Source: a virus. Taken from it: a stretch of DNA of 64,000 nucleotides. This document shows positions 1-64,000 of the stretch, in pieces (the stretch's first letter is position 1; the number at the start of each line of letters is the position of its first letter). The DNA lies in the IMG/VR virus record IMGVR_UViG_3300008448_000001, positions 1-64,000 of that record. The stretch is one strand, 5' to 3'. The position numbers and the translations under genes were made by a program. The notes under the pieces were generated by a model. The model searched no databases. It was not told the DNA's origin and saw only the letters and a list, made by a program, of their open reading frames with translations.

Positions 1-62
1 CGTTGCTAGAATTTACGCAAGAGAAACGTGAAGAACTTTACGAAATGAACTGGGGGAGATAG
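1..62 (+). CDS. 3' end of an unknown gene (partial)
   Basis: The third frame is open from the window edge to TAG at 60-62 and encodes a short hydrophilic tail ending YEMNWGR. The next gene starts with GTG at 62, sharing one base with this stop, as in a translationally coupled operon. Too little is present to assign a function. Confidence 0.6.
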   Translation, partial: LLEFTQEKREELYEMNWGR

Positions 63-385
63 TGAAACGAATTTACATTTCTGGGCCGATGAAGGGGATA
101 GAGGGTTTGAACCGCGAAGCGTTTGAATCGGCAAGGCTTAGATTGTTGCGTTCTGAGAAGGAGTGGAGCGTCTTTGTCACTGTTCCGCATTTTATTGCAA
201 ACGATGAATGCTGGGACGAATCAACGCCACTCAACGAAATTGCTTCGGTGCTTGTTAGTAATCTCGTTGGATGCGACGCAATCTACATGCTTCGCGGATG
301 GGAGCAGTCGAAGGGAGCGAGGGCGGAGCACGCCGTCGCAGTTTGGATCGGATTGGAGATTATGTATCAAGGGGGTGAAGCATGA
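62..385 (+). CDS. DUF4406 nucleoside-2-deoxyribosyltransferase-like protein
   Basis: 107 residues from a GTG start that overlaps the previous stop. The N-terminal strand and loop KRIYISGPM is the hallmark of DUF4406 and the wider nucleoside 2-deoxyribosyltransferase superfamily. The later segment CDAIYMLRGWEQSKGARAEH carries the conserved Asp, the aromatic-rich loop and the Glu expected at the nucleotide-sugar pocket. Phage members are usually single-domain proteins of about 100 residues, as here. A role in nucleotide or nucleotide-sugar metabolism, or as a binding rather than catalytic protein, is inferred. The family call is strong; the reaction is not known. Confidence 0.88.
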   Translation: MKRIYISGPMKGIEGLNREAFESARLRLLRSEKEWSVFVTVPHFIANDECWDESTPLNEIASVLVSNLVGCDAIYMLRGWEQSKGARAEHAVAVWIGLEIMYQGGEA

Positions 386-645
386 GTTGGGATAAGCACC
401 ACGACTACAGAATGCAAGACCTGAGAATGCTCGGGCCGATTGCGGCGAGGGTGATTCAGGAGGACTCAAACGAACTTAAAAGTCTACGAGAAGAAAACGA
501 GAAGCTTCGAGAAGAATGCGAGTATATAAAGTCTCTGCTTTTTTCTTCCAGGTTTCAAGCGTTCGCAAACGGTTTTATTTCTTGCGGATTGTTTTTCGGT
601 TTCGTTTTGGTTTCGGTTGTTGTCTACTTGTTAATAGCGGGGTGA
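382..645 (+). CDS. Small membrane protein with coiled coil
   Basis: 87 residues; ATG overlaps the preceding TGA (ATGA coupling). Residues about 28-52 are a charged heptad-like helix rich in Glu, Lys and Leu (predicted coiled coil). A hydrophobic segment at about residues 60-85 ends the protein, so it is probably a tail-anchored or single-pass inner-membrane protein with the N-terminus in the cytoplasm. No family is recognised. The layout (soluble coiled coil plus one membrane helix) is common in phage spanin-like or membrane-anchoring proteins, but there is no lysis gene nearby. Confidence 0.8.
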   Translation: MSWDKHHDYRMQDLRMLGPIAARVIQEDSNELKSLREENEKLREECEYIKSLLFSSRFQAFANGFISCGLFFGFVLVSVVVYLLIAG

Positions 646-648
646 AAA

Positions 649-2565
649 ATGAGCGGTTTTAAGGTTGGTGATGAGGTCGTTGTCGTGAGCAACAGCAGGG
701 TTGGCAAGGTTGAAAACCAAAGAACAGCTGATCGCATGTACAACGTACGATTCGAGAACGGAGAGCTGCTTTGCTACAAAGATTATGAGCTGAGCTCGGT
801 GCGTGACTTTTCCAAGGACGTGCGTCTAGCTACTGTCAGTAACGTTCGCGAACTGCTTTTGAGCGATGAGTTCGTGTCGGAATTTGCGCGGAAGTATTCT
901 GAAGCAAAGAAAGTTGTGCTGGAATCAGCTCAACCGCCAAAGGGGCACACGGAAACTCCGAATAAATGGGCTGAGAACCGTCAGGCGATTCCAATACCCG
1001 AAGGATGGCGAGAGTTGTTGGCCCATGAGGTTCCGAAAGCAAGCGACATGAATGACAGCACAGGTGCCTGGCTGGCCAGGGGGGATGGTTCGTCGAGCAT
1101 GTACTTGTACTCCGCAGCTCGCCACATTCGCAAAATCGAACCAGCGAACCCCTCGGAAACTCCGAATGGTTCGATACCGGATCCGGGCGAAGGCTACCGC
1201 ACGCCGCATCCAGGAGACGCAGGAAAGCAAGTCGAGGTGCGAGATTCCGAAGACATCCGACATTGTGATGCCAGGTGGGTTGAGCGGACTTTGGTGGCGG
1301 TTGTAGCTCTCCCTGTTGACTGCTACGACCGAAATGACATGGGGGAGTTTGTTTGCTCTACCGAAGGAAAAGACGCAAAGCACATTTGCCATCTTTGGAG
1401 ATTCGCGAGAATCAAGGAAGAACAGTCGCAAGGCATCGACACTTCGGAAACTCCGAATAGTTCGGTTCCAGAATCCAGCAGCCCTTGGGTTTCGGAAAAA
1501 CAGAAACCCGGCCCCAACGAAGTCTTTCCAAATGAAATACAGGGTGTTTGGGTCGAACCGCAACAGCCAACCGAGTGGATTCCCAAGATTGGCGATAAGG
1601 TGCGGGTAGTTAGGACGGGCAGGGTGGGTGTGAACGGTAAGTTTGGCATTATTGTCGACCTGCCGGGCTATGAGTATGCGGTGCGGATGGAGAGCGAAGG
1701 TTTCACTTTGTGTAACCTAAAGGCCGACGATCTCGAACTCATCGAGGCCGCCAACCCTTCGGAAACTCCGAAGAGTTCGACCGTTAAGCCGGGATACTTC
1801 GACGATATTGATGAAGTGTGGGTTGATGAGCCGAATCCGTTCGACGGTCGCAAGATCGAAGCAAAGCCTACCGAGTGGATCCCCAAGGTCGGGGATAAAG
1901 TGCGGGTGAACTGGCCTGGAAGGGATGGAGACAATGAGGTCGGCGTTATCGTTAATGGCGATGCCGGGGAATACGCGGTTCGGCTTGATCTAGACAACCT
2001 CATTTCGTCTAACCTTAAAGCCAGACACCTCGAACTCATCGAGGCTGCACAAGCTCCCGCCGACCATATTGCCGACGCCAACAAAATGGTTAACCCTTCG
2101 GAAACTCCGAATAGCTCGATCCCTGATCCGTTGAATTGCGTCGGCGAAGTCTGCGACCCAGCCAAACCGATTGGTGTGACCTGTTGTCCGCTTGCGATTC
2201 CTGACGGGTGGAGGGAGCTGGAACCGCATGAGATACCAATGCCGGGCGACTTGCAAGAATGGGGCGGTGCTTGGAAAGAAAGAACTTCTGTCAGCAATCA
2301 CGAATACGAATCGCATCAAATTTTTCACCTTCGCAAAATCGAAACCGCGAAGGAACCAGAGTACCGCGAGCCGACCTACGCTGACCTAGCTAACGGTCCG
2401 ATCGAGGTCGAGGTGAACGATGACGAAAGAGACGAATGTGCCTGGGTCAAGAGAATGCTGTATGCAGTGCTGCCTGCGCACGTAAGAATCCGTTTTGTCT
2501 GCAATTGGCCACGCGAAACCGGGAGTATTCACAGATGGAACTATGCTCGCATCAAAGTGAGCTAG
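649..2565 (+). CDS. Large repeat-built protein with SH3/KOW-like modules and SETPN linkers
   Basis: 638 residues. Three kinds of module are each present twice. (a) KOW/Tudor-like blocks beginning PTEWIPK(I/V)GDKVRV and ending LELIEAA; a related block opens the protein (FKVGDEVVVV). (b) Blocks beginning IP(E/D)GWREL and ending (H)xRKIE. (c) Blocks beginning YR(T/E)P, with W-x-(E/K)-R and ending ARIK. Low-complexity linkers with the core SETPN separate them. Block c recurs in the protein at 57.1 kb and the general style in the one at 54.7 kb. No catalytic motif is seen; multivalent binding of nucleic acid, host surface or virion is inferred only. The start has GGGGTGAAAA just upstream. Confidence 0.85.
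   Translation: MSGFKVGDEVVVVSNSRVGKVENQRTADRMYNVRFENGELLCYKDYELSSVRDFSKDVRLATVSNVRELLLSDEFVSEFARKYSEAKKVVLESAQPPKGHTETPNKWAENRQAIPIPEGWRELLAHEVPKASDMNDSTGAWLARGDGSSSMYLYSAARHIRKIEPANPSETPNGSIPDPGEGYRTPHPGDAGKQVEVRDSEDIRHCDARWVERTLVAVVALPVDCYDRNDMGEFVCSTEGKDAKHICHLWRFARIKEEQSQGIDTSETPNSSVPESSSPWVSEKQKPGPNEVFPNEIQGVWVEPQQPTEWIPKIGDKVRVVRTGRVGVNGKFGIIVDLPGYEYAVRMESEGFTLCNLKADDLELIEAANPSETPKSSTVKPGYFDDIDEVWVDEPNPFDGRKIEAKPTEWIPKVGDKVRVNWPGRDGDNEVGVIVNGDAGEYAVRLDLDNLISSNLKARHLELIEAAQAPADHIADANKMVNPSETPNSSIPDPLNCVGEVCDPAKPIGVTCCPLAIPDGWRELEPHEIPMPGDLQEWGGAWKERTSVSNHEYESHQIFHLRKIETAKEPEYREPTYADLANGPIEVEVNDDERDECAWVKRMLYAVLPAHVRIRFVCNWPRETGSIHRWNYARIKVS
950..2112 (+). repeat. Five dispersed copies of CGGAAACTCCGAAT (linker repeat)
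   Basis: CGGAAACTCCGAA(T/G) occurs at 950-963, 1154-1167, 1445-1458, 1760-1773 and 2099-2112, always in the same reading frame and encoding the SETPN-type linker between modules. The core CGGA-AAC-TCCG can form a small hairpin. Conservation at DNA level is higher than the amino-acid sequence needs, which fits module duplication by recombination between linkers. Confidence 0.85.
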
Positions 2566-2597
2566 GCGAGTTGTTTCTGCCGGTTTGTTGATTTGAC

Positions 2598-2629
2598 GCG
2601 ACCAGTGACACAAACGTGCTGCTGGTCGC
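2598..2629 (+). other. Intergenic hairpin after the repeat protein
   Basis: GCGACCAG (2598-2605) pairs perfectly with CTGGTCGC (2622-2629) in the 125-bp gap 2566-2690. No T-tract follows on the + strand, so an intrinsic terminator is unlikely; an RNA-stability or processing hairpin is possible. The rest of the gap shows only the Shine-Dalgarno AGAGGAA of the next gene. Confidence 0.35.
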
Positions 2630-2690
2630 ACTGGAAATTTCGCGTTACCGTATTAACAGGTTACGCTTTTACTTTAACACAGAGGAAAAC

Positions 2691-3260
2691 ATGGACATAA
2701 CATCACCGCCGTACCCGCGAGTTAGCTGTAACACCGACAGCCTTTATTCCTTACTTCTGTCGCTGGGCGACTGGGTGGAGGAGCACCGGGAGTGGGCTGA
2801 AGCTAAAGCTGAGGAGGCGAACGCGCCGTTTAAGCCGTTTCTGCCGGATCTTTCTTTTTTGAAGCAGCAAAAGCTGGAGCACTTCAAGACGCTTGCAATC
2901 GCTTGTTTGGCTTCAAATTGTAACGCGATGCAGGAAATTCGTACTGCGTACGACCACATTGTTCGAAACAACGAAGAAGTAGAACAATGGGAAAGCCCCA
3001 ATTGCGTTTTTCTGCGACTTACGTTGCTCAGGAAGGCTTCTCTCTTTTTGACGGCTGCTTTTCTGGACAAAGAAAAAAGAGAAGCGAGATGCAAAGAGAT
3101 TCGCGACAGCGCAGGTGGGGAAGTGCGAGTCGTACCGGTTGAATCGCTGCCGCCGGGTTTGTTGGAAAAGATTTTTCCAGCGAGGCAAGAAGGCATATCC
3201 GATGCCGAATTTGACAATCTTTTCAACAGTAATGACCTTCTGGAAGGCGACAATGGTTAA
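2691..3260 (+). CDS. Hypothetical helical protein
   Basis: 189 residues. The frame is open further upstream, but ATG 2691 sits 5 bases behind AGAGGAA and is taken as the start. The protein is mostly alpha-helical, with Trp/Glu-rich (WVEEHREWAEAKAEEA) and Lys-rich segments; no signal peptide, membrane segment or catalytic motif is seen. It overlaps the next gene by 8 bp. Confidence 0.75.
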   Translation: MDITSPPYPRVSCNTDSLYSLLLSLGDWVEEHREWAEAKAEEANAPFKPFLPDLSFLKQQKLEHFKTLAIACLASNCNAMQEIRTAYDHIVRNNEEVEQWESPNCVFLRLTLLRKASLFLTAAFLDKEKREARCKEIRDSAGGEVRVVPVESLPPGLLEKIFPARQEGISDAEFDNLFNSNDLLEGDNG

Positions 3261-3456
3261 GAAATACAACACCGCGTTTACCGTGTGCTTCAGTGTTGAG
3301 CACGATTTTGAAGACACAGCGGATGTTCCGCTTCCTCTGTTGGTCGCCGGAGCTTTGCGAAGGTTAGCTAACCTTTCGGAAGAGGACCCGCAAGGGGCCC
3401 TGGAATCGTTTGAAGCTTACGACACCTATGAAATTCAAAAACCTGCAACACTGTAA
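3253..3456 (+). CDS. Small hypothetical phage protein
   Basis: 67 residues from ATG 3253, which lies inside the last codons of the previous gene (8-bp overlap); GGAAGGCGA precedes it. The protein has a beta-rich start (FTVCFSVEHDF) and a helical Leu/Glu-rich second half ending ESFEAYDTYE. It is acidic and soluble. The pattern resembles small orphan proteins common in phage early regions; no function can be given. Confidence 0.7.
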   Translation: MVKKYNTAFTVCFSVEHDFEDTADVPLPLLVAGALRRLANLSEEDPQGALESFEAYDTYEIQKPATL

Positions 3457-3499
3457 ACCGCATAAAACGCCTCAATTTTGAAGCCACGAAAGTCATAAA

Positions 3500-3841
3500 A
3501 TGCATGCTTATAAAAAGAAAAGTCTTGATTGCGTTTCTGGGATGCCGCCCGATTTGGCAGCTAAGCTCGAATGTTCAAATTCGACGGAACTTTTTCGTCT
3601 TGCCGCAGATCACCACACGCAGTATATGACTCTTATCAGTTCTGCTTGGGAAGACGTGACGCCCGTTGTCGCCTGGTTTGAGTCGCAAGGTCTCTACGAG
3701 GCAGGTATTAATTGGCTGTACGAGAACACACCGGATGTTTATTTACGGGCTTTGGCGATCAACCGTCTTATTGCCGGCACTGACAAAAAATTCAAAAGCC
3801 TACAAGCGGCTTGCTGTCCGAAAAAGGCGAATAAGTCGTGA
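3500..3841 (+). CDS. Hypothetical protein
   Basis: 113 residues, mostly helical, with four Cys residues including a terminal CCPKK. No recognised domain. It is the last + strand gene before the single minus-strand gene, and its 3' end overlaps a hairpin that may end minus-strand transcription. The gap before it (3457-3499) holds nothing notable. Confidence 0.7.
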   Translation: MHAYKKKSLDCVSGMPPDLAAKLECSNSTELFRLAADHHTQYMTLISSAWEDVTPVVAWFESQGLYEAGINWLYENTPDVYLRALAINRLIAGTDKKFKSLQAACCPKKANKS

Positions 3842-3854
3842 CCGAGTTGACTTA
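3821..3854 (-). terminator. Possible intrinsic terminator for the minus-strand gene
   Basis: Read on the minus strand, the stop of the DUF6165-like gene is followed within a few bases by TAAGTC, an 11-base loop, GACTTA (3854 down to 3832), then TTCGCC and five T residues (3825-3821). The stem is only 6 bp, so strength is uncertain, but position and orientation fit. Confidence 0.35.
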
Positions 3855-3855
3855 A

Positions 3856-4248
3856 CTAGCGTTGGCTGCTGGCGTGGTTCATTTTGCAATCGACAAACTC
3901 CGGCTGTTGGACCAGGTTTGTAATTTCGTTTTTAACGGCGACCCGGTTTCGGTTGTGGTTCCGAATAGCGACAGCGCGTTTGCCGATTTCGGCTAGGCCT
4001 AGCTCCAGGTCTAGCCCTTTTCGCAAGTCGTACTCGAGATCCCACATTTTCCCGTTGATTTCCTTCAGGCGGGAAACAAGATCCAGAAGCTGCGCATTGT
4101 CTTTGTCGACGCCTTCTCGCAAGTAGTTAATTTGTTTCGAAAGGAGCTCTTTGTCTACTTCGGTTTCGGACAGGCGTTCCATCTTCAGTTCTGCGATCGT
4201 TAGTCTGTCGCAGAGTTCGTTTATTGGCATTGGGATAGGTTTGATCAT
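3856..4248 (-). CDS. DUF6165-like protein, the only minus-strand gene
   Basis: 130 residues from ATG (4248-4246, minus strand). The frame is open 48 bases further, but MIKPIPMPINEL matches the usual beginning of the family (MI-x(3-5)-I-x-GEL-x-DK-x-TI). Downstream segments LTIAELKMERL, LKEINGKMWDLEYDLR and RNRVAVKNEITNLV match the DUF6165 pattern (TILEIK, LWDIED, AxKREIN). Families of this type often occur beside glycosyltransferases and sugar-nucleotide genes in bacterial surface loci; molecular function is unknown. No good Shine-Dalgarno is visible. Its start codon overlaps that of sbcD on the other strand (CATG). As the sole gene on this strand it is likely a later insertion (moron). No + strand frame of similar quality covers the segment. 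Confidence 0.78.
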   Translation of the reverse strand: MIKPIPMPINELCDRLTIAELKMERLSETEVDKELLSKQINYLREGVDKDNAQLLDLVSRLKEINGKMWDLEYDLRKGLDLELGLAEIGKRAVAIRNHNRNRVAVKNEITNLVQQPEFVDCKMNHASSQR

Positions 4249-5356
4249 GTTTAGAAAAATTTTAGCTGTTAGCGATTTGCATTTGTCGGACACCATTTGG
4301 AAACACCGGCCTATCCATGGAGACAGCTACCACAGCTGGAGCTACATTGTGCAGTACGCTGTGCTGGCAGGCGTTGACGCTGTAATTCTAGCGGGCGACA
4401 TCTTGGACAAGCAACTAAATGTTGCAAATCCTGTTGCAAAGCTGAATGCGGGGCTTCTAAAGCTGCGAGACGCCGGAGTGACCGTGCTTTACAATCAGGG
4501 TCAACACGAGTTTCAACGCGACTTACCGTGGATGGACGTGGCCAACTTGGGTGCGAAACATTTAAAAGGCAAGTCGGACTTTTGCTTTTCGAACGGTCTT
4601 CGGATAGCTGGATTCGACTACTGCAACGAGAAAACTCTTGCGGAAAGGCTGGGTGAAATCGAAAAGGATTCTGGACAAGAGTATTTTCTTGTCTGTCACC
4701 AGGTCTGGAAAGATTTCATGGGTGACGTTGGAAAGACACAAGGTTGCTTTGATGATCTACCCAAAAACGTCAGATTTATGTTAACTGGTGATTTCCACCA
4801 AACGATTGTTCGCGAGGTTAGCAAAGATTTGACGGTTTTAAGCCCCGGAAGCACGCATTTGCGCAGCTTGGCGGAGCCGGCGGAAAAGCATTTCTTCGAG
4901 ATAAGTGCTGACCAGAAGGGCTTGTCGATTGAAGTCCGCGACATACCGACTCGGAGATACCTGGAAGTCAAAACAGGTACTTTGCCGTACTTACAGATTT
5001 CTGAGCGGGTTAAAACGTTTGTCGGACAAGATTTCGGAGATCTCCCGGAGGAGCTGCGGAAACCGATTGTTCGAATCGTCCACGGCAAGGATGATTTTGA
5101 TTTTGTGCGGCACATCAAAGAGAGTTTTGACGGCCTTGCTCACTTGTTTTTCAAGCTGAAGACGGTTTCTGTTGACGTTTTAAGTGTGGACACCACGACG
5201 GATGAGAGCCATTTGACGCTTCAAGCTTGTTTGCCGTTTGAGATCAACCCGCAGGGATCGCCTGCGGCCTACGGTTTGGCGTCCGAGCTTTTATCGGGTG
5301 CGGATCCGAACACTGTACTTGAACGTTGGTTAGAGGAGAATTTGAATGCAAATTGA
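4247..5356 (+). CDS. sbcD: SbcD/Mre11-family nuclease subunit (T4 gp47-like)
   Basis: 369 residues from ATG 4247 (the frame is open to 4151, but the family begins MxRKILAVSDLHLSD). Metallophosphoesterase motifs are in order: D10-x-H12, GD at D51, a GNHE-equivalent written GQHE at about 85-88, H at about 151 and GDFH at about 181-184. With SbcC it should form the Mre11-Rad50-type ATP-dependent end-processing nuclease that prepares 3' ends for recombination-dependent replication. The Asn-to-Gln change in GNHE is notable: Asn normally ligands the metal. It ends 11 bp inside sbcC, typical of this pair. Confidence 0.93.
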   Translation: MFRKILAVSDLHLSDTIWKHRPIHGDSYHSWSYIVQYAVLAGVDAVILAGDILDKQLNVANPVAKLNAGLLKLRDAGVTVLYNQGQHEFQRDLPWMDVANLGAKHLKGKSDFCFSNGLRIAGFDYCNEKTLAERLGEIEKDSGQEYFLVCHQVWKDFMGDVGKTQGCFDDLPKNVRFMLTGDFHQTIVREVSKDLTVLSPGSTHLRSLAEPAEKHFFEISADQKGLSIEVRDIPTRRYLEVKTGTLPYLQISERVKTFVGQDFGDLPEELRKPIVRIVHGKDDFDFVRHIKESFDGLAHLFFKLKTVSVDVLSVDTTTDESHLTLQACLPFEINPQGSPAAYGLASELLSGADPNTVLERWLEENLNAN

Positions 5357-7487
5357 GACAGTTGAGCTAAAGAACATCGGTCCCCACAGGGAGTTAACCG
5401 CGGAGTTGTCCTCTGGTATCGTCGGCATAGTCGGCGCCAACGGGGCGGGTAAGAGTTCGTTCGTGAACGCTATCTACGCCGCCTTTACGGGTGATTTCAC
5501 ACGCTTCAACGTGGCAACAAAGGCCGAGGCCATTAACAATCAGGCAGCTAAGCACGAAAAGTCTTGGATTAAGATTGTTGGAAACCATGGTTGTAAGCCG
5601 TTTGAGCTGGTTCGAAGCCTGCGTCCGAACGAGGTGACCTTCACATACGGCGACAGTGAGATCGAGACGGCTTCGCAGGTCAATGGCGCAGTTTTCAAGC
5701 TGCTGGGCCTGACGCCAAGCGTTTTTGATCGTTATGTGTTTGTCGAGCAGTGGGAAATGTTCAGCTTTCTTGATGACACGGAAAGCGTGCGGGCTAAAGC
5801 GTTTCAGCACTTGTGTGGAGTCGAGTCGGCCACTTCGCTGCACAAGGCTTGCGTGCAATTCCGGGACAGGCTCACGGCGAAGCAGTCAATTGACAACAGC
5901 CTGGACCTAGAAAGCAACATTGATCAAATTCAGAGGGAAATGCTGCGACTTAAGCGTACGAAGTTCGAAGGCTTGCTGCCCGACGACGAGGCAGCTGAAT
6001 TGCGACAGAAGCGGGATCTTTATCTGAAGGTTTCGCAGCTCGAGTCGCTTAAGTCGCAGGGTCTTATTGACCTCGAAGCATTGAAAAATGTTCTAGGCGA
6101 CAAAGAAAAAGTTTTCCAGGACGTGGAAACAAAGTTTAACAGAGCTGCCGATTGGCTGAAAAAGCACAAGACTTTGCTTGAAGCTGCGGTAGGGACTTTA
6201 CGCGACTGGCAGGCACAAAGCTCTCTTCAATCCAAGCAGGTAAGATGCCGTTCACTTATTAGAGACTGGGAGGCTAAGGTTGAAGCGACCGACGCAGAAA
6301 TAGCTTTGCACGCTGCAAAGTCTCCGAGTTTTTCGAAAGAGGAACTTGCGGGCTTAAAAGCGGAACTTCAAAGTTTAAGAACAAAAGCGAAGGAGTTAAA
6401 AACCGCCGTTAGTAACTTGGAGCAAGGCAGTCGGGCTGTGTGTTCTTCGTGCATGCAGAACATTCCTGCGTCGCATTCGGTGAAATTAAAAGCTGAAGCG
6501 GACGCTGTCGAAAGGCTGGCGGTGGAGAAAGCAAGACAGGTCATGGCCTCGCAGAACTATTGCGATCGGTCGGAATATCTGCTTGAGTTACGAAGAGAGC
6601 AGCAAGGTCTTTTGGTGAAATACCAATCGGAGCTGCAGGGACTGTCGCAGGCTTCGCAGTCGATTGTAACGCAAGACGCGGCAGACAGGGCAACGGCAGC
6701 CCTCGAGCAGCGTAAAAAGGCGGAAGCATCGTTTGCGGAGAGCAAACCGAAGCGAGACAGGTTGAAAGCAGAATTGGACGTGCTGAGAGGCCGCATATCG
6801 AACGCTGAAAGCCAGCTGCAAGAGTACGAGGCTCAGCTTGCAACTTTGACAACGGATCTCGGGTCGGCTGACGCATCGATACAGGAGAAGCTCGAACGGC
6901 ACGACGAGGCTTTACGCCAAAAGGCTGCGGTTTCCGCCGAGTACAAGACTAACGCAACGCAGTTGAGTACTTTGCAGGCGACGTTGAACAAGCTGAAAAC
7001 CTCGCTTGCCCGAGAAGCCAAGACCAGGTCGTTGGCCGAAGTAGTGGACAGGGTCGCTAACGCTTTTCATTGGTCTGGACTACCTAAGCGGGTAGCGCAG
7101 AACAATTTGATGCAGTTGGAAGCGGACATCAATACGCAGCTCGAGCTCTTCAGTTCTCCTTTTTTGGTTGAAACAACTGACGACCTGTCTTTCAAGGCGA
7201 CTTTCCCTGGCAAGCCCAGCGTGTCGGCAAGGCAGCTCAGTGGTGGTCAGAAAGTTATCCTGGCCATTGCTTTTCGGGCGGCTTTGGATAGGCTTTTCGG
7301 GCATAATATTGGGATGTTGTTCCTGGACGAACCTACGGCGGGATTGGACGCAGACAACGTCGCTTACTTCCATGACGCGATGCAGAGCTGGTCTGCAAAC
7401 GTTGGGGCGCAGAAGCAGATTATTGTCATCACGCACGTCCAAGACATGACAAGTGCCTTCGACCAAATTGTAACGATCGATAAATGA
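5346..7487 (+). CDS. sbcC: SbcC/Rad50-family ATPase subunit (T4 gp46-like)
   Basis: 713 residues. It carries Walker A GANGAGKSS at about 29-37, long coiled-coil arms, a zinc-hook CSSC at about 366-369 at the arm tip, ABC signature LSGGQ at about 629-633 and Walker B LFLDEPTAGLD at about 657. It should dimerise through the hook and drive the SbcD nuclease. Length is short for bacterial SbcC (about 1000) but normal for phage gp46 types. Its stop overlaps the next ATG (ATGA). Confidence 0.95.
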   Translation: MQIETVELKNIGPHRELTAELSSGIVGIVGANGAGKSSFVNAIYAAFTGDFTRFNVATKAEAINNQAAKHEKSWIKIVGNHGCKPFELVRSLRPNEVTFTYGDSEIETASQVNGAVFKLLGLTPSVFDRYVFVEQWEMFSFLDDTESVRAKAFQHLCGVESATSLHKACVQFRDRLTAKQSIDNSLDLESNIDQIQREMLRLKRTKFEGLLPDDEAAELRQKRDLYLKVSQLESLKSQGLIDLEALKNVLGDKEKVFQDVETKFNRAADWLKKHKTLLEAAVGTLRDWQAQSSLQSKQVRCRSLIRDWEAKVEATDAEIALHAAKSPSFSKEELAGLKAELQSLRTKAKELKTAVSNLEQGSRAVCSSCMQNIPASHSVKLKAEADAVERLAVEKARQVMASQNYCDRSEYLLELRREQQGLLVKYQSELQGLSQASQSIVTQDAADRATAALEQRKKAEASFAESKPKRDRLKAELDVLRGRISNAESQLQEYEAQLATLTTDLGSADASIQEKLERHDEALRQKAAVSAEYKTNATQLSTLQATLNKLKTSLAREAKTRSLAEVVDRVANAFHWSGLPKRVAQNNLMQLEADINTQLELFSSPFLVETTDDLSFKATFPGKPSVSARQLSGGQKVILAIAFRAALDRLFGHNIGMLFLDEPTAGLDADNVAYFHDAMQSWSANVGAQKQIIVITHVQDMTSAFDQIVTIDK

Positions 7488-8308
7488 CAGATAGACAAAC
7501 CGTTTGTTTGCACGCAGACTCCAACGGCGACGTTTGGAGTCTGCAGGCTGGAAAAGGCATAGTTAGGCCTAAGTTTGACGTTTTACCTGCGTCGGACTTC
7601 TGGGTTGTTGGTTTCCCTTCCAATTATGCCATTCTGACGGAGTTGTACTTTGACACCGTAAGACGTTACAGCGCAAACGAAAAGAATTTGTCCAGCATAT
7701 ATGTCGGCTCGGTTTTTCCTTGGCGTCATTTTGACTGCAAGTCTAAGGATTTCCTGTACGATGTTGTTGCAGTTCCGCCTGCCAAGCGGCAAGCTTCGCA
7801 TTGGCACCTGCTGGACGATGCGTCCATCAGCACGTACTTACTTGCTAAAAGTTTATACGACGCATCTTACGACATGGCGGAGGTGGCCTGGCAAAACCAT
7901 TGTCTGGCCCCTGTTTTTTCGCGACTCGGCTGCGATGCGGACTTAGATCCTGCGATGTTTCTGGTTGCTGACATCTTGGATCCCCGTTGGTTCATGTCAG
8001 CAAACGGAAGTTTCAAGGCTTTGGAGCGGTACTTTGGACTTCAAAAGAGGTCGCACAGACTAGCGGACGCGAAATTTTTCATGCTGTCGGACGCCGTGAA
8101 AGCGATACCGAGCAATAGTTTTTTGCACGCGGAGGCCGAAGTCAGGAATCCGAGAGACAAGCTTTTCGCGATGCCTAGATTGTTTTTGCATTTTTTTGTA
8201 CGACATTGGCTTTCGTTTCAAACGCGGCTTTCGTTTTTTGATCCGTCTTTGTTCTTCAAAAGCCAGAAAGCAAAGCAAATGTACATAGATATTTTCGATC
8301 CGCAGTGA
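7484..8308 (+). CDS. Hypothetical protein following sbcCD
   Basis: 274 residues, coupled to sbcC by ATGA. It is rich in aromatic residues and has no recognised motif. Segments such as FPWRHFDCKSKDF and HWHLLDDASISTYLLAKSLYD suggest a mixed alpha/beta globular protein; the C-terminal 70 residues are unusually Phe-rich. Position in the replication operon suggests a DNA-metabolism accessory role, by context only. Confidence 0.75.
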   Translation: MTDRQTVCLHADSNGDVWSLQAGKGIVRPKFDVLPASDFWVVGFPSNYAILTELYFDTVRRYSANEKNLSSIYVGSVFPWRHFDCKSKDFLYDVVAVPPAKRQASHWHLLDDASISTYLLAKSLYDASYDMAEVAWQNHCLAPVFSRLGCDADLDPAMFLVADILDPRWFMSANGSFKALERYFGLQKRSHRLADAKFFMLSDAVKAIPSNSFLHAEAEVRNPRDKLFAMPRLFLHFFVRHWLSFQTRLSFFDPSLFFKSQKAKQMYIDIFDPQ

Positions 8309-8787
8309 CAGAGTTTATCGCACGCTTACAGTTTGTCTCGCCTTGCCTGGGTAACGCCAAAGAACCCGGGTCGGGAAGGTTTTTGTTTAGTCGAAACCGC
8401 GAAGGCAAGATAGTTTTCTTGCCTGCTTGGCACAAATCGAACATGGTGATGGCAGCCAATTTGATATCAGGCTATCGCGAAGAAGTGCAACGTATTCTGT
8501 GGAGCACGGTGGTCGATGTAGAGCTGCGTGACAAACGATGGCATCGAGTTTACTATATGAGTGCTGCAGGCAGGGAGCGTTACTCTGTTCACGAGTCAAT
8601 CGCTGCGGGACAGTTGGCAGAAATAAGCCTTTCGCTTCCTGAGAACTTGCCGGTCGATGCTTTTTCGCGTTTGCTGGGGATTGCAGGTAAGCACAAAGGC
8701 TTATCGCCATGGCAACCCGGCACGTATGGGCACTACAGGGTTGTTGACGTGTTTGCGAAACCGACTCTGTTTACGGATAGTGAATAA
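8305..8787 (+). CDS. Hypothetical protein
   Basis: 160 residues from GTG 8305, overlapping the previous stop (GTGA). It is a soluble alpha/beta protein. The motif GLSPWQPGTYGHYRVV near the C-terminus has the look of a small conserved strand-turn-strand found in phage orphan proteins. It is the last gene before a hairpin at 8.79 kb. No function assigned. Confidence 0.75.
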   Translation: MTEFIARLQFVSPCLGNAKEPGSGRFLFSRNREGKIVFLPAWHKSNMVMAANLISGYREEVQRILWSTVVDVELRDKRWHRVYYMSAAGRERYSVHESIAAGQLAEISLSLPENLPVDAFSRLLGIAGKHKGLSPWQPGTYGHYRVVDVFAKPTLFTDSE

Positions 8788-8819
8788 AAAAACCACCCGA
8801 GTTGTGACCCTCGGGTGGT
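8785..8819 (-). terminator. Intrinsic terminator oriented on the minus strand
   Basis: ACCACCCGAG (8792-8801), an 8-base loop and CTCGGGTGGT (8810-8819) form a perfect 10-bp GC-rich stem. The + strand side is followed by AATTGG with no T-tract, whereas the minus-strand side is followed by seven consecutive T residues (A7 at 8785-8791 on the + strand). As written it stops leftward transcription. Confidence 0.7.
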
Positions 8820-8892
8820 AATTGGCTTAGCTGTCGTCGTTGCAGCTGATGCCATTTTAGCTGAAACCCTTTTACTTACAATGGGACGCAGT

Positions 8893-10428
8893 ATGGGTAA
8901 AGAAGTTGTTTTGATAAAAAACGGGAACATTTTGCTTGTTGATCCGGGCGTTGCAGACCAGAAAATAGTGGATATTCTGGGGCCCAAGCTTAGTTTCGAA
9001 TCGTTCCGCAAACTGGTCGGGCGTGAACTGTACGACGCAAAAAGAAACGGTTTAAAGACCTTCGCTATTGATCGGCATATCCTTTTCGAGCTGGACTTCA
9101 AGGGCCGGGTTGCCACGCCGTTTGGGTTTTGGAAAACCATATCTGAAACGCTGAGGGCCGCTGGCTATTCTGTAAGCTACAAGGACAACACGCCGACTGT
9201 CGTGAATCAACAACATAAAGCCGCGAAAAACCGAGCTTTACGTTTTGAGATGTTCATGGATAACATTGCAAGCTATCAGTTGCGAGATCATCAACCGGAG
9301 TTCCTGGATGCCATCATCAGAAACAGCTGTGGACGAATAGACTGCGCACCGGGTTTCGGTAAATCTTTCATGATTGGAATTGTGGCCTCTGTATTCCCTC
9401 GTGCGAGGATCGACGTTGTTTCCAAGCGTGTAGCGGTTCTGCGGGACAGAATTTACCCGGAGCTCACTTCGATGGTGGGTGACGTGGGTATCGTTGGCGG
9501 AGGAAAGAGCATCAAGGATCGCCGAGTTATGTGCTACACGGCTAACTCGTTGAAGCACAGCAAGGCGGACGCAGACATACTGATCGGGGACGAGTGTCAC
9601 GAACTCGCGGCGGATAAGGCGTCAGAGGAGCTCGTTCGCTATCAGGACAGTCGAAATTACGGGCTGTCGGCCAGCCACGACGTTCGTTACGACAACAAGG
9701 ACATGCGTTTGGAGGGCATATTCGGGCCGATCATCTACCGTGTTCCGTACCAGACAGCCCAAGGCTCCGGCCTGGTTGTTCCGATCGAGATAAGATGGAC
9801 AAACGTTAGACTGGACTACAATCCGTGTGCAGGGGTGGACACGGACGATTCTGTAAGGCGTAAACGCATCGGAATATGGACCAACGAATTGCGTAACTTG
9901 GCTATTGCAAACGACGCGAAAGCTTACGACAAGGACACGCAGGTTCTAATCACGGTCGACACAATTACTCACGCTTTTCATCTCAAGAAGCTGCTGCCGG
10001 AATTTACGCTGGTGTACGCGGACGAGGGACTGACGCCCGAGGAGTTGCAGAATTACAAGCGGCAGAAGTTTTGCTCTGCAACGGAGCCGCTGATGGACTT
10101 CACAAGAAAGAAGATGCTGACGCAAAAGTTTGAAAAGGGAGAGCTCAAGAAAGTGATCGCGACAACGGTGTGGAATGTCGGTGTTTCGTTCAACAATTTG
10201 ACTGTGCTTATCCGAGGTAATGGCGGTAGCAGTGCGATCGACAGCACGCAGATTCCTGGTCGCGTAAGTCGTATTGCGGACGGTAAAACTTTCGGTATTA
10301 TCCACGACTACCTCGACGGTTGGGACAAAGGCTTTGATCGTCAAACTAAAGGCCGTCTCAAGGTTTATCGCCAGCACGGTTGGGCGCAGAAATTCCCTGA
10401 CTCGCACCTTGAAAGGCTTTATTCTTAA
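8893..10428 (+). CDS. uvsW: SF2 DNA helicase, UvsW-like
   Basis: 511 residues from ATG 8893, chosen because GGGA lies 6 bases upstream; ATG 8881 is the alternative, and the longer frame to 8815 would run through the hairpin. Motifs: Walker A APGFGKS with K about 157, motif II DECH with D about 233, motif III-like LSASHD, and motif VI QIPGRVSR at about 453-460. The N-terminal 100 residues are a separate module, as in T4 UvsW. Expected role: ATP-driven branch migration, fork regression and switching from origin- to recombination-dependent replication. Confidence 0.9.
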   Translation: MGKEVVLIKNGNILLVDPGVADQKIVDILGPKLSFESFRKLVGRELYDAKRNGLKTFAIDRHILFELDFKGRVATPFGFWKTISETLRAAGYSVSYKDNTPTVVNQQHKAAKNRALRFEMFMDNIASYQLRDHQPEFLDAIIRNSCGRIDCAPGFGKSFMIGIVASVFPRARIDVVSKRVAVLRDRIYPELTSMVGDVGIVGGGKSIKDRRVMCYTANSLKHSKADADILIGDECHELAADKASEELVRYQDSRNYGLSASHDVRYDNKDMRLEGIFGPIIYRVPYQTAQGSGLVVPIEIRWTNVRLDYNPCAGVDTDDSVRRKRIGIWTNELRNLAIANDAKAYDKDTQVLITVDTITHAFHLKKLLPEFTLVYADEGLTPEELQNYKRQKFCSATEPLMDFTRKKMLTQKFEKGELKKVIATTVWNVGVSFNNLTVLIRGNGGSSAIDSTQIPGRVSRIADGKTFGIIHDYLDGWDKGFDRQTKGRLKVYRQHGWAQKFPDSHLERLYS

Positions 10429-11222
10429 TGTTTTCGAAACCACCAAAACCTTCAAGTAGCTCCAAGCCTGTTCGCAATGAAGGTCTTTCGACCGACAGTC
10501 TTTCAGGTCATGTTTCGCTGTTCAAGCGGACGTATGTCTTAGAGCGTCGAGTTTTGGACATGTGTCGATCAGAGGGAGATTCCCCGGTATACAAGCCTGC
10601 GGCCAGTCTTGACGGCGGTAAACGATACAACACGCCGGAAGAGAAGTCGAAGCAGAACAGCTGGGAAGCAGCTTATCGCGCAGTTGCCTCCATCTGCAAA
10701 CCTGACACGCCGATCGAGTACGTTCGCATACTGTTCAACTCGCTACGGTACAGCTCGTTGCCGACTCCCAACGTGTTGCAGCTGGCTTCGGCGGCTAACG
10801 CGCAAATTGTGCGAGACTATGCAAAAGACGCGTTTAAGCGACTTCAGTCGAGTTTTATAACGGATTCGGCTAGAGCTAAAACGGAAATACTTTTGCGGCT
10901 CGGAGGGAAGGCCGGGACTAGGCAGGCTACGTTTACGGCGATATATTGCACCCTGCTGGATGCACGTTTGGGTTTATCTCCGCTTTACCGTTATTGTTTA
11001 GCGACGGATGCACTTCAAAAAGCACAGAACGAGCGTGAAGCTGGTGTGAACATGGATTTTGGAATTTCGCGTATGCAAACTTACGTGAAAGACTTGGAAT
11101 TCTTGGCAGCTTTCGACTACACCGTTTTTCCGGAAATTTACAGTTCGGTTTACGGAAGTAGTTTGCCGTCTGGTTTTAAAAAATTGGCTTTGTCTTTGGT
11201 GGATTCCGCCAGGGACGCGTAA
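10428..11222 (+). CDS. Hypothetical replication-operon protein
   Basis: 264 residues; ATG shares one base with the helicase stop (TAATG). Ser/Lys/Pro-rich first 25 residues, then an all-helical body without Walker motifs. It sits between the UvsW-like helicase and the DnaB-like helicase, the slot often taken by a helicase loader or an accessory factor, but nothing in the sequence proves that. Confidence 0.75.
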   Translation: MFSKPPKPSSSSKPVRNEGLSTDSLSGHVSLFKRTYVLERRVLDMCRSEGDSPVYKPAASLDGGKRYNTPEEKSKQNSWEAAYRAVASICKPDTPIEYVRILFNSLRYSSLPTPNVLQLASAANAQIVRDYAKDAFKRLQSSFITDSARAKTEILLRLGGKAGTRQATFTAIYCTLLDARLGLSPLYRYCLATDALQKAQNEREAGVNMDFGISRMQTYVKDLEFLAAFDYTVFPEIYSSVYGSSLPSGFKKLALSLVDSARDA

Positions 11223-11233
11223 AGGAAATCGTC

Positions 11234-12928
11234 ATGAGTGGGCAGCAAAAAGTGCTGTCAGAAGCTCATTTGAAACTCTTTTTGGCTGTCTTGTTTCGCA
11301 ATGAGCAAGTGTTCGAGAGTTTCAAAGCAAGCCTGACAGCGAGTCATTTTGACTTTGCAGGGTATCAACTGCTCTACAAAGTTGTTTGGGATTACTTCAA
11401 CGAAAATCAATGTCTTCCGGATTTGTCGCAGATCAACGCGGACATTGCCAGTTACGTCGAAAAAGAATACTTTTCTCTCGACGATGACGAGTACGACGCG
11501 TTAGACGATTTTCTGTACTACGCTTTTGACCCTGGCCTGTTTAAGGAGCCGGACGGTCCGAAAAGCATCAAGGCAGAAAATTTCGCTTTTAACTTCGCGA
11601 CTAAGTTTTTGCTGGAGCAGCAGAAACGAGCCGCTATTTCTCAGCTGAGTGACCTCAGCGATGTAGGCCAGTTGCCGGCCATCTTTCAACAGGCTACAGC
11701 ACAAACTGAGTCGTTGATGGGTTTGTCGGTTTCCGGGGGCAGAAACCTGACGCTTCCGGTTGGCTGGGATAAACGGGCTGGTGTTTACCTGGAGTCTTGC
11801 GGTGTCAGTTTTCTGGATACCTTTCTTGAGGGTGGAACTGCCCCGGGCGAGGCCTACGGCGTGCTGGCACCGTTCGGATCCTACAAAACTACCTTGGCTG
11901 TAATGCTTTGGTACGCTGCCGCTAAGCAAGCGTGTAGTAAGTACTTGAGCGGGGAGTCGAACGGTAAAAAGGGCTTGGCAGTTCTCGTGTCTTATGAAGC
12001 GCCGTTGCAGGACGAGTTGCGGGACCGACTGCTGATGTATTCAGCACAGATATCTCGAACGCGGCTTCAAGCCATGGGCACGAACGGCGTTTCTATATTT
12101 GGAGTCGACCCGGAGACTCCGCAAGACTACGAAAAGATTTTGTTCAAGGAGCAGATAGCAAACGGTGTTTTTGAACCGGAGATGCAACGGTATGAGCGAG
12201 TTTTGCCGGTCGTGAACGAGCACACAGTTTGTCTTGATTTCACGGGCAGGCACGAGAAGTTTAAGACGGCTGGTAATCGTGGCGTATCGGAAATCGTTTC
12301 CGCGATAAAAGCGGAATTAAAGCGTTGCGGACCGGACTACTACATCGCGACCGTCATAGTCGACTATGTTGGGCTTATGGTGCAAAGAGATGCAACGGTG
12401 GACCCGAAGGAAAAACAACGCGAAGACAGGCTTTACCAGCTCGCAGGATTACAGCTTGTCAATCGCGTTGCTATGCCTTTTAACACACCTGTTTGGGCTT
12501 TTCACCAGCTTTCCGGCGAGGCAAATGCGATATTGAATCCTGCGAAAAGAATGGATCACACGCAAGCTAAAGGCTCTAGAAGTTTTGCCGAAAATCTGGC
12601 TTTCTGTTTTGTGGGTGGTCGTTTGAATGACGATTACATGGGTCAACTTTGTTGCTCCAAGCATCGGCGAGCCGGTCAGCACAATCCTGTGCTGTTAAAG
12701 GTTGACGGCTTGTTTAACACCGTCACGGCACCAGAAGGTTATACCGTGGACAGGCTTGGTAAGATCGTCAGGAAAGACAGCCTAGGTTCTTCGACTGTTT
12801 TGTCTCCGGATATGTTTAGTTCGGTTCCGGGCCTGTCGGAAACAGTAGAAGATCCTTTTGCCGATTACACAGAAGACAGCAGCATGGATTACGCTTCGGA
12901 GCAGGTTTCGAATTTAAGCGAAGAATAA
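11234..12928 (+). CDS. dnaB: DnaB-like replicative helicase
   Basis: 564 residues; GGAAATC precedes ATG. The helical N-terminal domain (about 1-150) resembles the DnaB/T4 gp41 primase-interacting region. The RecA-type core has a variant Walker A APFGSYKTT (K about 218, Tyr in place of the usual Gly before Lys) and Walker B TVIVDYVGLM (D about 376). HQLSGEANA and a Ser/Arg segment follow, matching motif H3/H4 of DnaB-family helicases. The C-terminal 60 residues are acidic and disordered, possibly a protein-binding tail. Expected 5'-3' fork helicase working with the primase encoded next. Confidence 0.85.
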   Translation: MSGQQKVLSEAHLKLFLAVLFRNEQVFESFKASLTASHFDFAGYQLLYKVVWDYFNENQCLPDLSQINADIASYVEKEYFSLDDDEYDALDDFLYYAFDPGLFKEPDGPKSIKAENFAFNFATKFLLEQQKRAAISQLSDLSDVGQLPAIFQQATAQTESLMGLSVSGGRNLTLPVGWDKRAGVYLESCGVSFLDTFLEGGTAPGEAYGVLAPFGSYKTTLAVMLWYAAAKQACSKYLSGESNGKKGLAVLVSYEAPLQDELRDRLLMYSAQISRTRLQAMGTNGVSIFGVDPETPQDYEKILFKEQIANGVFEPEMQRYERVLPVVNEHTVCLDFTGRHEKFKTAGNRGVSEIVSAIKAELKRCGPDYYIATVIVDYVGLMVQRDATVDPKEKQREDRLYQLAGLQLVNRVAMPFNTPVWAFHQLSGEANAILNPAKRMDHTQAKGSRSFAENLAFCFVGGRLNDDYMGQLCCSKHRRAGQHNPVLLKVDGLFNTVTAPEGYTVDRLGKIVRKDSLGSSTVLSPDMFSSVPGLSETVEDPFADYTEDSSMDYASEQVSNLSEE

Positions 12929-12949
12929 ACGCAGAAAAGGGTAAGTGCA

Positions 12950-14050
12950 GTGGCAGACAAAAAACCCTTAAATATGTTGCTTTACAATCGTATTAAAGCG
13001 ACCTTTAAGAATGTCAGGATAAGTCATCAAAACGAGAAGCAAGAAAGGAACCGTCGAATTGATTTTGTTACCAATCGTGAAACGATCGACATAAAAAACT
13101 GGGGTGAGTCTTACTCTGTCTGCTGCCCGTTTTGCAACGATACTCGCTTTCGGTGTGTGATAAACCACCGGTATGGTACGCTGGACGAACACAACCGGAT
13201 TCAATCTAGGCTTGTGGTTTGCTTTAACGCCGGTTGTCCGCTGGCCTTGAAAACCCAAGACTGCTACGACCGACTTGAGCAGATGCTGACCGGAAGAAAA
13301 CTTTTTGACCTAGCTAAAGCGGAAATCGCAGTCGGTAGCGAGGTAGACATTGACGACTTCAGAATGAACTGGCCAGGTGAAGTTGTTCGCATAGATAAAC
13401 TTCCAGAAGACCATCCGGCTGTTTTGTGGCTTTCCGGAAACCGCGGTTTCAACGTGAAGAAACTCGGCACGTATTACAATGTTCACTGGTGCGTTAAAAG
13501 CAGACATGCTTTATGTCGCGACAGAATTGTCATACCGATTTACATGAACAAGAAGATGGTCGGTTTCCAAACCAGACCGCCTTACGACACAAACTGGAAG
13601 CTTGCGAGTGTTCCCAAGTACTACACCGCCAAGGGCACACCTAAGCGGCAGGTCATCTACAATCTTGGGAACATGATAAAGTGTGAAACCGGAATTGTTG
13701 TAGAGGGTGTTACGAGCGTTTGGCGGGGCGGTGATCCGTTCGGTGCTGTACTCGGTGCTGCTGTGACGCCGGCTCAATACGATTTACTCGTGAAGCACTT
13801 CAAAGACCATGCCGTTGTTTTGCTTTTCGACCCGGATCTGTTGCTAGAAAGCGAGAAGCGGAAAGTTTTGGACAGCTTGGTGGCAATCGAAAAACGCTTG
13901 AACGCGGATTTGAAAGGTGGTTGCTGCTTGGTTTGGTTGCCGGAGGGCACTGATCCGGCGGAATTCGAGGGGAATTTCTTGCGTAATTACATCGTCAATG
14001 CGGCGGCAGAGAAGGGTGTGACGGTCTCTTGGAGGAAGCGAAATGGCTAG
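12950..14050 (+). CDS. dnaG: DnaG-type primase with zinc-binding and Toprim domains
   Basis: 366 residues from GTG 12950 behind AAAAGGGTAAG. A CPFC pair at about 59-62 with a later C-x(4)-CPL pair around residue 95-100 forms the zinc-binding template-recognition domain. The Toprim core has Glu in IVVEGVTS at about 250 and DPD at about 293-295, with conserved VLLFDPD. RNA primer synthesis on the lagging strand is expected. Compact compared with bacterial DnaG (about 600), as in phage primases. It overlaps polA by 8 bp. Confidence 0.87.
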   Translation: MADKKPLNMLLYNRIKATFKNVRISHQNEKQERNRRIDFVTNRETIDIKNWGESYSVCCPFCNDTRFRCVINHRYGTLDEHNRIQSRLVVCFNAGCPLALKTQDCYDRLEQMLTGRKLFDLAKAEIAVGSEVDIDDFRMNWPGEVVRIDKLPEDHPAVLWLSGNRGFNVKKLGTYYNVHWCVKSRHALCRDRIVIPIYMNKKMVGFQTRPPYDTNWKLASVPKYYTAKGTPKRQVIYNLGNMIKCETGIVVEGVTSVWRGGDPFGAVLGAAVTPAQYDLLVKHFKDHAVVLLFDPDLLLESEKRKVLDSLVAIEKRLNADLKGGCCLVWLPEGTDPAEFEGNFLRNYIVNAAAEKGVTVSWRKRNG

Positions 14051-17000
14051 AAAGATAGAGAAGCTCGGCGGTGCCATCAGCGCTTCTGGTAAAGCAACTG
14101 TTGCCGAACAAAGACTTAAGCTGTCGCAGCTGGATAAAATACTTACAGGGTCTGAGATTTACAACTTGGACGCACCAGGTCTGCCTACGCTCTACGGCGG
14201 AAGTGCTTTTATTCAGTATGCTCAGGCGAAGGGCGACAGCAGTGATTCCTTCATGTATGACCTGATAAGGGCAGCTCTTCGGGACAAAGCGTTCGTTTTG
14301 CCAGTTGAAACGGCAGCGCATCAAACGAAAGACGCTCAGTTTTTGCCAGGGCATGTGTGGGGTTCAACTGTGGACGGGCCTAGGCGGGCCAAGATTATGA
14401 TCGTCAACAAAAACCCTTGGGTTTCAGCGATGAAAAACGGTCGTTGTTTTGGCGACGAGGATGGAAAAATCCTCATGGACATTTTTGCAGGCTGCAAGAT
14501 GACAGGTGTCGGAAACATTTACGTTACGCACCTTGTAAAGTTTATGCCGCCCAACGGTAAAACGACTTTCAGGGCTCAGTGGGTGAAGGACGGTGCTTAT
14601 CTTCTGGCACACGAGATCAAAATCGTGCAACCGGATTATATCTTGTGTCTAGGCACTGACGCCAGTAAGGCTTTGCTGGGCGACGGGCACGGTGTTAACG
14701 ACATGCTGGGTAAAGTCGTCAAGCACCGTTACAACGTTGCCTCGAACGAGAAAGACTTGGACTCGAGTTGGCGTGAGGCGAGCGTGATGACTGTCGTGCA
14801 TCCGCGTCAAACGGCAAGAGACCAGTCGGCTATCCGCGCGTTGGAAACGGGCTTAGCCGCCTTTGTAAACTTGACGCAGGGCAAGAACGTTAGCTTTGAC
14901 ACGGAAGTGGACCACAATGTGGTTTCTTCGTTTGATGAATTGATTTACTATTTTTCAGAAATCGACAAAGACTACGACCCTATTGAGGAGGTGATTGCGG
15001 TCGACGCGGAGTGGAACGGACAGCATCCGGTCAACAATGGTTCGTACATGCGGACAATTCAGCTTGCTTGGAAACCGGGAAAGGTAATCGGTATCATTCT
15101 GCATCTTGCAGGGGGTGCCGTTAATTCGGACATTGACGTCAAAAACAATCCCGAAGTTAAATCGTTGTTCAACGCTTTTTTCAAGGGAGGAAACGTCACC
15201 GTCACGCGAGAGGACGGGTCAGAAGCAGTTCTTCGGTTCAAACGCAAGCGTGTAATCGGGCACTTCTTCAACGCGGATTTGGAGTGGCTTGTTGCCTATG
15301 GTATAGACATTCAAGAGTGCTTCTCGTGCAAGCTCTATGACTTGGAAATACCTCCGGCAGATTCCGTACCGAAGGGCGCAAAGAGGCTTTTGAGCTTTTA
15401 CCTTGAAGACGGGTTTAAGCCCGGAGAAACCGTTCCGGCTTGGTACCGGACAAAGTACGAGGGCGGGGCTGACACGGGCCTTATGTGCCACGCGATAGAA
15501 GAGACGGCCAACTACAAGCTTGAGCTGCTTGCGGCCAGGTATCTTAACGCGCACAGATATGACGTGGATTTGCAAGAGTGGAAGACCAGCTACTGCAAAC
15601 AAAAGGGTCTGTCGTCGGAGTCGCTCGAAGGATATGGCGAATGCCCAGACAACGTCTTGCTGCCTTACGGCATGTGGGATGCGGATGTCACGCTTCGACT
15701 TTACTATAAGTTCAATCCTTTGCTCGATAGCGACTACGACGGTAACTGCTGCAGAGAAGCTTTTTGGGAAGCACAAATCGCCACGCCGGCTGTGTTGGAC
15801 ATTCACCGCAGCGGCATGACGCTCGACAGATCACGTGTTGATTTTCTGACGGTGCAGTTCCTTGACGGTCGAACCGCACTGGAGAGTAAAATACGCGAAA
15901 GTTTGAATTGGCCGGACTTCAACATTCGGTCTTTAACGCAGGTGCGAGAGGTCCTTTTCGGGCATTTGCTCAACGGCAAGCGAGACCCTGAGACAGGCGG
16001 TCCCGTTCGTGTGCGGCCAGCCGACGCGATCTCGTTGAACCTTATGCCGCTGTACGATACCAGCAAACCGCCGAAACAGTGGGAAGAGCTTCGACAAAAA
16101 AATGTTGAAAGCCAGCACAGCCCTTGTACCAGCAAGCAGGTTTTGTCAATTCTGGTGCAGACGGTGCCAGACGCAAAAACAAGAGAAATACTTGGGATGC
16201 TTCGGGATCACCGCTTTCTTGACCAAGCGTTGAAAACGGTTTTAAGGCCACCAAATACCGATCCTTGTACACAGGAAACTTGTTATGACGCTGACGGAAA
16301 CATGGAGTACGACAAGGGCCTAGCTTCCGTTTGTTGCTCAGACGGTAAAATCAGGACGCACATATACCAGACGAAGGAGACTGGTAGGTGGTCGAGCGCT
16401 AGACCCAACCTGACGAACATATCGAAGAAGCGTGACAAGGATTTCAAACGCATTCTAGGTAGCAGGTACAAGTATAAACTGCGAAGTATTTTAAAGGCCT
16501 CTCCGGGACACGTTTTCGTTGAAGCTGACTACGTCGGAGCAGAGCTTTTCGGTATGGCTGTTATGTCGGGAGACACAGCCATGATCGAGCACGCAAGGCG
16601 TAACCAGTTGGAGGACACGCACCCCAATTACTATGACATTCACTCGAATGTGGCAGTTAACGCCTTCAAGCTGAAATGCCCTCCAACCAAAAAAGGTCTG
16701 GAGCAGATCAAAAAGGATCACCTCCGCAACGTGGCGAAGTCCGTTATTTTCGGGATTGCTTACGGGCGAGGTGCCAAGGCTATTTCAGTGGGTGCGAAGG
16801 AGGAAGGTATCGATATTTCGGTGGACGAAGCAAGAGCGGTTATCAAGACCATTTTCGCAACGTACCCGAAGCTCGTACCGTTCTTCGAGGGTTGCAAGGA
16901 GCGTGCACGCGGTTACTACTTGGATAGTAATCATCAACCTGTGTCCGTACCGCGATACCTGTGCAACTGCTTTGGGCGATTTAGGCGTTTTCCGGACAGC

Positions 17001-17564
17001 TTTGGCGCTAGCGATTTGGAATCCGAGTTTGAACGGCAAGCTATGAATTTCCCGATTCAAAGCATGATTGCTTCGGTGGCAAGCAGGGCTGTTGGTTACC
17101 TGATTGACTACAGGAACAAGCAGATCAGCCTCGGGCACCACATGTTCAATTTGCTTCTGCAGATCCATGACGCATTGATCTTGGAGGTTCCGTACCGCTA
17201 CGTTAAACACGTGTGCGAGTATGTCATTCCTACGTACATGCGAAAAGCCGTCCCTATTTTCCCGACGCACATTAGCGGTATGCTCGAGGGTGAGCCCACA
17301 GGTGCGGGTCCCTTCTACCTTGGTATTGAGGGGGAGGTGACTACAAACTGGGGCGAGCGTATATTTGACGCGGACGCCAAAAGGCTTGGTCTGCCCGTAG
17401 GTCGTGGCGTTGTAGACGGATGCGTCGTGCACTATAGTCAGACGCCAAAAGCAGGCGAAGAGAGATCCGTTGTGGACGTCTCGAAACCTCGCGTCAAGCG
17501 AGACATAACACCTCCGGATCCGTATGTACCTGGTAAGTTCAAGTCATCAAAACGTAGGCGATAA
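14043..17564 (+). CDS. polA: Family-A DNA polymerase with N-terminal uracil-DNA-glycosylase-like domain
   Basis: 1173 residues. About 100-280: UDG-superfamily fold of the family 4/5 type, seen in NIYVTHLVKFMPPNGK and PDYILCLGTDASKALL, with a HPRQT motif. About 320-560: DEDD 3'-5' proofreading exonuclease with DAE near 321, NADLEW and DADVTLRLYY. C-terminal polymerase: motif A DYVGAELF near 828, motif B RNVAKSVIFGIAYGRG near 895, motif C QIHDALILE near 1039. The UDG+PolA arrangement is known from SPO1-type phages. The usual catalytic GExPG segment of the glycosylase is not obvious (VNKNPWVSA in its place), so uracil excision is uncertain. This is the main replicative polymerase. Confidence 0.94.
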   Translation: MARKIEKLGGAISASGKATVAEQRLKLSQLDKILTGSEIYNLDAPGLPTLYGGSAFIQYAQAKGDSSDSFMYDLIRAALRDKAFVLPVETAAHQTKDAQFLPGHVWGSTVDGPRRAKIMIVNKNPWVSAMKNGRCFGDEDGKILMDIFAGCKMTGVGNIYVTHLVKFMPPNGKTTFRAQWVKDGAYLLAHEIKIVQPDYILCLGTDASKALLGDGHGVNDMLGKVVKHRYNVASNEKDLDSSWREASVMTVVHPRQTARDQSAIRALETGLAAFVNLTQGKNVSFDTEVDHNVVSSFDELIYYFSEIDKDYDPIEEVIAVDAEWNGQHPVNNGSYMRTIQLAWKPGKVIGIILHLAGGAVNSDIDVKNNPEVKSLFNAFFKGGNVTVTREDGSEAVLRFKRKRVIGHFFNADLEWLVAYGIDIQECFSCKLYDLEIPPADSVPKGAKRLLSFYLEDGFKPGETVPAWYRTKYEGGADTGLMCHAIEETANYKLELLAARYLNAHRYDVDLQEWKTSYCKQKGLSSESLEGYGECPDNVLLPYGMWDADVTLRLYYKFNPLLDSDYDGNCCREAFWEAQIATPAVLDIHRSGMTLDRSRVDFLTVQFLDGRTALESKIRESLNWPDFNIRSLTQVREVLFGHLLNGKRDPETGGPVRVRPADAISLNLMPLYDTSKPPKQWEELRQKNVESQHSPCTSKQVLSILVQTVPDAKTREILGMLRDHRFLDQALKTVLRPPNTDPCTQETCYDADGNMEYDKGLASVCCSDGKIRTHIYQTKETGRWSSARPNLTNISKKRDKDFKRILGSRYKYKLRSILKASPGHVFVEADYVGAELFGMAVMSGDTAMIEHARRNQLEDTHPNYYDIHSNVAVNAFKLKCPPTKKGLEQIKKDHLRNVAKSVIFGIAYGRGAKAISVGAKEEGIDISVDEARAVIKTIFATYPKLVPFFEGCKERARGYYLDSNHQPVSVPRYLCNCFGRFRRFPDSFGASDLESEFERQAMNFPIQSMIASVASRAVGYLIDYRNKQISLGHHMFNLLLQIHDALILEVPYRYVKHVCEYVIPTYMRKAVPIFPTHISGMLEGEPTGAGPFYLGIEGEVTTNWGERIFDADAKRLGLPVGRGVVDGCVVHYSQTPKAGEERSVVDVSKPRVKRDITPPDPYVPGKFKSSKRRR

Positions 17565-17569
17565 ATAGA

Positions 17570-18241
17570 ATGTTGCTTTGTATCGAAGGCATTGATGGTT
17601 CGGGCAAAGGAACCATCACCAAGTTGTTAAAGGAGCACTTTGACCGGGCCGGCAAGAAAACACAGTTGTTTTCTTTTCCAGCTTACGGAAAAAACGCTTG
17701 GAGCGAGCTCATCGGAAAGTATTTAGACGGCCAATTTGGACGTTTTCCGATAGAGGTGCAAGCCTCTTTGTTTGCGTTAGAGCGACTTCACTCCAAGGAG
17801 GAGCTGAAGGCGGCATTGGCTTGTAATGACATTGTCTTTTGCGACAGGTATGTTCCGAGCAACTTGGCTTACGCTGCTGCTGGCGTAGAAAGGGAGAGAG
17901 AGCAGCAGATCATTAAATTGATTTTGGATTTAGAGTACGAAAAAATGGGTTTACCTCGCCCCGACGGAATTGTCTTCATGGACATGCCGTTGGATTTGGC
18001 TATCAGCAACGTCGCTAAAAAGCAGGAAAGACGCTACACAAAAAACGTTCTGGATCTGCTTGAAAGGCAGCGAGAGCTGTTGCATAATGTCGCTGGCTTT
18101 TACGCGCAAATGCAGCAGTGGCACCCCGATGCCAAGTTTTTGCGGGTCGATTGCACAACCGGCGAAAAACAGGACGATTTGAGGTATTTTCCAGAGTTAG
18201 TTTCAGAAGTTGTTTCATTTATTCAGAGTTTTTTGGAGTAA
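17570..18241 (+). CDS. tmk: Thymidylate kinase
   Basis: 223 residues of typical length. P-loop EGIDGSGKGT at about 5-14, DRY motif FCDRYVPSNLAYA at about 92-104, and the lid region with an Arg/Lys-rich segment (KKQERRYTKN). It phosphorylates dTMP to dTDP to feed dTTP synthesis. Placed directly after the polymerase, 5 bases from its stop. Confidence 0.92.
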   Translation: MLLCIEGIDGSGKGTITKLLKEHFDRAGKKTQLFSFPAYGKNAWSELIGKYLDGQFGRFPIEVQASLFALERLHSKEELKAALACNDIVFCDRYVPSNLAYAAAGVEREREQQIIKLILDLEYEKMGLPRPDGIVFMDMPLDLAISNVAKKQERRYTKNVLDLLERQRELLHNVAGFYAQMQQWHPDAKFLRVDCTTGEKQDDLRYFPELVSEVVSFIQSFLE

Positions 18242-18243
18242 CA

Positions 18244-20037
18244 ATGCAAGGACAAAACCGACTACGACCGCGTTCCAAGGCCGCCACAACGCGAAATCTT
18301 TTGCCTTCCGCTGACAACGGAGCCAATTCGCCGCGGAACAATCACTTCATCAACAAAAACGCCAAGAACATCCGGCTTATCCAGCCTGAGTGCTACAAGA
18401 AAGGAGGTCTGCTCTCAATTCGTATCTGGAACATGTTAAATCCAGAGAATCCGGTCGATTTGATGAACGGACGAACTTCGCAGTACGATACGGCGGGGCT
18501 GGAAGGTGTTTCGATTTCTGAACCGGTGTTTGTATGCAGCTACGCAGGCGTGAATCGTAAAACTGACCGCATCATCGGTCACGACGACAAGGATTGCAAC
18601 CCGGTCAGCTACATCATTGCGAGAAGCAAGCAGCACGTTGTCGAAGGCGTCGATTTTTGGGAGGAGCCGTACGTCAAGTTTTGCAAGGTCGCCAAAGACG
18701 CGCACCAAAGTGGACGATTTTCGCAAAACCGCAAGTGGGACCCGGATTGGAACTGTCTTTTGCCGGCCACAATGAACAAGGCTATTTCTCCTTGGAAGCA
18801 GCAGTACTTCATCGTCGGATCGGTCTACAACAACGGCCCGAATTTGGATTTAATACGCGAGTATTCCAGTTACGAGAAGAACGGTAAGCCTTTCGAGAAA
18901 GAGGTCCCGCGTGACGGTGTTCCCTTGGGCGACGCTGCGGAAGACCCGGTGCCACTGATAACGGTGTCGGCAAGCGCTGGGCGTAAGCTTCTGGAGTTGA
19001 TGGTTCGAACGAAAGAGAAGTTCCAAGGCGATCCAGACGTTGATCCTGCGGTGATGTACAAGTACGGCGACCCCTGCGGTAAATTTGATGCGGACACACG
19101 CACTGTCAAAGGAGGTGTTTTCTTCCATCTTTTCAATCCGGATACGTTTGTACCGGACAAGACGGATCCTGTGCACAAGCAACTGGCAGGCAACACGACT
19201 TATGTTTTTGCGGCCAAACAGCCAGACGCCAAAAGTTCGAAGCTGCAGAAGGGCGGCGAGCAGGTAACGCTTTACGAGGCCGCTGTAACCAACGGCATCG
19301 TGGGGCCAAACGGCTTGGTGCTGCGACCTGGTCTAAGCACGGAACAGGTCAACAACATCACGTCAAAACATCTTTTCTTTTGGAAGGACTCGGATCAGGA
19401 TCCGGCGGATTCATTTTTCTTGTTCGAGCCATCGATCGAAGAGCGTTGCATCTGGATTGCTAATGCGTTCAAATTTGTTCCGAACTTGGTAAAGCTTTGT
19501 TGGATGAGCAATCCCGAGTACCTGGCCTTTGACGCGGTCAAAGCTGTTTTGAACAATCGTACGCAGGTCGCTATTCCGGAGTACGATCCCGAGCTAGCGG
19601 AAGAAGACGTGCAGACTACGCCTGTTGCTCCACCGGCTAGTCGCAGCACAAGGCAGCCTAAACCGCAACCAGTTGCAGACGTTCCTTTCGAGGACTTTGA
19701 CGCGGTGGCAGAGGAGGATGTCTCGCAGGTTTCGGTGGAGGATCCAGCCGGATTGGACGCGGAGGACCTGATGGATTCTTTTGAAAACGAAGGTGAAATC
19801 GAAGCCGAAACCGATGATCTTGAAGTCGACGAGGGCGGAGAGATCATCGAACAGTTTCAGCACGTGGAAGCGTTTGAAGACGAGGTTTCTGCGGACTTCG
19901 ACGTTCAAACGGGTGACACCGAAGATGAAGCCGGTGCCAGCGAGGTCGATCCTTTCCAGGCCAGTGTTAACAAGAGCATGGCGGCAGCCAAGGCAATTTC
20001 GCGTTCTTCGTCGCGAGGTTCAAAGCCGAAGGCCTAG
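18244..20037 (+). CDS. Putative single-stranded-DNA-binding protein with acidic tail
   Basis: 597 residues from ATG 18244 behind GGAGTAAC; the frame is open to 18118 but that extension lies within tmk. Basic N-terminus (RLRPRSKAATTR), a beta-rich aromatic core at about 80-440, then a long Asp/Glu-rich disordered tail (about 460-570) closing with a Ser/Arg/Lys end. This layout and the position between tmk and the UvsX-like gene recall T4 gp32-like SSBs, but no OB-fold signature is certain by eye, and the protein is about twice gp32 length. The SSB call is inferred from architecture and context. Confidence 0.5.
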   Translation: MQGQNRLRPRSKAATTRNLLPSADNGANSPRNNHFINKNAKNIRLIQPECYKKGGLLSIRIWNMLNPENPVDLMNGRTSQYDTAGLEGVSISEPVFVCSYAGVNRKTDRIIGHDDKDCNPVSYIIARSKQHVVEGVDFWEEPYVKFCKVAKDAHQSGRFSQNRKWDPDWNCLLPATMNKAISPWKQQYFIVGSVYNNGPNLDLIREYSSYEKNGKPFEKEVPRDGVPLGDAAEDPVPLITVSASAGRKLLELMVRTKEKFQGDPDVDPAVMYKYGDPCGKFDADTRTVKGGVFFHLFNPDTFVPDKTDPVHKQLAGNTTYVFAAKQPDAKSSKLQKGGEQVTLYEAAVTNGIVGPNGLVLRPGLSTEQVNNITSKHLFFWKDSDQDPADSFFLFEPSIEERCIWIANAFKFVPNLVKLCWMSNPEYLAFDAVKAVLNNRTQVAIPEYDPELAEEDVQTTPVAPPASRSTRQPKPQPVADVPFEDFDAVAEEDVSQVSVEDPAGLDAEDLMDSFENEGEIEAETDDLEVDEGGEIIEQFQHVEAFEDEVSADFDVQTGDTEDEAGASEVDPFQASVNKSMAAAKAISRSSSRGSKPKA

Positions 20038-20061
20038 TTTATCAGTTTAGTTTTTTGCCTC

Positions 20062-20092
20062 GCGTAGCCGGTTAAGCCGGCTACGCTTCTTT
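20062..20092 (+). terminator. Hairpin terminator after the putative SSB gene
   Basis: GCGTAGCCGG (20062-20071), loop TTAAG, CCGGCTACGC (20077-20086), then TTCTTT. Perfect 10-bp stem with a short, interrupted T-tail; likely a partial terminator that lowers read-through into the recombinase gene. Confidence 0.7.
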
Positions 20093-20101
20093 GGAGCTGT
20101 T

Positions 20102-21649
20102 ATGTCCGATTACGATGAGTTCATTGACGACCCTTTGGCTGTGCCGCCGGACGAGCCGAAACCTGCGACAAGCGAACCGGAGGGAGAGATTGCGGCGGAA
20201 CCCGAGGTAATTGATAAGCCCGAAAAGGTGACGAGTACCTCCAAGTCGCAGGCTTCAAAAAAGCCGGATAAAGCTAAAAACGAAAAAAAGAAGGATGTTA
20301 AAAACGCAATTAACCGCAAGGTCGCGGAAGCGAAGCCACAGTCAACAGGTAAGCTTGCGGTTTTTCACGACGATCGAAATTTGACCAAAGCTGGAAAAGC
20401 GGTTTTGGCCGATAAATGGTCGGAAGAAAACCGTGGAAAATCTCGAAACGGCATGATGGCCGCTTTCACGGCTGCGGCGAAAGAGAAATTTGGTGCGACG
20501 AAGGTTTTCGGTAGCAAGCAAGAGCTGGAGCAGCTTTGCGTGGGTATTCCGACTCCGTCGTTGCCAATCGAGTACGTTATTGCAAACGACGTATTGCCGT
20601 TTGCCTTGATGATGCTCGCTGGAAGCTGGGGTTCGTGCAAAAGCTCACTGCTTTTTGAGTTCTTTCGTTGGGTCCACGAGTTGAATGGTCTTCCGTTTCA
20701 CCTTGACACGGAGGCCAAGTTCGACGGCGATTTTGCATGCCGCATTATGCGGCAAACGGAAGGTCCGTTGCCTTTCAATTCCAACCGATGCAATTCCACG
20801 GAGGAGTGGCAGTCCATGTTCACGCACTATGTTTCCGAGGTTAAACGATTGCTTCGAGGGACTAAAGAAGAGCCTGGTCCTGGTGCAACCATTCCTGTTG
20901 CTATTGGTTTGGATTCGCTTGCGGCAAGCTTGTCGGAGGAAATTCAAGACAAGGTGATGGAAGAAGGTTATGCGAATCGGGCACACCCGGTTGACGCGTT
21001 GAAAAATAAAAACTACCTGAATGCGATCATACCGAAGCTTGCCAATCATCCTTTCATGGTTTTCATTGTAAACCATTTGAAGACACGCAAGGACGATCGC
21101 GGTATCGAGCACGCGTACACGTTAGGTGGCGGGAACGTGAACTTCCGAGAATCCATCGAGCTCCACATGTCCGTGTGGCGAAGTAAGTTCAAAAACGCTC
21201 AGTTTGAGGGCATAGGCGTGCGTATAGCCTGTGCAAAAAATTCCTTCGGGCCAACGCATCGCGCCATCAAGACTCGTTTCTTGTGGTGGTACGATGAGGA
21301 CGAGGTTACTGGCGAACTTGTTCAGCGTGTGACCTGGGACTGGGATTGGGCTATATGCGATCTTCTGCAATCAGCGGAAGGCATCAATAAAAACCGGCTG
21401 AAGAAAGCTGACCTGGAGTTGAAGGTCAAATCTGCGGCGGCGGATATTGAGTGCTTGGCTAACATGCGAGCGTTAGGCATGGGTAAGGACGAGTATTTGT
21501 CTTGGCAGGAGGTGGGGCGAATGATCCACGAGAATGCAGAAGTTTCGCAGCGAATACGTGAAGCTTTGGGCATTAAAATACGGCCAAAGCTTGTGGACGG
21601 AATATCGTTGCAGGACATTCAGGCAAAATACAGAAAGGCGGCTGAATAA
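20102..21649 (+). CDS. uvsX: UvsX/RecA-like recombinase
   Basis: 515 residues. The first 110 are low-complexity, Lys/Glu/Pro-rich and probably disordered. The RecA core starts near 150: variant Walker A AGSWGSCKSS (K about 180), Walker B VAIGLDSLA, then NHLKTRKDD and a Gly-rich loop (LGGGNVNFRES) matching DNA-binding loop L2, and IACAKNSFGPTHR equivalent to the RecA KNK strand. T4 UvsX also lacks the Gly before the P-loop Lys, supporting UvsX rather than bacterial RecA. It carries out strand exchange for recombination-dependent replication. Confidence 0.83.
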   Translation: MSDYDEFIDDPLAVPPDEPKPATSEPEGEIAAEPEVIDKPEKVTSTSKSQASKKPDKAKNEKKKDVKNAINRKVAEAKPQSTGKLAVFHDDRNLTKAGKAVLADKWSEENRGKSRNGMMAAFTAAAKEKFGATKVFGSKQELEQLCVGIPTPSLPIEYVIANDVLPFALMMLAGSWGSCKSSLLFEFFRWVHELNGLPFHLDTEAKFDGDFACRIMRQTEGPLPFNSNRCNSTEEWQSMFTHYVSEVKRLLRGTKEEPGPGATIPVAIGLDSLAASLSEEIQDKVMEEGYANRAHPVDALKNKNYLNAIIPKLANHPFMVFIVNHLKTRKDDRGIEHAYTLGGGNVNFRESIELHMSVWRSKFKNAQFEGIGVRIACAKNSFGPTHRAIKTRFLWWYDEDEVTGELVQRVTWDWDWAICDLLQSAEGINKNRLKKADLELKVKSAAADIECLANMRALGMGKDEYLSWQEVGRMIHENAEVSQRIREALGIKIRPKLVDGISLQDIQAKYRKAAE

Positions 21650-22188
21650 TGACCGACAGGCCCCAGCATCCGAATAATCCTTTGCTGTCGAAATTCCAGG
21701 CCATGGACGCTGGCGATGTTACGAAAGCAGCTTGGGAGCACAGTAGAATAATGCACATTGTGCAGGTCATGGGTTACAAGACTTTGATTGCGGACTTGAA
21801 GCGTGTCTCGCAAGGAAGCTCGTTTACCTTGGGTGACTTCCACCAGGTGTGCGATGATTTTCCGGTATATCTTTTCGCGGAGACGTTGAAAGGTAGCCCG
21901 CCTATTCACCGGGATAACCGCTCGGTGCATCCGATGTGGTTTAAGTCTTTTACGTCTGTTCCTTTTGTTAAGGCTTACATTGAAAGAAGCAAGACGTTTC
22001 CGGCAGGTCGGCCCGTTGGTATGCTCTTTCCTCGGAAAGGTTTCCAACAGGGTATGATCATTCACGACGGCGATCCCGAGAGATTCGTGCCTCCGGGCTC
22101 AAGCTGTCACCTTTACAGGGGCGACGGCGGGACTACTATGATAGTTCAGCCCTTCACTGGCTTTTTGAACCATTTGAAAACGTTTTAG
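21649..22188 (+). CDS. Hypothetical protein
   Basis: 179 residues, coupled to the recombinase by TAATG. A helical N-terminal half and a beta-rich C-terminal half with Gly/Pro turns (VPPGSSCHLYRGDGGTTMIV). No recognised motif. A recombination accessory role is only suggested by position. Confidence 0.72.
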   Translation: MTDRPQHPNNPLLSKFQAMDAGDVTKAAWEHSRIMHIVQVMGYKTLIADLKRVSQGSSFTLGDFHQVCDDFPVYLFAETLKGSPPIHRDNRSVHPMWFKSFTSVPFVKAYIERSKTFPAGRPVGMLFPRKGFQQGMIIHDGDPERFVPPGSSCHLYRGDGGTTMIVQPFTGFLNHLKTF

Positions 22189-22197
22189 GAGTAGGTT

Positions 22198-22983
22198 ATG
22201 ACTTTGAATCTGTCGAAGAAAAGGCAGGCTGTTTTCAACTCAATGTCTGCAACCACGCAGGACATTGCGAAGAAGATCGGCGAAAAAGTGCTGGCAGCGG
22301 GAAAGGTTGGTGTCTTGCTTTATTATGACATAGGGCAGGCCATTGACCTTCTTTACAAGTCGGAAGACTTGGCTGACGCAGAAAAACGCAGCGAGATGCA
22401 AAAGTTGGCAGCTTTCCTGGGTAAGGACGGGTTTAGCCTGACGCAGCTTACGGACTACCGTAACGTAGCGGTAACGTTTCCGCGTGAGTATTTGTTGCAA
22501 CAAGTCGCTGAACCATTGGCCGACGGAAAATACTTGACTTTCGCGCATTTTCGCGAGCTTCAAAAGCTTTCGAGTGAAAGTCGGCGAGAGTCATTGCTGG
22601 TCAAGATACGGAAGAACTCGTTATCGGCAAAAGAACTTTCCGTTGAAATTTCCAGCAAGAAAGAGGCGGACGTCAAGCGGAACGGAGGAAGGAAGCCGGG
22701 GATTCCGAAATCTCCAAACGCCATGTTGCAGAAGCTCATCAACAGCACGCAACAAACAGGAAACTATCTGCACGAGATGCTTGATCCGTTTTCGACGGCT
22801 GTTGCGGAGATTGAGTCGGACGCGTTTGACCCGGCTTTCGTGCAAAATCTTGACGTTGCCATTCTTAAGCTTGAGGAGACCGAGAAGGCTTTGGGCTCGG
22901 CGAGAGAGAAGCTTAAGACGGCTCGATCAAAGTCGGAGGCGGCATCAAAACCGGTAGCGACAGCCGCTAAGAAGTCTTCGTAA
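22198..22983 (+). CDS. Hypothetical helical protein with basic tail
   Basis: 261 residues; AGGAGTAGGTT precedes ATG. The central helical part (about 75-160) has a pattern LTFAHFRELQKL and SLSAKELSVEIS reminiscent of the helical DNA-binding regions of ParB-like and DUF1016-like proteins, but the match is weak. The last 60 residues are Ala/Lys/Ser-rich and look disordered. A DNA-binding role is possible. Confidence 0.7.
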   Translation: MTLNLSKKRQAVFNSMSATTQDIAKKIGEKVLAAGKVGVLLYYDIGQAIDLLYKSEDLADAEKRSEMQKLAAFLGKDGFSLTQLTDYRNVAVTFPREYLLQQVAEPLADGKYLTFAHFRELQKLSSESRRESLLVKIRKNSLSAKELSVEISSKKEADVKRNGGRKPGIPKSPNAMLQKLINSTQQTGNYLHEMLDPFSTAVAEIESDAFDPAFVQNLDVAILKLEETEKALGSAREKLKTARSKSEAASKPVATAAKKSS

Positions 22984-22987
22984 CGTA

Positions 22988-23806
22988 ATGTTTACGGTGT
23001 GTGTGTTGCTTTATGGCGACTACCCTGAACTGGCTAAGCGCGTGCTAGGGTCTATCTCTAGCACGCATTTAGTCGGAGAAGTTCGTCTTGGGCTTAACGC
23101 AGTGTCCGAGGCGACATTTTCTTTTGCGCAAGAGTGGGCAGCTGAAAAGTCCGCTTCGGTTCCGGTGAAAACATATCGCCCGAGCGGCAACAAAAACGTT
23201 GGCAAGTATCCGTTGATGAGTCGCATGTTTGTTGGCTTGCGTACTTCTCATGTTATGTGGTTCGACGACGACAGCTTTTTAGTTAACGCCGTCCCGGAGT
23301 GGTGGCAAACCGTACTTAGCCACGCTGCTTTATTCGATGTTTACGGAAGTCTGCATCGAATAAAGCAGCGAGGTAACCAGTACTTGGCTATTCCGCAACA
23401 ATCTTGGTTTGGCGGTAAGCCCGTTTCTCCTCGTCACGTATACGACTTTGCCACGGGGGGATGGTGGGTGGGTAATGTTGGTTTTCTGCGTAAGTGGGGC
23501 TACCCTTTTCCGCAGCTGCAACACAACGGAGGTGATTCCGTTCTGGGCGAGTTGGTGCGGCAACAGGGTGCCAAGCTAGGGCACGCCAGCACTTCAGTTG
23601 CAGTTTGCTACTGCGAGGCTTGTGCCAAAGTCTCACAGGCGATCCGATCGCGGCCTATTGGTGGCGTTAACATCAACGTGGGCGGTCGAGCAGGTAGACG
23701 CGGTATAGGCGTTTCCGAGGAGAACTACGTTTTCTCGGACGGCAACCCGTTTCCGTCTTTATTGCATCATTCTTTTGACGTGGAAGTGCTGAATTATGGA
23801 GTTTGA
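22988..23806 (+). CDS. Glycosyltransferase, GT-A (GT2-like) fold
   Basis: 272 residues. N-terminal nucleotide-binding strand MFTVCVLLYGDYPEL, a metal-binding DxD-type motif in MWFDDDSF at about 90-97, and acceptor-side segment GGWWVGNVGFLRKWGYPFP followed by NGGDSVLGE, all matching GT2-like phage glycosyltransferases. It probably transfers a sugar from a nucleotide sugar to DNA, protein or a host glycan. Its place inside the replication block, away from the other glycosyltransferases at 32-35 kb, leaves DNA modification open. It overlaps the next gene by 11 bp. Confidence 0.82.
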   Translation: MFTVCVLLYGDYPELAKRVLGSISSTHLVGEVRLGLNAVSEATFSFAQEWAAEKSASVPVKTYRPSGNKNVGKYPLMSRMFVGLRTSHVMWFDDDSFLVNAVPEWWQTVLSHAALFDVYGSLHRIKQRGNQYLAIPQQSWFGGKPVSPRHVYDFATGGWWVGNVGFLRKWGYPFPQLQHNGGDSVLGELVRQQGAKLGHASTSVAVCYCEACAKVSQAIRSRPIGGVNINVGGRAGRRGIGVSEENYVFSDGNPFPSLLHHSFDVEVLNYGV

Positions 23807-24353
23807 TATTGAACAAATGAGACCGGAAGACGGCTTTCATTCGCAGGTTGTTGACGGTGAGCTTATTTTTGATTTAACGTACAAAGGCGAAAAAGTTTTT
23901 AGCGAGGTTTTTTCCGACGAAGACTGTTTCAAAGACGCTGGGGACTTCGCGGCATCGCGGCTCGATCGAGTGCGGTTATTGTTGCAGTCGTTCGCGGATT
24001 TTTTCAACGCTGGAGGATCGCTATCCGAGCTTAAAGACTTCAGTCGTGCGACAGCGCAGGCTGTAATTGCGAGGCAAATATGCGATAACCCGGAGTCTCC
24101 CGTTTTGAACTACGGGAAGTATGTTAACGTCGATACGCTGAAGAGCGATCACGTGATGCACACATTTTTAAACGTGGAAACGAACCGCGAAGTGGCTTGG
24201 GAACGGTTTTATTTTATTGACCTGGACGCTCAAATTTTCGAGGACGGAGAGAACCATGTCCGACTTGCCCCCGGTACCTTCGATGTCCATCCCGACAATT
24301 CTTGCGAAGCGGGACAAACTGACAGCGGCCCTGACCTCCTTCTTGGGGAATGA
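23796..24353 (+). CDS. Hypothetical acidic protein
   Basis: 185 residues from ATG inside the glycosyltransferase end. Acidic, mixed alpha/beta, no recognised motif. Its last 98 bases overlap the next gene in another frame, unusually long for this genome; the final 30 residues (APGTFDVHPDNSCEAGQTD) are low-complexity and may be under weak constraint. Confidence 0.65.
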   Translation: MEFDIEQMRPEDGFHSQVVDGELIFDLTYKGEKVFSEVFSDEDCFKDAGDFAASRLDRVRLLLQSFADFFNAGGSLSELKDFSRATAQAVIARQICDNPESPVLNYGKYVNVDTLKSDHVMHTFLNVETNREVAWERFYFIDLDAQIFEDGENHVRLAPGTFDVHPDNSCEAGQTDSGPDLLLGE

Positions 24354-25167
24354 ACTGACGCAGGGTACGTATGACGCCTTTTCGGATAAGCTGTTGGAAG
24401 CTTTGCCCGAGGGTATGCCTTCAAGTTCAGTGCGTAACAGCATAAAAAGCCTCACGGGAAAAGTCCTAACGGACAGCTTGCTGCTGGAACTGTGCTGGCG
24501 AATAGCTGCTAACGTTGACACGTTGTGGGTCGGTAAACCGGTTATCGACTGGACATTCCAGTCGAAATTCGAATGGATCCCGGCTTGCATCGAAGAAATC
24601 CACGTTGTAAAGCAAGATGGCAATTTAAAGCACCGCCTTGTGTTCCAGTCGCTAGCGGGTTCCATTGTTCCGTACAAGCTGGTTCAAAATTGGTCGTTCG
24701 AAAAAACAACCTACTTGGCTGTTTTCAAGGACAGTCGAGGTCTAGGTTTTGGCTTTAACCGGTCTAAGATCAACAAGCGAGGAGAGAACACTGCCAAGCG
24801 TCTTTTCTGGGACTACAGGCAGTGTGTAGGTTTGAGGTGCTTTTTACTACTGGACCCGGTTAAGTCTAAGGCCAGGAATGAACCTGTTGCCACGGAAATC
24901 GGGCACAATTCGGCGACAATGTCCTACAACAAAGGGCTTATAAAAAAGCGAGACAGGAGTATCACCCCTTGCTTTTATCGCCTATCGGACGATATAGAAT
25001 GCCACAACTGTCCGTACGGTTCGGACAGATGTGAAATGGCAACGCACCCTAGAACGTATACCGTATCGGTTTGCAAACAGTGCACAGTGCGTAGTTATCA
25101 CGATTCCGGAGATAGACTTCACCCTGACGTTTGTGTAAACTGTGCGTCTTACAGGAGAAGACAATAA
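24256..25167 (+). CDS. Zinc-finger protein of unknown function
   Basis: 303 residues from ATG 24256 (Shine-Dalgarno AGGACGGAGA; the frame is open to 24217). The body is alpha/beta. The C-terminal 70 residues carry a Cys cluster: ECHNCPYGSDRC, then VCKQC and VCVNC, with a His between, consistent with one or two zinc-binding knuckles. Position suggests a DNA transaction role. It overlaps the preceding gene by 98 bp. Confidence 0.75.
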   Translation: MSDLPPVPSMSIPTILAKRDKLTAALTSFLGNELTQGTYDAFSDKLLEALPEGMPSSSVRNSIKSLTGKVLTDSLLLELCWRIAANVDTLWVGKPVIDWTFQSKFEWIPACIEEIHVVKQDGNLKHRLVFQSLAGSIVPYKLVQNWSFEKTTYLAVFKDSRGLGFGFNRSKINKRGENTAKRLFWDYRQCVGLRCFLLLDPVKSKARNEPVATEIGHNSATMSYNKGLIKKRDRSITPCFYRLSDDIECHNCPYGSDRCEMATHPRTYTVSVCKQCTVRSYHDSGDRLHPDVCVNCASYRRRQ

Positions 25168-25169
25168 CA

Positions 25170-25676
25170 ATGCAAGCTAGAATGTCCAAGGGCGACGACC
25201 GCCTTTACAACCCAGGAAGAGACGTTGCCCACAATTTTAAAGAGGTTATGGAGTCGGTTGCGGCCAGGCTCGAAGACTCTGCATGTTGGAAGGAGCTCCG
25301 GGAGGTCTTGGCTCGCGAGAAGGTAACGGACAATGACTTGGGTGAGGCATGTGCGGCTTACTGTCGTTACTTGGTAACGTCCGCCAACTCACCAAAGGTT
25401 CCCATGGCGGAGGCGATCGAACTTGCTGGCTTTTTCAAAACAAAGCCGGCGGCACAGGTTGCAGTCATGGCGATGATCGGTACCGTGTACGCGGGCATTC
25501 AGCACGTCGGAATTCGGGAAGCAACGCTTGGAGGCGTTGGGCCTTTGCAAGACGCGAAGTCTTTGGTTCGCGAGGCGGAGTCGCTAACGCGTTACATGCG
25601 TTATCCTCGTTGGTTTCGAAAAGCGTACCGGTTTTGCGTTAAGCTAAAAACGGCTTTAGCCGCTTCTTCCTCTTAG
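25170..25676 (+). CDS. Hypothetical helical protein
   Basis: 168 residues; ATG 25170 lies 9 bases after AGGAGAAG, so the upstream open frame from 25131 is not used. Almost entirely helical, with a weakly hydrophobic central stretch (AAQVAVMAMIGTVYAGIQ) and a basic C-terminal segment. Not recognised. Confidence 0.72.
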   Translation: MQARMSKGDDRLYNPGRDVAHNFKEVMESVAARLEDSACWKELREVLAREKVTDNDLGEACAAYCRYLVTSANSPKVPMAEAIELAGFFKTKPAAQVAVMAMIGTVYAGIQHVGIREATLGGVGPLQDAKSLVREAESLTRYMRYPRWFRKAYRFCVKLKTALAASSS

Positions 25677-25690
25677 GTGAACGCTGGCTC

Positions 25691-26671
25691 ATGATAGTAA
25701 ACGAATGGAGTCCAAGGTTTAAGAAACAATACGGAGGTCGTTTCCCGCGATCCTACCTTTGTTTCGACACCGAGTTTACTGGTAACAGCCAGCAGAGTGA
25801 CCTCGTAATGGAGATCGGCCACGTTATAGTCGAAGATAACGTGGTCGTGGACCACGGAAGCTTTGTGCTTAACTGGTACGCAGCCAAGATAGACGCGGGA
25901 TGGTTGGATTATAAGCTTGGCAGTCTACGAAGTGTTATCGGCGAAAGTTGGCGATTAAATCCGGCTTTCGTCAAATCAAAAGGGCACGATCCGCTTAACG
26001 TACTTCGTTTCTATCATGAATTGTTTGACGCTTGGAAGAAAAGAGATTTGCCGTTCGTCGCTCAAAATGGAGTTTGGGCGGACGAGAAAATGATCCGCAG
26101 TAATTTTAATCGTTTCCTAAACAGGAATTTTGAGCTGCCTTCTTCCGGTTACTTTGACACGGGCGTGCTATTCAAGGCAAATCGTGTCTTTGAGCCGGAC
26201 AGTCCCTTTAAGGCGTACAAGAACATCGTTTTCCCGGTCGCAGGTGAGTCGCTCCGAGATTACTTTATACGCATAGCTGGCGTCAAGATTTCGGGTTTGA
26301 AGTGGAACATGTCCGCTATACTTGCTTTCTACGGACTCACGGAAAAACACGCTATTGACGTCGGGCAGCTCCACGGTGCGGCATTTGACGCGATGTGCGT
26401 GCACCACATCATGCAGCACTACCGGTCATTGGTGGTGGAAGAAACTGCCAACGAGACGGTAAGCGTCGATACGTCTAAAAGCGATACGCCTGTGGATCCC
26501 TTTTCGGCGAAAGGGTTGGGGGAGCTTGTCGAAAGGGAAATAGCCGAAATTGAGGTTGACTTGCAAGCTAAAAAGGTTGAAAGTTTATCACCGCTGCCGA
26601 CAATAAGCAGACCTGCTAGAAACACACCCGCCGTATCGCCTTCCCAGCGAAGAAAGCAAAGGCCAGTTTGA
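25691..26671 (+). CDS. DEDDh 3'-5' exonuclease (RNase T/DnaQ superfamily)
   Basis: 326 residues. Exo I motif CFDTEFTG with D/E at about 26 and 28, Exo II around FVAQNGVWADEKMI, and Exo III HGAAFDAMCVHHIM giving the DEDDh His and Asp. The C-terminal 80 residues are linker-like (Ser/Thr/Pro). Probably processes single-stranded ends in replication or recombination, separate from the polymerase's own proofreading domain. Next gene starts on its stop (TGATG). Confidence 0.87.
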   Translation: MIVNEWSPRFKKQYGGRFPRSYLCFDTEFTGNSQQSDLVMEIGHVIVEDNVVVDHGSFVLNWYAAKIDAGWLDYKLGSLRSVIGESWRLNPAFVKSKGHDPLNVLRFYHELFDAWKKRDLPFVAQNGVWADEKMIRSNFNRFLNRNFELPSSGYFDTGVLFKANRVFEPDSPFKAYKNIVFPVAGESLRDYFIRIAGVKISGLKWNMSAILAFYGLTEKHAIDVGQLHGAAFDAMCVHHIMQHYRSLVVEETANETVSVDTSKSDTPVDPFSAKGLGELVEREIAEIEVDLQAKKVESLSPLPTISRPARNTPAVSPSQRRKQRPV

Positions 26672-27138
26672 TGTCTGAAGAGTATCAGTTTTATGTGCCA
26701 CAGGACAAGCTTGCGGACTACAGGGTTAAACACGCCCCGGCAGCTTGTCCTATTCTCGGCATGACCGGTGAAAAATTCCATCCAGTGGTCGACCACGATC
26801 ACAAGTCCGGCAGAATACGTGGCGTGATTTCGCTGGAGGTTAACGCTTTGATAGGCAAGGCGGAGAACTTCTATCGAAGCCGATGCGTGAACACTTCGGT
26901 TTCGTTGCCAGACGCTTTACGGCTTATTGCGGATTACTTGGAATCGTCGCAGGGCCCGTACCACCCTGTCGGCATTAGGCAGGTCGCCAAGCGTTTCGGG
27001 CGTTTGCCCAAGAAAGACCAAATTGATACCCTTCTTTCGATGGGGGTCGCCACAAGCCAAATTGAGGCTTGCAAGAGCGCGGCTAAAAGACAGGCTTTGT
27101 GGCGTAAATCGGTAGTTGCCGGAAGGGGCGTAAGCTGA
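26671..27138 (+). CDS. Endonuclease VII-like recombination nuclease
   Basis: 155 residues; ATG shares a base with the previous TGA. The catalytic signature VVDHDHKSGRIRG at about 36-48 followed by VNALIGKAENF is that of phage endonuclease VII (His-Me finger, Holliday-junction resolvase). The zinc-binding Cys pairs of T4 endoVII are not kept: only one Cys remains before the motif and LEVNAL replaces the CRRCN-type segment. Similar zinc-less variants occur in other phages. It should cleave branched DNA before packaging. Confidence 0.85.
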   Translation: MSEEYQFYVPQDKLADYRVKHAPAACPILGMTGEKFHPVVDHDHKSGRIRGVISLEVNALIGKAENFYRSRCVNTSVSLPDALRLIADYLESSQGPYHPVGIRQVAKRFGRLPKKDQIDTLLSMGVATSQIEACKSAAKRQALWRKSVVAGRGVS

Positions 27139-27857
27139 TGCTAATTTTCGTGAATTGGAGCGAGACGAGTCAAGTTATCAAGTGGTGGGAGCAGCAACTC
27201 ACTCGTGTGTCCGAGTTGCCTAAGGAAGACAGGGCTGCGTACACGGCAGACGCTGTGGCTGCAAGTCCGGAGTTTCAAGTGTTGCTCAAGCAATGCGAAG
27301 AGCCTTTTAAAGTGCTTGATCAAATGCAAAGCGCGGATCCTTTTAATTACTCGCTCATGGCAGTGCGTTTCACCGTTCCGAGCTTGCAGAAGTCGGCAAA
27401 GTACAGCCTTTCCAACCGACTGCCCGGCGTTCCGGACGCTAAGCCTCCTGTAAGCCTGGCCTGCAAATCTTTTCTGTCGGCCACGTTCAAGGACTTTTTC
27501 TTTCAGTACTTGAAGCCGAAAGCTGAAAACAACTTCACATTCGTCAGTTTTACAAGTGAGACAGACTTTTTTCAACTACTCGTGAACGCGTGCGCTGTGT
27601 TAGACAGTCCCATACCGCAGGGTATCGCGGCTTTCTCGCGTTGCAACCACATACGTGTCGACGAGAGCGAGGCTTTGCGACTAGTGCAAACCTACGTGCG
27701 TTTGAATAAGGTTAAGCTGCAGCAGGCAGGCACACTCGCTACACACGAAGAGCTGCTTAAGAACTATCAGCCTGGCGTCAGCGTGGACAGTTCAAGCCTA
27801 TTGCTACTCACGGCGGCGAACATTCAAGGTATCACGGAAACGGAGTCTTCAAGTTAG
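27138..27857 (+). CDS. Hypothetical protein
   Basis: 239 residues; ATG overlaps the previous TGA. Helical start with WW and Lys/Glu repeats, then an aromatic-rich middle (KDFFFQYLKPK). No recognised family. It is tightly packed between endonuclease VII and the next unknown gene. Confidence 0.72.
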   Translation: MLIFVNWSETSQVIKWWEQQLTRVSELPKEDRAAYTADAVAASPEFQVLLKQCEEPFKVLDQMQSADPFNYSLMAVRFTVPSLQKSAKYSLSNRLPGVPDAKPPVSLACKSFLSATFKDFFFQYLKPKAENNFTFVSFTSETDFFQLLVNACAVLDSPIPQGIAAFSRCNHIRVDESEALRLVQTYVRLNKVKLQQAGTLATHEELLKNYQPGVSVDSSSLLLLTAANIQGITETESSS

Positions 27858-27859
27858 TC

Positions 27860-28573
27860 GTGAGCGACATACAACTGCACGAAGATAAGCATTATGTTTT
27901 CAAGCCCTTTCGGGTTCCCAAGTATCGCGTTCAGTTCCAGAACGCAAGGAGCTTGGTGAACATACCGGGTTACGTGTGGTACACGCCCGCAGCTTTGTAT
28001 TTGTGGGGTCGATTCACGGAAAAAAATTTGTCCGATCTGGTCGACAAGTACAACCTGTCTGTTTTCTGGTACCAATTCGACAAGCCTATCTTTTCCGGTT
28101 TCTCTTTAGCGGAAGACAAGTCTTGGAATCACTTGCTGTGGGCAGTACGCGTGGATGAGTACTCGAAGCTTGTCGACGGCATACTTGAGACAGTTCAGTT
28201 TGACTTGGACAACTCGATTTTGTACCAGTACGCACTGCAGCGTTTGCAAATCTACGATCCTTTAGCGGTTGACCTGGATCGCGTTGTCACACCGAAAACT
28301 CCCGTTTTGGAGATAAGTGCTTTCGCAGTTTTGTCCAACAAAATGCAGTGTGCTTTCGACAGCAAAAAACCGTTGAAAGCTTTGCCCGGCATGGTATCGT
28401 ATCCCCCGGACAATCTGCACATTAAAGCTGCGCAAAGGTTGTTCCGGCTGTCGCACAAAGATGCGGACGCCGCGTTTTCGGCGTACAAGCGAGTCATGTC
28501 CGAGATACAGGACGAGGCTTATTTTTTGGATGTCAAGAACAAGAAAACGAACTTAAGAATTAAAGGCAAGTAA
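27860..28573 (+). CDS. Hypothetical protein
   Basis: 237 residues from GTG 27860, two bases after the preceding TAG. Aromatic-rich alpha/beta protein with a helical C-terminal region (KAAQRLFRLSHKDADAAFSAYK). No family recognised. It is followed directly by the next start with no gap. Confidence 0.72.
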   Translation: MSDIQLHEDKHYVFKPFRVPKYRVQFQNARSLVNIPGYVWYTPAALYLWGRFTEKNLSDLVDKYNLSVFWYQFDKPIFSGFSLAEDKSWNHLLWAVRVDEYSKLVDGILETVQFDLDNSILYQYALQRLQIYDPLAVDLDRVVTPKTPVLEISAFAVLSNKMQCAFDSKKPLKALPGMVSYPPDNLHIKAAQRLFRLSHKDADAAFSAYKRVMSEIQDEAYFLDVKNKKTNLRIKGK

Positions 28574-28825
28574 ATGACAACAGGCAACCAGGCGGACAAG
28601 ACCTTTCCGGTAGACAGCCTACAGGCTTTCTTGCTTCCTAATCAGGTGCTGCAATTGAAGCTGTTCGCTGCCGACTCGATAGAAGACCTGGAAGAGCAGA
28701 TAAACGACTGGGTTCGTAGCACGCATGCGATTGTGGCGGTACCCGGCGCCATAACAATTTCCGGGGGTTTGTTACGGGTCGGATTGTCGTATGTCCCGGC
28801 GAGCGAGGGTGTATCACATGCCTAA
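28574..28825 (+). CDS. Small protein resembling the Cse60/DUF2758 type
   Basis: 83 residues; ATG immediately follows the previous TAA. The core QLKLFAADSIEDLEEQINDW followed by a beta strand and a short Gly-rich turn has the pattern of small Cse60-like proteins that bacteria and phages share. The resemblance is by eye and moderate. Overlaps the next gene by 8 bp. Confidence 0.6.
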   Translation: MTTGNQADKTFPVDSLQAFLLPNQVLQLKLFAADSIEDLEEQINDWVRSTHAIVAVPGAITISGGLLRVGLSYVPASEGVSHA

Positions 28826-29423
28826 CGACAAGAAGCCGATTTTGGTTGCAATCGACGCTATGATGCAGGCCATTGCGGCTAAAAAAGCAGTATGCGACGA
28901 ATACGACTTGGAGTATTCAGAGCTTTTAAAGACTTTGCCTTCGGATGTCGCGGAGTCTTTTTCTGCGATGGGGTCAAAGGAGGCCGAGGAAGTCGGATTG
29001 CCCTCGCTTAAATACTGTCTTTGCGAAAGTCCCGAAGGTGATTACCCGGCGGTCTATGCTTACAACAACCTACCGGACCTTGTTAAGGCGATTCATTCAC
29101 GAATAGGTAAAGAGACCGCTGTCTCTGTTTTCTACGGGTTACCGCTTGTGTTGACTAAGTTGCCGAAGGCAGACGGATCAGCGGATTACTATTTACGGCT
29201 TCCAAACCAGACAGCCGTGAAATTGACTAAAGCCGGTGAATTGGACGTGTCAGCTGTGGCGGATTTAGATGAAGGCACTAAGATGGAGATCTTGGAGCAC
29301 GGTTGGATGGGTTCGGATGCCTACATGCAGTCGCAGTACTTCCGGGACGGCACAACGGATCCGTTCCAGGAAGTCGAGCAAAAGAAGTTTGAAGGCGACG
29401 ACGAAGACAATTTGACAGCGTAA
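28818..29423 (+). CDS. Hypothetical protein
   Basis: 201 residues from ATG 28818 (AGGG 8 bases upstream; the frame is open to 28791). Acidic alpha/beta protein, Glu/Asp-rich tail. No motif recognised. It lies in the transition between replication genes and the portal-like gene. Confidence 0.7.
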   Translation: MPNDKKPILVAIDAMMQAIAAKKAVCDEYDLEYSELLKTLPSDVAESFSAMGSKEAEEVGLPSLKYCLCESPEGDYPAVYAYNNLPDLVKAIHSRIGKETAVSVFYGLPLVLTKLPKADGSADYYLRLPNQTAVKLTKAGELDVSAVADLDEGTKMEILEHGWMGSDAYMQSQYFRDGTTDPFQEVEQKKFEGDDEDNLTA

Positions 29424-29433
29424 AGGAACGACA

Positions 29434-30159
29434 ATGAACAGTTACAAGCCTAGCAGCGTGTTACCGGGAGCGACGGAGATACCTTCGAGTATTGGCGACC
29501 TGATGGACGGAAGGTCGTCAGGCTTTGACCACAACAAACCAGGTATCGTCGTGATAGATCCGGACGACGCCAACTCCATTGTGCTTGATATGCGACAGGT
29601 TTCCAGGGAGGCACTTGAAAAGGCATCTAGCAGTTCTTTGGGCGGTTCGGATTACTTTCAACGACTGGCCGAGGACACGAAGCGAAACGAGGTCGCAAAT
29701 GCGACGCACAGGTCGGATTTCCCTGCAGAAGCTGCGGTCATACCTTTACCCGCCGTGGCAGTTTCGGCTTCCAGTGCGGAAGAGGCGGCAGCTTTCCGGC
29801 CAAGCCACCCTCAGCCTGGGATTGACGCGTCAGCTATAAAAGCGGCTTTTAGTACGCTAGGCATCCCGTTTTTGGCGTCTGCTGTTCCGGCCAAGCCCGC
29901 GTTTACGGTATATTTTGAGTTTGCACAACTGGGAACGATGTCCGCAAGGTATCATCAAGTGGTTGACGCGAAGGAGTGCCTGGTTCTGGTTTATGATTCC
30001 CGTTTCGAGTATGGTCAGCAGTACTTGCCGCCAAACTTAGGACCGGAGCAGACGATCAGCGTCGGAGTGGCTGAAACCGGCTCATCCTATAACGTGGCAT
30101 CGCTGGGACTCAGTTGGACGCTTGGTTGTTTGGACTTCGTACTTTTGATTAAGGCGTAA
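29434..30159 (+). CDS. Hypothetical protein, possible virion component
   Basis: 241 residues; AGGAACGAC precedes ATG. The first 145 residues are Ser/Ala/Pro-rich and disorder-prone; the C-terminal 100 form a beta-rich domain ending in WTLGCLDFVLLIKA. A disordered arm plus a compact beta domain, just before the portal-like gene, suits a decoration or head-associated protein, but that is inference. Confidence 0.7.
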   Translation: MNSYKPSSVLPGATEIPSSIGDLMDGRSSGFDHNKPGIVVIDPDDANSIVLDMRQVSREALEKASSSSLGGSDYFQRLAEDTKRNEVANATHRSDFPAEAAVIPLPAVAVSASSAEEAAAFRPSHPQPGIDASAIKAAFSTLGIPFLASAVPAKPAFTVYFEFAQLGTMSARYHQVVDAKECLVLVYDSRFEYGQQYLPPNLGPEQTISVGVAETGSSYNVASLGLSWTLGCLDFVLLIKA

Positions 30160-30164
30160 ACAAG

Positions 30165-30350
30165 ATGGAAAAAAACGGTGCTATCGGCGAAAACACGCCG
30201 TGCGAAAAACCAGGGTGTTGTCGGAGGCAAACTGAAAAGCTGGCACAGCAGACTTTTCAGTTTCCAACGGACAAGCAAGCCGCGGACGAGCAAGAGAGTT
30301 GCCTTATGAAAGATGCCGCTGACGCGGTTAAACAGGCAACATTGAAGTAG
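30165..30350 (+). CDS. Small Cys-containing protein
   Basis: 61 residues, with PCEKPGCCRRQ near residue 12-22 and a polar helical C-terminus. The Shine-Dalgarno is weak. It fills the gap between two better supported genes; it could be a real small protein with a metal-binding or disulfide element. Confidence 0.5.
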   Translation: MEKNGAIGENTPCEKPGCCRRQTEKLAQQTFQFPTDKQAADEQESCLMKDAADAVKQATLK

Positions 30351-30372
30351 TTAGTTTTTAGCGAGATCTGCA

Positions 30373-32307
30373 ATGACATACCAAGGCGCAAGCATTCCGT
30401 TCTTCAGTCGCGGGGCTGGTGCATCGCAAGGTGAACACGGTTTTGCAGATCCGTTTAATGACATTGCAACTACGCAGATGCCGACCACGATCAAGTCGGC
30501 TCTGTGGTGGTCCGAGTATGTTTGGCAGATAATGGGTACGTACCGCACCGCTATGGAGCGACTCGTATCGTATTTCTTGAGCGACATCGAGATTGGTGGC
30601 GAGGATATTGGCGACGACGAAAAAAGAAAATACAAGGACTACTTGGGACAGCAACTGAATTTGATGCAGTTCTTGTCGACGGCCATGCGAGACAGGCTTT
30701 GCTACGGTAATTTTTTCGGTAGTGTTATCGTTCCTTTTCGCAGGCACTTGAAATGTCCTTGTAGCAGTTGTAAGGCGGGTAACATGTATCCGCTGCGAGT
30801 CGTTTACGAAAACTTTGATTTTCAGTTTGATGCGTCTTTTAACTTCGTGGCGACTTGCCCTAAAACGGGTTGGCGTGGGCCCTGGGTGGTGGTGGACAAG
30901 CCCAAGGAAGAGTCGGAGCACCTCATCCTCAAGACGTGGAACCCGCACGAAATCGAGATTCTGCACGACCCGTATACCAACGAGACAGCGTACCTGTGGC
31001 GAATTCCGGAATACTACAAGCGTATGGTCAAGGAAGGTAATCTTTATCACCTGGAACGCTCGCCCAAGGCCGTACTTGAAGCTATCCGCACGGACAAGCT
31101 TTTCCGCTTTCACCCTGACGCCATTTACCACATGAAAGAGCCTACTTTGGCCGGTATTCGAGCGATGGGATGGGGTTTACCTCGCAGCCTCATAAATTAC
31201 AGACAAATATGGAATCTGCAGGTTCTTCGACGGTACAACGAAGCAATTGCACTGGATTACATCATACCCTTCCGATTGATAACGCCCGAGGTTCGTTCTG
31301 GAGGCGGCGGTGCCGGTGGTTTTGCAATGAACGACCCGATGTCGTCTTATAACATGGGCGACTTCCGGTCGCAGATTCGCAACATGATCAATCGACGTCG
31401 ACGAGACCCGTCAGGGTGGAACATGCTGCCTTTTCCCGTTAAGTATCAGATACTCGGCGGCGAAGCAAGCCAGCTGGCTCCTACGGAAATGATTACGCAA
31501 GCGTACGACTCGCTTCTCAACGAGTCCGGCGTTCCGGTTGACTTCTACCAAGGTACGCTGAGTGTGCAAGCTGCACCTGTTGGTTTGCGTTTGTTCGAGA
31601 GCCAGCACCGTGCATTGGTGACCGACGCCAACAACCTTGTTCAGTGGATCATGAATACGGTCGCACGCATAATGAGTTGGCAGAAGGCCGAATGCAAGCT
31701 TAAACCGGTTACTATTTCGGACGACATGCAGAAGCAAATGGCTGCGTTGCAGCTGATGATGGCACAACAGTTGTCGGGCCAGTCTGGCCTAGCCGCAGTT
31801 GGTTTCGACTGGGAAACAGAACAACGACGTTTGGCGGACGAGGCAAGGCGGCAGCAAGAGATGCAGGCTCGCATGCAAGAAGAGATGGAGCAGGCTGGAT
31901 TTGCCGCAGAGATCTCCAAGGGCATAAACCCGGCAACACAAGGCGGGCAGCCAGGTGCAGCGGCTCCGGGCGGAGCAGCCGGCGGTGGGCAACAGGGTGC
32001 AAACCCTGCTGGTCCTGACGCACAGTCGGCTATGGGTGCGGGACAGACTCCGGTCACGGCTTACGTGCAAAGCATGAGTCCGAATGCGGCGATTACGCCT
32101 AACGACCTGGAGGCGGCAGCATCGCAGCTGGCACAAGAGCTTCTAGGACTGCCAGAGGGTGTCAAGGACTCGGAGCTTAGAAAGCTGAAACAGTTCAACC
32201 CGATATTGCACAGCCGGGTACGGGCTAAGATGGACGAGCATCGGCAACAAATTAGGAACCAGGGCGGGGCTATGTTGCAGCAACAAATGGCACAGGGGCA
32301 AATGTGA
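30373..32307 (+). CDS. Portal-like protein with an inserted Cys cluster
   Basis: 644 residues. After a polar N-terminus, the segment SALWWSEYVWQIMGTYRTAMERLVSYFLSD resembles portal stem entry; MRDRLCYGNFFGSV, WNPHEIEILHDPYTNE, LINYRQIWNLQVLRRYNEAIALDYI and QAAPVGLRLFESQHRAL match the order seen in large-phage portal families. A CPCSSC cluster near 135 and a Cys in ATCPKTGW near 162 suggest a zinc knuckle in the wing. The C-terminal 150 residues are Gln/Gly/Ala-rich with helical ends. A dodecameric portal at the packaging vertex is expected. No terminase or capsid gene is adjacent, which is unusual. Confidence 0.75.
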   Translation: MTYQGASIPFFSRGAGASQGEHGFADPFNDIATTQMPTTIKSALWWSEYVWQIMGTYRTAMERLVSYFLSDIEIGGEDIGDDEKRKYKDYLGQQLNLMQFLSTAMRDRLCYGNFFGSVIVPFRRHLKCPCSSCKAGNMYPLRVVYENFDFQFDASFNFVATCPKTGWRGPWVVVDKPKEESEHLILKTWNPHEIEILHDPYTNETAYLWRIPEYYKRMVKEGNLYHLERSPKAVLEAIRTDKLFRFHPDAIYHMKEPTLAGIRAMGWGLPRSLINYRQIWNLQVLRRYNEAIALDYIIPFRLITPEVRSGGGGAGGFAMNDPMSSYNMGDFRSQIRNMINRRRRDPSGWNMLPFPVKYQILGGEASQLAPTEMITQAYDSLLNESGVPVDFYQGTLSVQAAPVGLRLFESQHRALVTDANNLVQWIMNTVARIMSWQKAECKLKPVTISDDMQKQMAALQLMMAQQLSGQSGLAAVGFDWETEQRRLADEARRQQEMQARMQEEMEQAGFAAEISKGINPATQGGQPGAAAPGGAAGGGQQGANPAGPDAQSAMGAGQTPVTAYVQSMSPNAAITPNDLEAAASQLAQELLGLPEGVKDSELRKLKQFNPILHSRVRAKMDEHRQQIRNQGGAMLQQQMAQGQM

Positions 32308-33098
32308 TGCGGATAGGCTTTGTCTGCCCAACATACAAGGCAAAAGAGCTGCACCGTTACACGGAAAAGTCGCTAGTCTCGTTTTTTCGTACAACTCCGG
32401 GCGGGCTAGCGGTTGTCGTCGACGATGGGTCAATCGGCTTCGACAATGCTTACGCTCGTCGTTTAAAGGCGTTGGCACCGACGGAAAACCAAATAGTCAT
32501 CGAACGCTTTGATTCGCAGTTGGGCCTGACTCGCAGTTGGAATAAAGGGCTTTCAATTTGCATGGAGCAGAGGGCAGACTATGCAATTGCTGGAAACAAT
32601 GATGTTGTTTTTACACCTAAGTGGTACGAAGGCATGGTGCAGTTAGCCGCCATCTCCTTTTCACTGGTGGGACCGCTTTCAAACGCTCCCGGGATAACGG
32701 CAAAAGGCCAGCAAGAGATTTCTAGGTACATTAAACCCTACAAGTTGACGGACGACCAAGAAACCTTAGACGGATACGCGAAAAGATTGCTGGAGCGCTA
32801 CACGGGTAACTTTGTGGTAAGTAAAATCAACGGTTTTTTTCAGTTTGCTTCAATGGCTGCCTGGAATGCAGGTAAGTACGACGCAAATCATTTTTACCGT
32901 CCAGCTAATTTCTTCAACGCGGCGGGTAAGAAAAATCCAACTCCGTTTACAACGCTCAACGAAGACGAGCTGCAAGCCCGATGGGCGAAACTGGGGATGA
33001 AATCGGCCATCAGTTTGAGCAGTTTTATCTTCCACTACAGGGCCGTGACTCGCGGCGACAAGTACAAGAAAGGTCAGTGGTTCAGACAAAATGACTAA
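32307..33098 (+). CDS. GT2-family glycosyltransferase
   Basis: 263 residues from ATG 32307 (overlapping the portal stop; GTG 32304 is an alternative). N-terminal RIGFVCPTYKAKEL, VVVDDGS near 35-41, metal site GNNDVVFTPKWY near 96-107, then NGFFQFASMAAW and the catalytic-base region NEDELQARW. A complete GT-A fold. First of four sugar/methyl-transfer genes in a row; acceptor unknown. Confidence 0.87.
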   Translation: MRIGFVCPTYKAKELHRYTEKSLVSFFRTTPGGLAVVVDDGSIGFDNAYARRLKALAPTENQIVIERFDSQLGLTRSWNKGLSICMEQRADYAIAGNNDVVFTPKWYEGMVQLAAISFSLVGPLSNAPGITAKGQQEISRYIKPYKLTDDQETLDGYAKRLLERYTGNFVVSKINGFFQFASMAAWNAGKYDANHFYRPANFFNAAGKKNPTPFTTLNEDELQARWAKLGMKSAISLSSFIFHYRAVTRGDKYKKGQWFRQND

Positions 33099-33798
33099 CG
33101 TAGTTGTTTACAGTTGCGTGACCGGTGGTTACGACAAACTTGAAAACACGTTTTTGGCTTCAAGTAATGTTCCTGAAAACGGCGTAAAATACGTTCTGTT
33201 TTCGGATAAGCAACGTGGTTCAGCGGGAAAGCTGACGACTGCAAAAGGCGTCGAATGGGAAGTCAGACCGCTTATCTGGCAACATCGCTTCTGCGGCAGG
33301 CGGACGGCTCGATGGCACAAGCTTAACCCGGAGACCTTCACGGAGCAGGGCGACATTTCGATCTGGATTGATGCATCGCAGCGAATAAAGGTCGAGAGGT
33401 TTGTTGAACGACTGCTGGCAGCCACAGTGCAAAAAACGCCGCAGGTTGACATCTTTTCTTTCAAGCACCCGCAGCGGAACTGCATCTACCAGGAGTTGCA
33501 AGCTTGCATTGACTACCGAAAAGACAACCCGGTTTTGATGCGAAAACAGATTGAGTTTTATCACACGGAAGGCTACCCGGCGTCCAACGGGCTCGTGGAG
33601 ACCGCTTGTGTTGTTCGCCGACACACACCGAGTTCAGTCAGATTTGATCGTCTGTGGTGGTACATGCTGGATCACCACAGTTTGAGAGACCAGCTTAGCT
33701 TTAACTACGTTGCCTGGAAGAATGCCACGGCTTTCGGTAGGATACCCGGGTGTAGGTTAAATTCGCCCTTCTTCGACTTTGTGCCGCACGGCTCTTGA
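33091..33798 (+). CDS. DUF616-family glycosyltransferase-like protein
   Basis: 235 residues, 8-bp overlap with the GT2 gene. The order VYSCVTGGYDKL, YVLFSDK, RTARWHKLNPE, ISIWIDASQRI, FSFKHPQRNCIYQEL, GLVETACVVRRH and LRDQLSFNYV follows DUF616 (TOD1/MUCI70-type), a GT-A-like family found in plants, bacteria and viruses. The D-x-S in WIDAS probably stands in for the DxD metal site. Enzyme role is inferred from family and neighbours. Confidence 0.85.
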   Translation: MTNVVVYSCVTGGYDKLENTFLASSNVPENGVKYVLFSDKQRGSAGKLTTAKGVEWEVRPLIWQHRFCGRRTARWHKLNPETFTEQGDISIWIDASQRIKVERFVERLLAATVQKTPQVDIFSFKHPQRNCIYQELQACIDYRKDNPVLMRKQIEFYHTEGYPASNGLVETACVVRRHTPSSVRFDRLWWYMLDHHSLRDQLSFNYVAWKNATAFGRIPGCRLNSPFFDFVPHGS

Positions 33799-33807
33799 AA
33801 GAAAAGC

Positions 33808-34875
33808 ATGACAAAAGTTGGCATCTACGTCGATTACAAGCACAACGATACAACGCTCGCTGCCGTCATGCTTGGGAACTGGTTTATTAGAAGCGGTAAT
33901 CCGGTTCGCTTCATCTCAAACGGGCCGGTGGCGAGAAACGTCGATGACTATTGGGACTCAAAAGTTCTGCGCGACTTTTCCGGGCAGGGTGGATGCTATT
34001 CTGGTCTGTCGCACGTCTTTTGGTTTTATCCGGACGAGCTGAGCTTGAAAGCGGCTAAGTTCGAGGCAAGCCAGAGCGACATGGTCGCGGATCCGCGTCA
34101 TTTTTACGTCCCAGGTTGGTGTGACGTGGCTCCACTTTCGGATGATTTTTTGCTTAACGCGGACAAGACAATTTCTCTAAGCCAAGACTCCGCGATTTGG
34201 TTAAGCTCAAAGTGTCGTGACTTCGAGGTAAACACGGCCTGGTCCAACTTGTGTGCAGCAGACAAATTGCTTGCGATGAAAAACGGGCGGGTGGAAAACG
34301 ACAAAATCAAAATTCTGGTACTGTTGGGCTCAGACTTCTCTACGACTATTGGCGAAGAGTTGTTTGAAGTCATTGCAAATTTGCTCCGGCTGTACCGAGG
34401 TTTACATGTTACTTTCGCGCTGGAGCGATCGCTGCCAAAGCCTCAACGGCGGCGGCTGGCCGGGTTAATTCAAGCGTTCGGATCTCGCGTGTGCCGTAGA
34501 GGTGTTGTGCCTTACAGTCGATATCACGAGATGGCATATTCGCACGACTGGGTTTATCTGGCTTGCTCTTCTTTTCGTCACGGTGCCTTAATTCCGCATT
34601 TAGAGGTAAGTGGAACTCCGCTCATTTGTCACGACGTTCCTCCAGCGAGATCGTACATAGCCGGAAAATTGTCAGGGTTACTCGTTCCTACAACGGTGAC
34701 GGACACTTTAAAACCGTCTGGAATTGTTTGTTTCGACTCGCTGATGGCGACGCTGGGGCATGCGGCGGAGCTCAACGAGCTAAGCCTAAAGGGCTTGCAG
34801 CGGAACGCATACGCTGGAAGGCGTAAGCGAATTCAGGATTTTGAGCGATTCCTTTTGAAAGAAGTGCTGGTTTAA
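33808..34875 (+). CDS. Putative GT-B glycosyltransferase
   Basis: 355 residues. Two Rossmann-like halves: an N-terminal half starting TKVGIYVDYKHNDTTLAAV and a C-terminal half with KIKILVLLGSDFS, then RGVVPYSRYHEMAYSHDWVYLACSSFRHGALIPHLEVSGTPLI, the usual GT-B donor-site layout (a surface-strand, S/E-x-G-x(2)-P-x-L-E-type helix and a G-T-P-hydrophobic strand). Lacks an easily named family. Context of three other sugar enzymes strengthens the call. Confidence 0.7.
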   Translation: MTKVGIYVDYKHNDTTLAAVMLGNWFIRSGNPVRFISNGPVARNVDDYWDSKVLRDFSGQGGCYSGLSHVFWFYPDELSLKAAKFEASQSDMVADPRHFYVPGWCDVAPLSDDFLLNADKTISLSQDSAIWLSSKCRDFEVNTAWSNLCAADKLLAMKNGRVENDKIKILVLLGSDFSTTIGEELFEVIANLLRLYRGLHVTFALERSLPKPQRRRLAGLIQAFGSRVCRRGVVPYSRYHEMAYSHDWVYLACSSFRHGALIPHLEVSGTPLICHDVPPARSYIAGKLSGLLVPTTVTDTLKPSGIVCFDSLMATLGHAAELNELSLKGLQRNAYAGRRKRIQDFERFLLKEVLV

Positions 34876-34972
34876 TTCTGCGGCATAAATGCTCAAGCAA
34901 ACGCACGGGTCGCTTGAAATCAGCGAAGACTGTGTTAGAACTATTTCTTCAACTTTTAAAACGGAGTCGAGG

Positions 34973-35536
34973 ATGGCGGACTACGCGTTCGAAAAAAACT
35001 ATTGGGGAAACTGCACGAATACTTTTGACGAAGAACAAAAGCATTTTGTGTACGCTCGCTGCATGGGAATACCGCTTGGGCATCATTCGTTTACCCCTGC
35101 GTGTGACAGGATACTGGACGTTGGCGGTGGCCCGGCCAGTATGCTGCTCAAAGTCGAAAAATTAAAAGAGGGTTTGGTCTGGGATCCTATCGCGTACCCT
35201 CAATGGACAGTGGACCGATACGCGGCGGCTAACATATCGGTTCGTACATTACCCGGTGAGTTGCTGAACGCAGCGGGCTGGGACGAAGTGTGGATGTACA
35301 ACTGTTTGCAACATACAAATAACCCGGAGAAGATTGTAAAAAATTGCCTCCGGGCGGGTAAAGTCTTTCGCATTTTTGAGTGGTTGGACATCCCCCCGCA
35401 CGACGGGCATCCGACGATGCTTACGGAAAGCCTGCTGAACGGTTGGCTTGCGACAAAGGGAACTGTGAAGTTCCTTGACGGCGTAAACGGTTGCTTGGGC
35501 AAGTCCTACTCTGCTGTTTTAACCGGTTTGACCTGA
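34973..35536 (+). CDS. SAM-dependent methyltransferase-like protein
   Basis: 187 residues from ATG 34973, 6 bases after GGAG; a longer frame from ATG 34889 has no ribosome site. SAM motif I RILDVGGGPASMLL near 44-57, an acidic strand end in KEGLVWDPIAYPQWTVDRY, motif IV-like WDEVWMYNCLQHTNNPEKI, and a later FEWLDIPPHDGHP. Class I fold. With the upstream transferases it may cap or decorate a glycan; DNA or protein methylation is not excluded. The 97-bp gap upstream (34876-34972) shows nothing else. Confidence 0.8.
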   Translation: MADYAFEKNYWGNCTNTFDEEQKHFVYARCMGIPLGHHSFTPACDRILDVGGGPASMLLKVEKLKEGLVWDPIAYPQWTVDRYAAANISVRTLPGELLNAAGWDEVWMYNCLQHTNNPEKIVKNCLRAGKVFRIFEWLDIPPHDGHPTMLTESLLNGWLATKGTVKFLDGVNGCLGKSYSAVLTGLT

Positions 35537-35582
35537 CTTCGAGTTTTTGTTCTTTACTACAGCGTTTGGAGGTACCCCCACC

Positions 35583-35891
35583 TTGGCGGAAAATTCTACG
35601 GGCTCATTTTTAACTTCTCCGGCTCCAGGGAAACAATCAAGCGATTTGTTGACAATGATTGCGCAGGAGTACGGCAAACCGCTCACAGGCGAAGTTGTTG
35701 CTTTTTTGGGTTTTGCACGCGGTTATTTGGAAAAGAATCGTCCAGCGGAAATCATTACGTTGCCTAACAACGTCGGTCTCAAGCTGACGAACTTCGTGGA
35801 AGTCCGAGTTTTCCCGGATCAGCCGGGAATGCAAGTCGGAGATGGGTCAATGGCAAGCAACGACCCTGGCATATCCATCAACAGGCAATGA
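35583..35891 (+). CDS. Hypothetical protein with TTG start
   Basis: 102 residues. TTG 35583 lies 10 bases after a perfect GGAGG, while the upstream open frame (to 35547) has no site, so TTG is preferred. Ser/Pro-rich start, a helical middle and a beta C-terminus. Next start overlaps the stop (ATGA). No function recognised. Confidence 0.68.
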   Translation: MAENSTGSFLTSPAPGKQSSDLLTMIAQEYGKPLTGEVVAFLGFARGYLEKNRPAEIITLPNNVGLKLTNFVEVRVFPDQPGMQVGDGSMASNDPGISINRQ

Positions 35892-36124
35892 TGTTGCAAC
35901 TTAATCCGCCTTTACCTCCGACGACACCAAGAGGTAAAGGCTTTGCTCATTTCTTAATTGACTACTCACAAGAACACGATCTTTTGTGGGTTGTGTTTTT
36001 GGATGATACCGGTGAAAGCTGGACGTTCAACAACCGAGAAATACGCTTGCAGTCGAACATTACTATGGGAAGGCCGAGCAATTCGACCAAGGAAGGTTAT
36101 GCCAAAGAACCCGATTCAGATTGA
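35888..36124 (+). CDS. Small conserved phage protein
   Basis: 78 residues. The pattern NPPLPPTTPRGKGFAHFLID, LLWVVFLDDTGESWTFNN and IRLQSNITMGR is that of a small protein I recognise as recurring in unrelated tailed phages, often near structural genes. Function unknown. Overlaps the next gene by 26 bp. Confidence 0.75.
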   Translation: MMLQLNPPLPPTTPRGKGFAHFLIDYSQEHDLLWVVFLDDTGESWTFNNREIRLQSNITMGRPSNSTKEGYAKEPDSD

Positions 36125-36533
36125 AGAAAAAGTAGCCTTGATGCCCGCGACGAGGGTAAAACCTAAATACCCTTTCTGGCCGGTTACTTTCCGGTCGGTC
36201 ACGGCTCCGGAAGCGGTTAATGTTACCTTTGGAGACGCGGCAGACTCAGAAGAGTTTCAGATGAAGGCGTCCTTGGTTTTCTTAAGTGTGCAAGGTCTTT
36301 CTCTGCCCAACGCGTTCTGTCTTGAGTTCGACAAACCGGTGTCGATACTTAGAAAAGAAAGCGCCGCTTTTGACAACGCAATTACAAGCTTTTCAACGCT
36401 GGGAAACACGTCAAACTTGATCTTAGAGACCTCGAAGTTTTCCGTGGTATGCTACAGGCCGGTTTGCGTTTCTGCAGATCAAAGGTATGCGAATTTCTTT
36501 TTCAAGCAGGGGCCGGACGCGTGGACGGTTTGA
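36099..36533 (+). CDS. Hypothetical protein, last of the late operon
   Basis: 144 residues; ATG 36099 follows AAGGAAGG and lies within the previous gene. Beta-rich, about one aromatic in eight residues. No family seen. The following terminator makes it the last gene of the block that began near the portal. Confidence 0.68.
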   Translation: MPKNPIQIEEKVALMPATRVKPKYPFWPVTFRSVTAPEAVNVTFGDAADSEEFQMKASLVFLSVQGLSLPNAFCLEFDKPVSILRKESAAFDNAITSFSTLGNTSNLILETSKFSVVCYRPVCVSADQRYANFFFKQGPDAWTV

Positions 36534-36581
36534 CCGGGATTGATTCTTGATCGATTACAACTCGGAGATGACTTAATCGGG

Positions 36582-36612
36582 CGGCCTGCGTTCGCAGGCT
36601 GTCTTTTTTTGT
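36582..36612 (+). terminator. Rho-independent terminator
   Basis: GCCTGC, a GTTC loop and GCAGGC (36584-36599) are flanked by one more G-U and one C-G pair, then GTCTTTTTTTG. GC-rich stem plus T7 tract is a textbook intrinsic terminator. The rest of the 147-bp gap (36534-36680) shows only the next gene's Shine-Dalgarno GGGAG. Confidence 0.88.
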
Positions 36613-36680
36613 TTGTAGCGACTGGCGATACGGGCACCTTTCGTCGGTCCTTGTTTTTCGGTGCCGGATAGGGAGCGGCA

Positions 36681-36959
36681 ATGGATGATTTTTCGCTTGA
36701 CCTAACGGGGTTAAATACCCCGAACTTGCTCGAGCTGAGCACAACGCACCTTAGTCTGCCGGTTGCAGAGTGGTGCAAAGGAAAGTGCTGCATGGAGAAT
36801 GAACACGGTTTCTTCTTTAACGTGCTGGACGCGGAAGGCACTGATTGTCATCCGCACGTCGCAACGATTTTGAAAGCAGCGCATAAGGCAGGCTTTCACT
36901 ATGTCTGGTTTGACTCTGACGCAGCGGTTTGTGCGTCTTTACCTGCTTATGATTGGTAG
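36681..36959 (+). CDS. DUF5983-like protein
   Basis: 92 residues; GGGAGC precedes ATG. LSTTHLSLPVAEWC at the start, then HGFFFNV, HPHVATILKAAHKAGFHYVW and FDSDAAVCASLPAYDW match the DUF5983 pattern found on phages and conjugative elements. Function unknown. First gene of the accessory region. Confidence 0.78.
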   Translation: MDDFSLDLTGLNTPNLLELSTTHLSLPVAEWCKGKCCMENEHGFFFNVLDAEGTDCHPHVATILKAAHKAGFHYVWFDSDAAVCASLPAYDW

Positions 36960-36971
36960 AAAGGTTTTACA

Positions 36972-37748
36972 ATGGCTAGTCTTATTTTAAATCACAGTAT
37001 TGACGTTTGGCTTAGTGACCCGGTTATCCGTCACTTTGTGACGGTGACAAGGGGAAATATCCGGTTTTCACCGCCGTTGGCGGATCAAGAAGCTGTAGAG
37101 GCGAACGAGTCGGCGATTGTGGTTTTGCTTCAAACGGAAGTTACAAGAGTTTTACGCGAAACCTTTGGACATTATTGGAGGCTCGGCGACGACGGAAGCG
37201 AGAGAGTTGTCTGGTCGAGTGCACCGGAAGAACAGGCGTATGTGTCCGGTTTGCTTTATACCGCATTTCCGGACGTTGATCGTTTTTGTACCGAGCTAGA
37301 TCTGTCGCAGATGGTTGGAAAACAACCGTTTAAACGCATTTCACTGCAGCCGATGTTCGATAAAGCTTGGAAAAGGTTTGTCGTTGAGAAGCGCAGACCT
37401 GGCTTTTCAGGTGGCATCTGCAGTTACCGGTCGATGCGAGAAAAAGGGGGGCACACTGAAGAATGCCGTTGTGCTGTGGGTTGGTCGTTGCCCAACATAC
37501 CTGCGATTCTTGAAAGACAAGTAGGCTTGCCGTCGCTGGTCGAAGCATACCCTTTTTTGTTTGAAAAAGACCTGGTGTACCTTGAACACAAGTCTAAGGT
37601 TTTGCACGACATACAGTATCGTTTGCACGACAAATGCGTTAGCAAGGCTGACGGAGAATGGTATTCGGACGTTGACCTGTCAAAGGTTTATCGTGAGTTT
37701 GCCGAGGAATTCGGATTGAAAGTGCCAGAGGCAGACGCATGTTCGTAA
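36972..37748 (+). CDS. Hypothetical protein, paralogue of the protein at 38.05 kb
   Basis: 258 residues; AAAGG before ATG. The N-terminal 115 residues are unique. From about 118 the block ISLQPMFDKAWKRFVVEKR, CSYRS, CRCAVGWSLP and a leucine/histidine-rich helical end match the 134-residue protein at 38.05 kb (ISLQSIFNKAWRNFV, CYYIM, RCAIGLSLP). This domain, with a Cys before an A(V/I)G-x-(L/S)-P turn, recurs in phages; no function known. Confidence 0.78.
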   Translation: MASLILNHSIDVWLSDPVIRHFVTVTRGNIRFSPPLADQEAVEANESAIVVLLQTEVTRVLRETFGHYWRLGDDGSERVVWSSAPEEQAYVSGLLYTAFPDVDRFCTELDLSQMVGKQPFKRISLQPMFDKAWKRFVVEKRRPGFSGGICSYRSMREKGGHTEECRCAVGWSLPNIPAILERQVGLPSLVEAYPFLFEKDLVYLEHKSKVLHDIQYRLHDKCVSKADGEWYSDVDLSKVYREFAEEFGLKVPEADACS

Positions 37749-37999
37749 CTATAGTTCTTTCGGATCTGGAAGGTATATCGCCCAGTCTACAGGGCGAGGG
37801 CTTTTCTTTCTCTGAGGCTAAGGAGTCTTTGCGAAAGCACGCAGCAGAGAGCAGAGCGTTTTTGCCTTGTGGTTGGGAGCAGGATGTTAATTCGACGTAC
37901 AGTAAGCTCTCCCCGACCTGTTTGCGAGTTGAGGACCAGTACGTCGGTTCAGAGATGACCATGGAGCCTTTTGTCGTGACTGTCGAAGTCGCGCTTTAG
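37739..37999 (+). CDS. Hypothetical protein
   Basis: 86 residues, starting 10 bp inside the previous gene. A short alpha/beta protein (FVTIVLSDLEG at the start, beta strand VVTVEVAL at the end), suggesting a small ferredoxin-like fold. Not recognised. Confidence 0.62.
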   Translation: MFVTIVLSDLEGISPSLQGEGFSFSEAKESLRKHAAESRAFLPCGWEQDVNSTYSKLSPTCLRVEDQYVGSEMTMEPFVVTVEVAL

Positions 38000-38051
38000 C
38001 GGCTCAGCAGCAAAACAGGTTTGTAAGTTTTAAACGAAAAGGAGCATTTTG

Positions 38052-38456
38052 ATGACAAAGTTGATTTCATTGCAGTCGATTTTCAACAAAGCGTGGCGGA
38101 ATTTTGTTATGGACGGGAAACCTCCGGCGTATGAAAACGGTCATTGCTACTACATTATGCCCGACGGTCGTCGTTGTGCCATAGGCCTTTCGCTTCCTCC
38201 GGACATCCTGGTGGATGTAGCGAAAGTGGAAATGTCGTTCTCCGAGGTGGTTGCGCGTTACCCGGATATTTTTGGGCCTTGCGTGCTGACATTGTCGGGA
38301 GATCAACAAGATATTTTTCAAGCCATGTTGCACGACGACTTGGTTTCTTTGTTTACCGACGGTTGGAAAAGTGGTGTTTCTCTTCGGAACGAGTACATCG
38401 GTACCGCAGAACGATTTGGCCTTAGCATACCCAGGAAAAAACATGAAAGATCTTGA
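38052..38456 (+). CDS. Hypothetical protein, paralogue of the C-terminal domain at 36.97 kb
   Basis: 134 residues; GGAG lies 7 bases before ATG 38052. Single-domain version of the module in the 258-residue protein two genes upstream: ISLQSIFNKAWRNFV, GHCYYIMPDGRRCAIGLSLP, then LHDDLVS. Tandem duplication within 1.1 kb is likely. Overlaps the next gene by 14 bp. Confidence 0.78.
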   Translation: MTKLISLQSIFNKAWRNFVMDGKPPAYENGHCYYIMPDGRRCAIGLSLPPDILVDVAKVEMSFSEVVARYPDIFGPCVLTLSGDQQDIFQAMLHDDLVSLFTDGWKSGVSLRNEYIGTAERFGLSIPRKKHERS

Positions 38457-38586
38457 GAAGTTGGACAGGGAGCTCGAGCAGCGGGATATTGCCAATTCGC
38501 CCTCTTGGCTTGACATTTCTGTTTTTTGCTTGAACCTTTTTACGTTCTGCGTGGTGTGTTTTATTCTTTACCGACTTTTATGGTGA
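38443..38586 (+). CDS. Very small membrane protein
   Basis: 47 residues from ATG 38443 behind AGGAAAAAAC. A charged N-terminal helix (KDLEKLDRELEQRD) then one hydrophobic segment (ISVFCLNLFTFCVVCFILYRLL), so a C-terminally anchored inner-membrane miniprotein. Such proteins in phage accessory regions often modulate host membrane processes; no specific target can be named. Confidence 0.7.
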   Translation: MKDLEKLDRELEQRDIANSPSWLDISVFCLNLFTFCVVCFILYRLLW

Positions 38587-38590
38587 CCGC

Positions 38591-38902
38591 ATGACAGTGA
38601 AAGCGTTGACGAGTACTATCGGCTCCAAGCTAGAGGAGCAGCAAAAACTTTTAAAACAGCTTGCTATGTGGGCTGACGTCAAATCGCAAGGCATTGACTG
38701 CGAAACGGTAAAAAGCTTTGGATTCAAAGAATCGTACGTCACTTCCGCAGAGCGGATTCTTCTCCGAAGGCAGCAACCAGGTTGGATGCTGTTTTCAAGC
38801 CTCTTACACCGTTATGGTGAAGAGCACTTTAACTACGTTCGATTGAAAGACGATCGAATCGTGGCTCTTAAAACCGCAATTAAAAGACCTGAACACAGGT
38901 AG
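38591..38902 (+). CDS. Hypothetical protein
   Basis: 103 residues, four bases after the membrane miniprotein. Helical N-terminus (LEEQQKLLKQLAMWADVKSQ), basic C-terminal half. No recognised domain; a small nucleic-acid-binding protein is possible from its charge. Confidence 0.65.
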   Translation: MTVKALTSTIGSKLEEQQKLLKQLAMWADVKSQGIDCETVKSFGFKESYVTSAERILLRRQQPGWMLFSSLLHRYGEEHFNYVRLKDDRIVALKTAIKRPEHR

Positions 38903-38915
38903 AAAGAAACTATTC

Positions 38916-39485
38916 ATGGGTTGGATTATCGAAAGTACGGGACTTGTTGTTGATGGTAACACGCTTAAGAGAATGGCTGCCGCAGGTACTATTGATCGGA
39001 ACACGATGATACGGTCGAAGTCTAAAAACCGATCGGTTCGTGCGGGCGATATCTCAAGCCTTGTCTGGCCAGACGAGGGCACGGATGTTTTCGCGGATTT
39101 TCCGCCAATACAAAGTCCCCCGTCGTACTTTAGTTCCGAGACGACTGCCTTCCAAGCGGATTCTTCTGCGTTCACCGAAGAAGCTGCGACACCGACGCAG
39201 CGTGCGACCGGGATTCTCGACTTGGCCTTCGAGGTTCCCATCACGCCGGTGCTCGCCTCGCTGATCTGGTTTTTGTGGCTGGTAGGCGGTTCGTTGGTTT
39301 GCGTGTTGGCCGTTGTCTTCCACCTGTTGAACCTGAAGAACAACCCGGAAGGTGCGGCGGCCAGGTCGATAGGAATGGCGGTCGCCAGCTACATCCTCAC
39401 GACGATTCTGCTTCGAGTCGTCTTGGAGTGTGTGGTCGTGTTTTTTAAGATTGCAGAACACCTGCGTTCGATTGCCAGAAAATAA
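38916..39485 (+). CDS. Membrane protein with GYF_2-like and DUF4282-like parts
   Basis: 189 residues. The first 50 (MGWIIESTGLVVDGNTLKRM, then G-x-I-x(2)-x-T-M-I and an I-x-S-L end) resemble the GYF_2/DUF4339 peptide-binding domain. A polar linker follows, then a DUF4282-like region with two membrane helices (near 110-135 and 150-180) ending RVVLECVVVFFKIAEHLRSI, which is close to the family's RxxLExxVVxFxIAEN end. The combination occurs in bacteria, so this gene may come from a host. GC content of its coding sequence appears higher than its neighbours. Confidence 0.78.
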   Translation: MGWIIESTGLVVDGNTLKRMAAAGTIDRNTMIRSKSKNRSVRAGDISSLVWPDEGTDVFADFPPIQSPPSYFSSETTAFQADSSAFTEEAATPTQRATGILDLAFEVPITPVLASLIWFLWLVGGSLVCVLAVVFHLLNLKNNPEGAAARSIGMAVASYILTTILLRVVLECVVVFFKIAEHLRSIARK

Positions 39486-39499
39486 CGAAAGGGCGACTT

Positions 39500-39817
39500 G
39501 TGACCAGCAGCATAAACAAAATTCTTGCTTTGCCGTGCAACAAAGGGTACTCCGTGTGGGGGGCCCAAATGGGGCGACGAGATCAGCAGCAGGGTTCGGC
39601 GGAACGGTTACACTTGCAGCGTGTGTCGATCTCGCAAGGTTACGACACGGGCGGGGCATACTGGGGCCTCGGTGAGCAGCTCTGGTGTGCTTTTTCTCCG
39701 GATAGCACAGAAAACACGGAGCCTGTTCGTGTTTTTGTGCGTGCCGGTTCAAGGGAAAAGGCAAAGGAACTGGTCCTGGAGCTTTTACCTGCCGGCGATT
39801 GGCGGTTTTTTAAATGA
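39500..39817 (+). CDS. Small conserved phage protein
   Basis: 105 residues from GTG 39500 (AAAGGG upstream). The pattern GAQMGRRDQQ, LHLQRVSISQGYDTGGAYWG, LWCAF and VRVFVRAGSREKAKELV is one I recognise as widespread in phages and mobile elements, usually without annotation. A beta-sheet-rich protein; function unknown. Confidence 0.78.
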   Translation: MTSSINKILALPCNKGYSVWGAQMGRRDQQQGSAERLHLQRVSISQGYDTGGAYWGLGEQLWCAFSPDSTENTEPVRVFVRAGSREKAKELVLELLPAGDWRFFK

Positions 39818-39888
39818 GCGAGTTGCAAGGTAAGCCGCCTGTCAAAACGAAGGAGGTGGATTGGCCGTGGTTAAAAAATCGACGTTGA
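39814..39888 (+). CDS. Possible 24-codon miniprotein
   Basis: ATG overlaps the previous TGA (ATGA) and the frame runs MSELQGKPPVKTKEVDWPW to TGA at 39886-39888, covering the next gene's Shine-Dalgarno and start. It could be a coupling leader that carries ribosomes to the GTG at 39867. No protein-level support. Confidence 0.3.
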   Translation: MSELQGKPPVKTKEVDWPWLKNRR

Positions 39889-40136
39889 TTCTTCGTTCGT
39901 TAGGCTTGTCTGACAATGATAGGCGGCTTCCGGTTCGAAAGATGGAAGACAGGTTATTCAAAGACGCAAGCGACCGTCTTTGGGTTTTGACGTATTTGGA
40001 AGGTGCTGTGCAGCTCCGGGAAAGTCTGTCCGGAGAGCAAAAAAAAGCAACGCATCTTTCCGACTTGGTTGTTTTCTACAGCGAGCACGAGTTCGATCTC
40101 TACTTGAAAAAGATAAGTGAAGACGAGCTCAGCTAG
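39867..40136 (+). CDS. Hypothetical protein
   Basis: 89 residues from GTG 39867, 9-10 bases after AGGAGGT; TTG 39861 is the alternative but too close to the site. Small beta/alpha protein with basic first half and acidic second half. Not recognised. Confidence 0.65.
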   Translation: MVKKSTLILRSLGLSDNDRRLPVRKMEDRLFKDASDRLWVLTYLEGAVQLRESLSGEQKKATHLSDLVVFYSEHEFDLYLKKISEDELS

Positions 40137-40147
40137 AAAGGTTGATT

Positions 40148-40525
40148 GTGTCTCATCCTTATCACCACGCCTTGTCTTCAGTGAAGAAATGGGGCGTCTT
40201 GCCGGAAGACTATTTGGCGATACACAGTTGGTTTGACGAAAGTAAGTCCGCATACGCGGACATTCGCCACCGTGCCCTTCGGCATCATTCCGAGGGCATA
40301 TTTGAATGCGAGCAGGAGTTTGGCGTGACTCTCACTAATTCCAGCGGCAGGGTAGTTCCGGTTCGAGCTATTGGCGAACAACACGTCAACGAGGACTGCG
40401 GATTCATACCTTCCATGAAAGATTGGTTGCAGCATATAGCCTTGCAGCCTTGGATGTCGCGTGTTGGGGTTAAGCTTTCTGTGACTTTGCAATTAGAAGG
40501 GGAAAAAGAAAATGTCAGAGGTTAA
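40148..40525 (+). CDS. DUF6915-like protein
   Basis: 125 residues from GTG 40148 (AAGG 6 bases upstream). MSHPYHHALSSVKKWG, ADIRHRALRHHSEGIF, NSSGRVVPVRAIGEQHV and EDCGFIPSMKDWL match a very conserved phage and bacterial family, by memory DUF6915. The His-rich helix and invariant GEQH hint at a metal site, but the function is unknown. Confidence 0.83.
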   Translation: MSHPYHHALSSVKKWGVLPEDYLAIHSWFDESKSAYADIRHRALRHHSEGIFECEQEFGVTLTNSSGRVVPVRAIGEQHVNEDCGFIPSMKDWLQHIALQPWMSRVGVKLSVTLQLEGEKENVRG

Positions 40526-40883
40526 ACCGTTAGACAAAGATATTTACAATCGCGCAAAAGCTGCCGGGATAACGTCAATCCTTTTGATGTTTGAAGGCGG
40601 CAGCGACGAGGGTTTTTTGCAGGTAGACGCCGAGTACGCCGATGCCGAAAAACCGGACAATTCTGCGGTGGAAAACGGGCGCCACGAGTCGTTTTTAGAC
40701 GATCTTTACGAGTGGGCGGAAGAGGCCTATGCCTTTGATGGCAATGGAGACGGTAGTGGTCCGTACGGTTTTGACGTCACGTACAACCTGGAAAACGGCT
40801 TAGTTTCCATGGAAACATGGGAGACAGGTGAAGTTTACGACGCTGCGATTGTCTCGGATCTTGCGATTAACGAAGAGGATTAA
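40512..40883 (+). CDS. DUF6878-like acidic protein
   Basis: 123 residues; AAGGGG before ATG, 14-bp overlap with the previous gene. GITSILLMFEGGSDEGFLQ near 16-34 resembles the G-I-x-x-V-x-v-x-(Y/F)-(D/E)-G-(S/G)-(G/S)-D-(S/E)-G signature of DUF6878. Strongly acidic (about one residue in four is Asp or Glu), which fits a DNA-mimic or inhibitor type but does not show it. Confidence 0.7.
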   Translation: MSEVKPLDKDIYNRAKAAGITSILLMFEGGSDEGFLQVDAEYADAEKPDNSAVENGRHESFLDDLYEWAEEAYAFDGNGDGSGPYGFDVTYNLENGLVSMETWETGEVYDAAIVSDLAINEED

Positions 40884-41117
40884 ATGGCCAGAAAAGCAAA
40901 AACGATCGTGCATGTCAACCAGCACAAGATTCGCGCTAACCTGAAGAAGTGTGTCAACGAACCGGTTATAACCGTCAAGCATCGCGGCACCAATGTTTAT
41001 GCGCACGAGGTGCGAGTTGATGGGCCGTGCGTGCTCAAGTATTCTCCGGACAATCCGCTCAGTTGCGGGGCTCGTGTGTGGATCGAAACCACTGCTACCG
41101 TAACTGTCGTACGCTAG
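40884..41117 (+). CDS. Small conserved basic protein
   Basis: 77 residues, directly after the previous stop. TIVHVNQHKIRANLKK, EPVITVKHRGTNVYAHEV, GPCVLKYSPDNPLSCGARVW has the look of a small all-beta protein family present in many phages and bacteria. Its paired Cys residues and net positive charge suggest a compact fold with possible nucleic-acid contact. Function unknown. Confidence 0.75.
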   Translation: MARKAKTIVHVNQHKIRANLKKCVNEPVITVKHRGTNVYAHEVRVDGPCVLKYSPDNPLSCGARVWIETTATVTVVR

Positions 41118-41171
41118 CGGACAGGCTGTTTCACTTTCCAAACAATTTTTCACGTGAAGGGTTAACATAGA

Positions 41172-41447
41172 ATGCTTAACGAAATACAGTCCAAACTGGC
41201 CGAACTGCGGACGGAGGCAAAGCGGCTTTCTAGGGCACAGAACATCCTTTACAACTGTCACTGCTACGACATTTCGGCGAATACGCAGAGCGGGGACGTT
41301 AGCCTGAGTTTCGTCTTTAAGGACAAAAATATTCAGGCGAAAATCCAAGAGGTCCTGAATGCGCAAATTGATGAAATCTTGGACCGTATCAACTCGATCG
41401 AGTCACGTCTCAACACTGCTCTTGCTGGCTTCAAGGTGGACGAATGA
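41172..41447 (+). CDS. Hypothetical coiled-coil protein
   Basis: 91 residues; GAAGGG 10 bases before ATG. Helical heptads at both ends (IQSKLAELRTEAKRLSRAQ and LDRINSIESRL) around a beta insert. Probably a small dimeric protein. ATGA coupling with the next gene. The preceding 54-bp gap holds only a short TTCACGTGAA palindrome. Confidence 0.65.
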   Translation: MLNEIQSKLAELRTEAKRLSRAQNILYNCHCYDISANTQSGDVSLSFVFKDKNIQAKIQEVLNAQIDEILDRINSIESRLNTALAGFKVDE

Positions 41448-41656
41448 CCGAAACGATTGAAGTCAAGGTAAAGGTCACGTTGCTGAAAAAGGTTGACGGC
41501 GAGTCCGACGTGGTGCGTGAAGTGGTACAGGCGGTAATAGACGGCGTCAATCATCCGGAGATAAAAGAGGTTGAGCTTGTTGATTTCTGCGCGGGAGATT
41601 TCAAGTCCCCGTTCAAGCCGCAAAAGACGCCGTCTGCGTCGTTTGAACTATTTTAA
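41444..41656 (+). CDS. Hypothetical small protein
   Basis: 70 residues, overlapping the coiled-coil gene by 4 bp. Alternating strand (IEVKVKVTLLKKV) and helix (VVREVVQAVIDGV), resembling a small alpha/beta protein. Not recognised. Confidence 0.62.
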   Translation: MTETIEVKVKVTLLKKVDGESDVVREVVQAVIDGVNHPEIKEVELVDFCAGDFKSPFKPQKTPSASFELF

Positions 41657-41673
41657 CTTTGAAAGGAAAACAA

Positions 41674-42246
41674 ATGGCCACTCGAGCTACTTATTGCTTT
41701 GAGCCCTCCTCGAACAGCCCCAGACGACGGAAACATTTTGTTTACAGCCACCACGACGGTTATCCGGAGGGTGCGGCTGTTTACTTTTACGATGCGCTGC
41801 AGCACGACGGCAAAGGCAACTTTGCCACAGTTTTCATTAAGGCAAACCACCATGCGGAGTTGACGGACAGCCACGAACACCATAGCGATACCGAGTACCG
41901 GTACGATATTACGGGCGAAGGCCCGGAGGCAAAGATTGTAGCCCGGCGACTTTTGGATTCAAAAGTGGTTTTCTGTGGTTCGTTGCATGAATTTATCAAC
42001 TGTAATTCAAGGGATATCCCAGGCTTTACGCCTTTCAAAGAGATAAAACGTCCCCTTTATCCGCCGCAATTCGTGACGGAGGCCATGGCGAAAAAGTTAC
42101 TTTCGGTGCCGGTTTCCTACTTGTTTTGCACGGCAAAAACCGGCAGGCGGTCAGCCAATTGGCAAGATTGCCTCGCAGATGTCAATGCAATTTTGAAGGT
42201 CTTCCCGGAGCTGACGCCGAATAATTTTTCGGAGTTGACTGCATGA
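41674..42246 (+). CDS. Conserved phage protein (MATRATYxF family)
   Basis: 190 residues from ATG 41674 behind AAAGGAAAAC; the open frame from 41659 is not needed. The signature MATRATYCF, then VYSHHDGYPEGAAVYFYDAL and SDTEYRYDI, identifies a family seen repeatedly in phages. The HHDGYP motif could be a metal-binding or catalytic site; no activity is known to me. ATGA coupling to the next gene. Confidence 0.8.
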   Translation: MATRATYCFEPSSNSPRRRKHFVYSHHDGYPEGAAVYFYDALQHDGKGNFATVFIKANHHAELTDSHEHHSDTEYRYDITGEGPEAKIVARRLLDSKVVFCGSLHEFINCNSRDIPGFTPFKEIKRPLYPPQFVTEAMAKKLLSVPVSYLFCTAKTGRRSANWQDCLADVNAILKVFPELTPNNFSELTA

Positions 42247-42488
42247 CAGCAAAAGATTTAACGACGACGTACGAATTCATTGATTGGATAGGCGAAAAGA
42301 ACGTGGTAACAATGAAAGGCGAAATCATATTGTCGTGCCCGGAACACCACATCTACATCGCACAGCTAGCCAGGCGGGCGTTTCGTGTCCATTACGGGCT
42401 CCAGCATTCGTTCCACGGTACGCTTGAAAACGCAACCGTAGAATTTGGCAATTGCTTTCTGCAAGCAAATGCTGCAATCACTGATTAA
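42243..42488 (+). CDS. Hypothetical protein
   Basis: 81 residues. Mixed alpha/beta, His-rich (several His in PEHHIYIAQ and VHYGLQHSFH). It follows the MATRATYxF family gene in an ATGA overlap; in other phages that family is often followed by small partners, so a complex is possible. Confidence 0.62.
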   Translation: MTAKDLTTTYEFIDWIGEKNVVTMKGEIILSCPEHHIYIAQLARRAFRVHYGLQHSFHGTLENATVEFGNCFLQANAAITD

Positions 42489-42550
42489 CTCGCATATCGC
42501 CTCACGTGGGCGGTCTCTTTCAAACAACAGTAGTACAAGGGTATTTCAAC

Positions 42551-43303
42551 GTGGCTGATAAATATTCTGGAACGATTCGCATTGGCGGTAGCGTCACCGA
42601 GGAGGAACTTGAAAAAATTCAAGGTTTGTTTGAACAGTGCTTAGATTTCTTGTCGGATGGTGAGTTGCGTGAGAACGGAACGGGTGATTTTGTCGAATGC
42701 GAAGAAAACGCCTTCAAGAAAGTAATTGCTTTTTGCAACCGACAAAATATCGCGCTGTCTTTAGTCTGGCACAAAAAGCGAGGGGCAGACAGCGTCGTGG
42801 AGTACTGGTTAGCCGGTAGCCACAAGGAGTATCTTGCTAACTGCGACGGCGATGTTGTGGTCAAGCTTTCCGATCTGGAATCGCACACTGATACTTCGGT
42901 TGCAGATTTCATCGAAGAGCTTGAGGTTCCTGTTTTCCCGCCGTTCGAACTTGTCAAAACCGACAAAAGCGAGCCGCAAGGCTTCGATACTGCGCATCTT
43001 AGTGGTGACGCACTTGTGGCGGCTAAGGCGGTGTTGAAGGCTCTTGGGCCCAATCCGTGCGGCAGCGGAGTTAGAGCTTTTTGGACGCCGGACGAATGGA
43101 TTGCTCGCAACGAGAAATTTGGCACGGACTCCATTCTTATTTTGTGCCACGACGGAGGCGACCTCGCCGTAATGTGTAATTGGGACTACGGTCAGTACGA
43201 ACTTTTTCAAAAGCTTGAGAAAAGGCTCAAAAAACACGGATACTACTGCGTGCAGCAAACTAGCTGGTACTCCGCGGTGTACCGTATACCGACAAGCAGC
43301 TAA
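42551..43303 (+). CDS. Hypothetical two-domain protein
   Basis: 250 residues from GTG 42551 (AAGGG 10 bases upstream; upstream in-frame codons lack a site). N-terminal domain begins ADKYSGTIRIGGSVTEEEL. The C-terminal domain (about 155-250) has GPNPCGSGVRAFWTPDEW, LILCHDGGDLAVM and TSWYSAVY, a pattern that recurs in other phage proteins. Acidic; no enzyme motif certain. Confidence 0.72.
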   Translation: MADKYSGTIRIGGSVTEEELEKIQGLFEQCLDFLSDGELRENGTGDFVECEENAFKKVIAFCNRQNIALSLVWHKKRGADSVVEYWLAGSHKEYLANCDGDVVVKLSDLESHTDTSVADFIEELEVPVFPPFELVKTDKSEPQGFDTAHLSGDALVAAKAVLKALGPNPCGSGVRAFWTPDEWIARNEKFGTDSILILCHDGGDLAVMCNWDYGQYELFQKLEKRLKKHGYYCVQQTSWYSAVYRIPTSS

Positions 43304-43327
43304 CACGGTTTTGGGGCTTGAACACGA

Positions 43328-43349
43328 GGGCACCGGTTCGCCGGTGCCC
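43328..43349 (+). other. Hairpin with UUCG tetraloop, no T-tract
   Basis: GGGCACCGG-TTCG-CCGGTGCCC: a perfect 9-bp GC-rich stem closed by a stable UUCG tetraloop in the 108-bp gap 43304-43411, flanked by GAAC and GTTC that can extend it. No T-run follows, so it is more likely an RNA-stabilising or processing element than an intrinsic terminator. Confidence 0.6.
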
Positions 43350-43411
43350 GACTGTTCGAGTCTGATTGGCAGAACTTGATGTTTTCTTTAGCGTAACAGG
43401 AGATTTGCAGC

Positions 43412-43642
43412 ATGTCGGAAGACGTGAACGAGAAATTGAAAAGACTGTTGGCGGCGGTGGACGTGCTTTTGCTGAACGCTGTGGATTTAGACGAGTGTTT
43501 TGTTGACGACGACAACGACGACGAGGACGACGACTACCCGGAAGACGAAGACGGGATACGTTGGTATCACGACTGGTTCGAGCTTAAAGAAGCTCGGGAT
43601 CAGTTTAAAGACAACACTGGAGTTCAAACACAAAGGGGTTAA
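43412..43642 (+). CDS. Very acidic small protein
   Basis: 76 residues; AGGAG before ATG. After a Leu-rich helix (LKRLLAAVDVLLLNAV) comes a run of almost only Asp and Glu (DDDNDDEDDDYPEDED) and a WYHDWFELKEA helix. Charge pattern fits a DNA-mimic or disordered acidic factor; no proof. Confidence 0.7.
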   Translation: MSEDVNEKLKRLLAAVDVLLLNAVDLDECFVDDDNDDEDDDYPEDEDGIRWYHDWFELKEARDQFKDNTGVQTQRG

Positions 43643-43643
43643 A

Positions 43644-43712
43644 ATGTGCGCTTGCGCTCAACCAAACATTAACGGGCATTATGGCTATCGTTGGCAACCT
43701 AAAGACGAGTAA
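43644..43712 (+). CDS. 22-residue miniprotein MCACAQPNINGHYGYRWQPKDE-type
   Basis: ATG 43644 follows AAAGGGGTTAAA and the frame stops at 43710-43712. The peptide begins MCACAQPNINGHYGYRW; the pattern M-C-x-C-x-Q-P-N-x-N-G-x(2)-G-Y-x-W is one I recognise from longer small proteins (about 50 residues) that are widespread in phages and bacteria. This copy is short, so it is a minimal or truncated form. Its stop lies inside a 20-bp repeat. Confidence 0.6.
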   Translation: MCACAQPNINGHYGYRWQPKDE

Positions 43713-43725
43713 CTGATACCAACAA
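43706..43725 (+). repeat. Gene-end repeat, copy 1
   Basis: CGAGTAACTGATACCAACAA; it contains the stop TAA of the 22-codon gene. Identical 20 bases recur at 44099-44118 and a 13-base part at 44790-44802. Confidence 0.85.
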
Positions 43726-43766
43726 ATGAGGAGTAAAATATTCCCTTTTCATTCATGGAGAAAATT

Positions 43767-44105
43767 ATGATTCGAGCAGAAGCGTGGAGCGATTGTCAAC
43801 AATTTAGGATCGAATTCGATGCAACTTTGTGGGCAGAGCAAGCCAGTGACAAAGCCTTAATTGATTTAGGCCAATGTGAATGTCGTGGGGATTATCCTGC
43901 CGATGATGTCGTTATGTTCATGGCTGATCACGATGAAAAGGCCGCAAGTCTATTTGAATTTATTCAGATAGTACAAACTCAACCATACAACGGCGACACT
44001 AACGGCTTTGAATGTGCAGTTGATGAAGATGATCTTCGTAAATGGCTGCAAGAGCATAAACCTCATCTTGTGGAACAAGTGTTTTCCGGGCTGTATTACG
44101 AGTAA
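43767..44105 (+). CDS. Hypothetical protein of the AT-richer cassette
   Basis: 112 residues; ATG 43767 is 6 bases after GGAG (ATG 43755 lies on the site itself). Acidic alpha/beta protein with ADHDEKAASLFEFIQIVQ and a polar C-terminal helix. Codons are visibly more AT-rich (GAT, AAT, TTG) than in flanking genes, hinting at a different origin. Not recognised. Confidence 0.75.
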   Translation: MIRAEAWSDCQQFRIEFDATLWAEQASDKALIDLGQCECRGDYPADDVVMFMADHDEKAASLFEFIQIVQTQPYNGDTNGFECAVDEDDLRKWLQEHKPHLVEQVFSGLYYE

Positions 44106-44118
44106 CTGATACCAACAA
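44099..44118 (+). repeat. Gene-end repeat, copy 2
   Basis: Exact 20-base copy of 43706-43725, again spanning the Glu-stop end of the upstream gene (GAG TAA), 393 bp further on. Confidence 0.85.
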
Positions 44119-44145
44119 TAAGGGCATCACTCGTTGGAGATTTTT

Positions 44146-44439
44146 ATGAAATATGAACAAGTTTTGTTGGTTGATGGTGTTGTCGCTGTCGAAATGGAAA
44201 GAATCGTTCAGAATCCTGATTCAAGCGTCAAGGGCGACAGCGTTGAATTTGATGAAGAAGTTGTATTTGAAAATGGGACTCGTATGGCAATTCAGGTTTG
44301 TGCCGGCGGAAATCCCACCGCAGAACCTTGTTGGACGCAAGGTGTTTTGTTTGCACCTAATGGAACTGAATTAGGATGTACTGATGTAGGTGAGTCGTTT
44401 CTCGGCGAATATCATATTGCTGATGGCGATGATGAATAA
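44146..44439 (+). CDS. Hypothetical acidic protein of the cassette
   Basis: 97 residues; ATG 44146 is 6 bases after GGAG. Beta-rich, acidic (KGDSVEFDEEVVFENGT), paired Cys residues. Same AT-leaning codon use and TTGGAG leader style as its two neighbours. No family recognised. Confidence 0.72.
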   Translation: MKYEQVLLVDGVVAVEMERIVQNPDSSVKGDSVEFDEEVVFENGTRMAIQVCAGGNPTAEPCWTQGVLFAPNGTELGCTDVGESFLGEYHIADGDDE

Positions 44440-44463
44440 CATCCCCCTTTTTTATGGAGTTCT

Positions 44464-44793
44464 ATGCTGAAACCGTATGTAATTCAAAATCAAAACGGCA
44501 CTGAGTGTTGGTCAAATCATGATGGGTGGGTTGACATAACATCAGCCACCCGATTCAGTGAACAAGAAAGACTCACAGTAAATCTTCCAATGTATGGCAG
44601 ATGGACTACACTGTGGGAAGTCAACAGTATTCAATTTGCTCGATTCATTGCGGAGTGTGAGGCTTGTGGAGTTTTCACCGACGAAGCTCGTCTTGAGGAA
44701 GTAGCTGAATCAATGGATCTGGACATTGATGAGGTTTTTGAACTTGTCAGTCGGGCACAAGAAAGTTGGGACGATTACAAAGCAAGTATCTGA
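44464..44793 (+). CDS. Hypothetical protein of the cassette
   Basis: 109 residues; TATGGAG lies 4 bases before ATG. N-terminal part polar with Trp residues, C-terminal helical region VFTDEARLEEVAESMDLDIDEV that looks like a small helix-turn-helix-like bundle. Its stop TGA lies in the third copy of the gene-end repeat. Confidence 0.72.
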   Translation: MLKPYVIQNQNGTECWSNHDGWVDITSATRFSEQERLTVNLPMYGRWTTLWEVNSIQFARFIAECEACGVFTDEARLEEVAESMDLDIDEVFELVSRAQESWDDYKASI

Positions 44794-44802
44794 TACCAAC
44801 AA
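44790..44802 (+). repeat. Gene-end repeat, copy 3 (partial)
   Basis: CTGATACCAACAA, identical to the last 13 bases of copies 1 and 2; TGA within it is the stop codon of the preceding gene. Confidence 0.7.
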
Positions 44803-44961
44803 GTGAAGCATCACTTTTCGAATCTTGCTTTGTGCCGTTCAGGCATTGTGGATTGTGTGGGCGGCGGCGCCGTCATTGAAAGATGGACAGCTTACAGTAT
44901 CCCTGAACTCAAAGAACTATTTAAGCTAGCTAAAAAGCAGCAAGAAAGGTGTCAAGCATGA
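44803..44961 (+). CDS. Possible small protein (52 codons)
   Basis: An open frame from GTG 44803 to TGA 44959-44961 encodes a polar protein ending IPELKELFKLAKKQQERCQA. It fills the 165-bp gap before the next gene, and its stop overlaps that gene's ATG (ATGA), as expected for a coupled upstream gene. The start is uncertain: GTG 44803 has no Shine-Dalgarno and lies right behind a repeat, so it may be a fragment of a once longer gene. Confidence 0.45.
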   Translation: MKHHFSNLALCRSGIVDCVGGGAVIERWTAYSIPELKELFKLAKKQQERCQA

Positions 44962-45503
44962 AACAAGTACCTGTGGCAAAAAGAATGCGTAAAGCGCTTC
45001 AAGCCCTTTACGGGAAACGCGAAGACCTTGATACGATGGTCACGGACGCATTGGCGGACTTACGGCACCTGTGCGACGTACACTCTATTGACTTCTACAA
45101 TTGCGATCGGATCGCGTACTCTCATTACGTGGTGGAATTGAAAGACAAGGAGCGACTAAAGCAAAAAAATGCGGTGGAGTCGCATGAGCTTTCGTCCGCA
45201 GAGGCAAAACATAAATTGCACGAAAAAATCGAAGAACGATTGTCGTTTCATAGCGAGGCGAGCGGCGAGAACCCGGACGTGCTTTCCGCTTCTTGTTTGT
45301 ACGTCAGCCCGATAAGGGCAGACCTGCACATCTTCACAGTAGAGGAGTTTCGCGAGTCATGCAAAAACAAGTCTCTTATTGACGCGGACGGTTGGGGGCA
45401 CCCTGCCAAAGCCAACAAACAAGACCGGTCGATCCGGATCGTTCCATCGAAATTAGATCGAATTCCGAGCGATGCTACGCATATTGTCTGGTACAACCGC
45501 TAG
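44958..45503 (+). CDS. Hypothetical protein
   Basis: 181 residues from ATG 44958 (AAAGG 9 bases upstream). Basic helical N-terminus, His/Lys/Glu-rich middle and a mixed C-terminal part. No recognised motif. Codon use returns to the genome's general pattern. Confidence 0.72.
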   Translation: MKQVPVAKRMRKALQALYGKREDLDTMVTDALADLRHLCDVHSIDFYNCDRIAYSHYVVELKDKERLKQKNAVESHELSSAEAKHKLHEKIEERLSFHSEASGENPDVLSASCLYVSPIRADLHIFTVEEFRESCKNKSLIDADGWGHPAKANKQDRSIRIVPSKLDRIPSDATHIVWYNR

Positions 45504-45572
45504 CTTCGGTACCGTGCCGAACGTTGCAAGATTTTGAGTACGATCATTAGCTTTTTTTAAGGATATTTTGAC

Positions 45573-46130
45573 ATGACAACCTGGCCAAAAATTTGTTTAT
45601 ACGCTGCCGTTGAACACTGGCTCGCTTCGCCGACCGTAGGACGGCTCATCGAGCAAGCCCTGCAAAATGCGGGGGCGACCCCCTTGGAAATCCAGGAGAT
45701 TTCCGGGGACGACTTCGCCGATTGCGTTGAGAATTTCCAGTGCGATGTTTATTCGCATTTGAACGACTACGGCGGGGATGTCGAGTTCGTGCGTCATCCG
45801 CAAACACACGGAATCGGGGTCATCTACTACTACCCCATACCAGCGGACAAGCAGTTCGATCCCCAAATCGTCGTTAAGGCCGTTGACGAAGCACTGGAAT
45901 CGTCGCAACTCGCCGCCCTGCCTTTCTTCACGCAGCACGCTAAGCGGTTGCTGGCGGGGCTGCGAGAAGCCAAAGCCGCCAAGGTCGCTGACATCACTGA
46001 AACTAGCCTACGTTTGCTTCGAGAGGCCGTTCAACTGCTCCTAGACCTCAAAGCAGACCCAAGCGTCCGATTTCAGGGCCCGCACATCCTAAAGATCAGT
46101 GACTTCTTGGCGAAGGTCGTCAAGTCGTAA
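45573..46130 (+). CDS. Hypothetical protein
   Basis: 185 residues; AAGGA 9 bases before ATG. Helical N-terminus (VEHWLASPTVGRLIEQAL), a central aromatic strand pair (IGVIYYYPIP) and a long helical C-terminal bundle. Codon use is GC-richer than the cassette upstream. The 69-bp gap before it has a small TTCGG/CCGAA hairpin and a T7 run, possibly a weak terminator. Confidence 0.7.
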   Translation: MTTWPKICLYAAVEHWLASPTVGRLIEQALQNAGATPLEIQEISGDDFADCVENFQCDVYSHLNDYGGDVEFVRHPQTHGIGVIYYYPIPADKQFDPQIVVKAVDEALESSQLAALPFFTQHAKRLLAGLREAKAAKVADITETSLRLLREAVQLLLDLKADPSVRFQGPHILKISDFLAKVVKS

Positions 46131-46212
46131 CGTCGTAACGTACAACCACTAGCCGATGGAGACGGATCAGGCTTGGGATAAGTCAACATCAAAACCAAAC
46201 AAGAGGAATTAT

Positions 46213-46641
46213 ATGAAAACAACATTCTCAATCACTAGCGTAGATTCACACAGAATCAGCTTTTGTATTGGCGAGGATGCTGGTGGTTATTCTTGTGTTC
46301 GGGTTCCAGGAATCCAACCCGGTTATATTTCTACTGGTCGTTCTGTGCAACCCGGAACAGAAATTAAAGTCTGGTGCTTTGAATACGAGCCGATGCCGTG
46401 GTATGGAGTCGTCACCGATCAAGACTTAATCAATAAGATTGTAAAACAAGACAAAGACGATTGGATGCCAACATTGATTAAGTCAGCATTGCAAATTGCT
46501 GCCGAAGCAGACCAACTTTTGTACTTGGTTCAAAAGACGGTCGAAATAGCAGAAAAGGCCGCTTACCTCAAAGGTCGAACTGATCACGCGCAAGAAATCG
46601 TCAAGAGTTTGGGACTTGAACAATACCTAGTTCGATTCTAA
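46213..46641 (+). CDS. Hypothetical protein, AT-richer codon use
   Basis: 142 residues; ATG 46213 follows AAGAGGAATT, so the longer frame from 46156 is not needed. Beta-rich first half, then long helices (LIKSALQIAAEADQLLYLV). Codon use resembles the 43.8-44.8 kb cassette more than its direct neighbours, suggesting the same foreign origin. Function unknown. Confidence 0.68.
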   Translation: MKTTFSITSVDSHRISFCIGEDAGGYSCVRVPGIQPGYISTGRSVQPGTEIKVWCFEYEPMPWYGVVTDQDLINKIVKQDKDDWMPTLIKSALQIAAEADQLLYLVQKTVEIAEKAAYLKGRTDHAQEIVKSLGLEQYLVRF

Positions 46642-46770
46642 CACCCGCAAAATCGTTGATTTATTGGTCAAGGTGGTCAAGAAATAACGCGCAACCAGAT
46701 CTGACCCGTTGCCATCGGCAACTGGTCTCGCTTGGGTTTTCGGTTTAAGTTTTTTTTGGAGGTTTTGAAT

Positions 46771-47082
46771 ATGGCGGCTAACAGCAACGACGATTGTGGG
46801 GACGAAAATGAAGTGTGCATCGACTGCGGAAGCGAACACATTGAAGAGGGCACATGCGTAGATTGCCAGACCAAGGACTTTGCGGAAACACACGACGAGA
46901 CCCACGAAGAGGCCCGAAGGTTTGCGTTTGCGACTGATTCGGAGTTGGGATTCATTGAGGCGGCCACGTTCGAGGCGGCTTGCGCAGTCCTTAAGACCCT
47001 TCTTCCGGATGCCGCCGTAAACAACGGAGGCTGGGGTTGGGTTCGCAACGAGGACGGCGAACTGTTTGAGATTAACTGTTAG
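46771..47082 (+). CDS. Zinc-ribbon acidic protein
   Basis: 103 residues from ATG 46771 after TTTGGAGG. N-terminal VCIDCGSEHIEEGTCVDCQ provides two CxxC pairs typical of a zinc ribbon, followed by an acidic helical region and a GGWGWVRNEDGELFEI end. Possibly a transcription- or nucleic-acid-binding factor. Its leader (from about 46735) is partly duplicated at 47127-47175. Confidence 0.72.
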   Translation: MAANSNDDCGDENEVCIDCGSEHIEEGTCVDCQTKDFAETHDETHEEARRFAFATDSELGFIEAATFEAACAVLKTLLPDAAVNNGGWGWVRNEDGELFEINC

Positions 47083-47163
47083 GCTTCACCGTCTTTCGCC
47101 GGATAGGCTCTGGTTTTTTTGTGTAGGTTTTTCGGTTTCAGTTTTTACTTTGGAGGTTTGATT

Positions 47164-47226
47164 GTGGCGGCCATTTTGCGTGGCTTAGCTGCTTCAAACA
47201 GCTTTTTATTTGTGACTGATTTTTAA
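47164..47226 (+). CDS. Possible 20-codon remnant miniprotein
   Basis: GTG 47164 behind TTTGGAGGTTTGATT opens MAAILRGLAASNSFLFVTDF and stops at 47224. The leader and the first codons (M-A-A) closely match those of the zinc-ribbon gene at 46771, so this is probably the truncated 5' end of a duplicated gene. Confidence 0.3.
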   Translation: MAAILRGLAASNSFLFVTDF

Positions 47227-47240
47227 AGAAGGTGCATAAC

Positions 47241-47726
47241 ATGGTTGAGTGTGGAAGTATTGAGTCTCGCGGAACGAGACTTTTTCAAGCTTCGCAGACG
47301 ACAGCGGGTTTGGTCGGAATAGTGCTCAAAGTGCTTGACCTCCAGGACGAATTAAGCGCTACGCATAAAGACTTGTGCGAGGTGAATGACGAACTGCAGG
47401 CTGCCAAGGAAGCTTTGCAGGCTACCAAGGAAGCCTTGCAGGTCTCGCAAAGCGGGGCCAGCCCAGCGGCGACGATTTTTGAGTTTCCCGACGCAATCCG
47501 AATCTCGGAGTTTGCTACTGCGGACGGGTTCTTATCGAATCCGCCCGGCGAGGAGACTTGGATCGGCGCGCTCAGCCACAAAACTGAGCTGGACGTTCGG
47601 GCAATTCTCTCAGGATTGCCCACCGAGGTGGGCTTGCATAAGTTTCTAGCGGCCTACAAGAAGGGCGACAAACTGCTGCATGCTCTCATCAAGGTCTGGG
47701 TCGTTCCAGTTGCAGAGGAGAACTAG
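47241..47726 (+). CDS. Coiled-coil hypothetical protein
   Basis: 161 residues; AAAGAAGGTG before ATG 47241. Residues about 30-70 contain a heptad pattern with the imperfect repeat (E/Q)ALQATKEALQ. The C-terminal part is an alpha/beta module. No recognised family. The next gene starts immediately after the stop. Confidence 0.7.
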   Translation: MVECGSIESRGTRLFQASQTTAGLVGIVLKVLDLQDELSATHKDLCEVNDELQAAKEALQATKEALQVSQSGASPAATIFEFPDAIRISEFATADGFLSNPPGEETWIGALSHKTELDVRAILSGLPTEVGLHKFLAAYKKGDKLLHALIKVWVVPVAEEN

Positions 47727-47960
47727 ATGGCAACACCCCCAAACGTCAACAAGGTACGCCGCTACGAACAGTGGCGTACCGGACAACTTGACAGGCTTTA
47801 TAACAAGCCTTGCTGTTCTGCAAACGGTGACTACTTAGATGGTTGGTATAATCCAAGTCAGGTAGTTCCAGACTTTCTAACAGTCGGTGAAGCATTCACA
47901 TTGAAGCGTCATTTCGATTGTGCGTATGCTCGACAGTTAGAACAGTATGCCAAAGACTAG
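47727..47960 (+). CDS. Hypothetical small protein
   Basis: 77 residues; GAGGAG before ATG. Basic, with many Tyr/Trp/Arg (YEQWRTGQLDRLYNKPCC) and a C-terminal helix. Precedes the structured noncoding segment at 48.0 kb. Not recognised. Confidence 0.65.
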   Translation: MATPPNVNKVRRYEQWRTGQLDRLYNKPCCSANGDYLDGWYNPSQVVPDFLTVGEAFTLKRHFDCAYARQLEQYAKD

Positions 47961-47975
47961 CGAGACAAGGGCGAC

Positions 47976-48115
47976 CGGAATAGGGGCTTTGTAGCCGCTA
48001 TTCCGAGCAATGCAGACTGCCCGAAAACCGCATGAAGAAAGCCGTGCCCGAAGCGAAAGGGCTAGTGCGGAAGGTTATAAGACGGGTAGCTCCGGCAACA
48101 AATCCGGGCAGTCTG
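47976..48115 (+). ncRNA. Candidate structured RNA element
   Basis: Hairpin 1: CGGAATAG (47976-47983) pairs with CTATTCCG (47998-48005), with an inner GGCT/AGCC helix. A second domain is closed by a perfect 11-bp helix, CAGACTGCCCG (48013-48023) with CGGGCAGTCTG (48105-48115). Inside it are CCGCA/TGCGG (48028-48032/48066-48070) enclosing GCCC-GAAGCGAAA-GGGC (48046-48062), and a short CCGG/CCGG element. CGGGTAG at about 48083-48089 can compete for the first strand of the closing helix, giving two alternative folds. No open frame of note, no tRNA cloverleaf. No match to a class known to me; it could be a small RNA or a leader regulating the gene at 48.19 kb. Confidence 0.45.
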
Positions 48116-48119
48116 AATC

Positions 48120-48160
48120 GCTCTTTGCGTGATCACGCAAACGTAGAGCTGACAGTTTTT
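48120..48160 (+). terminator. Attenuator-like hairpin before the gene at 48.19 kb
   Basis: TTTGCGTGATCACGCAAA (48124-48141) is an 18-base perfect palindrome; GCTCT and AGAGC (48120-48124/48145-48149) extend the stem around a bulge. T5 follows at 48156-48160. It may end the upstream RNA or act as an attenuator with the structured element just before it. Confidence 0.5.
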
Positions 48161-48186
48161 AAGTAATACAAGCCAGAGGGCAAATG

Positions 48187-49059
48187 ATGACGAACACTAA
48201 TGAAAAGATAAAGCCAAAGCCGAAGTCAAAGGCAAAGCCGAAGCCGAAGAAAAAGCCGGAGAAGGGTTTAACGACTAAGGCTGAAAGAGATTTAGCGGAG
48301 AGCATTGGTTTTAAAGGCAGATACCTTTCTAAGTTGCTACAGGAAGCCGCAAAGTACTGTAAGTTTCAAGGCGGGCAATGCCTCCCGGATGCGGCCAGCT
48401 ACTTGCGTGAAATAGCAAGGCAGCACGCTGTGAAGGTAAAACAGCAGTGGGGAATGTCTGTTCGACAGTACAACCTGTTGCAAAAGAAAGCAAATTGGCT
48501 GCTCAGATCGTTTTCGACCGGTTATTCGATGGGGGAGCTGCGACGGCTTGTCGTCGACGGAAAGGACTTCTGCGTCGATGACAACCGGCGATACTATTCG
48601 AAATCTTACAGGTTCTCGGCAAAACACGGTGAAATCACTGTCCAGCTTACGCTGCAAGACTTGAAAAATATTAGGCGGATTGAAGGTGTCTGGACGGTTC
48701 GCCGCAAGGGGACAGCTGCAAGTTGGCTTGAGTCTCGCAGTTCACTCAGTAAATACCAGGTCACCATGGTCGACGGCCATTTGGTTGGCACATCGCACGG
48801 CAAAACCGTCGCAGAGTGTCACGGACTTGAAGCAGGAAAAGCTATTCGCAATGACACGGGAGAGGTCAAATTTCTCAACCGATTCATCGGGTTTGCAGAT
48901 CGAAGGCTCGCAGGGGCTTGCGAAATCGGCGTACGAGCCTTCTGTGATCGACACAATTTGAACATCGATTTCGGGTACCGGATCGATTTCTTATTGAGTC
49001 TTAACGACAACATTGCAGTACCTTACCTTGATCGCTTGGCGAAGAAGCTGCAGCGATAG
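48187..49059 (+). CDS. Hypothetical basic protein
   Basis: 290 residues from ATG 48187 (6 bases after GAGGG; ATG 48184 is too close). The first 40 residues are Lys/Pro repeats (KPKPKSKAKPKPKKKP), a likely nucleic-acid-binding or linker tail. The body is alpha/beta with repeated basic patches and a C-terminal helical region. Not recognised. Located behind the structured noncoding segment, so possibly controlled by it. Confidence 0.72.
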   Translation: MTNTNEKIKPKPKSKAKPKPKKKPEKGLTTKAERDLAESIGFKGRYLSKLLQEAAKYCKFQGGQCLPDAASYLREIARQHAVKVKQQWGMSVRQYNLLQKKANWLLRSFSTGYSMGELRRLVVDGKDFCVDDNRRYYSKSYRFSAKHGEITVQLTLQDLKNIRRIEGVWTVRRKGTAASWLESRSSLSKYQVTMVDGHLVGTSHGKTVAECHGLEAGKAIRNDTGEVKFLNRFIGFADRRLAGACEIGVRAFCDRHNLNIDFGYRIDFLLSLNDNIAVPYLDRLAKKLQR

Positions 49060-49097
49060 GTAGGTTTTTTGATGTAGTTTTCACCTTGGAGCATAAC

Positions 49098-49469
49098 ATG
49101 GCCTCATGTCCAATCATCAAGTTAGATGTCAAGCCGCGACAGCAGAAGATCGGAGAAACTCGCGAGCAATACCTCAAGCGAGCCCTTAGGTTCTGTCGCA
49201 CCGCGAGTGACAAGCTGTTTGCCACTGGCGAATACCGATATTGCCACGTGTCTTTCATGATTCGCGATACGTTGTTGGCCGTCGAATCGGCGTTTCCCGA
49301 CTTGGGTACGTTCGGTGTCGAAGGCTTCGAGGCCGGGCGGAACTCTCGCTCGCCCGCGGTATCGTATCTCAACACCGGCGACCCTTACGATAGCACCCTC
49401 CTGTACGTCAATGGTCGATATCGGGTCGGCTGTTGGGGTTCTTACGTCGAACGCGGAGACTACCCGTAG
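49098..49469 (+). CDS. Hypothetical protein
   Basis: 123 residues; CTTGGAGC before ATG 49098. Helical basic N-terminal half (EQYLKRALRFCRTASDKLF) and a Gly/Tyr-rich beta C-terminal half (SYLNTGDPYDSTLLYVNGRY). No family recognised. The leader ends with the same GCATAAC-ATG as the gene at 47241. Confidence 0.68.
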   Translation: MASCPIIKLDVKPRQQKIGETREQYLKRALRFCRTASDKLFATGEYRYCHVSFMIRDTLLAVESAFPDLGTFGVEGFEAGRNSRSPAVSYLNTGDPYDSTLLYVNGRYRVGCWGSYVERGDYP

Positions 49470-49494
49470 CCTTTTCCTTGGAGGTAAATTTACT

Positions 49495-49845
49495 TTGGCT
49501 AAATTCAAATTGCAGCACTTGTTGCCCGAACTGGTTGCGGACTTCCGGGTTGTGCTTAGCGCGTACTGTTTGCCCGAGGACATCTCCGAAGTTATTGCGG
49601 AGATGTCCATTGCACGAGCGTTTGAAATTTTGAACGTCGTAAGTCGCGACCACGCTTACGACGACAGCCACCCGGCTTTTGTTTCCGGACAGTGGCGAAG
49701 AGTCCTACCTTTTGACGGTCGAAAGTATTGTTTCTATTACGTTGACGACGCGACCGACGATCACGTTCGCACTTTGTTGAAACACGTCATTAAGGAGTTG
49801 CAAAACAAAAACGCGGCACCGGTTGCAAATACGGCAAGCGATTAG
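49495..49845 (+). CDS. Hypothetical protein with TTG start
   Basis: 116 residues from TTG 49495, 10 bases after TTGGAGG; the frame is open to 49315 but overlaps the previous gene. Helical N-terminal region and a central FDGRKYCFYYVDDATDDHV segment. Acidic. Function unknown. Confidence 0.63.
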   Translation: MAKFKLQHLLPELVADFRVVLSAYCLPEDISEVIAEMSIARAFEILNVVSRDHAYDDSHPAFVSGQWRRVLPFDGRKYCFYYVDDATDDHVRTLLKHVIKELQNKNAAPVANTASD

Positions 49846-49874
49846 TTTCAGGTTTTTACCCCGAAAGGAAAAGC

Positions 49875-50096
49875 ATGGGAAAATGCAAAAATTGTGTTTT
49901 TTGGGACGGGCAAGAGTGTGATTCGGTCGGTAGAGGGGACGAGGGTTTCGGGTGGCGTCAAAACCCCCTGATACAGTTTGAAATTGAAGCAACAGCCTCA
50001 GACGATACCAACCTGCAAACCAAATTGCTGACAGGCCCGGAGTTCGGTTGTGTCAGGTTTAAAGAAAAGGAAGGCAGCCGTGAAAAAGAAAACTAA
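49875..50096 (+). CDS. Small Cys-containing conserved protein
   Basis: 73 residues; GAAAGGAAAAGC before ATG. CKNCVFWDGQEC at the start and TGPEFGCVRF near the end match a small metal-binding phage family with C-x2-C-x-(F/Y)-W and T-G-P-x-F-G-C elements. Probably a zinc-stabilised miniprotein. Overlaps the next gene by 17 bp. Confidence 0.72.
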   Translation: MGKCKNCVFWDGQECDSVGRGDEGFGWRQNPLIQFEIEATASDDTNLQTKLLTGPEFGCVRFKEKEGSREKEN

Positions 50097-50478
50097 AGAG
50101 CCGGGGAGCGGTTCTCGGCTTTTGGTAAATATACTTGGCGAACAATCGCTGGATGAAATGAACCGAGAAGCCTTTATGCAACTATTGCAACAAAAGAAAG
50201 CTAAGAAGCTGCGATCCCCAAATGCGATAGGTGCAACGCGAATCAAGTTAGCGGAGATTGTCAGCAAGTGCCTTGGAGTTGAGTGCACGCCGAACGATCT
50301 TTATCCGGCTAAGGGTGCGTGGAGAACTGACGTGAGGTTAGATGTCTACCGCTGGGAGATTGTCGCCACAAAGGGCAATATCCCTTTTGTTGCTGGTTGC
50401 TGGGATACCATGACAGATTGCGTGAAGGCAGGTGCAGTGCATTGTGTCGACGGCGTTATTTACTTAGGGCGAGAGTAG
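50080..50478 (+). CDS. Hypothetical basic protein
   Basis: 132 residues from GTG 50080 (AAGGAAGG upstream). Lys-rich N-terminus (KKKTKEPGSGSRL), helical LDEMNREAFMQLLQQKKAKKL, then a domain with WRTDVRLDVYRWE. A DNA-binding role is possible from charge. Not recognised. Confidence 0.68.
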   Translation: MKKKTKEPGSGSRLLVNILGEQSLDEMNREAFMQLLQQKKAKKLRSPNAIGATRIKLAEIVSKCLGVECTPNDLYPAKGAWRTDVRLDVYRWEIVATKGNIPFVAGCWDTMTDCVKAGAVHCVDGVIYLGRE

Positions 50479-50539
50479 CCCTACAACCGCCTCTGCTGGG
50501 ATAGGCTCCGGCTCTTTCAAAGATCTAAAGGTTGAAACT

Positions 50540-50809
50540 ATGAAAAGCTACGTTCTAAAATTTGCTGGCAGTGGTGAAGTTTGTGAGGGCTATTTCGAAA
50601 ACGACAGCGAGGCGATTGCATTCGCCGAATCCGTCCTCGAATTTCGCGGACACGAGCCGAGCAAACTTGTTCGCGGCGGCTGGGATGCGGATGGACAAAA
50701 CGACGACGGCGCACAATGCTACCGTATGTTGTTTTGGGCCAACGAGGATGACGCCGAAAACGACGCAGGTGCGAAGTCTATTGCCCAACTTTGCAAGGTT
50801 GGACGGTAA
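50540..50809 (+). CDS. Hypothetical acidic protein
   Basis: 89 residues; AAAGGTTG before ATG. Starts with a beta strand (KSYVLKFAGSGE), then a helix and a Gly/Asp-rich end. The 61-bp gap before it includes GGGATAGGCTCCGG, a segment similar to GGATAGGCTCTGG at about 47100. Confidence 0.62.
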   Translation: MKSYVLKFAGSGEVCEGYFENDSEAIAFAESVLEFRGHEPSKLVRGGWDADGQNDDGAQCYRMLFWANEDDAENDAGAKSIAQLCKVGR

Positions 50810-50828
50810 GCATGGCAGAAAGGCAAGC

Positions 50829-51182
50829 ATGTTAAATGTAGGCATTAAATGGCTTGCGACATTGCCGCAAGGCGGTCGCGAGTTAGTTCACGCAGACACG
50901 CCAGGCGAAGCGAGACGCGTCTTCAACGAAAAATACGGCAAATTGCCTTCCACGTTACGGCTCTTTTCAGGCTTTCCTCGCCTTTACGCGTTTGATCTGA
51001 TTTTCGGCGAAACGGTTTTTCGGCGTGATTTGTTTCCAGCGATTGACTCGAACGCGTGGGTCTTGATTGAGAGTCGGCACCGTTTGGAGGAGTATCTTTG
51101 CACCACTCCAGAGGTTGCCGTGTTTGTTCCACCGTTCCGCGCGACACCGGCAAGTCCGGGGCAGTGGCGAATGGAAGGCTGA
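50829..51182 (+). CDS. Hypothetical protein
   Basis: 117 residues from ATG 50829 (AAAGGC upstream). Alpha/beta with HADTPGEARRVFNEKYGKLP, suggesting a small domain related in style to other accessory-region proteins. No family recognised. Confidence 0.65.
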   Translation: MLNVGIKWLATLPQGGRELVHADTPGEARRVFNEKYGKLPSTLRLFSGFPRLYAFDLIFGETVFRRDLFPAIDSNAWVLIESRHRLEEYLCTTPEVAVFVPPFRATPASPGQWRMEG

Positions 51183-51248
51183 ACAAAAGAAGACCGTTTA
51201 ATCGGCTACTTCGTAGACTTTATTTTCACACTTAACAGGAAAGTTTTA

Positions 51249-51911
51249 ATGTCAAACCTAGGTAAAAAAGAAGAAGAAGCTATACGCGAAAAGCTTCAAA
51301 AAATGATTTTGTGCGTTGGCATCGGCAACGAAGATTCCGCCTGCTCTGTAGCCGCGATTAACTTGGTCCTGAGCGGGAGACTGACGGACGACATACCGGA
51401 CTGCATGTCGGAGGGTATCGGATCGTGGATCATCAGGGTTCAAGATGAAATGCCCGCAGATATGCGGAACAGTGCGAAGTGGAAATCGTTGCTGCCGTAT
51501 GCCGCCGGAACAGGCCGTCTGTACGAAAAACAAAGAGTGGAGTTGATATTGGACTGGGTGTGGTGCGAGGTAGTTCCTGCTTTGGTTCCTTACGCCGACA
51601 GGAACGGTTTCCTTGCAGATTGGGACGCTGTGATAACACTAAAAACCATCGAAGCAGTGGATATCGCGTTCACCGCTTCTAAGCAGTACGAACACGCCGC
51701 CTTCTACGATTTTTGCCTTGCACTGCGTACCATTATTCTTGCCGGGCATAGCCCGTCGCTTGTGGGGTACGAGGCTGCCTCAGTCGCAGCGCTTGCTTGC
51801 TTGCTTGGAGGCACGTGGGAAGCGTTTGAACCGTGTGAGTTACTGGAAGATTTGATTAACGTTGACCCGTCGTTTTATGCAGACGGGGAAGGGGCGTCAC
51901 CCGCAACCTAA
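51249..51911 (+). CDS. Conserved phage/bacterial helical protein
   Basis: 220 residues; AGGAAAG before ATG. The central block CSVAAINLVLSGRLTDDIPD, CMSEGIGSWIIRVQDEMP, RNSAKWKSLLPYAAGTGR is highly typical of a widespread family I recognise from many phages and bacteria, always of unknown function. An all-helical protein with a likely ligand pocket around the D-D-x-P-D-C segment. Confidence 0.8.
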   Translation: MSNLGKKEEEAIREKLQKMILCVGIGNEDSACSVAAINLVLSGRLTDDIPDCMSEGIGSWIIRVQDEMPADMRNSAKWKSLLPYAAGTGRLYEKQRVELILDWVWCEVVPALVPYADRNGFLADWDAVITLKTIEAVDIAFTASKQYEHAAFYDFCLALRTIILAGHSPSLVGYEAASVAALACLLGGTWEAFEPCELLEDLINVDPSFYADGEGASPAT

Positions 51912-51937
51912 AAGCGGTTTTAACCTAGGAGTAACAT

Positions 51938-52174
51938 TTGAACGCAATAGAGAGTCGTGAGATTTCCGCCAGTGTCTGGGGTGTAAAGTTGTACGGGTCT
52001 GGTTTCTTGGTCCGTTGGTTGAAAAAGGGCGATCGTTTCACGTGGCCTTTAGATAAAAATGAAATCCCGCAGGTGTACGTTTACAAAGGAAGAGGCTGGT
52101 ATAGTCGAGAAGGTGACCAGCGTTGTTTTCGTACAGGCGTGTTTTGTTGTTGCAACAAGTTGGAGGATAAATGA
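51938..52174 (+). CDS. Hypothetical small protein, TTG start
   Basis: 78 residues; TTG 51938 is 6 bases after AGGAG. Aromatic, basic; CFRTGVFCCCNK near the end gives a Cys cluster. ATGA overlap with the next gene. Function unknown. Confidence 0.6.
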   Translation: MNAIESREISASVWGVKLYGSGFLVRWLKKGDRFTWPLDKNEIPQVYVYKGRGWYSREGDQRCFRTGVFCCCNKLEDK

Positions 52175-52380
52175 GCAAAAAAGACTTACCTTTATTTCAA
52201 CAGAATCGTTACTACACGCACGAGCGAAACGGCATGTTTTATGTTGTTCGTTTCTTCCGTGGTAGCAACTGTGCCTTTACTGCTGGTTTTTCAAGCGAAG
52301 ATGCTCGGCGTACCTGGGTGGAGGCGAACTGTTTAGGTTTCGTTCCGTTCAAAGTCGAGCACGACAATCATAGTACTTAA
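52171..52380 (+). CDS. Hypothetical small protein
   Basis: 69 residues, coupled to the previous gene by ATGA. Beta-rich start YYTHERNGMFYVVRFFRGSN and a helical SSEDARRTWVEANCLGF. Resembles a small antiparallel beta domain. Not recognised. Confidence 0.62.
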   Translation: MSKKDLPLFQQNRYYTHERNGMFYVVRFFRGSNCAFTAGFSSEDARRTWVEANCLGFVPFKVEHDNHST

Positions 52381-52396
52381 CACGTTGGAGGCATCC

Positions 52397-53038
52397 GTGT
52401 CGATTACAATAACTGAATCCCTTTTAAACCGTCTTAGCGAACGCATTCAAGATGACTTGCTGTGTTTGCTAGATGGGTCTGACGTACAGTCGGCATCGCT
52501 CGAACGACTTAAAACGTTGTCTTGCCAGATCGTTGTTGATCGTGTAAATGAAACAAAGGCGACACAATCTGAGTTGAATGCAAGCGACAACCAGCTACTT
52601 CAACGGTTATCGCAGGTAGAGGCTCAAGTCGCAAAGCTGAAAGAAAGACCTGTGGCGGACAAAAAGAGAAGCAAGAAAAAGCGTCGCGAACGCGACGCGG
52701 GCGGTACCCCTACTGCAAAAAGCTTGGGAGCTTACAGCGCCGAAGAAGTTCGAGAAATGCTCATTAGGCACTTCATAAGTTTGATCGACGATCTAGCGTC
52801 GCAGCAAAACACACGAAAGGCCTTGGAAGATCTGATCTTCAGAATACTCTGCGTCTTTGACGGTGTTGTTGCGGCTTTCCCTGCGTTCAACATCGTCCCT
52901 TTTCCGCATCCTCGTGATAAAGCTTACCTCGAAAGCTGCGGAGAAAAATGGTTCAACGGGGACGACGTAATCAACGATTGCGAGCTGCGAATTTTATTCC
53001 TGGAAAGGCTTAGCGCTAGAAAGCCGAGAGAAACTTGA
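52397..53038 (+). CDS. Coiled-coil hypothetical protein
   Basis: 213 residues from GTG 52397, 6 bases after TTGGAGG. Helical N-terminal 95 residues with a coiled-coil (NQLLQRLSQVEAQVAKLKE), a strongly basic linker (DKKRSKKKRRERD) and a helical C-terminal domain. Layout suggests oligomerisation plus nucleic-acid contact. Next start overlaps the stop (TGATG). Confidence 0.68.
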   Translation: MSITITESLLNRLSERIQDDLLCLLDGSDVQSASLERLKTLSCQIVVDRVNETKATQSELNASDNQLLQRLSQVEAQVAKLKERPVADKKRSKKKRRERDAGGTPTAKSLGAYSAEEVREMLIRHFISLIDDLASQQNTRKALEDLIFRILCVFDGVVAAFPAFNIVPFPHPRDKAYLESCGEKWFNGDDVINDCELRILFLERLSARKPRET

Positions 53039-53388
53039 TGCGAGAGTCAAGCAAAGAAAGCCTACGAATACGCCGGTGTTGGAACGCGGGTGATACGCTA
53101 AGCGAAGCTTCAAAAAGGATGCGAAAGCTGGGTTTCACGGATACGAGATTGCTTATAACCGAGTGGCGCAAAATGAAAAAGCTGTTCGGATGCCGTAGTG
53201 CGCCTGCCTGGTACGTCAACGGTTGGAAGAAGCCGTCCGAAAATCCAGTTTACGCTGAAGCGGAACTGTCACAATTCGTTGGCCCTCCTGGTCTTTACGG
53301 TTCAGGAACTTACGGCGATTGGGCGGGTATCACTGGACCTGGCAAGTGGTTACGCGACATTTTAGCGGAGGGCAGCAATGCAGGTTGA
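53038..53388 (+). CDS. Basic protein, possible HTH
   Basis: 116 residues. The N-terminal 50 residues are basic; GDTLSEASKRMRKLGFTDTR could form a helix-turn-helix with the following EWRKMKKLF helix. The C-terminal part is Gly/Pro/Trp-rich. A DNA-binding regulator is possible but not proven. Confidence 0.62.
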   Translation: MRESSKESLRIRRCWNAGDTLSEASKRMRKLGFTDTRLLITEWRKMKKLFGCRSAPAWYVNGWKKPSENPVYAEAELSQFVGPPGLYGSGTYGDWAGITGPGKWLRDILAEGSNAG

Positions 53389-53683
53389 AACGGATTATGG
53401 CGGTCGACTGTTTGCGGCGGGTGATATTGTTCTTACACTCTCGGGGCGTAAGACCTCGCCGTTTCCGAAGGTTACACCTCGTACGCTCAAGAAAGTCGAC
53501 AAGTGGTTGCTGCAGAACGCTTACGACGAAGCCGTTGCACGTGGAGACAATTTTAACGCGGTCGTTTTTAAGAGTGATTTGGAATGCAAAAGCATTCCGC
53601 AGGCTAGTAAGGATTCGGCGGAAATTTATCTTTTTGAGTGGCAGCCGGTAGTTCAGCCGTCAATACTCAAAGCTATGGGTTAG
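53378..53683 (+). CDS. Hypothetical protein
   Basis: 101 residues starting 11 bp within the previous gene (GAGGGCAGC before ATG). Beta strands at the N-terminus and a central helix LKKVDKWLLQNAYDEAVARG, EWQP near the end. Small alpha/beta protein, not recognised. Confidence 0.63.
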   Translation: MQVETDYGGRLFAAGDIVLTLSGRKTSPFPKVTPRTLKKVDKWLLQNAYDEAVARGDNFNAVVFKSDLECKSIPQASKDSAEIYLFEWQPVVQPSILKAMG

Positions 53684-53764
53684 CTTCGACGCGACAGGCA
53701 GGTTGCGTGATACGAGTAACACAAGCAGTTTACAGTTTTAACATTCTTTGAAGGAGGAATACGG

Positions 53765-54226
53765 ATGAAAAGCAAGTTTGAAGCGTTGAAAGAGTTCCAG
53801 AGTTGGCCTGCGGCTTACCGGGATTTTTGTCTTGATTATTTGGACAGCCTTGAGCCTGACGCCAAGTCTGACACGCTCGAATCGCAGGTGGCGGAAGCGT
53901 GCAAAGTAATCAATTTGAGAAATGAAGTCTCAGTTTGTCCGCACGCGGAGGATTCGGAGCCTTACGAGGTTGAGGGTTCCCGGGGTGCGCAGAGAAAGTG
54001 GGACGCTAAAGAGAAAGCCAAAATAGCGGAGCTTGTCTCCCGCAGTTACCTTTCGGTGGAAGAAGCTTACGCCGAATTCCATATCCTGTTTCCATGGCGG
54101 TCGTTTGATGCCTTTTCGGCCAGGTACAAAGGTGCGGTACGCTACGCAAAGTCGAAGAAAGACAAAGGTACGCCGCCGAGTACGGAGCAAGGCAACGATT
54201 CTGGAGAACTTGGCGACTTTAATTGA
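53765..54226 (+). CDS. SANT/Myb-like small DNA-binding candidate, paralogue A
   Basis: 153 residues; GAAGGAGGAATACGG before ATG. MKSKFEALKEFQSW opens the protein almost exactly as in the next gene. Near 80-125, RKWDAKEKAKIAELVSRS followed by LSVEEAYAEFHILF and FSARYKGAV has the spacing of a SANT/Myb-like three-helix DNA-binding domain (W at the usual first position). Possible transcription regulator. The 81-bp gap upstream shows nothing else. Confidence 0.7.
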   Translation: MKSKFEALKEFQSWPAAYRDFCLDYLDSLEPDAKSDTLESQVAEACKVINLRNEVSVCPHAEDSEPYEVEGSRGAQRKWDAKEKAKIAELVSRSYLSVEEAYAEFHILFPWRSFDAFSARYKGAVRYAKSKKDKGTPPSTEQGNDSGELGDFN

Positions 54227-54307
54227 CGCATTTTCGGCGTGTTTATTTTTGTTCAACTGGACGTTTTCGCGTACAAAATTTTTGATTGTTTGAATTGGAG
54301 GTTCAAA

Positions 54308-54643
54308 GTGAAAAATAAGTTTGAAGCGTTGATGGAGTTTCAAAGTTGGTCAAACGACAGCCAACTTCTTTGTCAGGAGTGGAGTCTTTCGACAGCCGAA
54401 AAAACCCAGGTCGCAACGCCGTTGGTTTCGATGCGGGTTATCGCAAAGAAAACTAAAAAGGTAGCGTCTCGCAAGCGCTGGGATGAAGACGAACAGCGTA
54501 TGATTGAAGCCTTCGCAGAAACCCGGATGTCACCAAATGACATCTTTGCAATGTACAAGAAGCAAGGCGGCAAACGAACTTCGGGCTCGGTTTTATCGCG
54601 AATAGGCGAGATTCGAAGTGCTAAGGGGGACCTGGGGCTTTAA
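54308..54643 (+). CDS. SANT/Myb-like small DNA-binding candidate, paralogue B
   Basis: 111 residues from GTG 54308, 6 bases after TTGGAGG. KNKFEALMEFQSWS matches paralogue A, and RKRWDEDEQRMIEAFAETRM, SPNDIFAMYKKQGGKRT, SGSVLSRIGEIRSAK repeats the SANT-like layout. Shorter linker than A. Tandem duplication, last gene before a strong terminator. Confidence 0.7.
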   Translation: MKNKFEALMEFQSWSNDSQLLCQEWSLSTAEKTQVATPLVSMRVIAKKTKKVASRKRWDEDEQRMIEAFAETRMSPNDIFAMYKKQGGKRTSGSVLSRIGEIRSAKGDLGL

Positions 54644-54658
54644 CTTCGAGCCGTGAGC

Positions 54659-54706
54659 AAACTTTCCGCGACTTAAGCCCGTGGCAGTCGCGGAAAGTTT
54701 TTGTTT
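54659..54706 (+). terminator. Strong intrinsic terminator
   Basis: AAACTTTCCGCGACT (54659-54673) pairs perfectly over 15 bp with AGTCGCGGAAAGTTT (54686-54700) around a 12-base loop, followed by TTGTTT. It closes the long accessory operon. Confidence 0.85.
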
Positions 54707-54736
54707 CCAATGTTTTAGTTTTGAAAGGAAATAACG

Positions 54737-56800
54737 ATGTCAAATGAAATGCAGGGCAAAAGCGAAACGAGCGAAATCAAGGATGAACGCCAGGGACCGG
54801 CGTCGCCTGGAGACGGTTATCGCTTCCTTGGGCCTAAGGAACTTGTTCTCGAAGGTGACGAGTTTTGGCACAATGAACTCGGATGGTTCGAGTCCAGAAA
54901 AGATAGTTGTCGTGACAAAAAGCAATCTAATTCGGTCAAATACCGACGTCGAAACAAGTTTAGCGAAGGTGAGTTTGTGCGGATTGTAAAGCCTTTAGAC
55001 GGGGCGACCGGATGGGGAGATTGGGCGGACGAACTTGACGGTAAGGTGGTTAAGATCACGCATTCTTCCCAGGACGGATTATATGATGGTGAATCGCATT
55101 GGTATCGACTGGAAGGTTGCTCCCTTCTGTACTTTCGCGCCGACTGGCTAGCCCCTGCGTCCGCCGAGGCGGCCAAGAAGACCGAAGAAGTTAAAGCACC
55201 GGCAGTCTCAAAGGATAAACGCCAGGGACCGGCGTCGCCTGGAGTCGGCTACCGCTTTCTTGAGCCCGAGGAACTTGTCGTCGAGGGCGACGAGTTTTGG
55301 TCCGGGATTGACAGCCGGTGGGAGGCCAGCGGTATGTACCGCCACAAGGGGGAGCAAGCTGCTCGTTTGTACCGTCGCCGCAACGAGTTCAAAGACGGTG
55401 AAATGGTGCGGGTCGTGAAACCTTTGGATGTCGAGCAGGAACCAAAGTGGGTGGAAAGCATGGACGGCTTTGACGGCCAGATACACGCTGTTCACAGCGC
55501 GGCACTAAAGTCTGGCCGTTTCCACTATTTCCTTCAAGGCACTGAAACTTGGAAGTTCAACGGCGACTGGCTAGCCCCTGCGTCCGCTGAACAAAAGGCC
55601 GAGGAAGCCAAAAAGGCCGAAGCGGGCGGGGAAGCTAAAGCAACGGCAGTCTCGAAGGATAAATGCCCAGGATCGGCAGAGCCTGGAGACGGTTACAGGC
55701 TCCTTGACCCTAGGGAACTTGTCGTCGAAGGCGACGAGGTTTGGAGTTATCAAAACACATGGATCAGTTCCGGAAACTATAGACGTAGCGGCAGGGAACA
55801 ATCGAATACTGCCAAGTATCGACGCCGCAACAAGTTCGCCGTAGGTGAACTTGTGAGGATCGTCAAGCCGTTGGACACAAAGGTCGGGCCGGGATGGCTG
55901 TCTTGTTTTGATCGCTGGATCAATGAAAACAAGGTGTTTACCATCGCCGAGTCAACACCCTCGCGCAACTACGAGGTCGCGGAAAACTGCTACTCCTTTG
56001 CCCCGAACTGGTTAGCCCCAGCCTCCAAGGAGCAAAAGGCCCAGAAGGAAGAGGAAGCCAAAAAGGCCGAGGAAGCCAAAAAGGCTGAGGAAACCAACAA
56101 GGCCGAGGAAGCCAAAAAGGCCGAGGAAGCCAAAAAGGCTGAGGAAACCAAAAAGGCCGAAGAAGACCGCCGTTGCCCGGCAGAACCGGGCGAAGCCTAC
56201 CGTTTCCTTGACCCCAAGGAACTCGTCGTCGAAGGCGACGAGGTTTGGGCATGTGCTAGCTCTGGTGGCTACGAGTGGGTGCCTACCTTAAACCACCGCT
56301 CGGCGGCTGGGAAACAAGGTGCTGGGTTTAGGTATCGTCGCCGCAACAAGTTTGCCGAAGGCGAACTTGTGAGGATCGTGAAACCTTTGGAAACGCCTGG
56401 GCCGCACGGGTGGGTAACTGCGATGAACGCGCTTGACGGCAGGGTAGGCACGATCAGGCTTTCTTTGCAGGGTAGTGAATCGTGGTACAAGATGAAAGAC
56501 TGTTTCCTCTGGCGCTTTTACGGCGACTGGCTAGCCCCTGTGCCAGCCAAACAAAAGGCTGATGAAGCCAAGAAGACCGAGGACGCAGACAAGGTAGCTG
56601 AAGTCGCGGCTACTGACCCGTGGCTATCACCCACAACAGACACGGTCGAACGTGCGATAACGCCACTTTTTGCGGTAAATGTTCACGCACCGTTTACGTT
56701 GCAAGACCTTGCGGAATTCGTGATGGCAGCGAAAAAAGAAAACGGCGAGTATTTCACCCTTCGGCTGGAGGGGGATTGGCTTCAGATTGGCCGAGATTAG
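54737..56800 (+). CDS. Large tandem-module protein with four EGDE/KOW-like repeats
   Basis: 687 residues; GAAAGGAAATAACG before ATG. Four repeats begin at about residues 25, 168, 317 and 484, each of two parts: (i) GYRFLxPxELVxEGDE(F/V)W to YRRRN(K/E)F, (ii) an SH3/KOW-like part with (V)VRIVKPLD, a Trp segment and an ending DWLAP. Lys/Ala/Glu linkers separate them, the third one six 6-residue units long. The C-terminal 70 residues are a separate module with APFTLQDLAEFVMAAKK. This style of GYRxLExxE repeat is known in phage proteins of unknown role. Multivalent binding is inferred. Confidence 0.85.
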   Translation: MSNEMQGKSETSEIKDERQGPASPGDGYRFLGPKELVLEGDEFWHNELGWFESRKDSCRDKKQSNSVKYRRRNKFSEGEFVRIVKPLDGATGWGDWADELDGKVVKITHSSQDGLYDGESHWYRLEGCSLLYFRADWLAPASAEAAKKTEEVKAPAVSKDKRQGPASPGVGYRFLEPEELVVEGDEFWSGIDSRWEASGMYRHKGEQAARLYRRRNEFKDGEMVRVVKPLDVEQEPKWVESMDGFDGQIHAVHSAALKSGRFHYFLQGTETWKFNGDWLAPASAEQKAEEAKKAEAGGEAKATAVSKDKCPGSAEPGDGYRLLDPRELVVEGDEVWSYQNTWISSGNYRRSGREQSNTAKYRRRNKFAVGELVRIVKPLDTKVGPGWLSCFDRWINENKVFTIAESTPSRNYEVAENCYSFAPNWLAPASKEQKAQKEEEAKKAEEAKKAEETNKAEEAKKAEEAKKAEETKKAEEDRRCPAEPGEAYRFLDPKELVVEGDEVWACASSGGYEWVPTLNHRSAAGKQGAGFRYRRRNKFAEGELVRIVKPLETPGPHGWVTAMNALDGRVGTIRLSLQGSESWYKMKDCFLWRFYGDWLAPVPAKQKADEAKKTEDADKVAEVAATDPWLSPTTDTVERAITPLFAVNVHAPFTLQDLAEFVMAAKKENGEYFTLRLEGDWLQIGRD
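56051..56158 (+). repeat. Six 18-bp tandem repeats encoding EEAKKA units
   Basis: Units starting GAGGAAGCCAAAAAGGCC run at 18-base steps from 56051 to 56158, in frame, encoding (E-E-[AT]-[KN]-K-A) six times. Low-complexity helical linker DNA, prone to slippage. Not a CRISPR: no spacers, fully coding. Confidence 0.9.
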
Positions 56801-56864
56801 CGGGTAGGTGCGAAAATGTTTCGCAATCCCGACACGGTTTGAATTCACTTAAAGGAGCCTGAAA

Positions 56865-57110
56865 TTGGCGACAGCGGAAATTGACGAGCTTGCCAAGAAA
56901 TACGCTTTCAATATCGTCACTAGTCCTGACACGACTTGTACGGTTGATGCGTTTTTGGAAGCGTTGGAACAAGACAAAATTCACGAAGGTGCCTCCGTGT
57001 GGGCTCCATTCGAGCACATGACTGCTGCGGATCTTTTTGAAACGTTTGAGATGTTGGCCGATTCGCACATCGGCTTTTTTTGTGAGACCTCTGATTTAGG
57101 CTTGGAGTAG
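56865..57110 (+). CDS. Hypothetical acidic protein, TTG start
   Basis: 81 residues from TTG 56865, 7 bases after AAAGGAG; no ATG or GTG is available before residue 51. Helical, acidic, with aromatic C-terminal segments (HIGFFCETSDLGLE). Not recognised. Confidence 0.65.
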   Translation: MATAEIDELAKKYAFNIVTSPDTTCTVDAFLEALEQDKIHEGASVWAPFEHMTAADLFETFEMLADSHIGFFCETSDLGLE

Positions 57111-57116
57111 GAATAA

Positions 57117-58214
57117 ATGCATAGTTTTAAAATTGGTGATCGTGTTCGAATGAATGATTCTTTTTCGGGCGTAGTCAGAAGTGTTACGCCAGAGTTTGGG
57201 CTAGTTTCAGTCATAGAGGACAGTGAGGAAAGGATTGTAACTGTTGCCGTGAACTTACTCGATCTAATCCCGGGAGAAGACGAAAGACCGGCACAGCCGT
57301 GTCATGTGGTTTTCTATGTCCACGGGCCGGCTAAAAGGCCGAAGCGGTCAGCTCTTTACGTTGGCGGTAAACTTCAAAGGACTTCAGAGAGCATATCCCT
57401 TTTTGACTTGTGGAGCGAGATTGGCGCGCGTCCGTGCACAATTGAAAAACGGACACTCTTTTTAAACTGTTCCAGCTGGCCGGAGAGACTTGCCGAATTG
57501 GAAGATCTCGTAAATCAGTCGAACAATGAGAATGCGAAAGAAGCTGCCGGAATTTCAAACGCAAAGAAAGTCACTTTGCCTGAGGTGAAGGAAGATCCTT
57601 TGCCGCAGGAGCAGCCTTCCTGTTCGTCCCCTTTGCAAACGCTGCCTTCGGGTCAACTTGCAAAAGCGTCCTCGCCAGAGTTAGACGACGCAATGTTGGA
57701 ACAATTTCGATGGGTGCAGCCGCAATATCGCGAACCCGTGCAAGCAGACGTGGCGAAAGGCCCGATTGAATGTGAAGTACGACATTCTTCGCTTTTTTCG
57801 TCTTGGAAGCGGAGGAACTTAATTGCAGTCCTTCCGGTTGATTACCCTGGTCGTTTTATTGCGCTCGCACCGTCATCATCCCCCGCCAAAACGTCAACCG
57901 CGAGTTGGCAGATGGCTCGAATCGAGATCAAACGACCTGACACTTCGAACCCACCTTGCTCGATTGGTGAAGCTTGCACGTTTTCACCAGGCGACTGGGT
58001 TGCGGTAAACAAGCCGAGCCGAGATACTGCTTGGTCGACGACATGGCCGACATGGCTACGGGAGATGGATCGCTACGACGGTCTTGTCGCGAAGGTTTAC
58101 GGGGAGTTCGAGGGCATGGTCTATTTCACGGGCGACATGCCGAACGAGAATGGCGGCAAATACGCGTATCACGTTGACTGGCTGAAGCGGGTCGATGCAC
58201 CTGCGGCGAGGTAA
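57117..58214 (+). CDS. Modular protein with KOW-like ends and a shared YREP block
   Basis: 365 residues. N-terminal KOW-like FKIGDRVRMNDSFSGVVRSV, a middle with a VFYVHGPAKRPKRSALYVGG strand pair, then linkers. Residues about 200-270 (YREPVQADVAKGPIECEV, W-x-R-R-N-L-I-A-V-L-P) match block c of the protein at 0.65 kb. The C-terminal SH3-like FSPGDWVAVNKPS and HVDWLKRV recall the repeats at 54.7 kb. It thus links both large proteins. Function unknown. Confidence 0.8.
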   Translation: MHSFKIGDRVRMNDSFSGVVRSVTPEFGLVSVIEDSEERIVTVAVNLLDLIPGEDERPAQPCHVVFYVHGPAKRPKRSALYVGGKLQRTSESISLFDLWSEIGARPCTIEKRTLFLNCSSWPERLAELEDLVNQSNNENAKEAAGISNAKKVTLPEVKEDPLPQEQPSCSSPLQTLPSGQLAKASSPELDDAMLEQFRWVQPQYREPVQADVAKGPIECEVRHSSLFSSWKRRNLIAVLPVDYPGRFIALAPSSSPAKTSTASWQMARIEIKRPDTSNPPCSIGEACTFSPGDWVAVNKPSRDTAWSTTWPTWLREMDRYDGLVAKVYGEFEGMVYFTGDMPNENGGKYAYHVDWLKRVDAPAAR

Positions 58215-58234
58215 TGCCAGAGAGAATTCTCTCG

Positions 58235-58263
58235 TTGTGTTAACTATTCGGATTTACCATAAT
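58235..58263 (+). promoter_or_regulatory. Candidate sigma70-type promoter for the virion-protein block
   Basis: TTGTGT (58235-58240), a 17-base spacer and CATAAT (58258-58263) match -35/-10 elements moderately well (3/6 and 5/6). They lie 24 bases before ATG 58287, directly after the 14-bp palindrome GAGAGAATTCTCTC (58220-58233). The block that follows has a different gene style, so a transcription start here is plausible. Confidence 0.4.
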
Positions 58264-58286
58264 GTGAGCCATGGAGGGCCCGCACT

Positions 58287-59672
58287 ATGCCTTATGCGTC
58301 CGAAGCACAGCGTCGATTTTTCAATGCAAACCGTAAAAGTTTAGAGTCCGAGGGAGTTGATGTGGATGAGTGGAACAGCTCGTCGAGAGGGAAAAAACTT
58401 CCGGAAAAAAAAGCAAACACTCCCGGACAGACTGGAAACATTCCGGTTACTCCACCGCTACCCGTAAGACCAAAGGCTGCTCCGTCGGCCCACATTCCAC
58501 GCCCTGCACGTCGCCAGACTACTCTGGCTGACATGCAGGGCAACCAGGCGATGGCGACTCAAAAAGTCGCTACGCCTTTTTTTTATCTATTGGGCGATTT
58601 GGCTAAGGCTGCGGCGCAGGTGAAATACGCCCGTCTTGGCGATTTACCGGCATCTAAACCGGATGCGGGGGTTGGAAACACGGCTTTAGCTGGAAATGCA
58701 ACGCAGAACTCGCCAAAACCCGCGGCACCGTTTAAAGGCGGTCCAGGTAAAAAAGGCCTAGGTGTGCCCATGACTCTGCTGGATCGCATGGGGTTAGGCT
58801 CCGGTGCGGCGGATGGAACTTTGCAGGCAAACCTAAGCAATCTAGCTTCCAGCGTTGGTGATTTTGCAACCAGTCCGCTTGGAATCGGTGCGGGGCTTGG
58901 ATTGGGCGCCCTTGGCACTGGCATGTACTTGGGTAGCAGGCGTAAACGCGATGACGACGAGAAGGAGGCAGGTCTCGGTGCGTTGGCTAAATACGCTGCA
59001 GGGCAGTCCGAAGCAAAGCGTAAAAGCGAGGCTAACGAAATCGTAGATATGAATTCCATCGGCGGAAACGTAGCTGACTGTTTGTCGCCATTTAGCTGGG
59101 GTGGCGAACGTGCGGGCAGGTCCCAGGCTATGGCTGAGGCTGCGGGAGATGGGGCAGACATTAACGTAAGGCACCCTGGCGCTACTTCCTTGCTGTTTGG
59201 TGCTGGCGGTGGGGCTCTAGGTAGTTCTTTCGGTCCGGCAGGTGCGGCAGCTGGCTCGTTAGCAGGAGTATTACTTTCCGGGTTGATGCGAAGGCAGGAA
59301 ATGCAACGTATCAACGATTTATATGATGAAAGCGCAGCAGGTGGCAAGCTAAAACCAAAACACCCCGATTTTTCCGGGTTGTCAGCTGCGTTTTTACCTT
59401 TAAGGGGGCCACACCGGACAGGGCAGCTTGAGGCTAGCAGGGTTATGTCCGGTGCAAGAGACCCGAAAGCTAGGCGTAAAGATGGCACTCGAGATGCACT
59501 TTATGGGGTGGATAGTACTGTGCCGTTTGCGGGACTTTTACACGGCTACGCACAAAACCTTAAAACTCAGTTTGCATCGCCGTCGACTGCGACGGAAGCC
59601 GAAAAGCCAGAAAAAGAGGCTGGCATTAAGCTATTGGCTATGTTATCAGCTAAATTCGTAAGTGGGGCTTGA
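58287..59672 (+). CDS. Modular virion-type protein with glycine zippers
   Basis: 461 residues; GGAGGG 8 bases before ATG. It begins PYASEAQRRFFNANRKSL followed by SRGKKLPEK, a short N-terminal signature I recognise from many large-phage structural proteins. Two Gly/Ala-rich hydrophobic segments (near 195-215, IGAGLGLGALGTGMYLG, and near 293-335) have glycine-zipper spacing and may insert in membranes. KEAGLGALAKYAAG and KEAGIKLLAMLSAK are recurring amphipathic linkers. Likely a packaged internal or ejection protein; this is inference. Confidence 0.75.
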   Translation: MPYASEAQRRFFNANRKSLESEGVDVDEWNSSSRGKKLPEKKANTPGQTGNIPVTPPLPVRPKAAPSAHIPRPARRQTTLADMQGNQAMATQKVATPFFYLLGDLAKAAAQVKYARLGDLPASKPDAGVGNTALAGNATQNSPKPAAPFKGGPGKKGLGVPMTLLDRMGLGSGAADGTLQANLSNLASSVGDFATSPLGIGAGLGLGALGTGMYLGSRRKRDDDEKEAGLGALAKYAAGQSEAKRKSEANEIVDMNSIGGNVADCLSPFSWGGERAGRSQAMAEAAGDGADINVRHPGATSLLFGAGGGALGSSFGPAGAAAGSLAGVLLSGLMRRQEMQRINDLYDESAAGGKLKPKHPDFSGLSAAFLPLRGPHRTGQLEASRVMSGARDPKARRKDGTRDALYGVDSTVPFAGLLHGYAQNLKTQFASPSTATEAEKPEKEAGIKLLAMLSAKFVSGA

Positions 59673-59703
59673 GTTGCATGCAAACCACAGAAATACAAAA
59701 GCT
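59670..59703 (+). repeat. 34-bp direct repeat, copy 1
   Basis: This 34-base segment (key core GCATGCAAACCACAGAAAT) spans the start codon of the 730-residue gene and encodes SCMQTTEIQKL. It recurs without mismatch at 60825-60858. Confidence 0.9.
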
Positions 59704-61870
59704 GGCTGGAAACTTGTTCTTCGATCAAGGAATACCCACTAGGCTTACTACCACGTTAGCCGGTGGACTAGGCGGTGCGGGGCTTGGTGGGTTTTTAGAT
59801 TACATGTCTAGCCCTGCAAATGAGGTGGGATATGACGGTATTGTAGCTGGCGGCCTGTTGGGTTCGACATTAGGGTATAGGGCTAAACCTTTTGTTAATC
59901 TTCTGATGGGACGTCACCCTCTGGAAGAAGAGTTAGTTAGACAAGGGCAGGCAGAACGAGAAGCGTACCGAAATAGAAAACCTGATTTTGAATCGTCTTT
60001 ATCCGACGTGTTGCCTGAAGGTTACGAATCAAAAGCGAGAAGTGCGGCTTCTAAGTATCGAGACGGAATTAAAACACACGACGGTGATCTTCGAAATGAA
60101 TTCGCACAGTCGCTTTCTCCGAAAGATTTTACAAGAAAAATTAGAGGGTTTTTCGAACACGGGTTGGACGACACTACTGGTGGTTATTATTTAGGCGGAA
60201 GCGAATCGCCTAGTGACAATGTAATGGTCGCTAACCCTAATAGAATGGATCAGTTTGCAAACACATTGTCACATGAGTTGACGCACTCAACTCAGGAAGA
60301 TTACTTTAAAGGAAAAGGTTTAAGGCCAGCTCCCGGTGGTTTTGTACCTACGCTTAAATCCATTCTAGCTTCAAAAGCAAATGACGAATTCAAGGATGTG
60401 ATTGACCAGTTTAGTACCGGAAATCACGGCGATTATTTGTCGTATAAGTTCGAAGAGGAAGCGTTTTTAGCCGACATTAAACGTAAATATTTCGAAGCTA
60501 CTAACAAGATCGTAGACTCGCACGATGCCGCAACCGAAGCGTTAAATTGGCTATTGTCCGGGTCTAGTAAAGACCGAGCAAGCGAACGAATTAGGCAGCA
60601 GTTGATTCAAAAAAACTTGCTTGCCAGCACTTTGGTGGGCATGGAAACTCAAAGAAAGTTTGATCCTCGTAATCTTCGCAAGCCTGGAACTCCGCTAAGC
60701 CCAGACACAAGAAAAATATTCGATTATTTCAATTGGTTGAAAGGCCGAATGCCTGGTTTAGTGAAAAACAAAAGCCGAGAAAACACTAAAATGGCTAGTA
60801 ACAATTTTATTGGGCTTTTGGCTGTGAGTTGCATGCAAACCACAGAAATACAAAAGCTAGCGACTGCGGCTGCTTTAGGTAGCAGACGTAAAAAAAAGCA
60901 AAAAGAACCGGGTTTTGGCGAGTTGGCAGCTCCGTCTACTTGGCTTGCCGGGCTGGGGGCAGCCGGTGCCGGTGGACTGGGTACGGCTTACGGATTAGGC
61001 TCCGACAAACAAATTCAGCGTGTGATCGACGCAGCCAATAGCTACGATCCGGCAGTTTTTACAGAAGGTAAGTTACCTCCAAACCAAACCGGCTTAACCT
61101 ATTACCAAAAAATGCTTTCGCCGGGGGCTCAGCTTAAACCTTTTGGTATTCCGGTTGGTGAGTTGCTAGTAAAGCTCAGGAGCAGTCCTGAGATAATGAA
61201 AGCACTCGGTACCAGAGAAGCTCTTTTACCTACGTTAGCGGAGCAGAGGGGCATTAACGGGGCTACGCACTATGAGATGTTTTCAAGAGGGCCTATTGCC
61301 GCGTATGCGCATCAAATGAAAGCAAAGTATCCTGATGTAAAAGTACCCGAGACACTGGCAGGTGTATCCGAAGCGAATTACACGGATTGGATGAACCGTA
61401 AACTGGAAGATTTTATCGCTAGTGAAACAAAACAAAGGATAAATCCATTTGAAATCAACCTGAATTTTTTACCGCACGAGGACCAGACTGCGATGATGGA
61501 ACGTTTTCACGCATCTTTGCCTGCTGCTGTTATGCAGTATAAAAGAGAGGTCGAAAATCCCGGCCCAGCGTATGCTTCGCAAACTCGCAACTATTTACCC
61601 AAAGCCAAAGCTTACGCCGACTTTAGGAATCAGCTAAAGAATATCGGTGTTACTGCTGGGGGTGCCGCCATAGGTGGTGGTCTTGCAAACGCGATTTACA
61701 ACGCGTTGGTAGCTAAAAAGAAGCGTTCTAGTTTGGGTCAGTGGGGTTCGGCTTTGTTGGGAACAGGTCTAGGCGGAGCTGGTTCTTATCTTGTTGGAAC
61801 CGAACCAGGTCGAGCTGTTTCAGGCGCTTGGCTAAAAACCCTTATCGATAAGCTTTCCAGGGGGACCTAA
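59678..61870 (+). CDS. Large modular virion-type protein with HExxH motif and internal start-like repeat
   Basis: 730 residues from ATG 59678 (TTG 59669 alternative). MQTTEIQKLAG opens it; a Gly zipper GGLGGAGLGGFLDYM follows; NTLSHELTHSTQED near 195-208 contains HELTH, the zinc-metallopeptidase HExxH signature. Near residue 383 the peptide SCMQTTEIQKLA reappears behind MASNNFIGLLAV, then a second half with further Gly zippers (LAGLGAAGAGGLGTAYGLG, and near 665-710). It looks like a fusion of two proteins that each began with the same peptide. Probable internal virion protein; the first half may be a protease. Confidence 0.75.
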   Translation: MQTTEIQKLAGNLFFDQGIPTRLTTTLAGGLGGAGLGGFLDYMSSPANEVGYDGIVAGGLLGSTLGYRAKPFVNLLMGRHPLEEELVRQGQAEREAYRNRKPDFESSLSDVLPEGYESKARSAASKYRDGIKTHDGDLRNEFAQSLSPKDFTRKIRGFFEHGLDDTTGGYYLGGSESPSDNVMVANPNRMDQFANTLSHELTHSTQEDYFKGKGLRPAPGGFVPTLKSILASKANDEFKDVIDQFSTGNHGDYLSYKFEEEAFLADIKRKYFEATNKIVDSHDAATEALNWLLSGSSKDRASERIRQQLIQKNLLASTLVGMETQRKFDPRNLRKPGTPLSPDTRKIFDYFNWLKGRMPGLVKNKSRENTKMASNNFIGLLAVSCMQTTEIQKLATAAALGSRRKKKQKEPGFGELAAPSTWLAGLGAAGAGGLGTAYGLGSDKQIQRVIDAANSYDPAVFTEGKLPPNQTGLTYYQKMLSPGAQLKPFGIPVGELLVKLRSSPEIMKALGTREALLPTLAEQRGINGATHYEMFSRGPIAAYAHQMKAKYPDVKVPETLAGVSEANYTDWMNRKLEDFIASETKQRINPFEINLNFLPHEDQTAMMERFHASLPAAVMQYKREVENPGPAYASQTRNYLPKAKAYADFRNQLKNIGVTAGGAAIGGGLANAIYNALVAKKKRSSLGQWGSALLGTGLGGAGSYLVGTEPGRAVSGAWLKTLIDKLSRGT
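60825..60858 (+). repeat. 34-bp direct repeat, copy 2
   Basis: Exact copy of 59670-59703, in frame inside the gene and preceded by ATGGCTAGTAAC, which could itself serve as a start. Marks the join of the two halves. Confidence 0.9.
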
Positions 61871-61884
61871 TTTTGGAATCGACC

Positions 61885-63333
61885 ATGTGTGCTGTAAAAA
61901 TTTTGGCTAAACAAGCCGCAGACGAAAGCAATGCTCTGTTTAACTATGTCGGGCTACCTTTAGCTATGGCTGGAGGCGGCGCATTACTTGGAGCAGGATT
62001 GGGGGCAGCACAGCATCCAATTTCAGAAGCGTTTGAAACGGATAAATCACCCGAGAGCAGGCTTCAGCGGTTAAAGCAAAAATTAGTAAGCGGTTCCATT
62101 GGCGGTGCAGGCGCCGGCTTAGGTGTACTACTCTCCAGGACAATTAATCGGTATTTAGACAAAGACGCAGCATCCCGTTGCTGGAAAGGTTACGAGCCTG
62201 TACCGGGTAAAACTCCTTACAGCGAAGACAGTTGCAAGCCGGTTGGTTCCAAAGCAAAGAAAAAGGAAAAGAAAGCAGCAGGCTGCGGCTGTGGTGGTCA
62301 AAAGTGCGACAACTGCGGCACGGCACCTTGCGAGTGCAACTCCGGCGCAGATCCTTCACGTGCGGTGAAAATTGCCGCAGCCAGGCTTATCATCAAAGTG
62401 GCAGGGACGCGGGGTCTATGGGACAACGTCCACGCTAAACGGAAACGAGGCGAAAAGCCTGCTAAGCCAGGCGAGAAGGATTATCCGGACAGCAAGTCGT
62501 GGAACGCCACAGTGAAGGCTGGTGCAGTCGATAAGCTCATTTCGATGCTTGCCACTGGCAGACTCAAGCGGGCAGGTATCTTTTATCGAGATCTAGAAAC
62601 ACCTTCGGCGACTATCGTCAATGATGACGACCGCTACGGATTGGCCGCAATGCGGACTCAAGAACCTCGTATGTTAACGCGTTTATTTAGTAACCCGGAA
62701 ACTGACGCTTTGACGGCTTTGAGTGAGCTGAAAGCGAACAAACCGGAAAGCTTAGAGCGAACTACCCTTCCTGGGCGACATCTTTCGAACGAGTTTGGAG
62801 CTACGCTTCAAAAACTTTATCCTTCTCGATACCGTGACCCACAAGAAGGCGAATTATTTTCAACGTTAACAGATTTGATCGACGAGGAGCCCGAGCCTGC
62901 ATCCCGTAAAGACGTACAGGCAACGCGTCGACGATATGCTCCCATGATGCATCAACGGTATGCGTCTCAAGCCGATAAAGAAATGATCAGTAAACTTTTT
63001 TCCGCTTTGGAAAAAAGCTATTCAGAGCGCAAAACGAAAGCAGCCAGCGACATTGTTGCTTTAGCTAAGATTGCAGCCGAAGGTGCTTGGACTCGCTCCG
63101 AAGGTAAAAGCGAGTCCGGAGGGCTGAACGCTAAAGGCCGAGCCAGCCTTAAAGCACAAGGGCACGACATCAAACCGCCCGTGACCGAGGATAACCCCAC
63201 CGGTGAGCGAGCTGACCGCAGGGCAAGCTTTTGCGCTAGAATGTCCGGAATGAAGCGAAAGCGAACAAGTGCTGAAACGGCAAGAGACCCGGATAGCCGC
63301 ATCAATAAATCCTTGCGAAAATGGAAATGTTAA
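61885..63333 (+). CDS. Modular virion-type protein with CWKGYEPVPG, AKRKR and C-terminal RKWKC blocks
   Basis: 482 residues from ATG 61885 (TTG 61873 behind AGGGGG is equally possible). In order: amphipathic CAVKILAKQAADE; Gly zippers LAMAGGGALLGAGLGA and GSIGGAGAGLGVLL; CWKGYEPVPGKTPYSEDSCK; a Cys cluster CGCGGQKCDNCGTAPCEC; GLWDNVHAKRKRGEKPAKPG (DUF5872-like); a helical body; and GGLNAKGRASLKAQGHDIKP with SFCARMSGM and INKSLRKWKC (DUF6321-like). These blocks occur mixed and matched in large phages and some giant-virus genes. Likely virion-packaged; function unknown. Confidence 0.78.
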   Translation: MCAVKILAKQAADESNALFNYVGLPLAMAGGGALLGAGLGAAQHPISEAFETDKSPESRLQRLKQKLVSGSIGGAGAGLGVLLSRTINRYLDKDAASRCWKGYEPVPGKTPYSEDSCKPVGSKAKKKEKKAAGCGCGGQKCDNCGTAPCECNSGADPSRAVKIAAARLIIKVAGTRGLWDNVHAKRKRGEKPAKPGEKDYPDSKSWNATVKAGAVDKLISMLATGRLKRAGIFYRDLETPSATIVNDDDRYGLAAMRTQEPRMLTRLFSNPETDALTALSELKANKPESLERTTLPGRHLSNEFGATLQKLYPSRYRDPQEGELFSTLTDLIDEEPEPASRKDVQATRRRYAPMMHQRYASQADKEMISKLFSALEKSYSERKTKAASDIVALAKIAAEGAWTRSEGKSESGGLNAKGRASLKAQGHDIKPPVTEDNPTGERADRRASFCARMSGMKRKRTSAETARDPDSRINKSLRKWKC

Positions 63334-64000
63334 ATGCAAAGCAAAACCCAGCCCCGGCATATCCTTGTAAGCGGTCACAGTGGTGCAGGTAAATCCACTG
63401 TGTCCGAGGCTTTGGCTAAGAAGCTCAAAATGCCTTTGCTATCGATAGACAATCACCCTGAGTTTCAAACGTTCCTGACGTCTAACCCGGCTGCAAGCCA
63501 CTTAGACCCTCGGCACGCGGAGGGTACGGCTTTTCACGATCTTATTAAGCGGTTAGCTGCTGAAACACTAGCTGAGGCCGACTCGCCTTCCGTTGTAGAG
63601 GGAACTCAGCTAACCCACTTAGAGCCAGAAGAACTGAGCAATTTTGCTGATCGCATTTATGTCCGGGGCAACGCAAGACAGGTTCAAGCTCAGCGGCTTG
63701 CAAGAGCTAAAGCAAGGTGGGATGAGAAAGGTAAAACTTGGACTAAAGATGTAACGGATCGCAAGAAAAAGCTAGGCAAAGCTGTTTATAGCTTTCACGA
63801 TCAACACGTAAAAAACTACAGTCGTATTCCTGGTACGATCAAGTACGATTGGCGTAATGCAAATAGCTTTGACGATTTGCTTACAAATCTGAAAGCTAGC
63901 CGCGAGAAAACTGCAGCAGTTCGCCAGCTGCTTTCTAAAGCGGAGCTTACGGGCTCACGTGGTAGAGCCCAGGTTCACATAGACCCGGCTGTCATTGACC
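63334..64000 (+). CDS. P-loop kinase-like protein (partial, runs off the window)
   Basis: ATG follows the previous TAA directly; 222 codons are seen with no stop. ILVSGHSGAGKSTVSEALAKKL gives a Walker A like that of adenylate/shikimate kinase-type NMP kinases; SVVEGTQL resembles a Walker B region and RLARAKARWDEKG a lid with Arg residues. The end reads into KTAAVRQLLSKAELTGSRG, a linker of the type seen in the preceding virion proteins, so the kinase domain may be fused to a structural part beyond the edge. Substrate unknown. Confidence 0.78.
   Translation, partial: MQSKTQPRHILVSGHSGAGKSTVSEALAKKLKMPLLSIDNHPEFQTFLTSNPAASHLDPRHAEGTAFHDLIKRLAAETLAEADSPSVVEGTQLTHLEPEELSNFADRIYVRGNARQVQAQRLARAKARWDEKGKTWTKDVTDRKKKLGKAVYSFHDQHVKNYSRIPGTIKYDWRNANSFDDLLTNLKASREKTAAVRQLLSKAELTGSRGRAQVHIDPAVID

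Follow-up and report, generated by a model that had tools for sequence, protein, structure and literature searches.

In the jumbo phage PhiKZ, Northern blots reveal an abundant RNA of ~100 nt derived from the 3′ UTR of PHIKZ298 and a second RNA of ~180 nt derived from the 5′ UTR of p40 (PMC8545117). Structured phage RNAs are also described as leaders, an example being RCd22 upstream of abiF (RF03085), which illustrates the switch and antitoxin roles such RNAs may take (PMC12373285). Here we compare with these systems a folded, gene-free stretch in a 64,000-base piece of viral DNA (hereafter, the window) that constitutes bases 1–64,000 of the 204,794-base record IMGVR_UViG_3300008448_000001. 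Given the length of the record and its genes for an SbcC-like protein, helicases, and a family-A DNA polymerase with a UDG domain, the source is a jumbo phage. The record also carries two tRNA genes (70737–70811 and 170235–170309), one of which has the anticodon UCA and would read UGA.

The stretch of interest (47961–48183) follows the stop codon of a 77-aa gene (47727–47960) and precedes the start of a 291-aa gene (48184–49059), with a 164-aa gene (47232–47726) further upstream, all on the plus strand. An earlier note on this DNA described the stretch as free of genes, and we agree: it holds no convincing gene, only a pair of ATG ORFs of 40 and 44 aa that overlap each other, in DNA that is absent from a sister phage. 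The neighbouring genes matched no family in Pfam, PHROGs, NCBIfam, PADLOC, or the PDB, and AlphaFold returned no usable model of the 291-aa protein (pLDDT 37). The 77-aa protein contains a motif, G-x-x-D-R...P-C-x-S-A-N-G-x-Y-L-D-G-W-Y, that it has in common with a sister protein encoded at another locus. Elsewhere in the window, an intergenic repeat, AGTAwCTGATACCAACAA, precedes small genes (43708–43738, 44101–44131, and 44785–44815) and may mark phage promoters or start sites, and a 114-nt repeat occurs three times at a spacing of 432–444 nt within a 687-aa ORF (54755–55876).

The structure at 47961–48183 is real and statistically solid. The full 223 nt fold with a minimum free energy (MFE) of −82.9 kcal/mol (z −3.7), matched by none of 200 dinucleotide shuffles, so the dense structure reported in the earlier note stands; its reader missed the helix that closes it. 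In that outer helix, AAGGGCGA (47967–47974) pairs with TCGCTCTT (48118–48125) over 7–8 bp, including a G-U pair, and closes a three-way junction; its pair probabilities are mostly 0.93–0.97 in the unit alone and ~0.73 in the 223-nt context. The compact unit thus delimited (47966–48125, plus strand) has an MFE of −69.9 kcal/mol (z −5.2) that none of 300 shuffles equalled, and its fold is better defined on the plus than on the minus strand (ensemble defect 0.10 vs 0.22). The junction holds two elements already recognised in the earlier note, both with pair probabilities of 0.95–1.0: a hairpin of 8 bp at 47976–48005, which a second short stem extends, and a perfect 11-bp helix formed by CAGACTGCCCG (48013–48023) and CGGGCAGTCTG (48105–48115), a perfect inverted repeat of this length occurring in only one of 300 shuffles. 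The latter surrounds two inner stems, one with an A-rich internal loop (48028–48070) and one at 48073–48104. Enrichment of A at unpaired positions of the fold did not exceed that in shuffles. An 18-base palindrome is present as reported (48124–48141), but it belongs to the leader of the 291-aa gene rather than to the folded unit; 16 of its 18 bases are kept in the sister phage. The T5 run mentioned with it in the earlier description (48156–48160) begins only 14 nt past it, which is not the geometry of a terminator, and a terminator scan did not report it.

Only one sister phage, IMGVR_UViG_3300016476_001599, covers the locus. It carries the 291-aa gene at 89% amino acid identity, with its start aligned to the second ATG (48187), and BLASTN finds 92% DNA identity from window position 48121 rightwards, a point within the 3′ strand of the outer helix, with no homology immediately to the left. 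The proximal leader of the gene is also recognisable (79% over 63 bp). The folded unit is absent from the sister, where unstructured sequence (z −0.85) takes its place upstream of the short proximal leader; the 291-aa gene therefore exists without the folded unit. Because the 3′ end of the unit coincides with the start of sister homology, the unit behaves as a separate module. The genes to its left (164 and 77 aa) have diverged homologues elsewhere in the sister. The 3′ end of the unit coincides with a cassette boundary, and the unit lies on the border of a shuffled cassette of accessory genes.

No homologue of the unit was found in Rfam, phages, plasmids, IMG/VR, GTDB, or 12 related phage records. 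Rfam, at the gathering threshold and at E 10, returned only chance matches to unrelated families, and BLASTN of the unit against annotated phages returned none. Exact and gapped pattern scans of IMG/VR and GTDB genomes, which require near-exact words and covered some incomplete records, gave matches that looked coding, none of which scored with a covariance model of the unit. That model (R1), built from a single sequence, found only itself in its own genome (next best, 8.5 bits) and nothing in the 12 phage records. A BLASTN search of this kind served as a positive control when run with another folded, gene-free gap, at 84 kb of the record: it found a homologue in a distant phage. Two candidates were set aside: a 52-nt BLASTN match to a Variovorax plasmid (E 0.01) overlaps an annotated gene end and was judged to be chance, and similarities at 63.2 and 158 kb of the phage's own genome reach only the level of shuffled queries.

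We put at about even the chance that the unit is a lineage-specific structured RNA, situated between two genes of a jumbo-phage accessory-gene cassette and persisting as a stable RNA. With a sister that lacks it and no other copy detected, the unit looks like an RNA that is specific to its lineage but belongs to a known kind, and not like a conserved switch; by analogy the most likely identity is an intercistronic RNA derived from a 3′ UTR, comparable to the UTR-derived ncRNAs of PhiKZ. The evidence for this reading is that the fold is significant (z −5.2) and better defined on the plus strand, that the unit starts 6 nt past the stop codon of the 77-aa gene and closes on itself, and that the most folded window of the sister adjoins its homologue of the 164-aa gene. 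Against it, no homologue was found in which covariation might show, the folded stretch of the sister is not recognisably the same RNA, and a scan detected neither a sigma-70 promoter pair nor an intrinsic terminator where the unit begins and ends. The suggestion in the earlier note of a phage small RNA is still the best reading, whereas the leader role offered beside it is disfavoured (below).

An RNA of this kind would belong to the plus-strand transcript of the 77-aa gene, as its 3′ UTR, or would start on that strand from a possible promoter, TGGTATAAT, at 47844–47852. The transcript would fold into the closed three-way junction, the flanking mRNA would be cut, and the folded piece would persist, either as a small RNA or as an element that shields the messages on either side and keeps them apart. 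The plus strand of the genome has a single TGNTATAAT (47844–47852), which ends ~113 nt upstream of the unit. It is only a candidate promoter, since its TGGTAT encodes a W-Y pair also found in the sister protein and TATAAT is no more frequent than a low-order Markov model predicts.

It is unlikely that the stretch has no function and is decayed or chance-structured filler left by the shuffling of cassettes. Conservation is not detectable, and dense structure is not unique to this stretch: among the record's ~33 gene-free gaps of 120 nt or more it ranks only fifth by z, others folding equally or more strongly, and fixed-grid 160-nt windows of the region are unexceptional genome-wide (rank 188 and 430 out of 2558). 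Terminator-type hairpins are present in some of the more strongly folded places. Yet none of 300 shuffles matches the fold of the unit, a perfect 11-bp helix arises in just one of 300, and the unit persists among tightly packed genes. Further strongly folded gene-free gaps in the same record lie at 201483–201844, which holds a ~30-nt inverted repeat (CTTATCCATATTTTCATTATCCTAACGGATAA), at 166024–166856, at 66371–66801, and at 167415–167623, which contains terminator-type hairpins.

We regard as improbable a cis-acting leader of the 291-aa gene, whether riboswitch, attenuator, or translational control, a role that the earlier note had proposed. The unit does directly precede that gene, both are on the plus strand, and no terminator separates them; a second pairing is also possible, in which CGGGTAG (48083–48089, in the second inner stem) takes 48017–48023 as its partner; this could form transiently during transcription, before 48105–48115 is made. 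The pairing is possible as the note had it, but a balanced two-fold switch built upon it lacks energetic support, since in an equilibrium model the alternative costs 9.8 kcal/mol and has a probability of ~2e-5. Nor is there an output for a riboswitch or attenuator in the form of a terminator or a sequestered ribosome-binding site: the sequence around the ribosome-binding site of the 291-aa gene is not specially folded (z +0.4), and the leader downstream of the unit contains the palindrome hairpin and is otherwise not specially folded. No riboswitch family in Rfam matches, and the view that no tRNA, known ribozyme, or riboswitch fits was confirmed with ARAGORN and Rfam. Also against a leader, the sister has the gene and its proximal leader with unstructured sequence in place of the unit, so that, on the basis of one sister, the unit is not conserved with the gene it would control. 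No tandem repeat of the kind that typifies type III toxin-antitoxin RNAs (~35-nt repeats before a toxin gene) occurs in 47961–48183.

Somewhat more doubtful is that the structure acts as DNA, either as a 119-bp inverted-repeat unit (48005–48123) or as a recombination junction at the edge of the shuffled cassette. A 19-nt inverted repeat (89%) bounds such a unit, the homology breakpoint is only a few bp from its right end, the surrounding genes are rearranged between the two phages, and a nearby insertion in the sister is flanked by a 12-bp direct repeat. That insertion, of ~1.07 kb (9984–11083 in the sister segment, vs 51182–51195 in the window), carries the homologue of the 164-aa gene; the direct repeat is AACAATAGAAGT, present in the window as a single imperfect copy. 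On the other side, a MITE-like element would be expected to show a target-site duplication and further copies, but no such duplication was seen around 48005–48123, the arm is not repeated elsewhere in the window, and the unit has no duplicate in the genome; nor does a recognisable transposase adjoin it. Moreover, the best closed unit also takes in the left hairpin and the outer helix with its G-U pair, which favours RNA.

Also doubtful, and slightly more so, is a new RNA class, in which the 160-nt three-way-junction RNA and the 164-aa gene would form a mobile two-part cassette, the RNA working with that protein. In the sister, too, where the 164-aa gene lies at a different site, a strongly folded stretch free of genes comes after it: the most folded window in 12.9 kb of the sister (10641–10800, z ~−5.7) follows the homologue of this gene and consists of a hairpin and then a closed two-stem domain. 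The two stretches have in common a weakly matching 30-nt segment (GCAACAA...AGTCTGAATC). As a homologue of the unit, the sister stretch was rejected: model R1 gives it only 6.8 bits, 35 of 2000 shuffled pairs reach the level of the sequence match, and no comparable structure occurs in a third phage, which carries a distant relative of the 164-aa gene.

Very remote is a degenerate group I-like ribozyme, with 48017–48023 and 48083–48089 as P3 and AGAC (48080–48083) and GTCT (48111–48114) as P7, since, although the possible pairings resemble in their order the P3/P8/P7 of group I introns (RF00028), there is no match to Intron_gpI even at E 10, no space for P6 between 48070 and 48080, and the P3 would disrupt the far more stable 11-bp helix. 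The letters around GACGGG also bring group I cores to mind.

Sequence comparison singles out another stretch of the same record, outside the window, whose claim to be a new conserved phage RNA is far stronger than that of 47966–48125. This gene-free stretch (84046–84270; z −7.3 over 273 nt) has a homologue at positions 1500–1735 of a segment of the distant jumbo phage IMGVR_UViG_3300034107_000725. These two sequences, the only ones compared, covary: in 7 of 38 consensus pairs both bases differ while the pairing is retained. Immediately upstream both have GATATAA(T), and the stretch has no Rfam match. Setting the two side by side shows which folded intergenic stretch merits bench work first. 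If expressed, the lineage-specific unit at 47966–48125 would be a well-defined addition to the small number of noncoding RNAs described in jumbo phages, and would show that such RNAs can be gained and lost as fast as accessory genes.

How the unit relates to the described systems can now be stated. Like RCd22 and the RF03085 family, it is structured and immediately precedes a phage gene encoded on its own strand; unlike them, it has no RF03085 match, no repeated motif, and no terminator, its downstream gene matches no defence family, and the sister has that gene without the RNA. The PhiKZ ncRNAs differ in having two stem-loops and a possible terminator, in place of a three-way junction and none, and in having been detected by Grad-seq and Northern blot, the present unit being predicted from sequence (PMC8545117). 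The likenesses are a jumbo phage, a gene-free stretch that follows a stop codon or precedes a gene, stem-loop structure, and no small ORF with a strong Shine-Dalgarno sequence. The unit is, as in PhiKZ, a gene-free, strongly structured stretch abutting a phage gene, and it looks like an orphan among phage RNAs, but of a kind that other large phages are already known to have.
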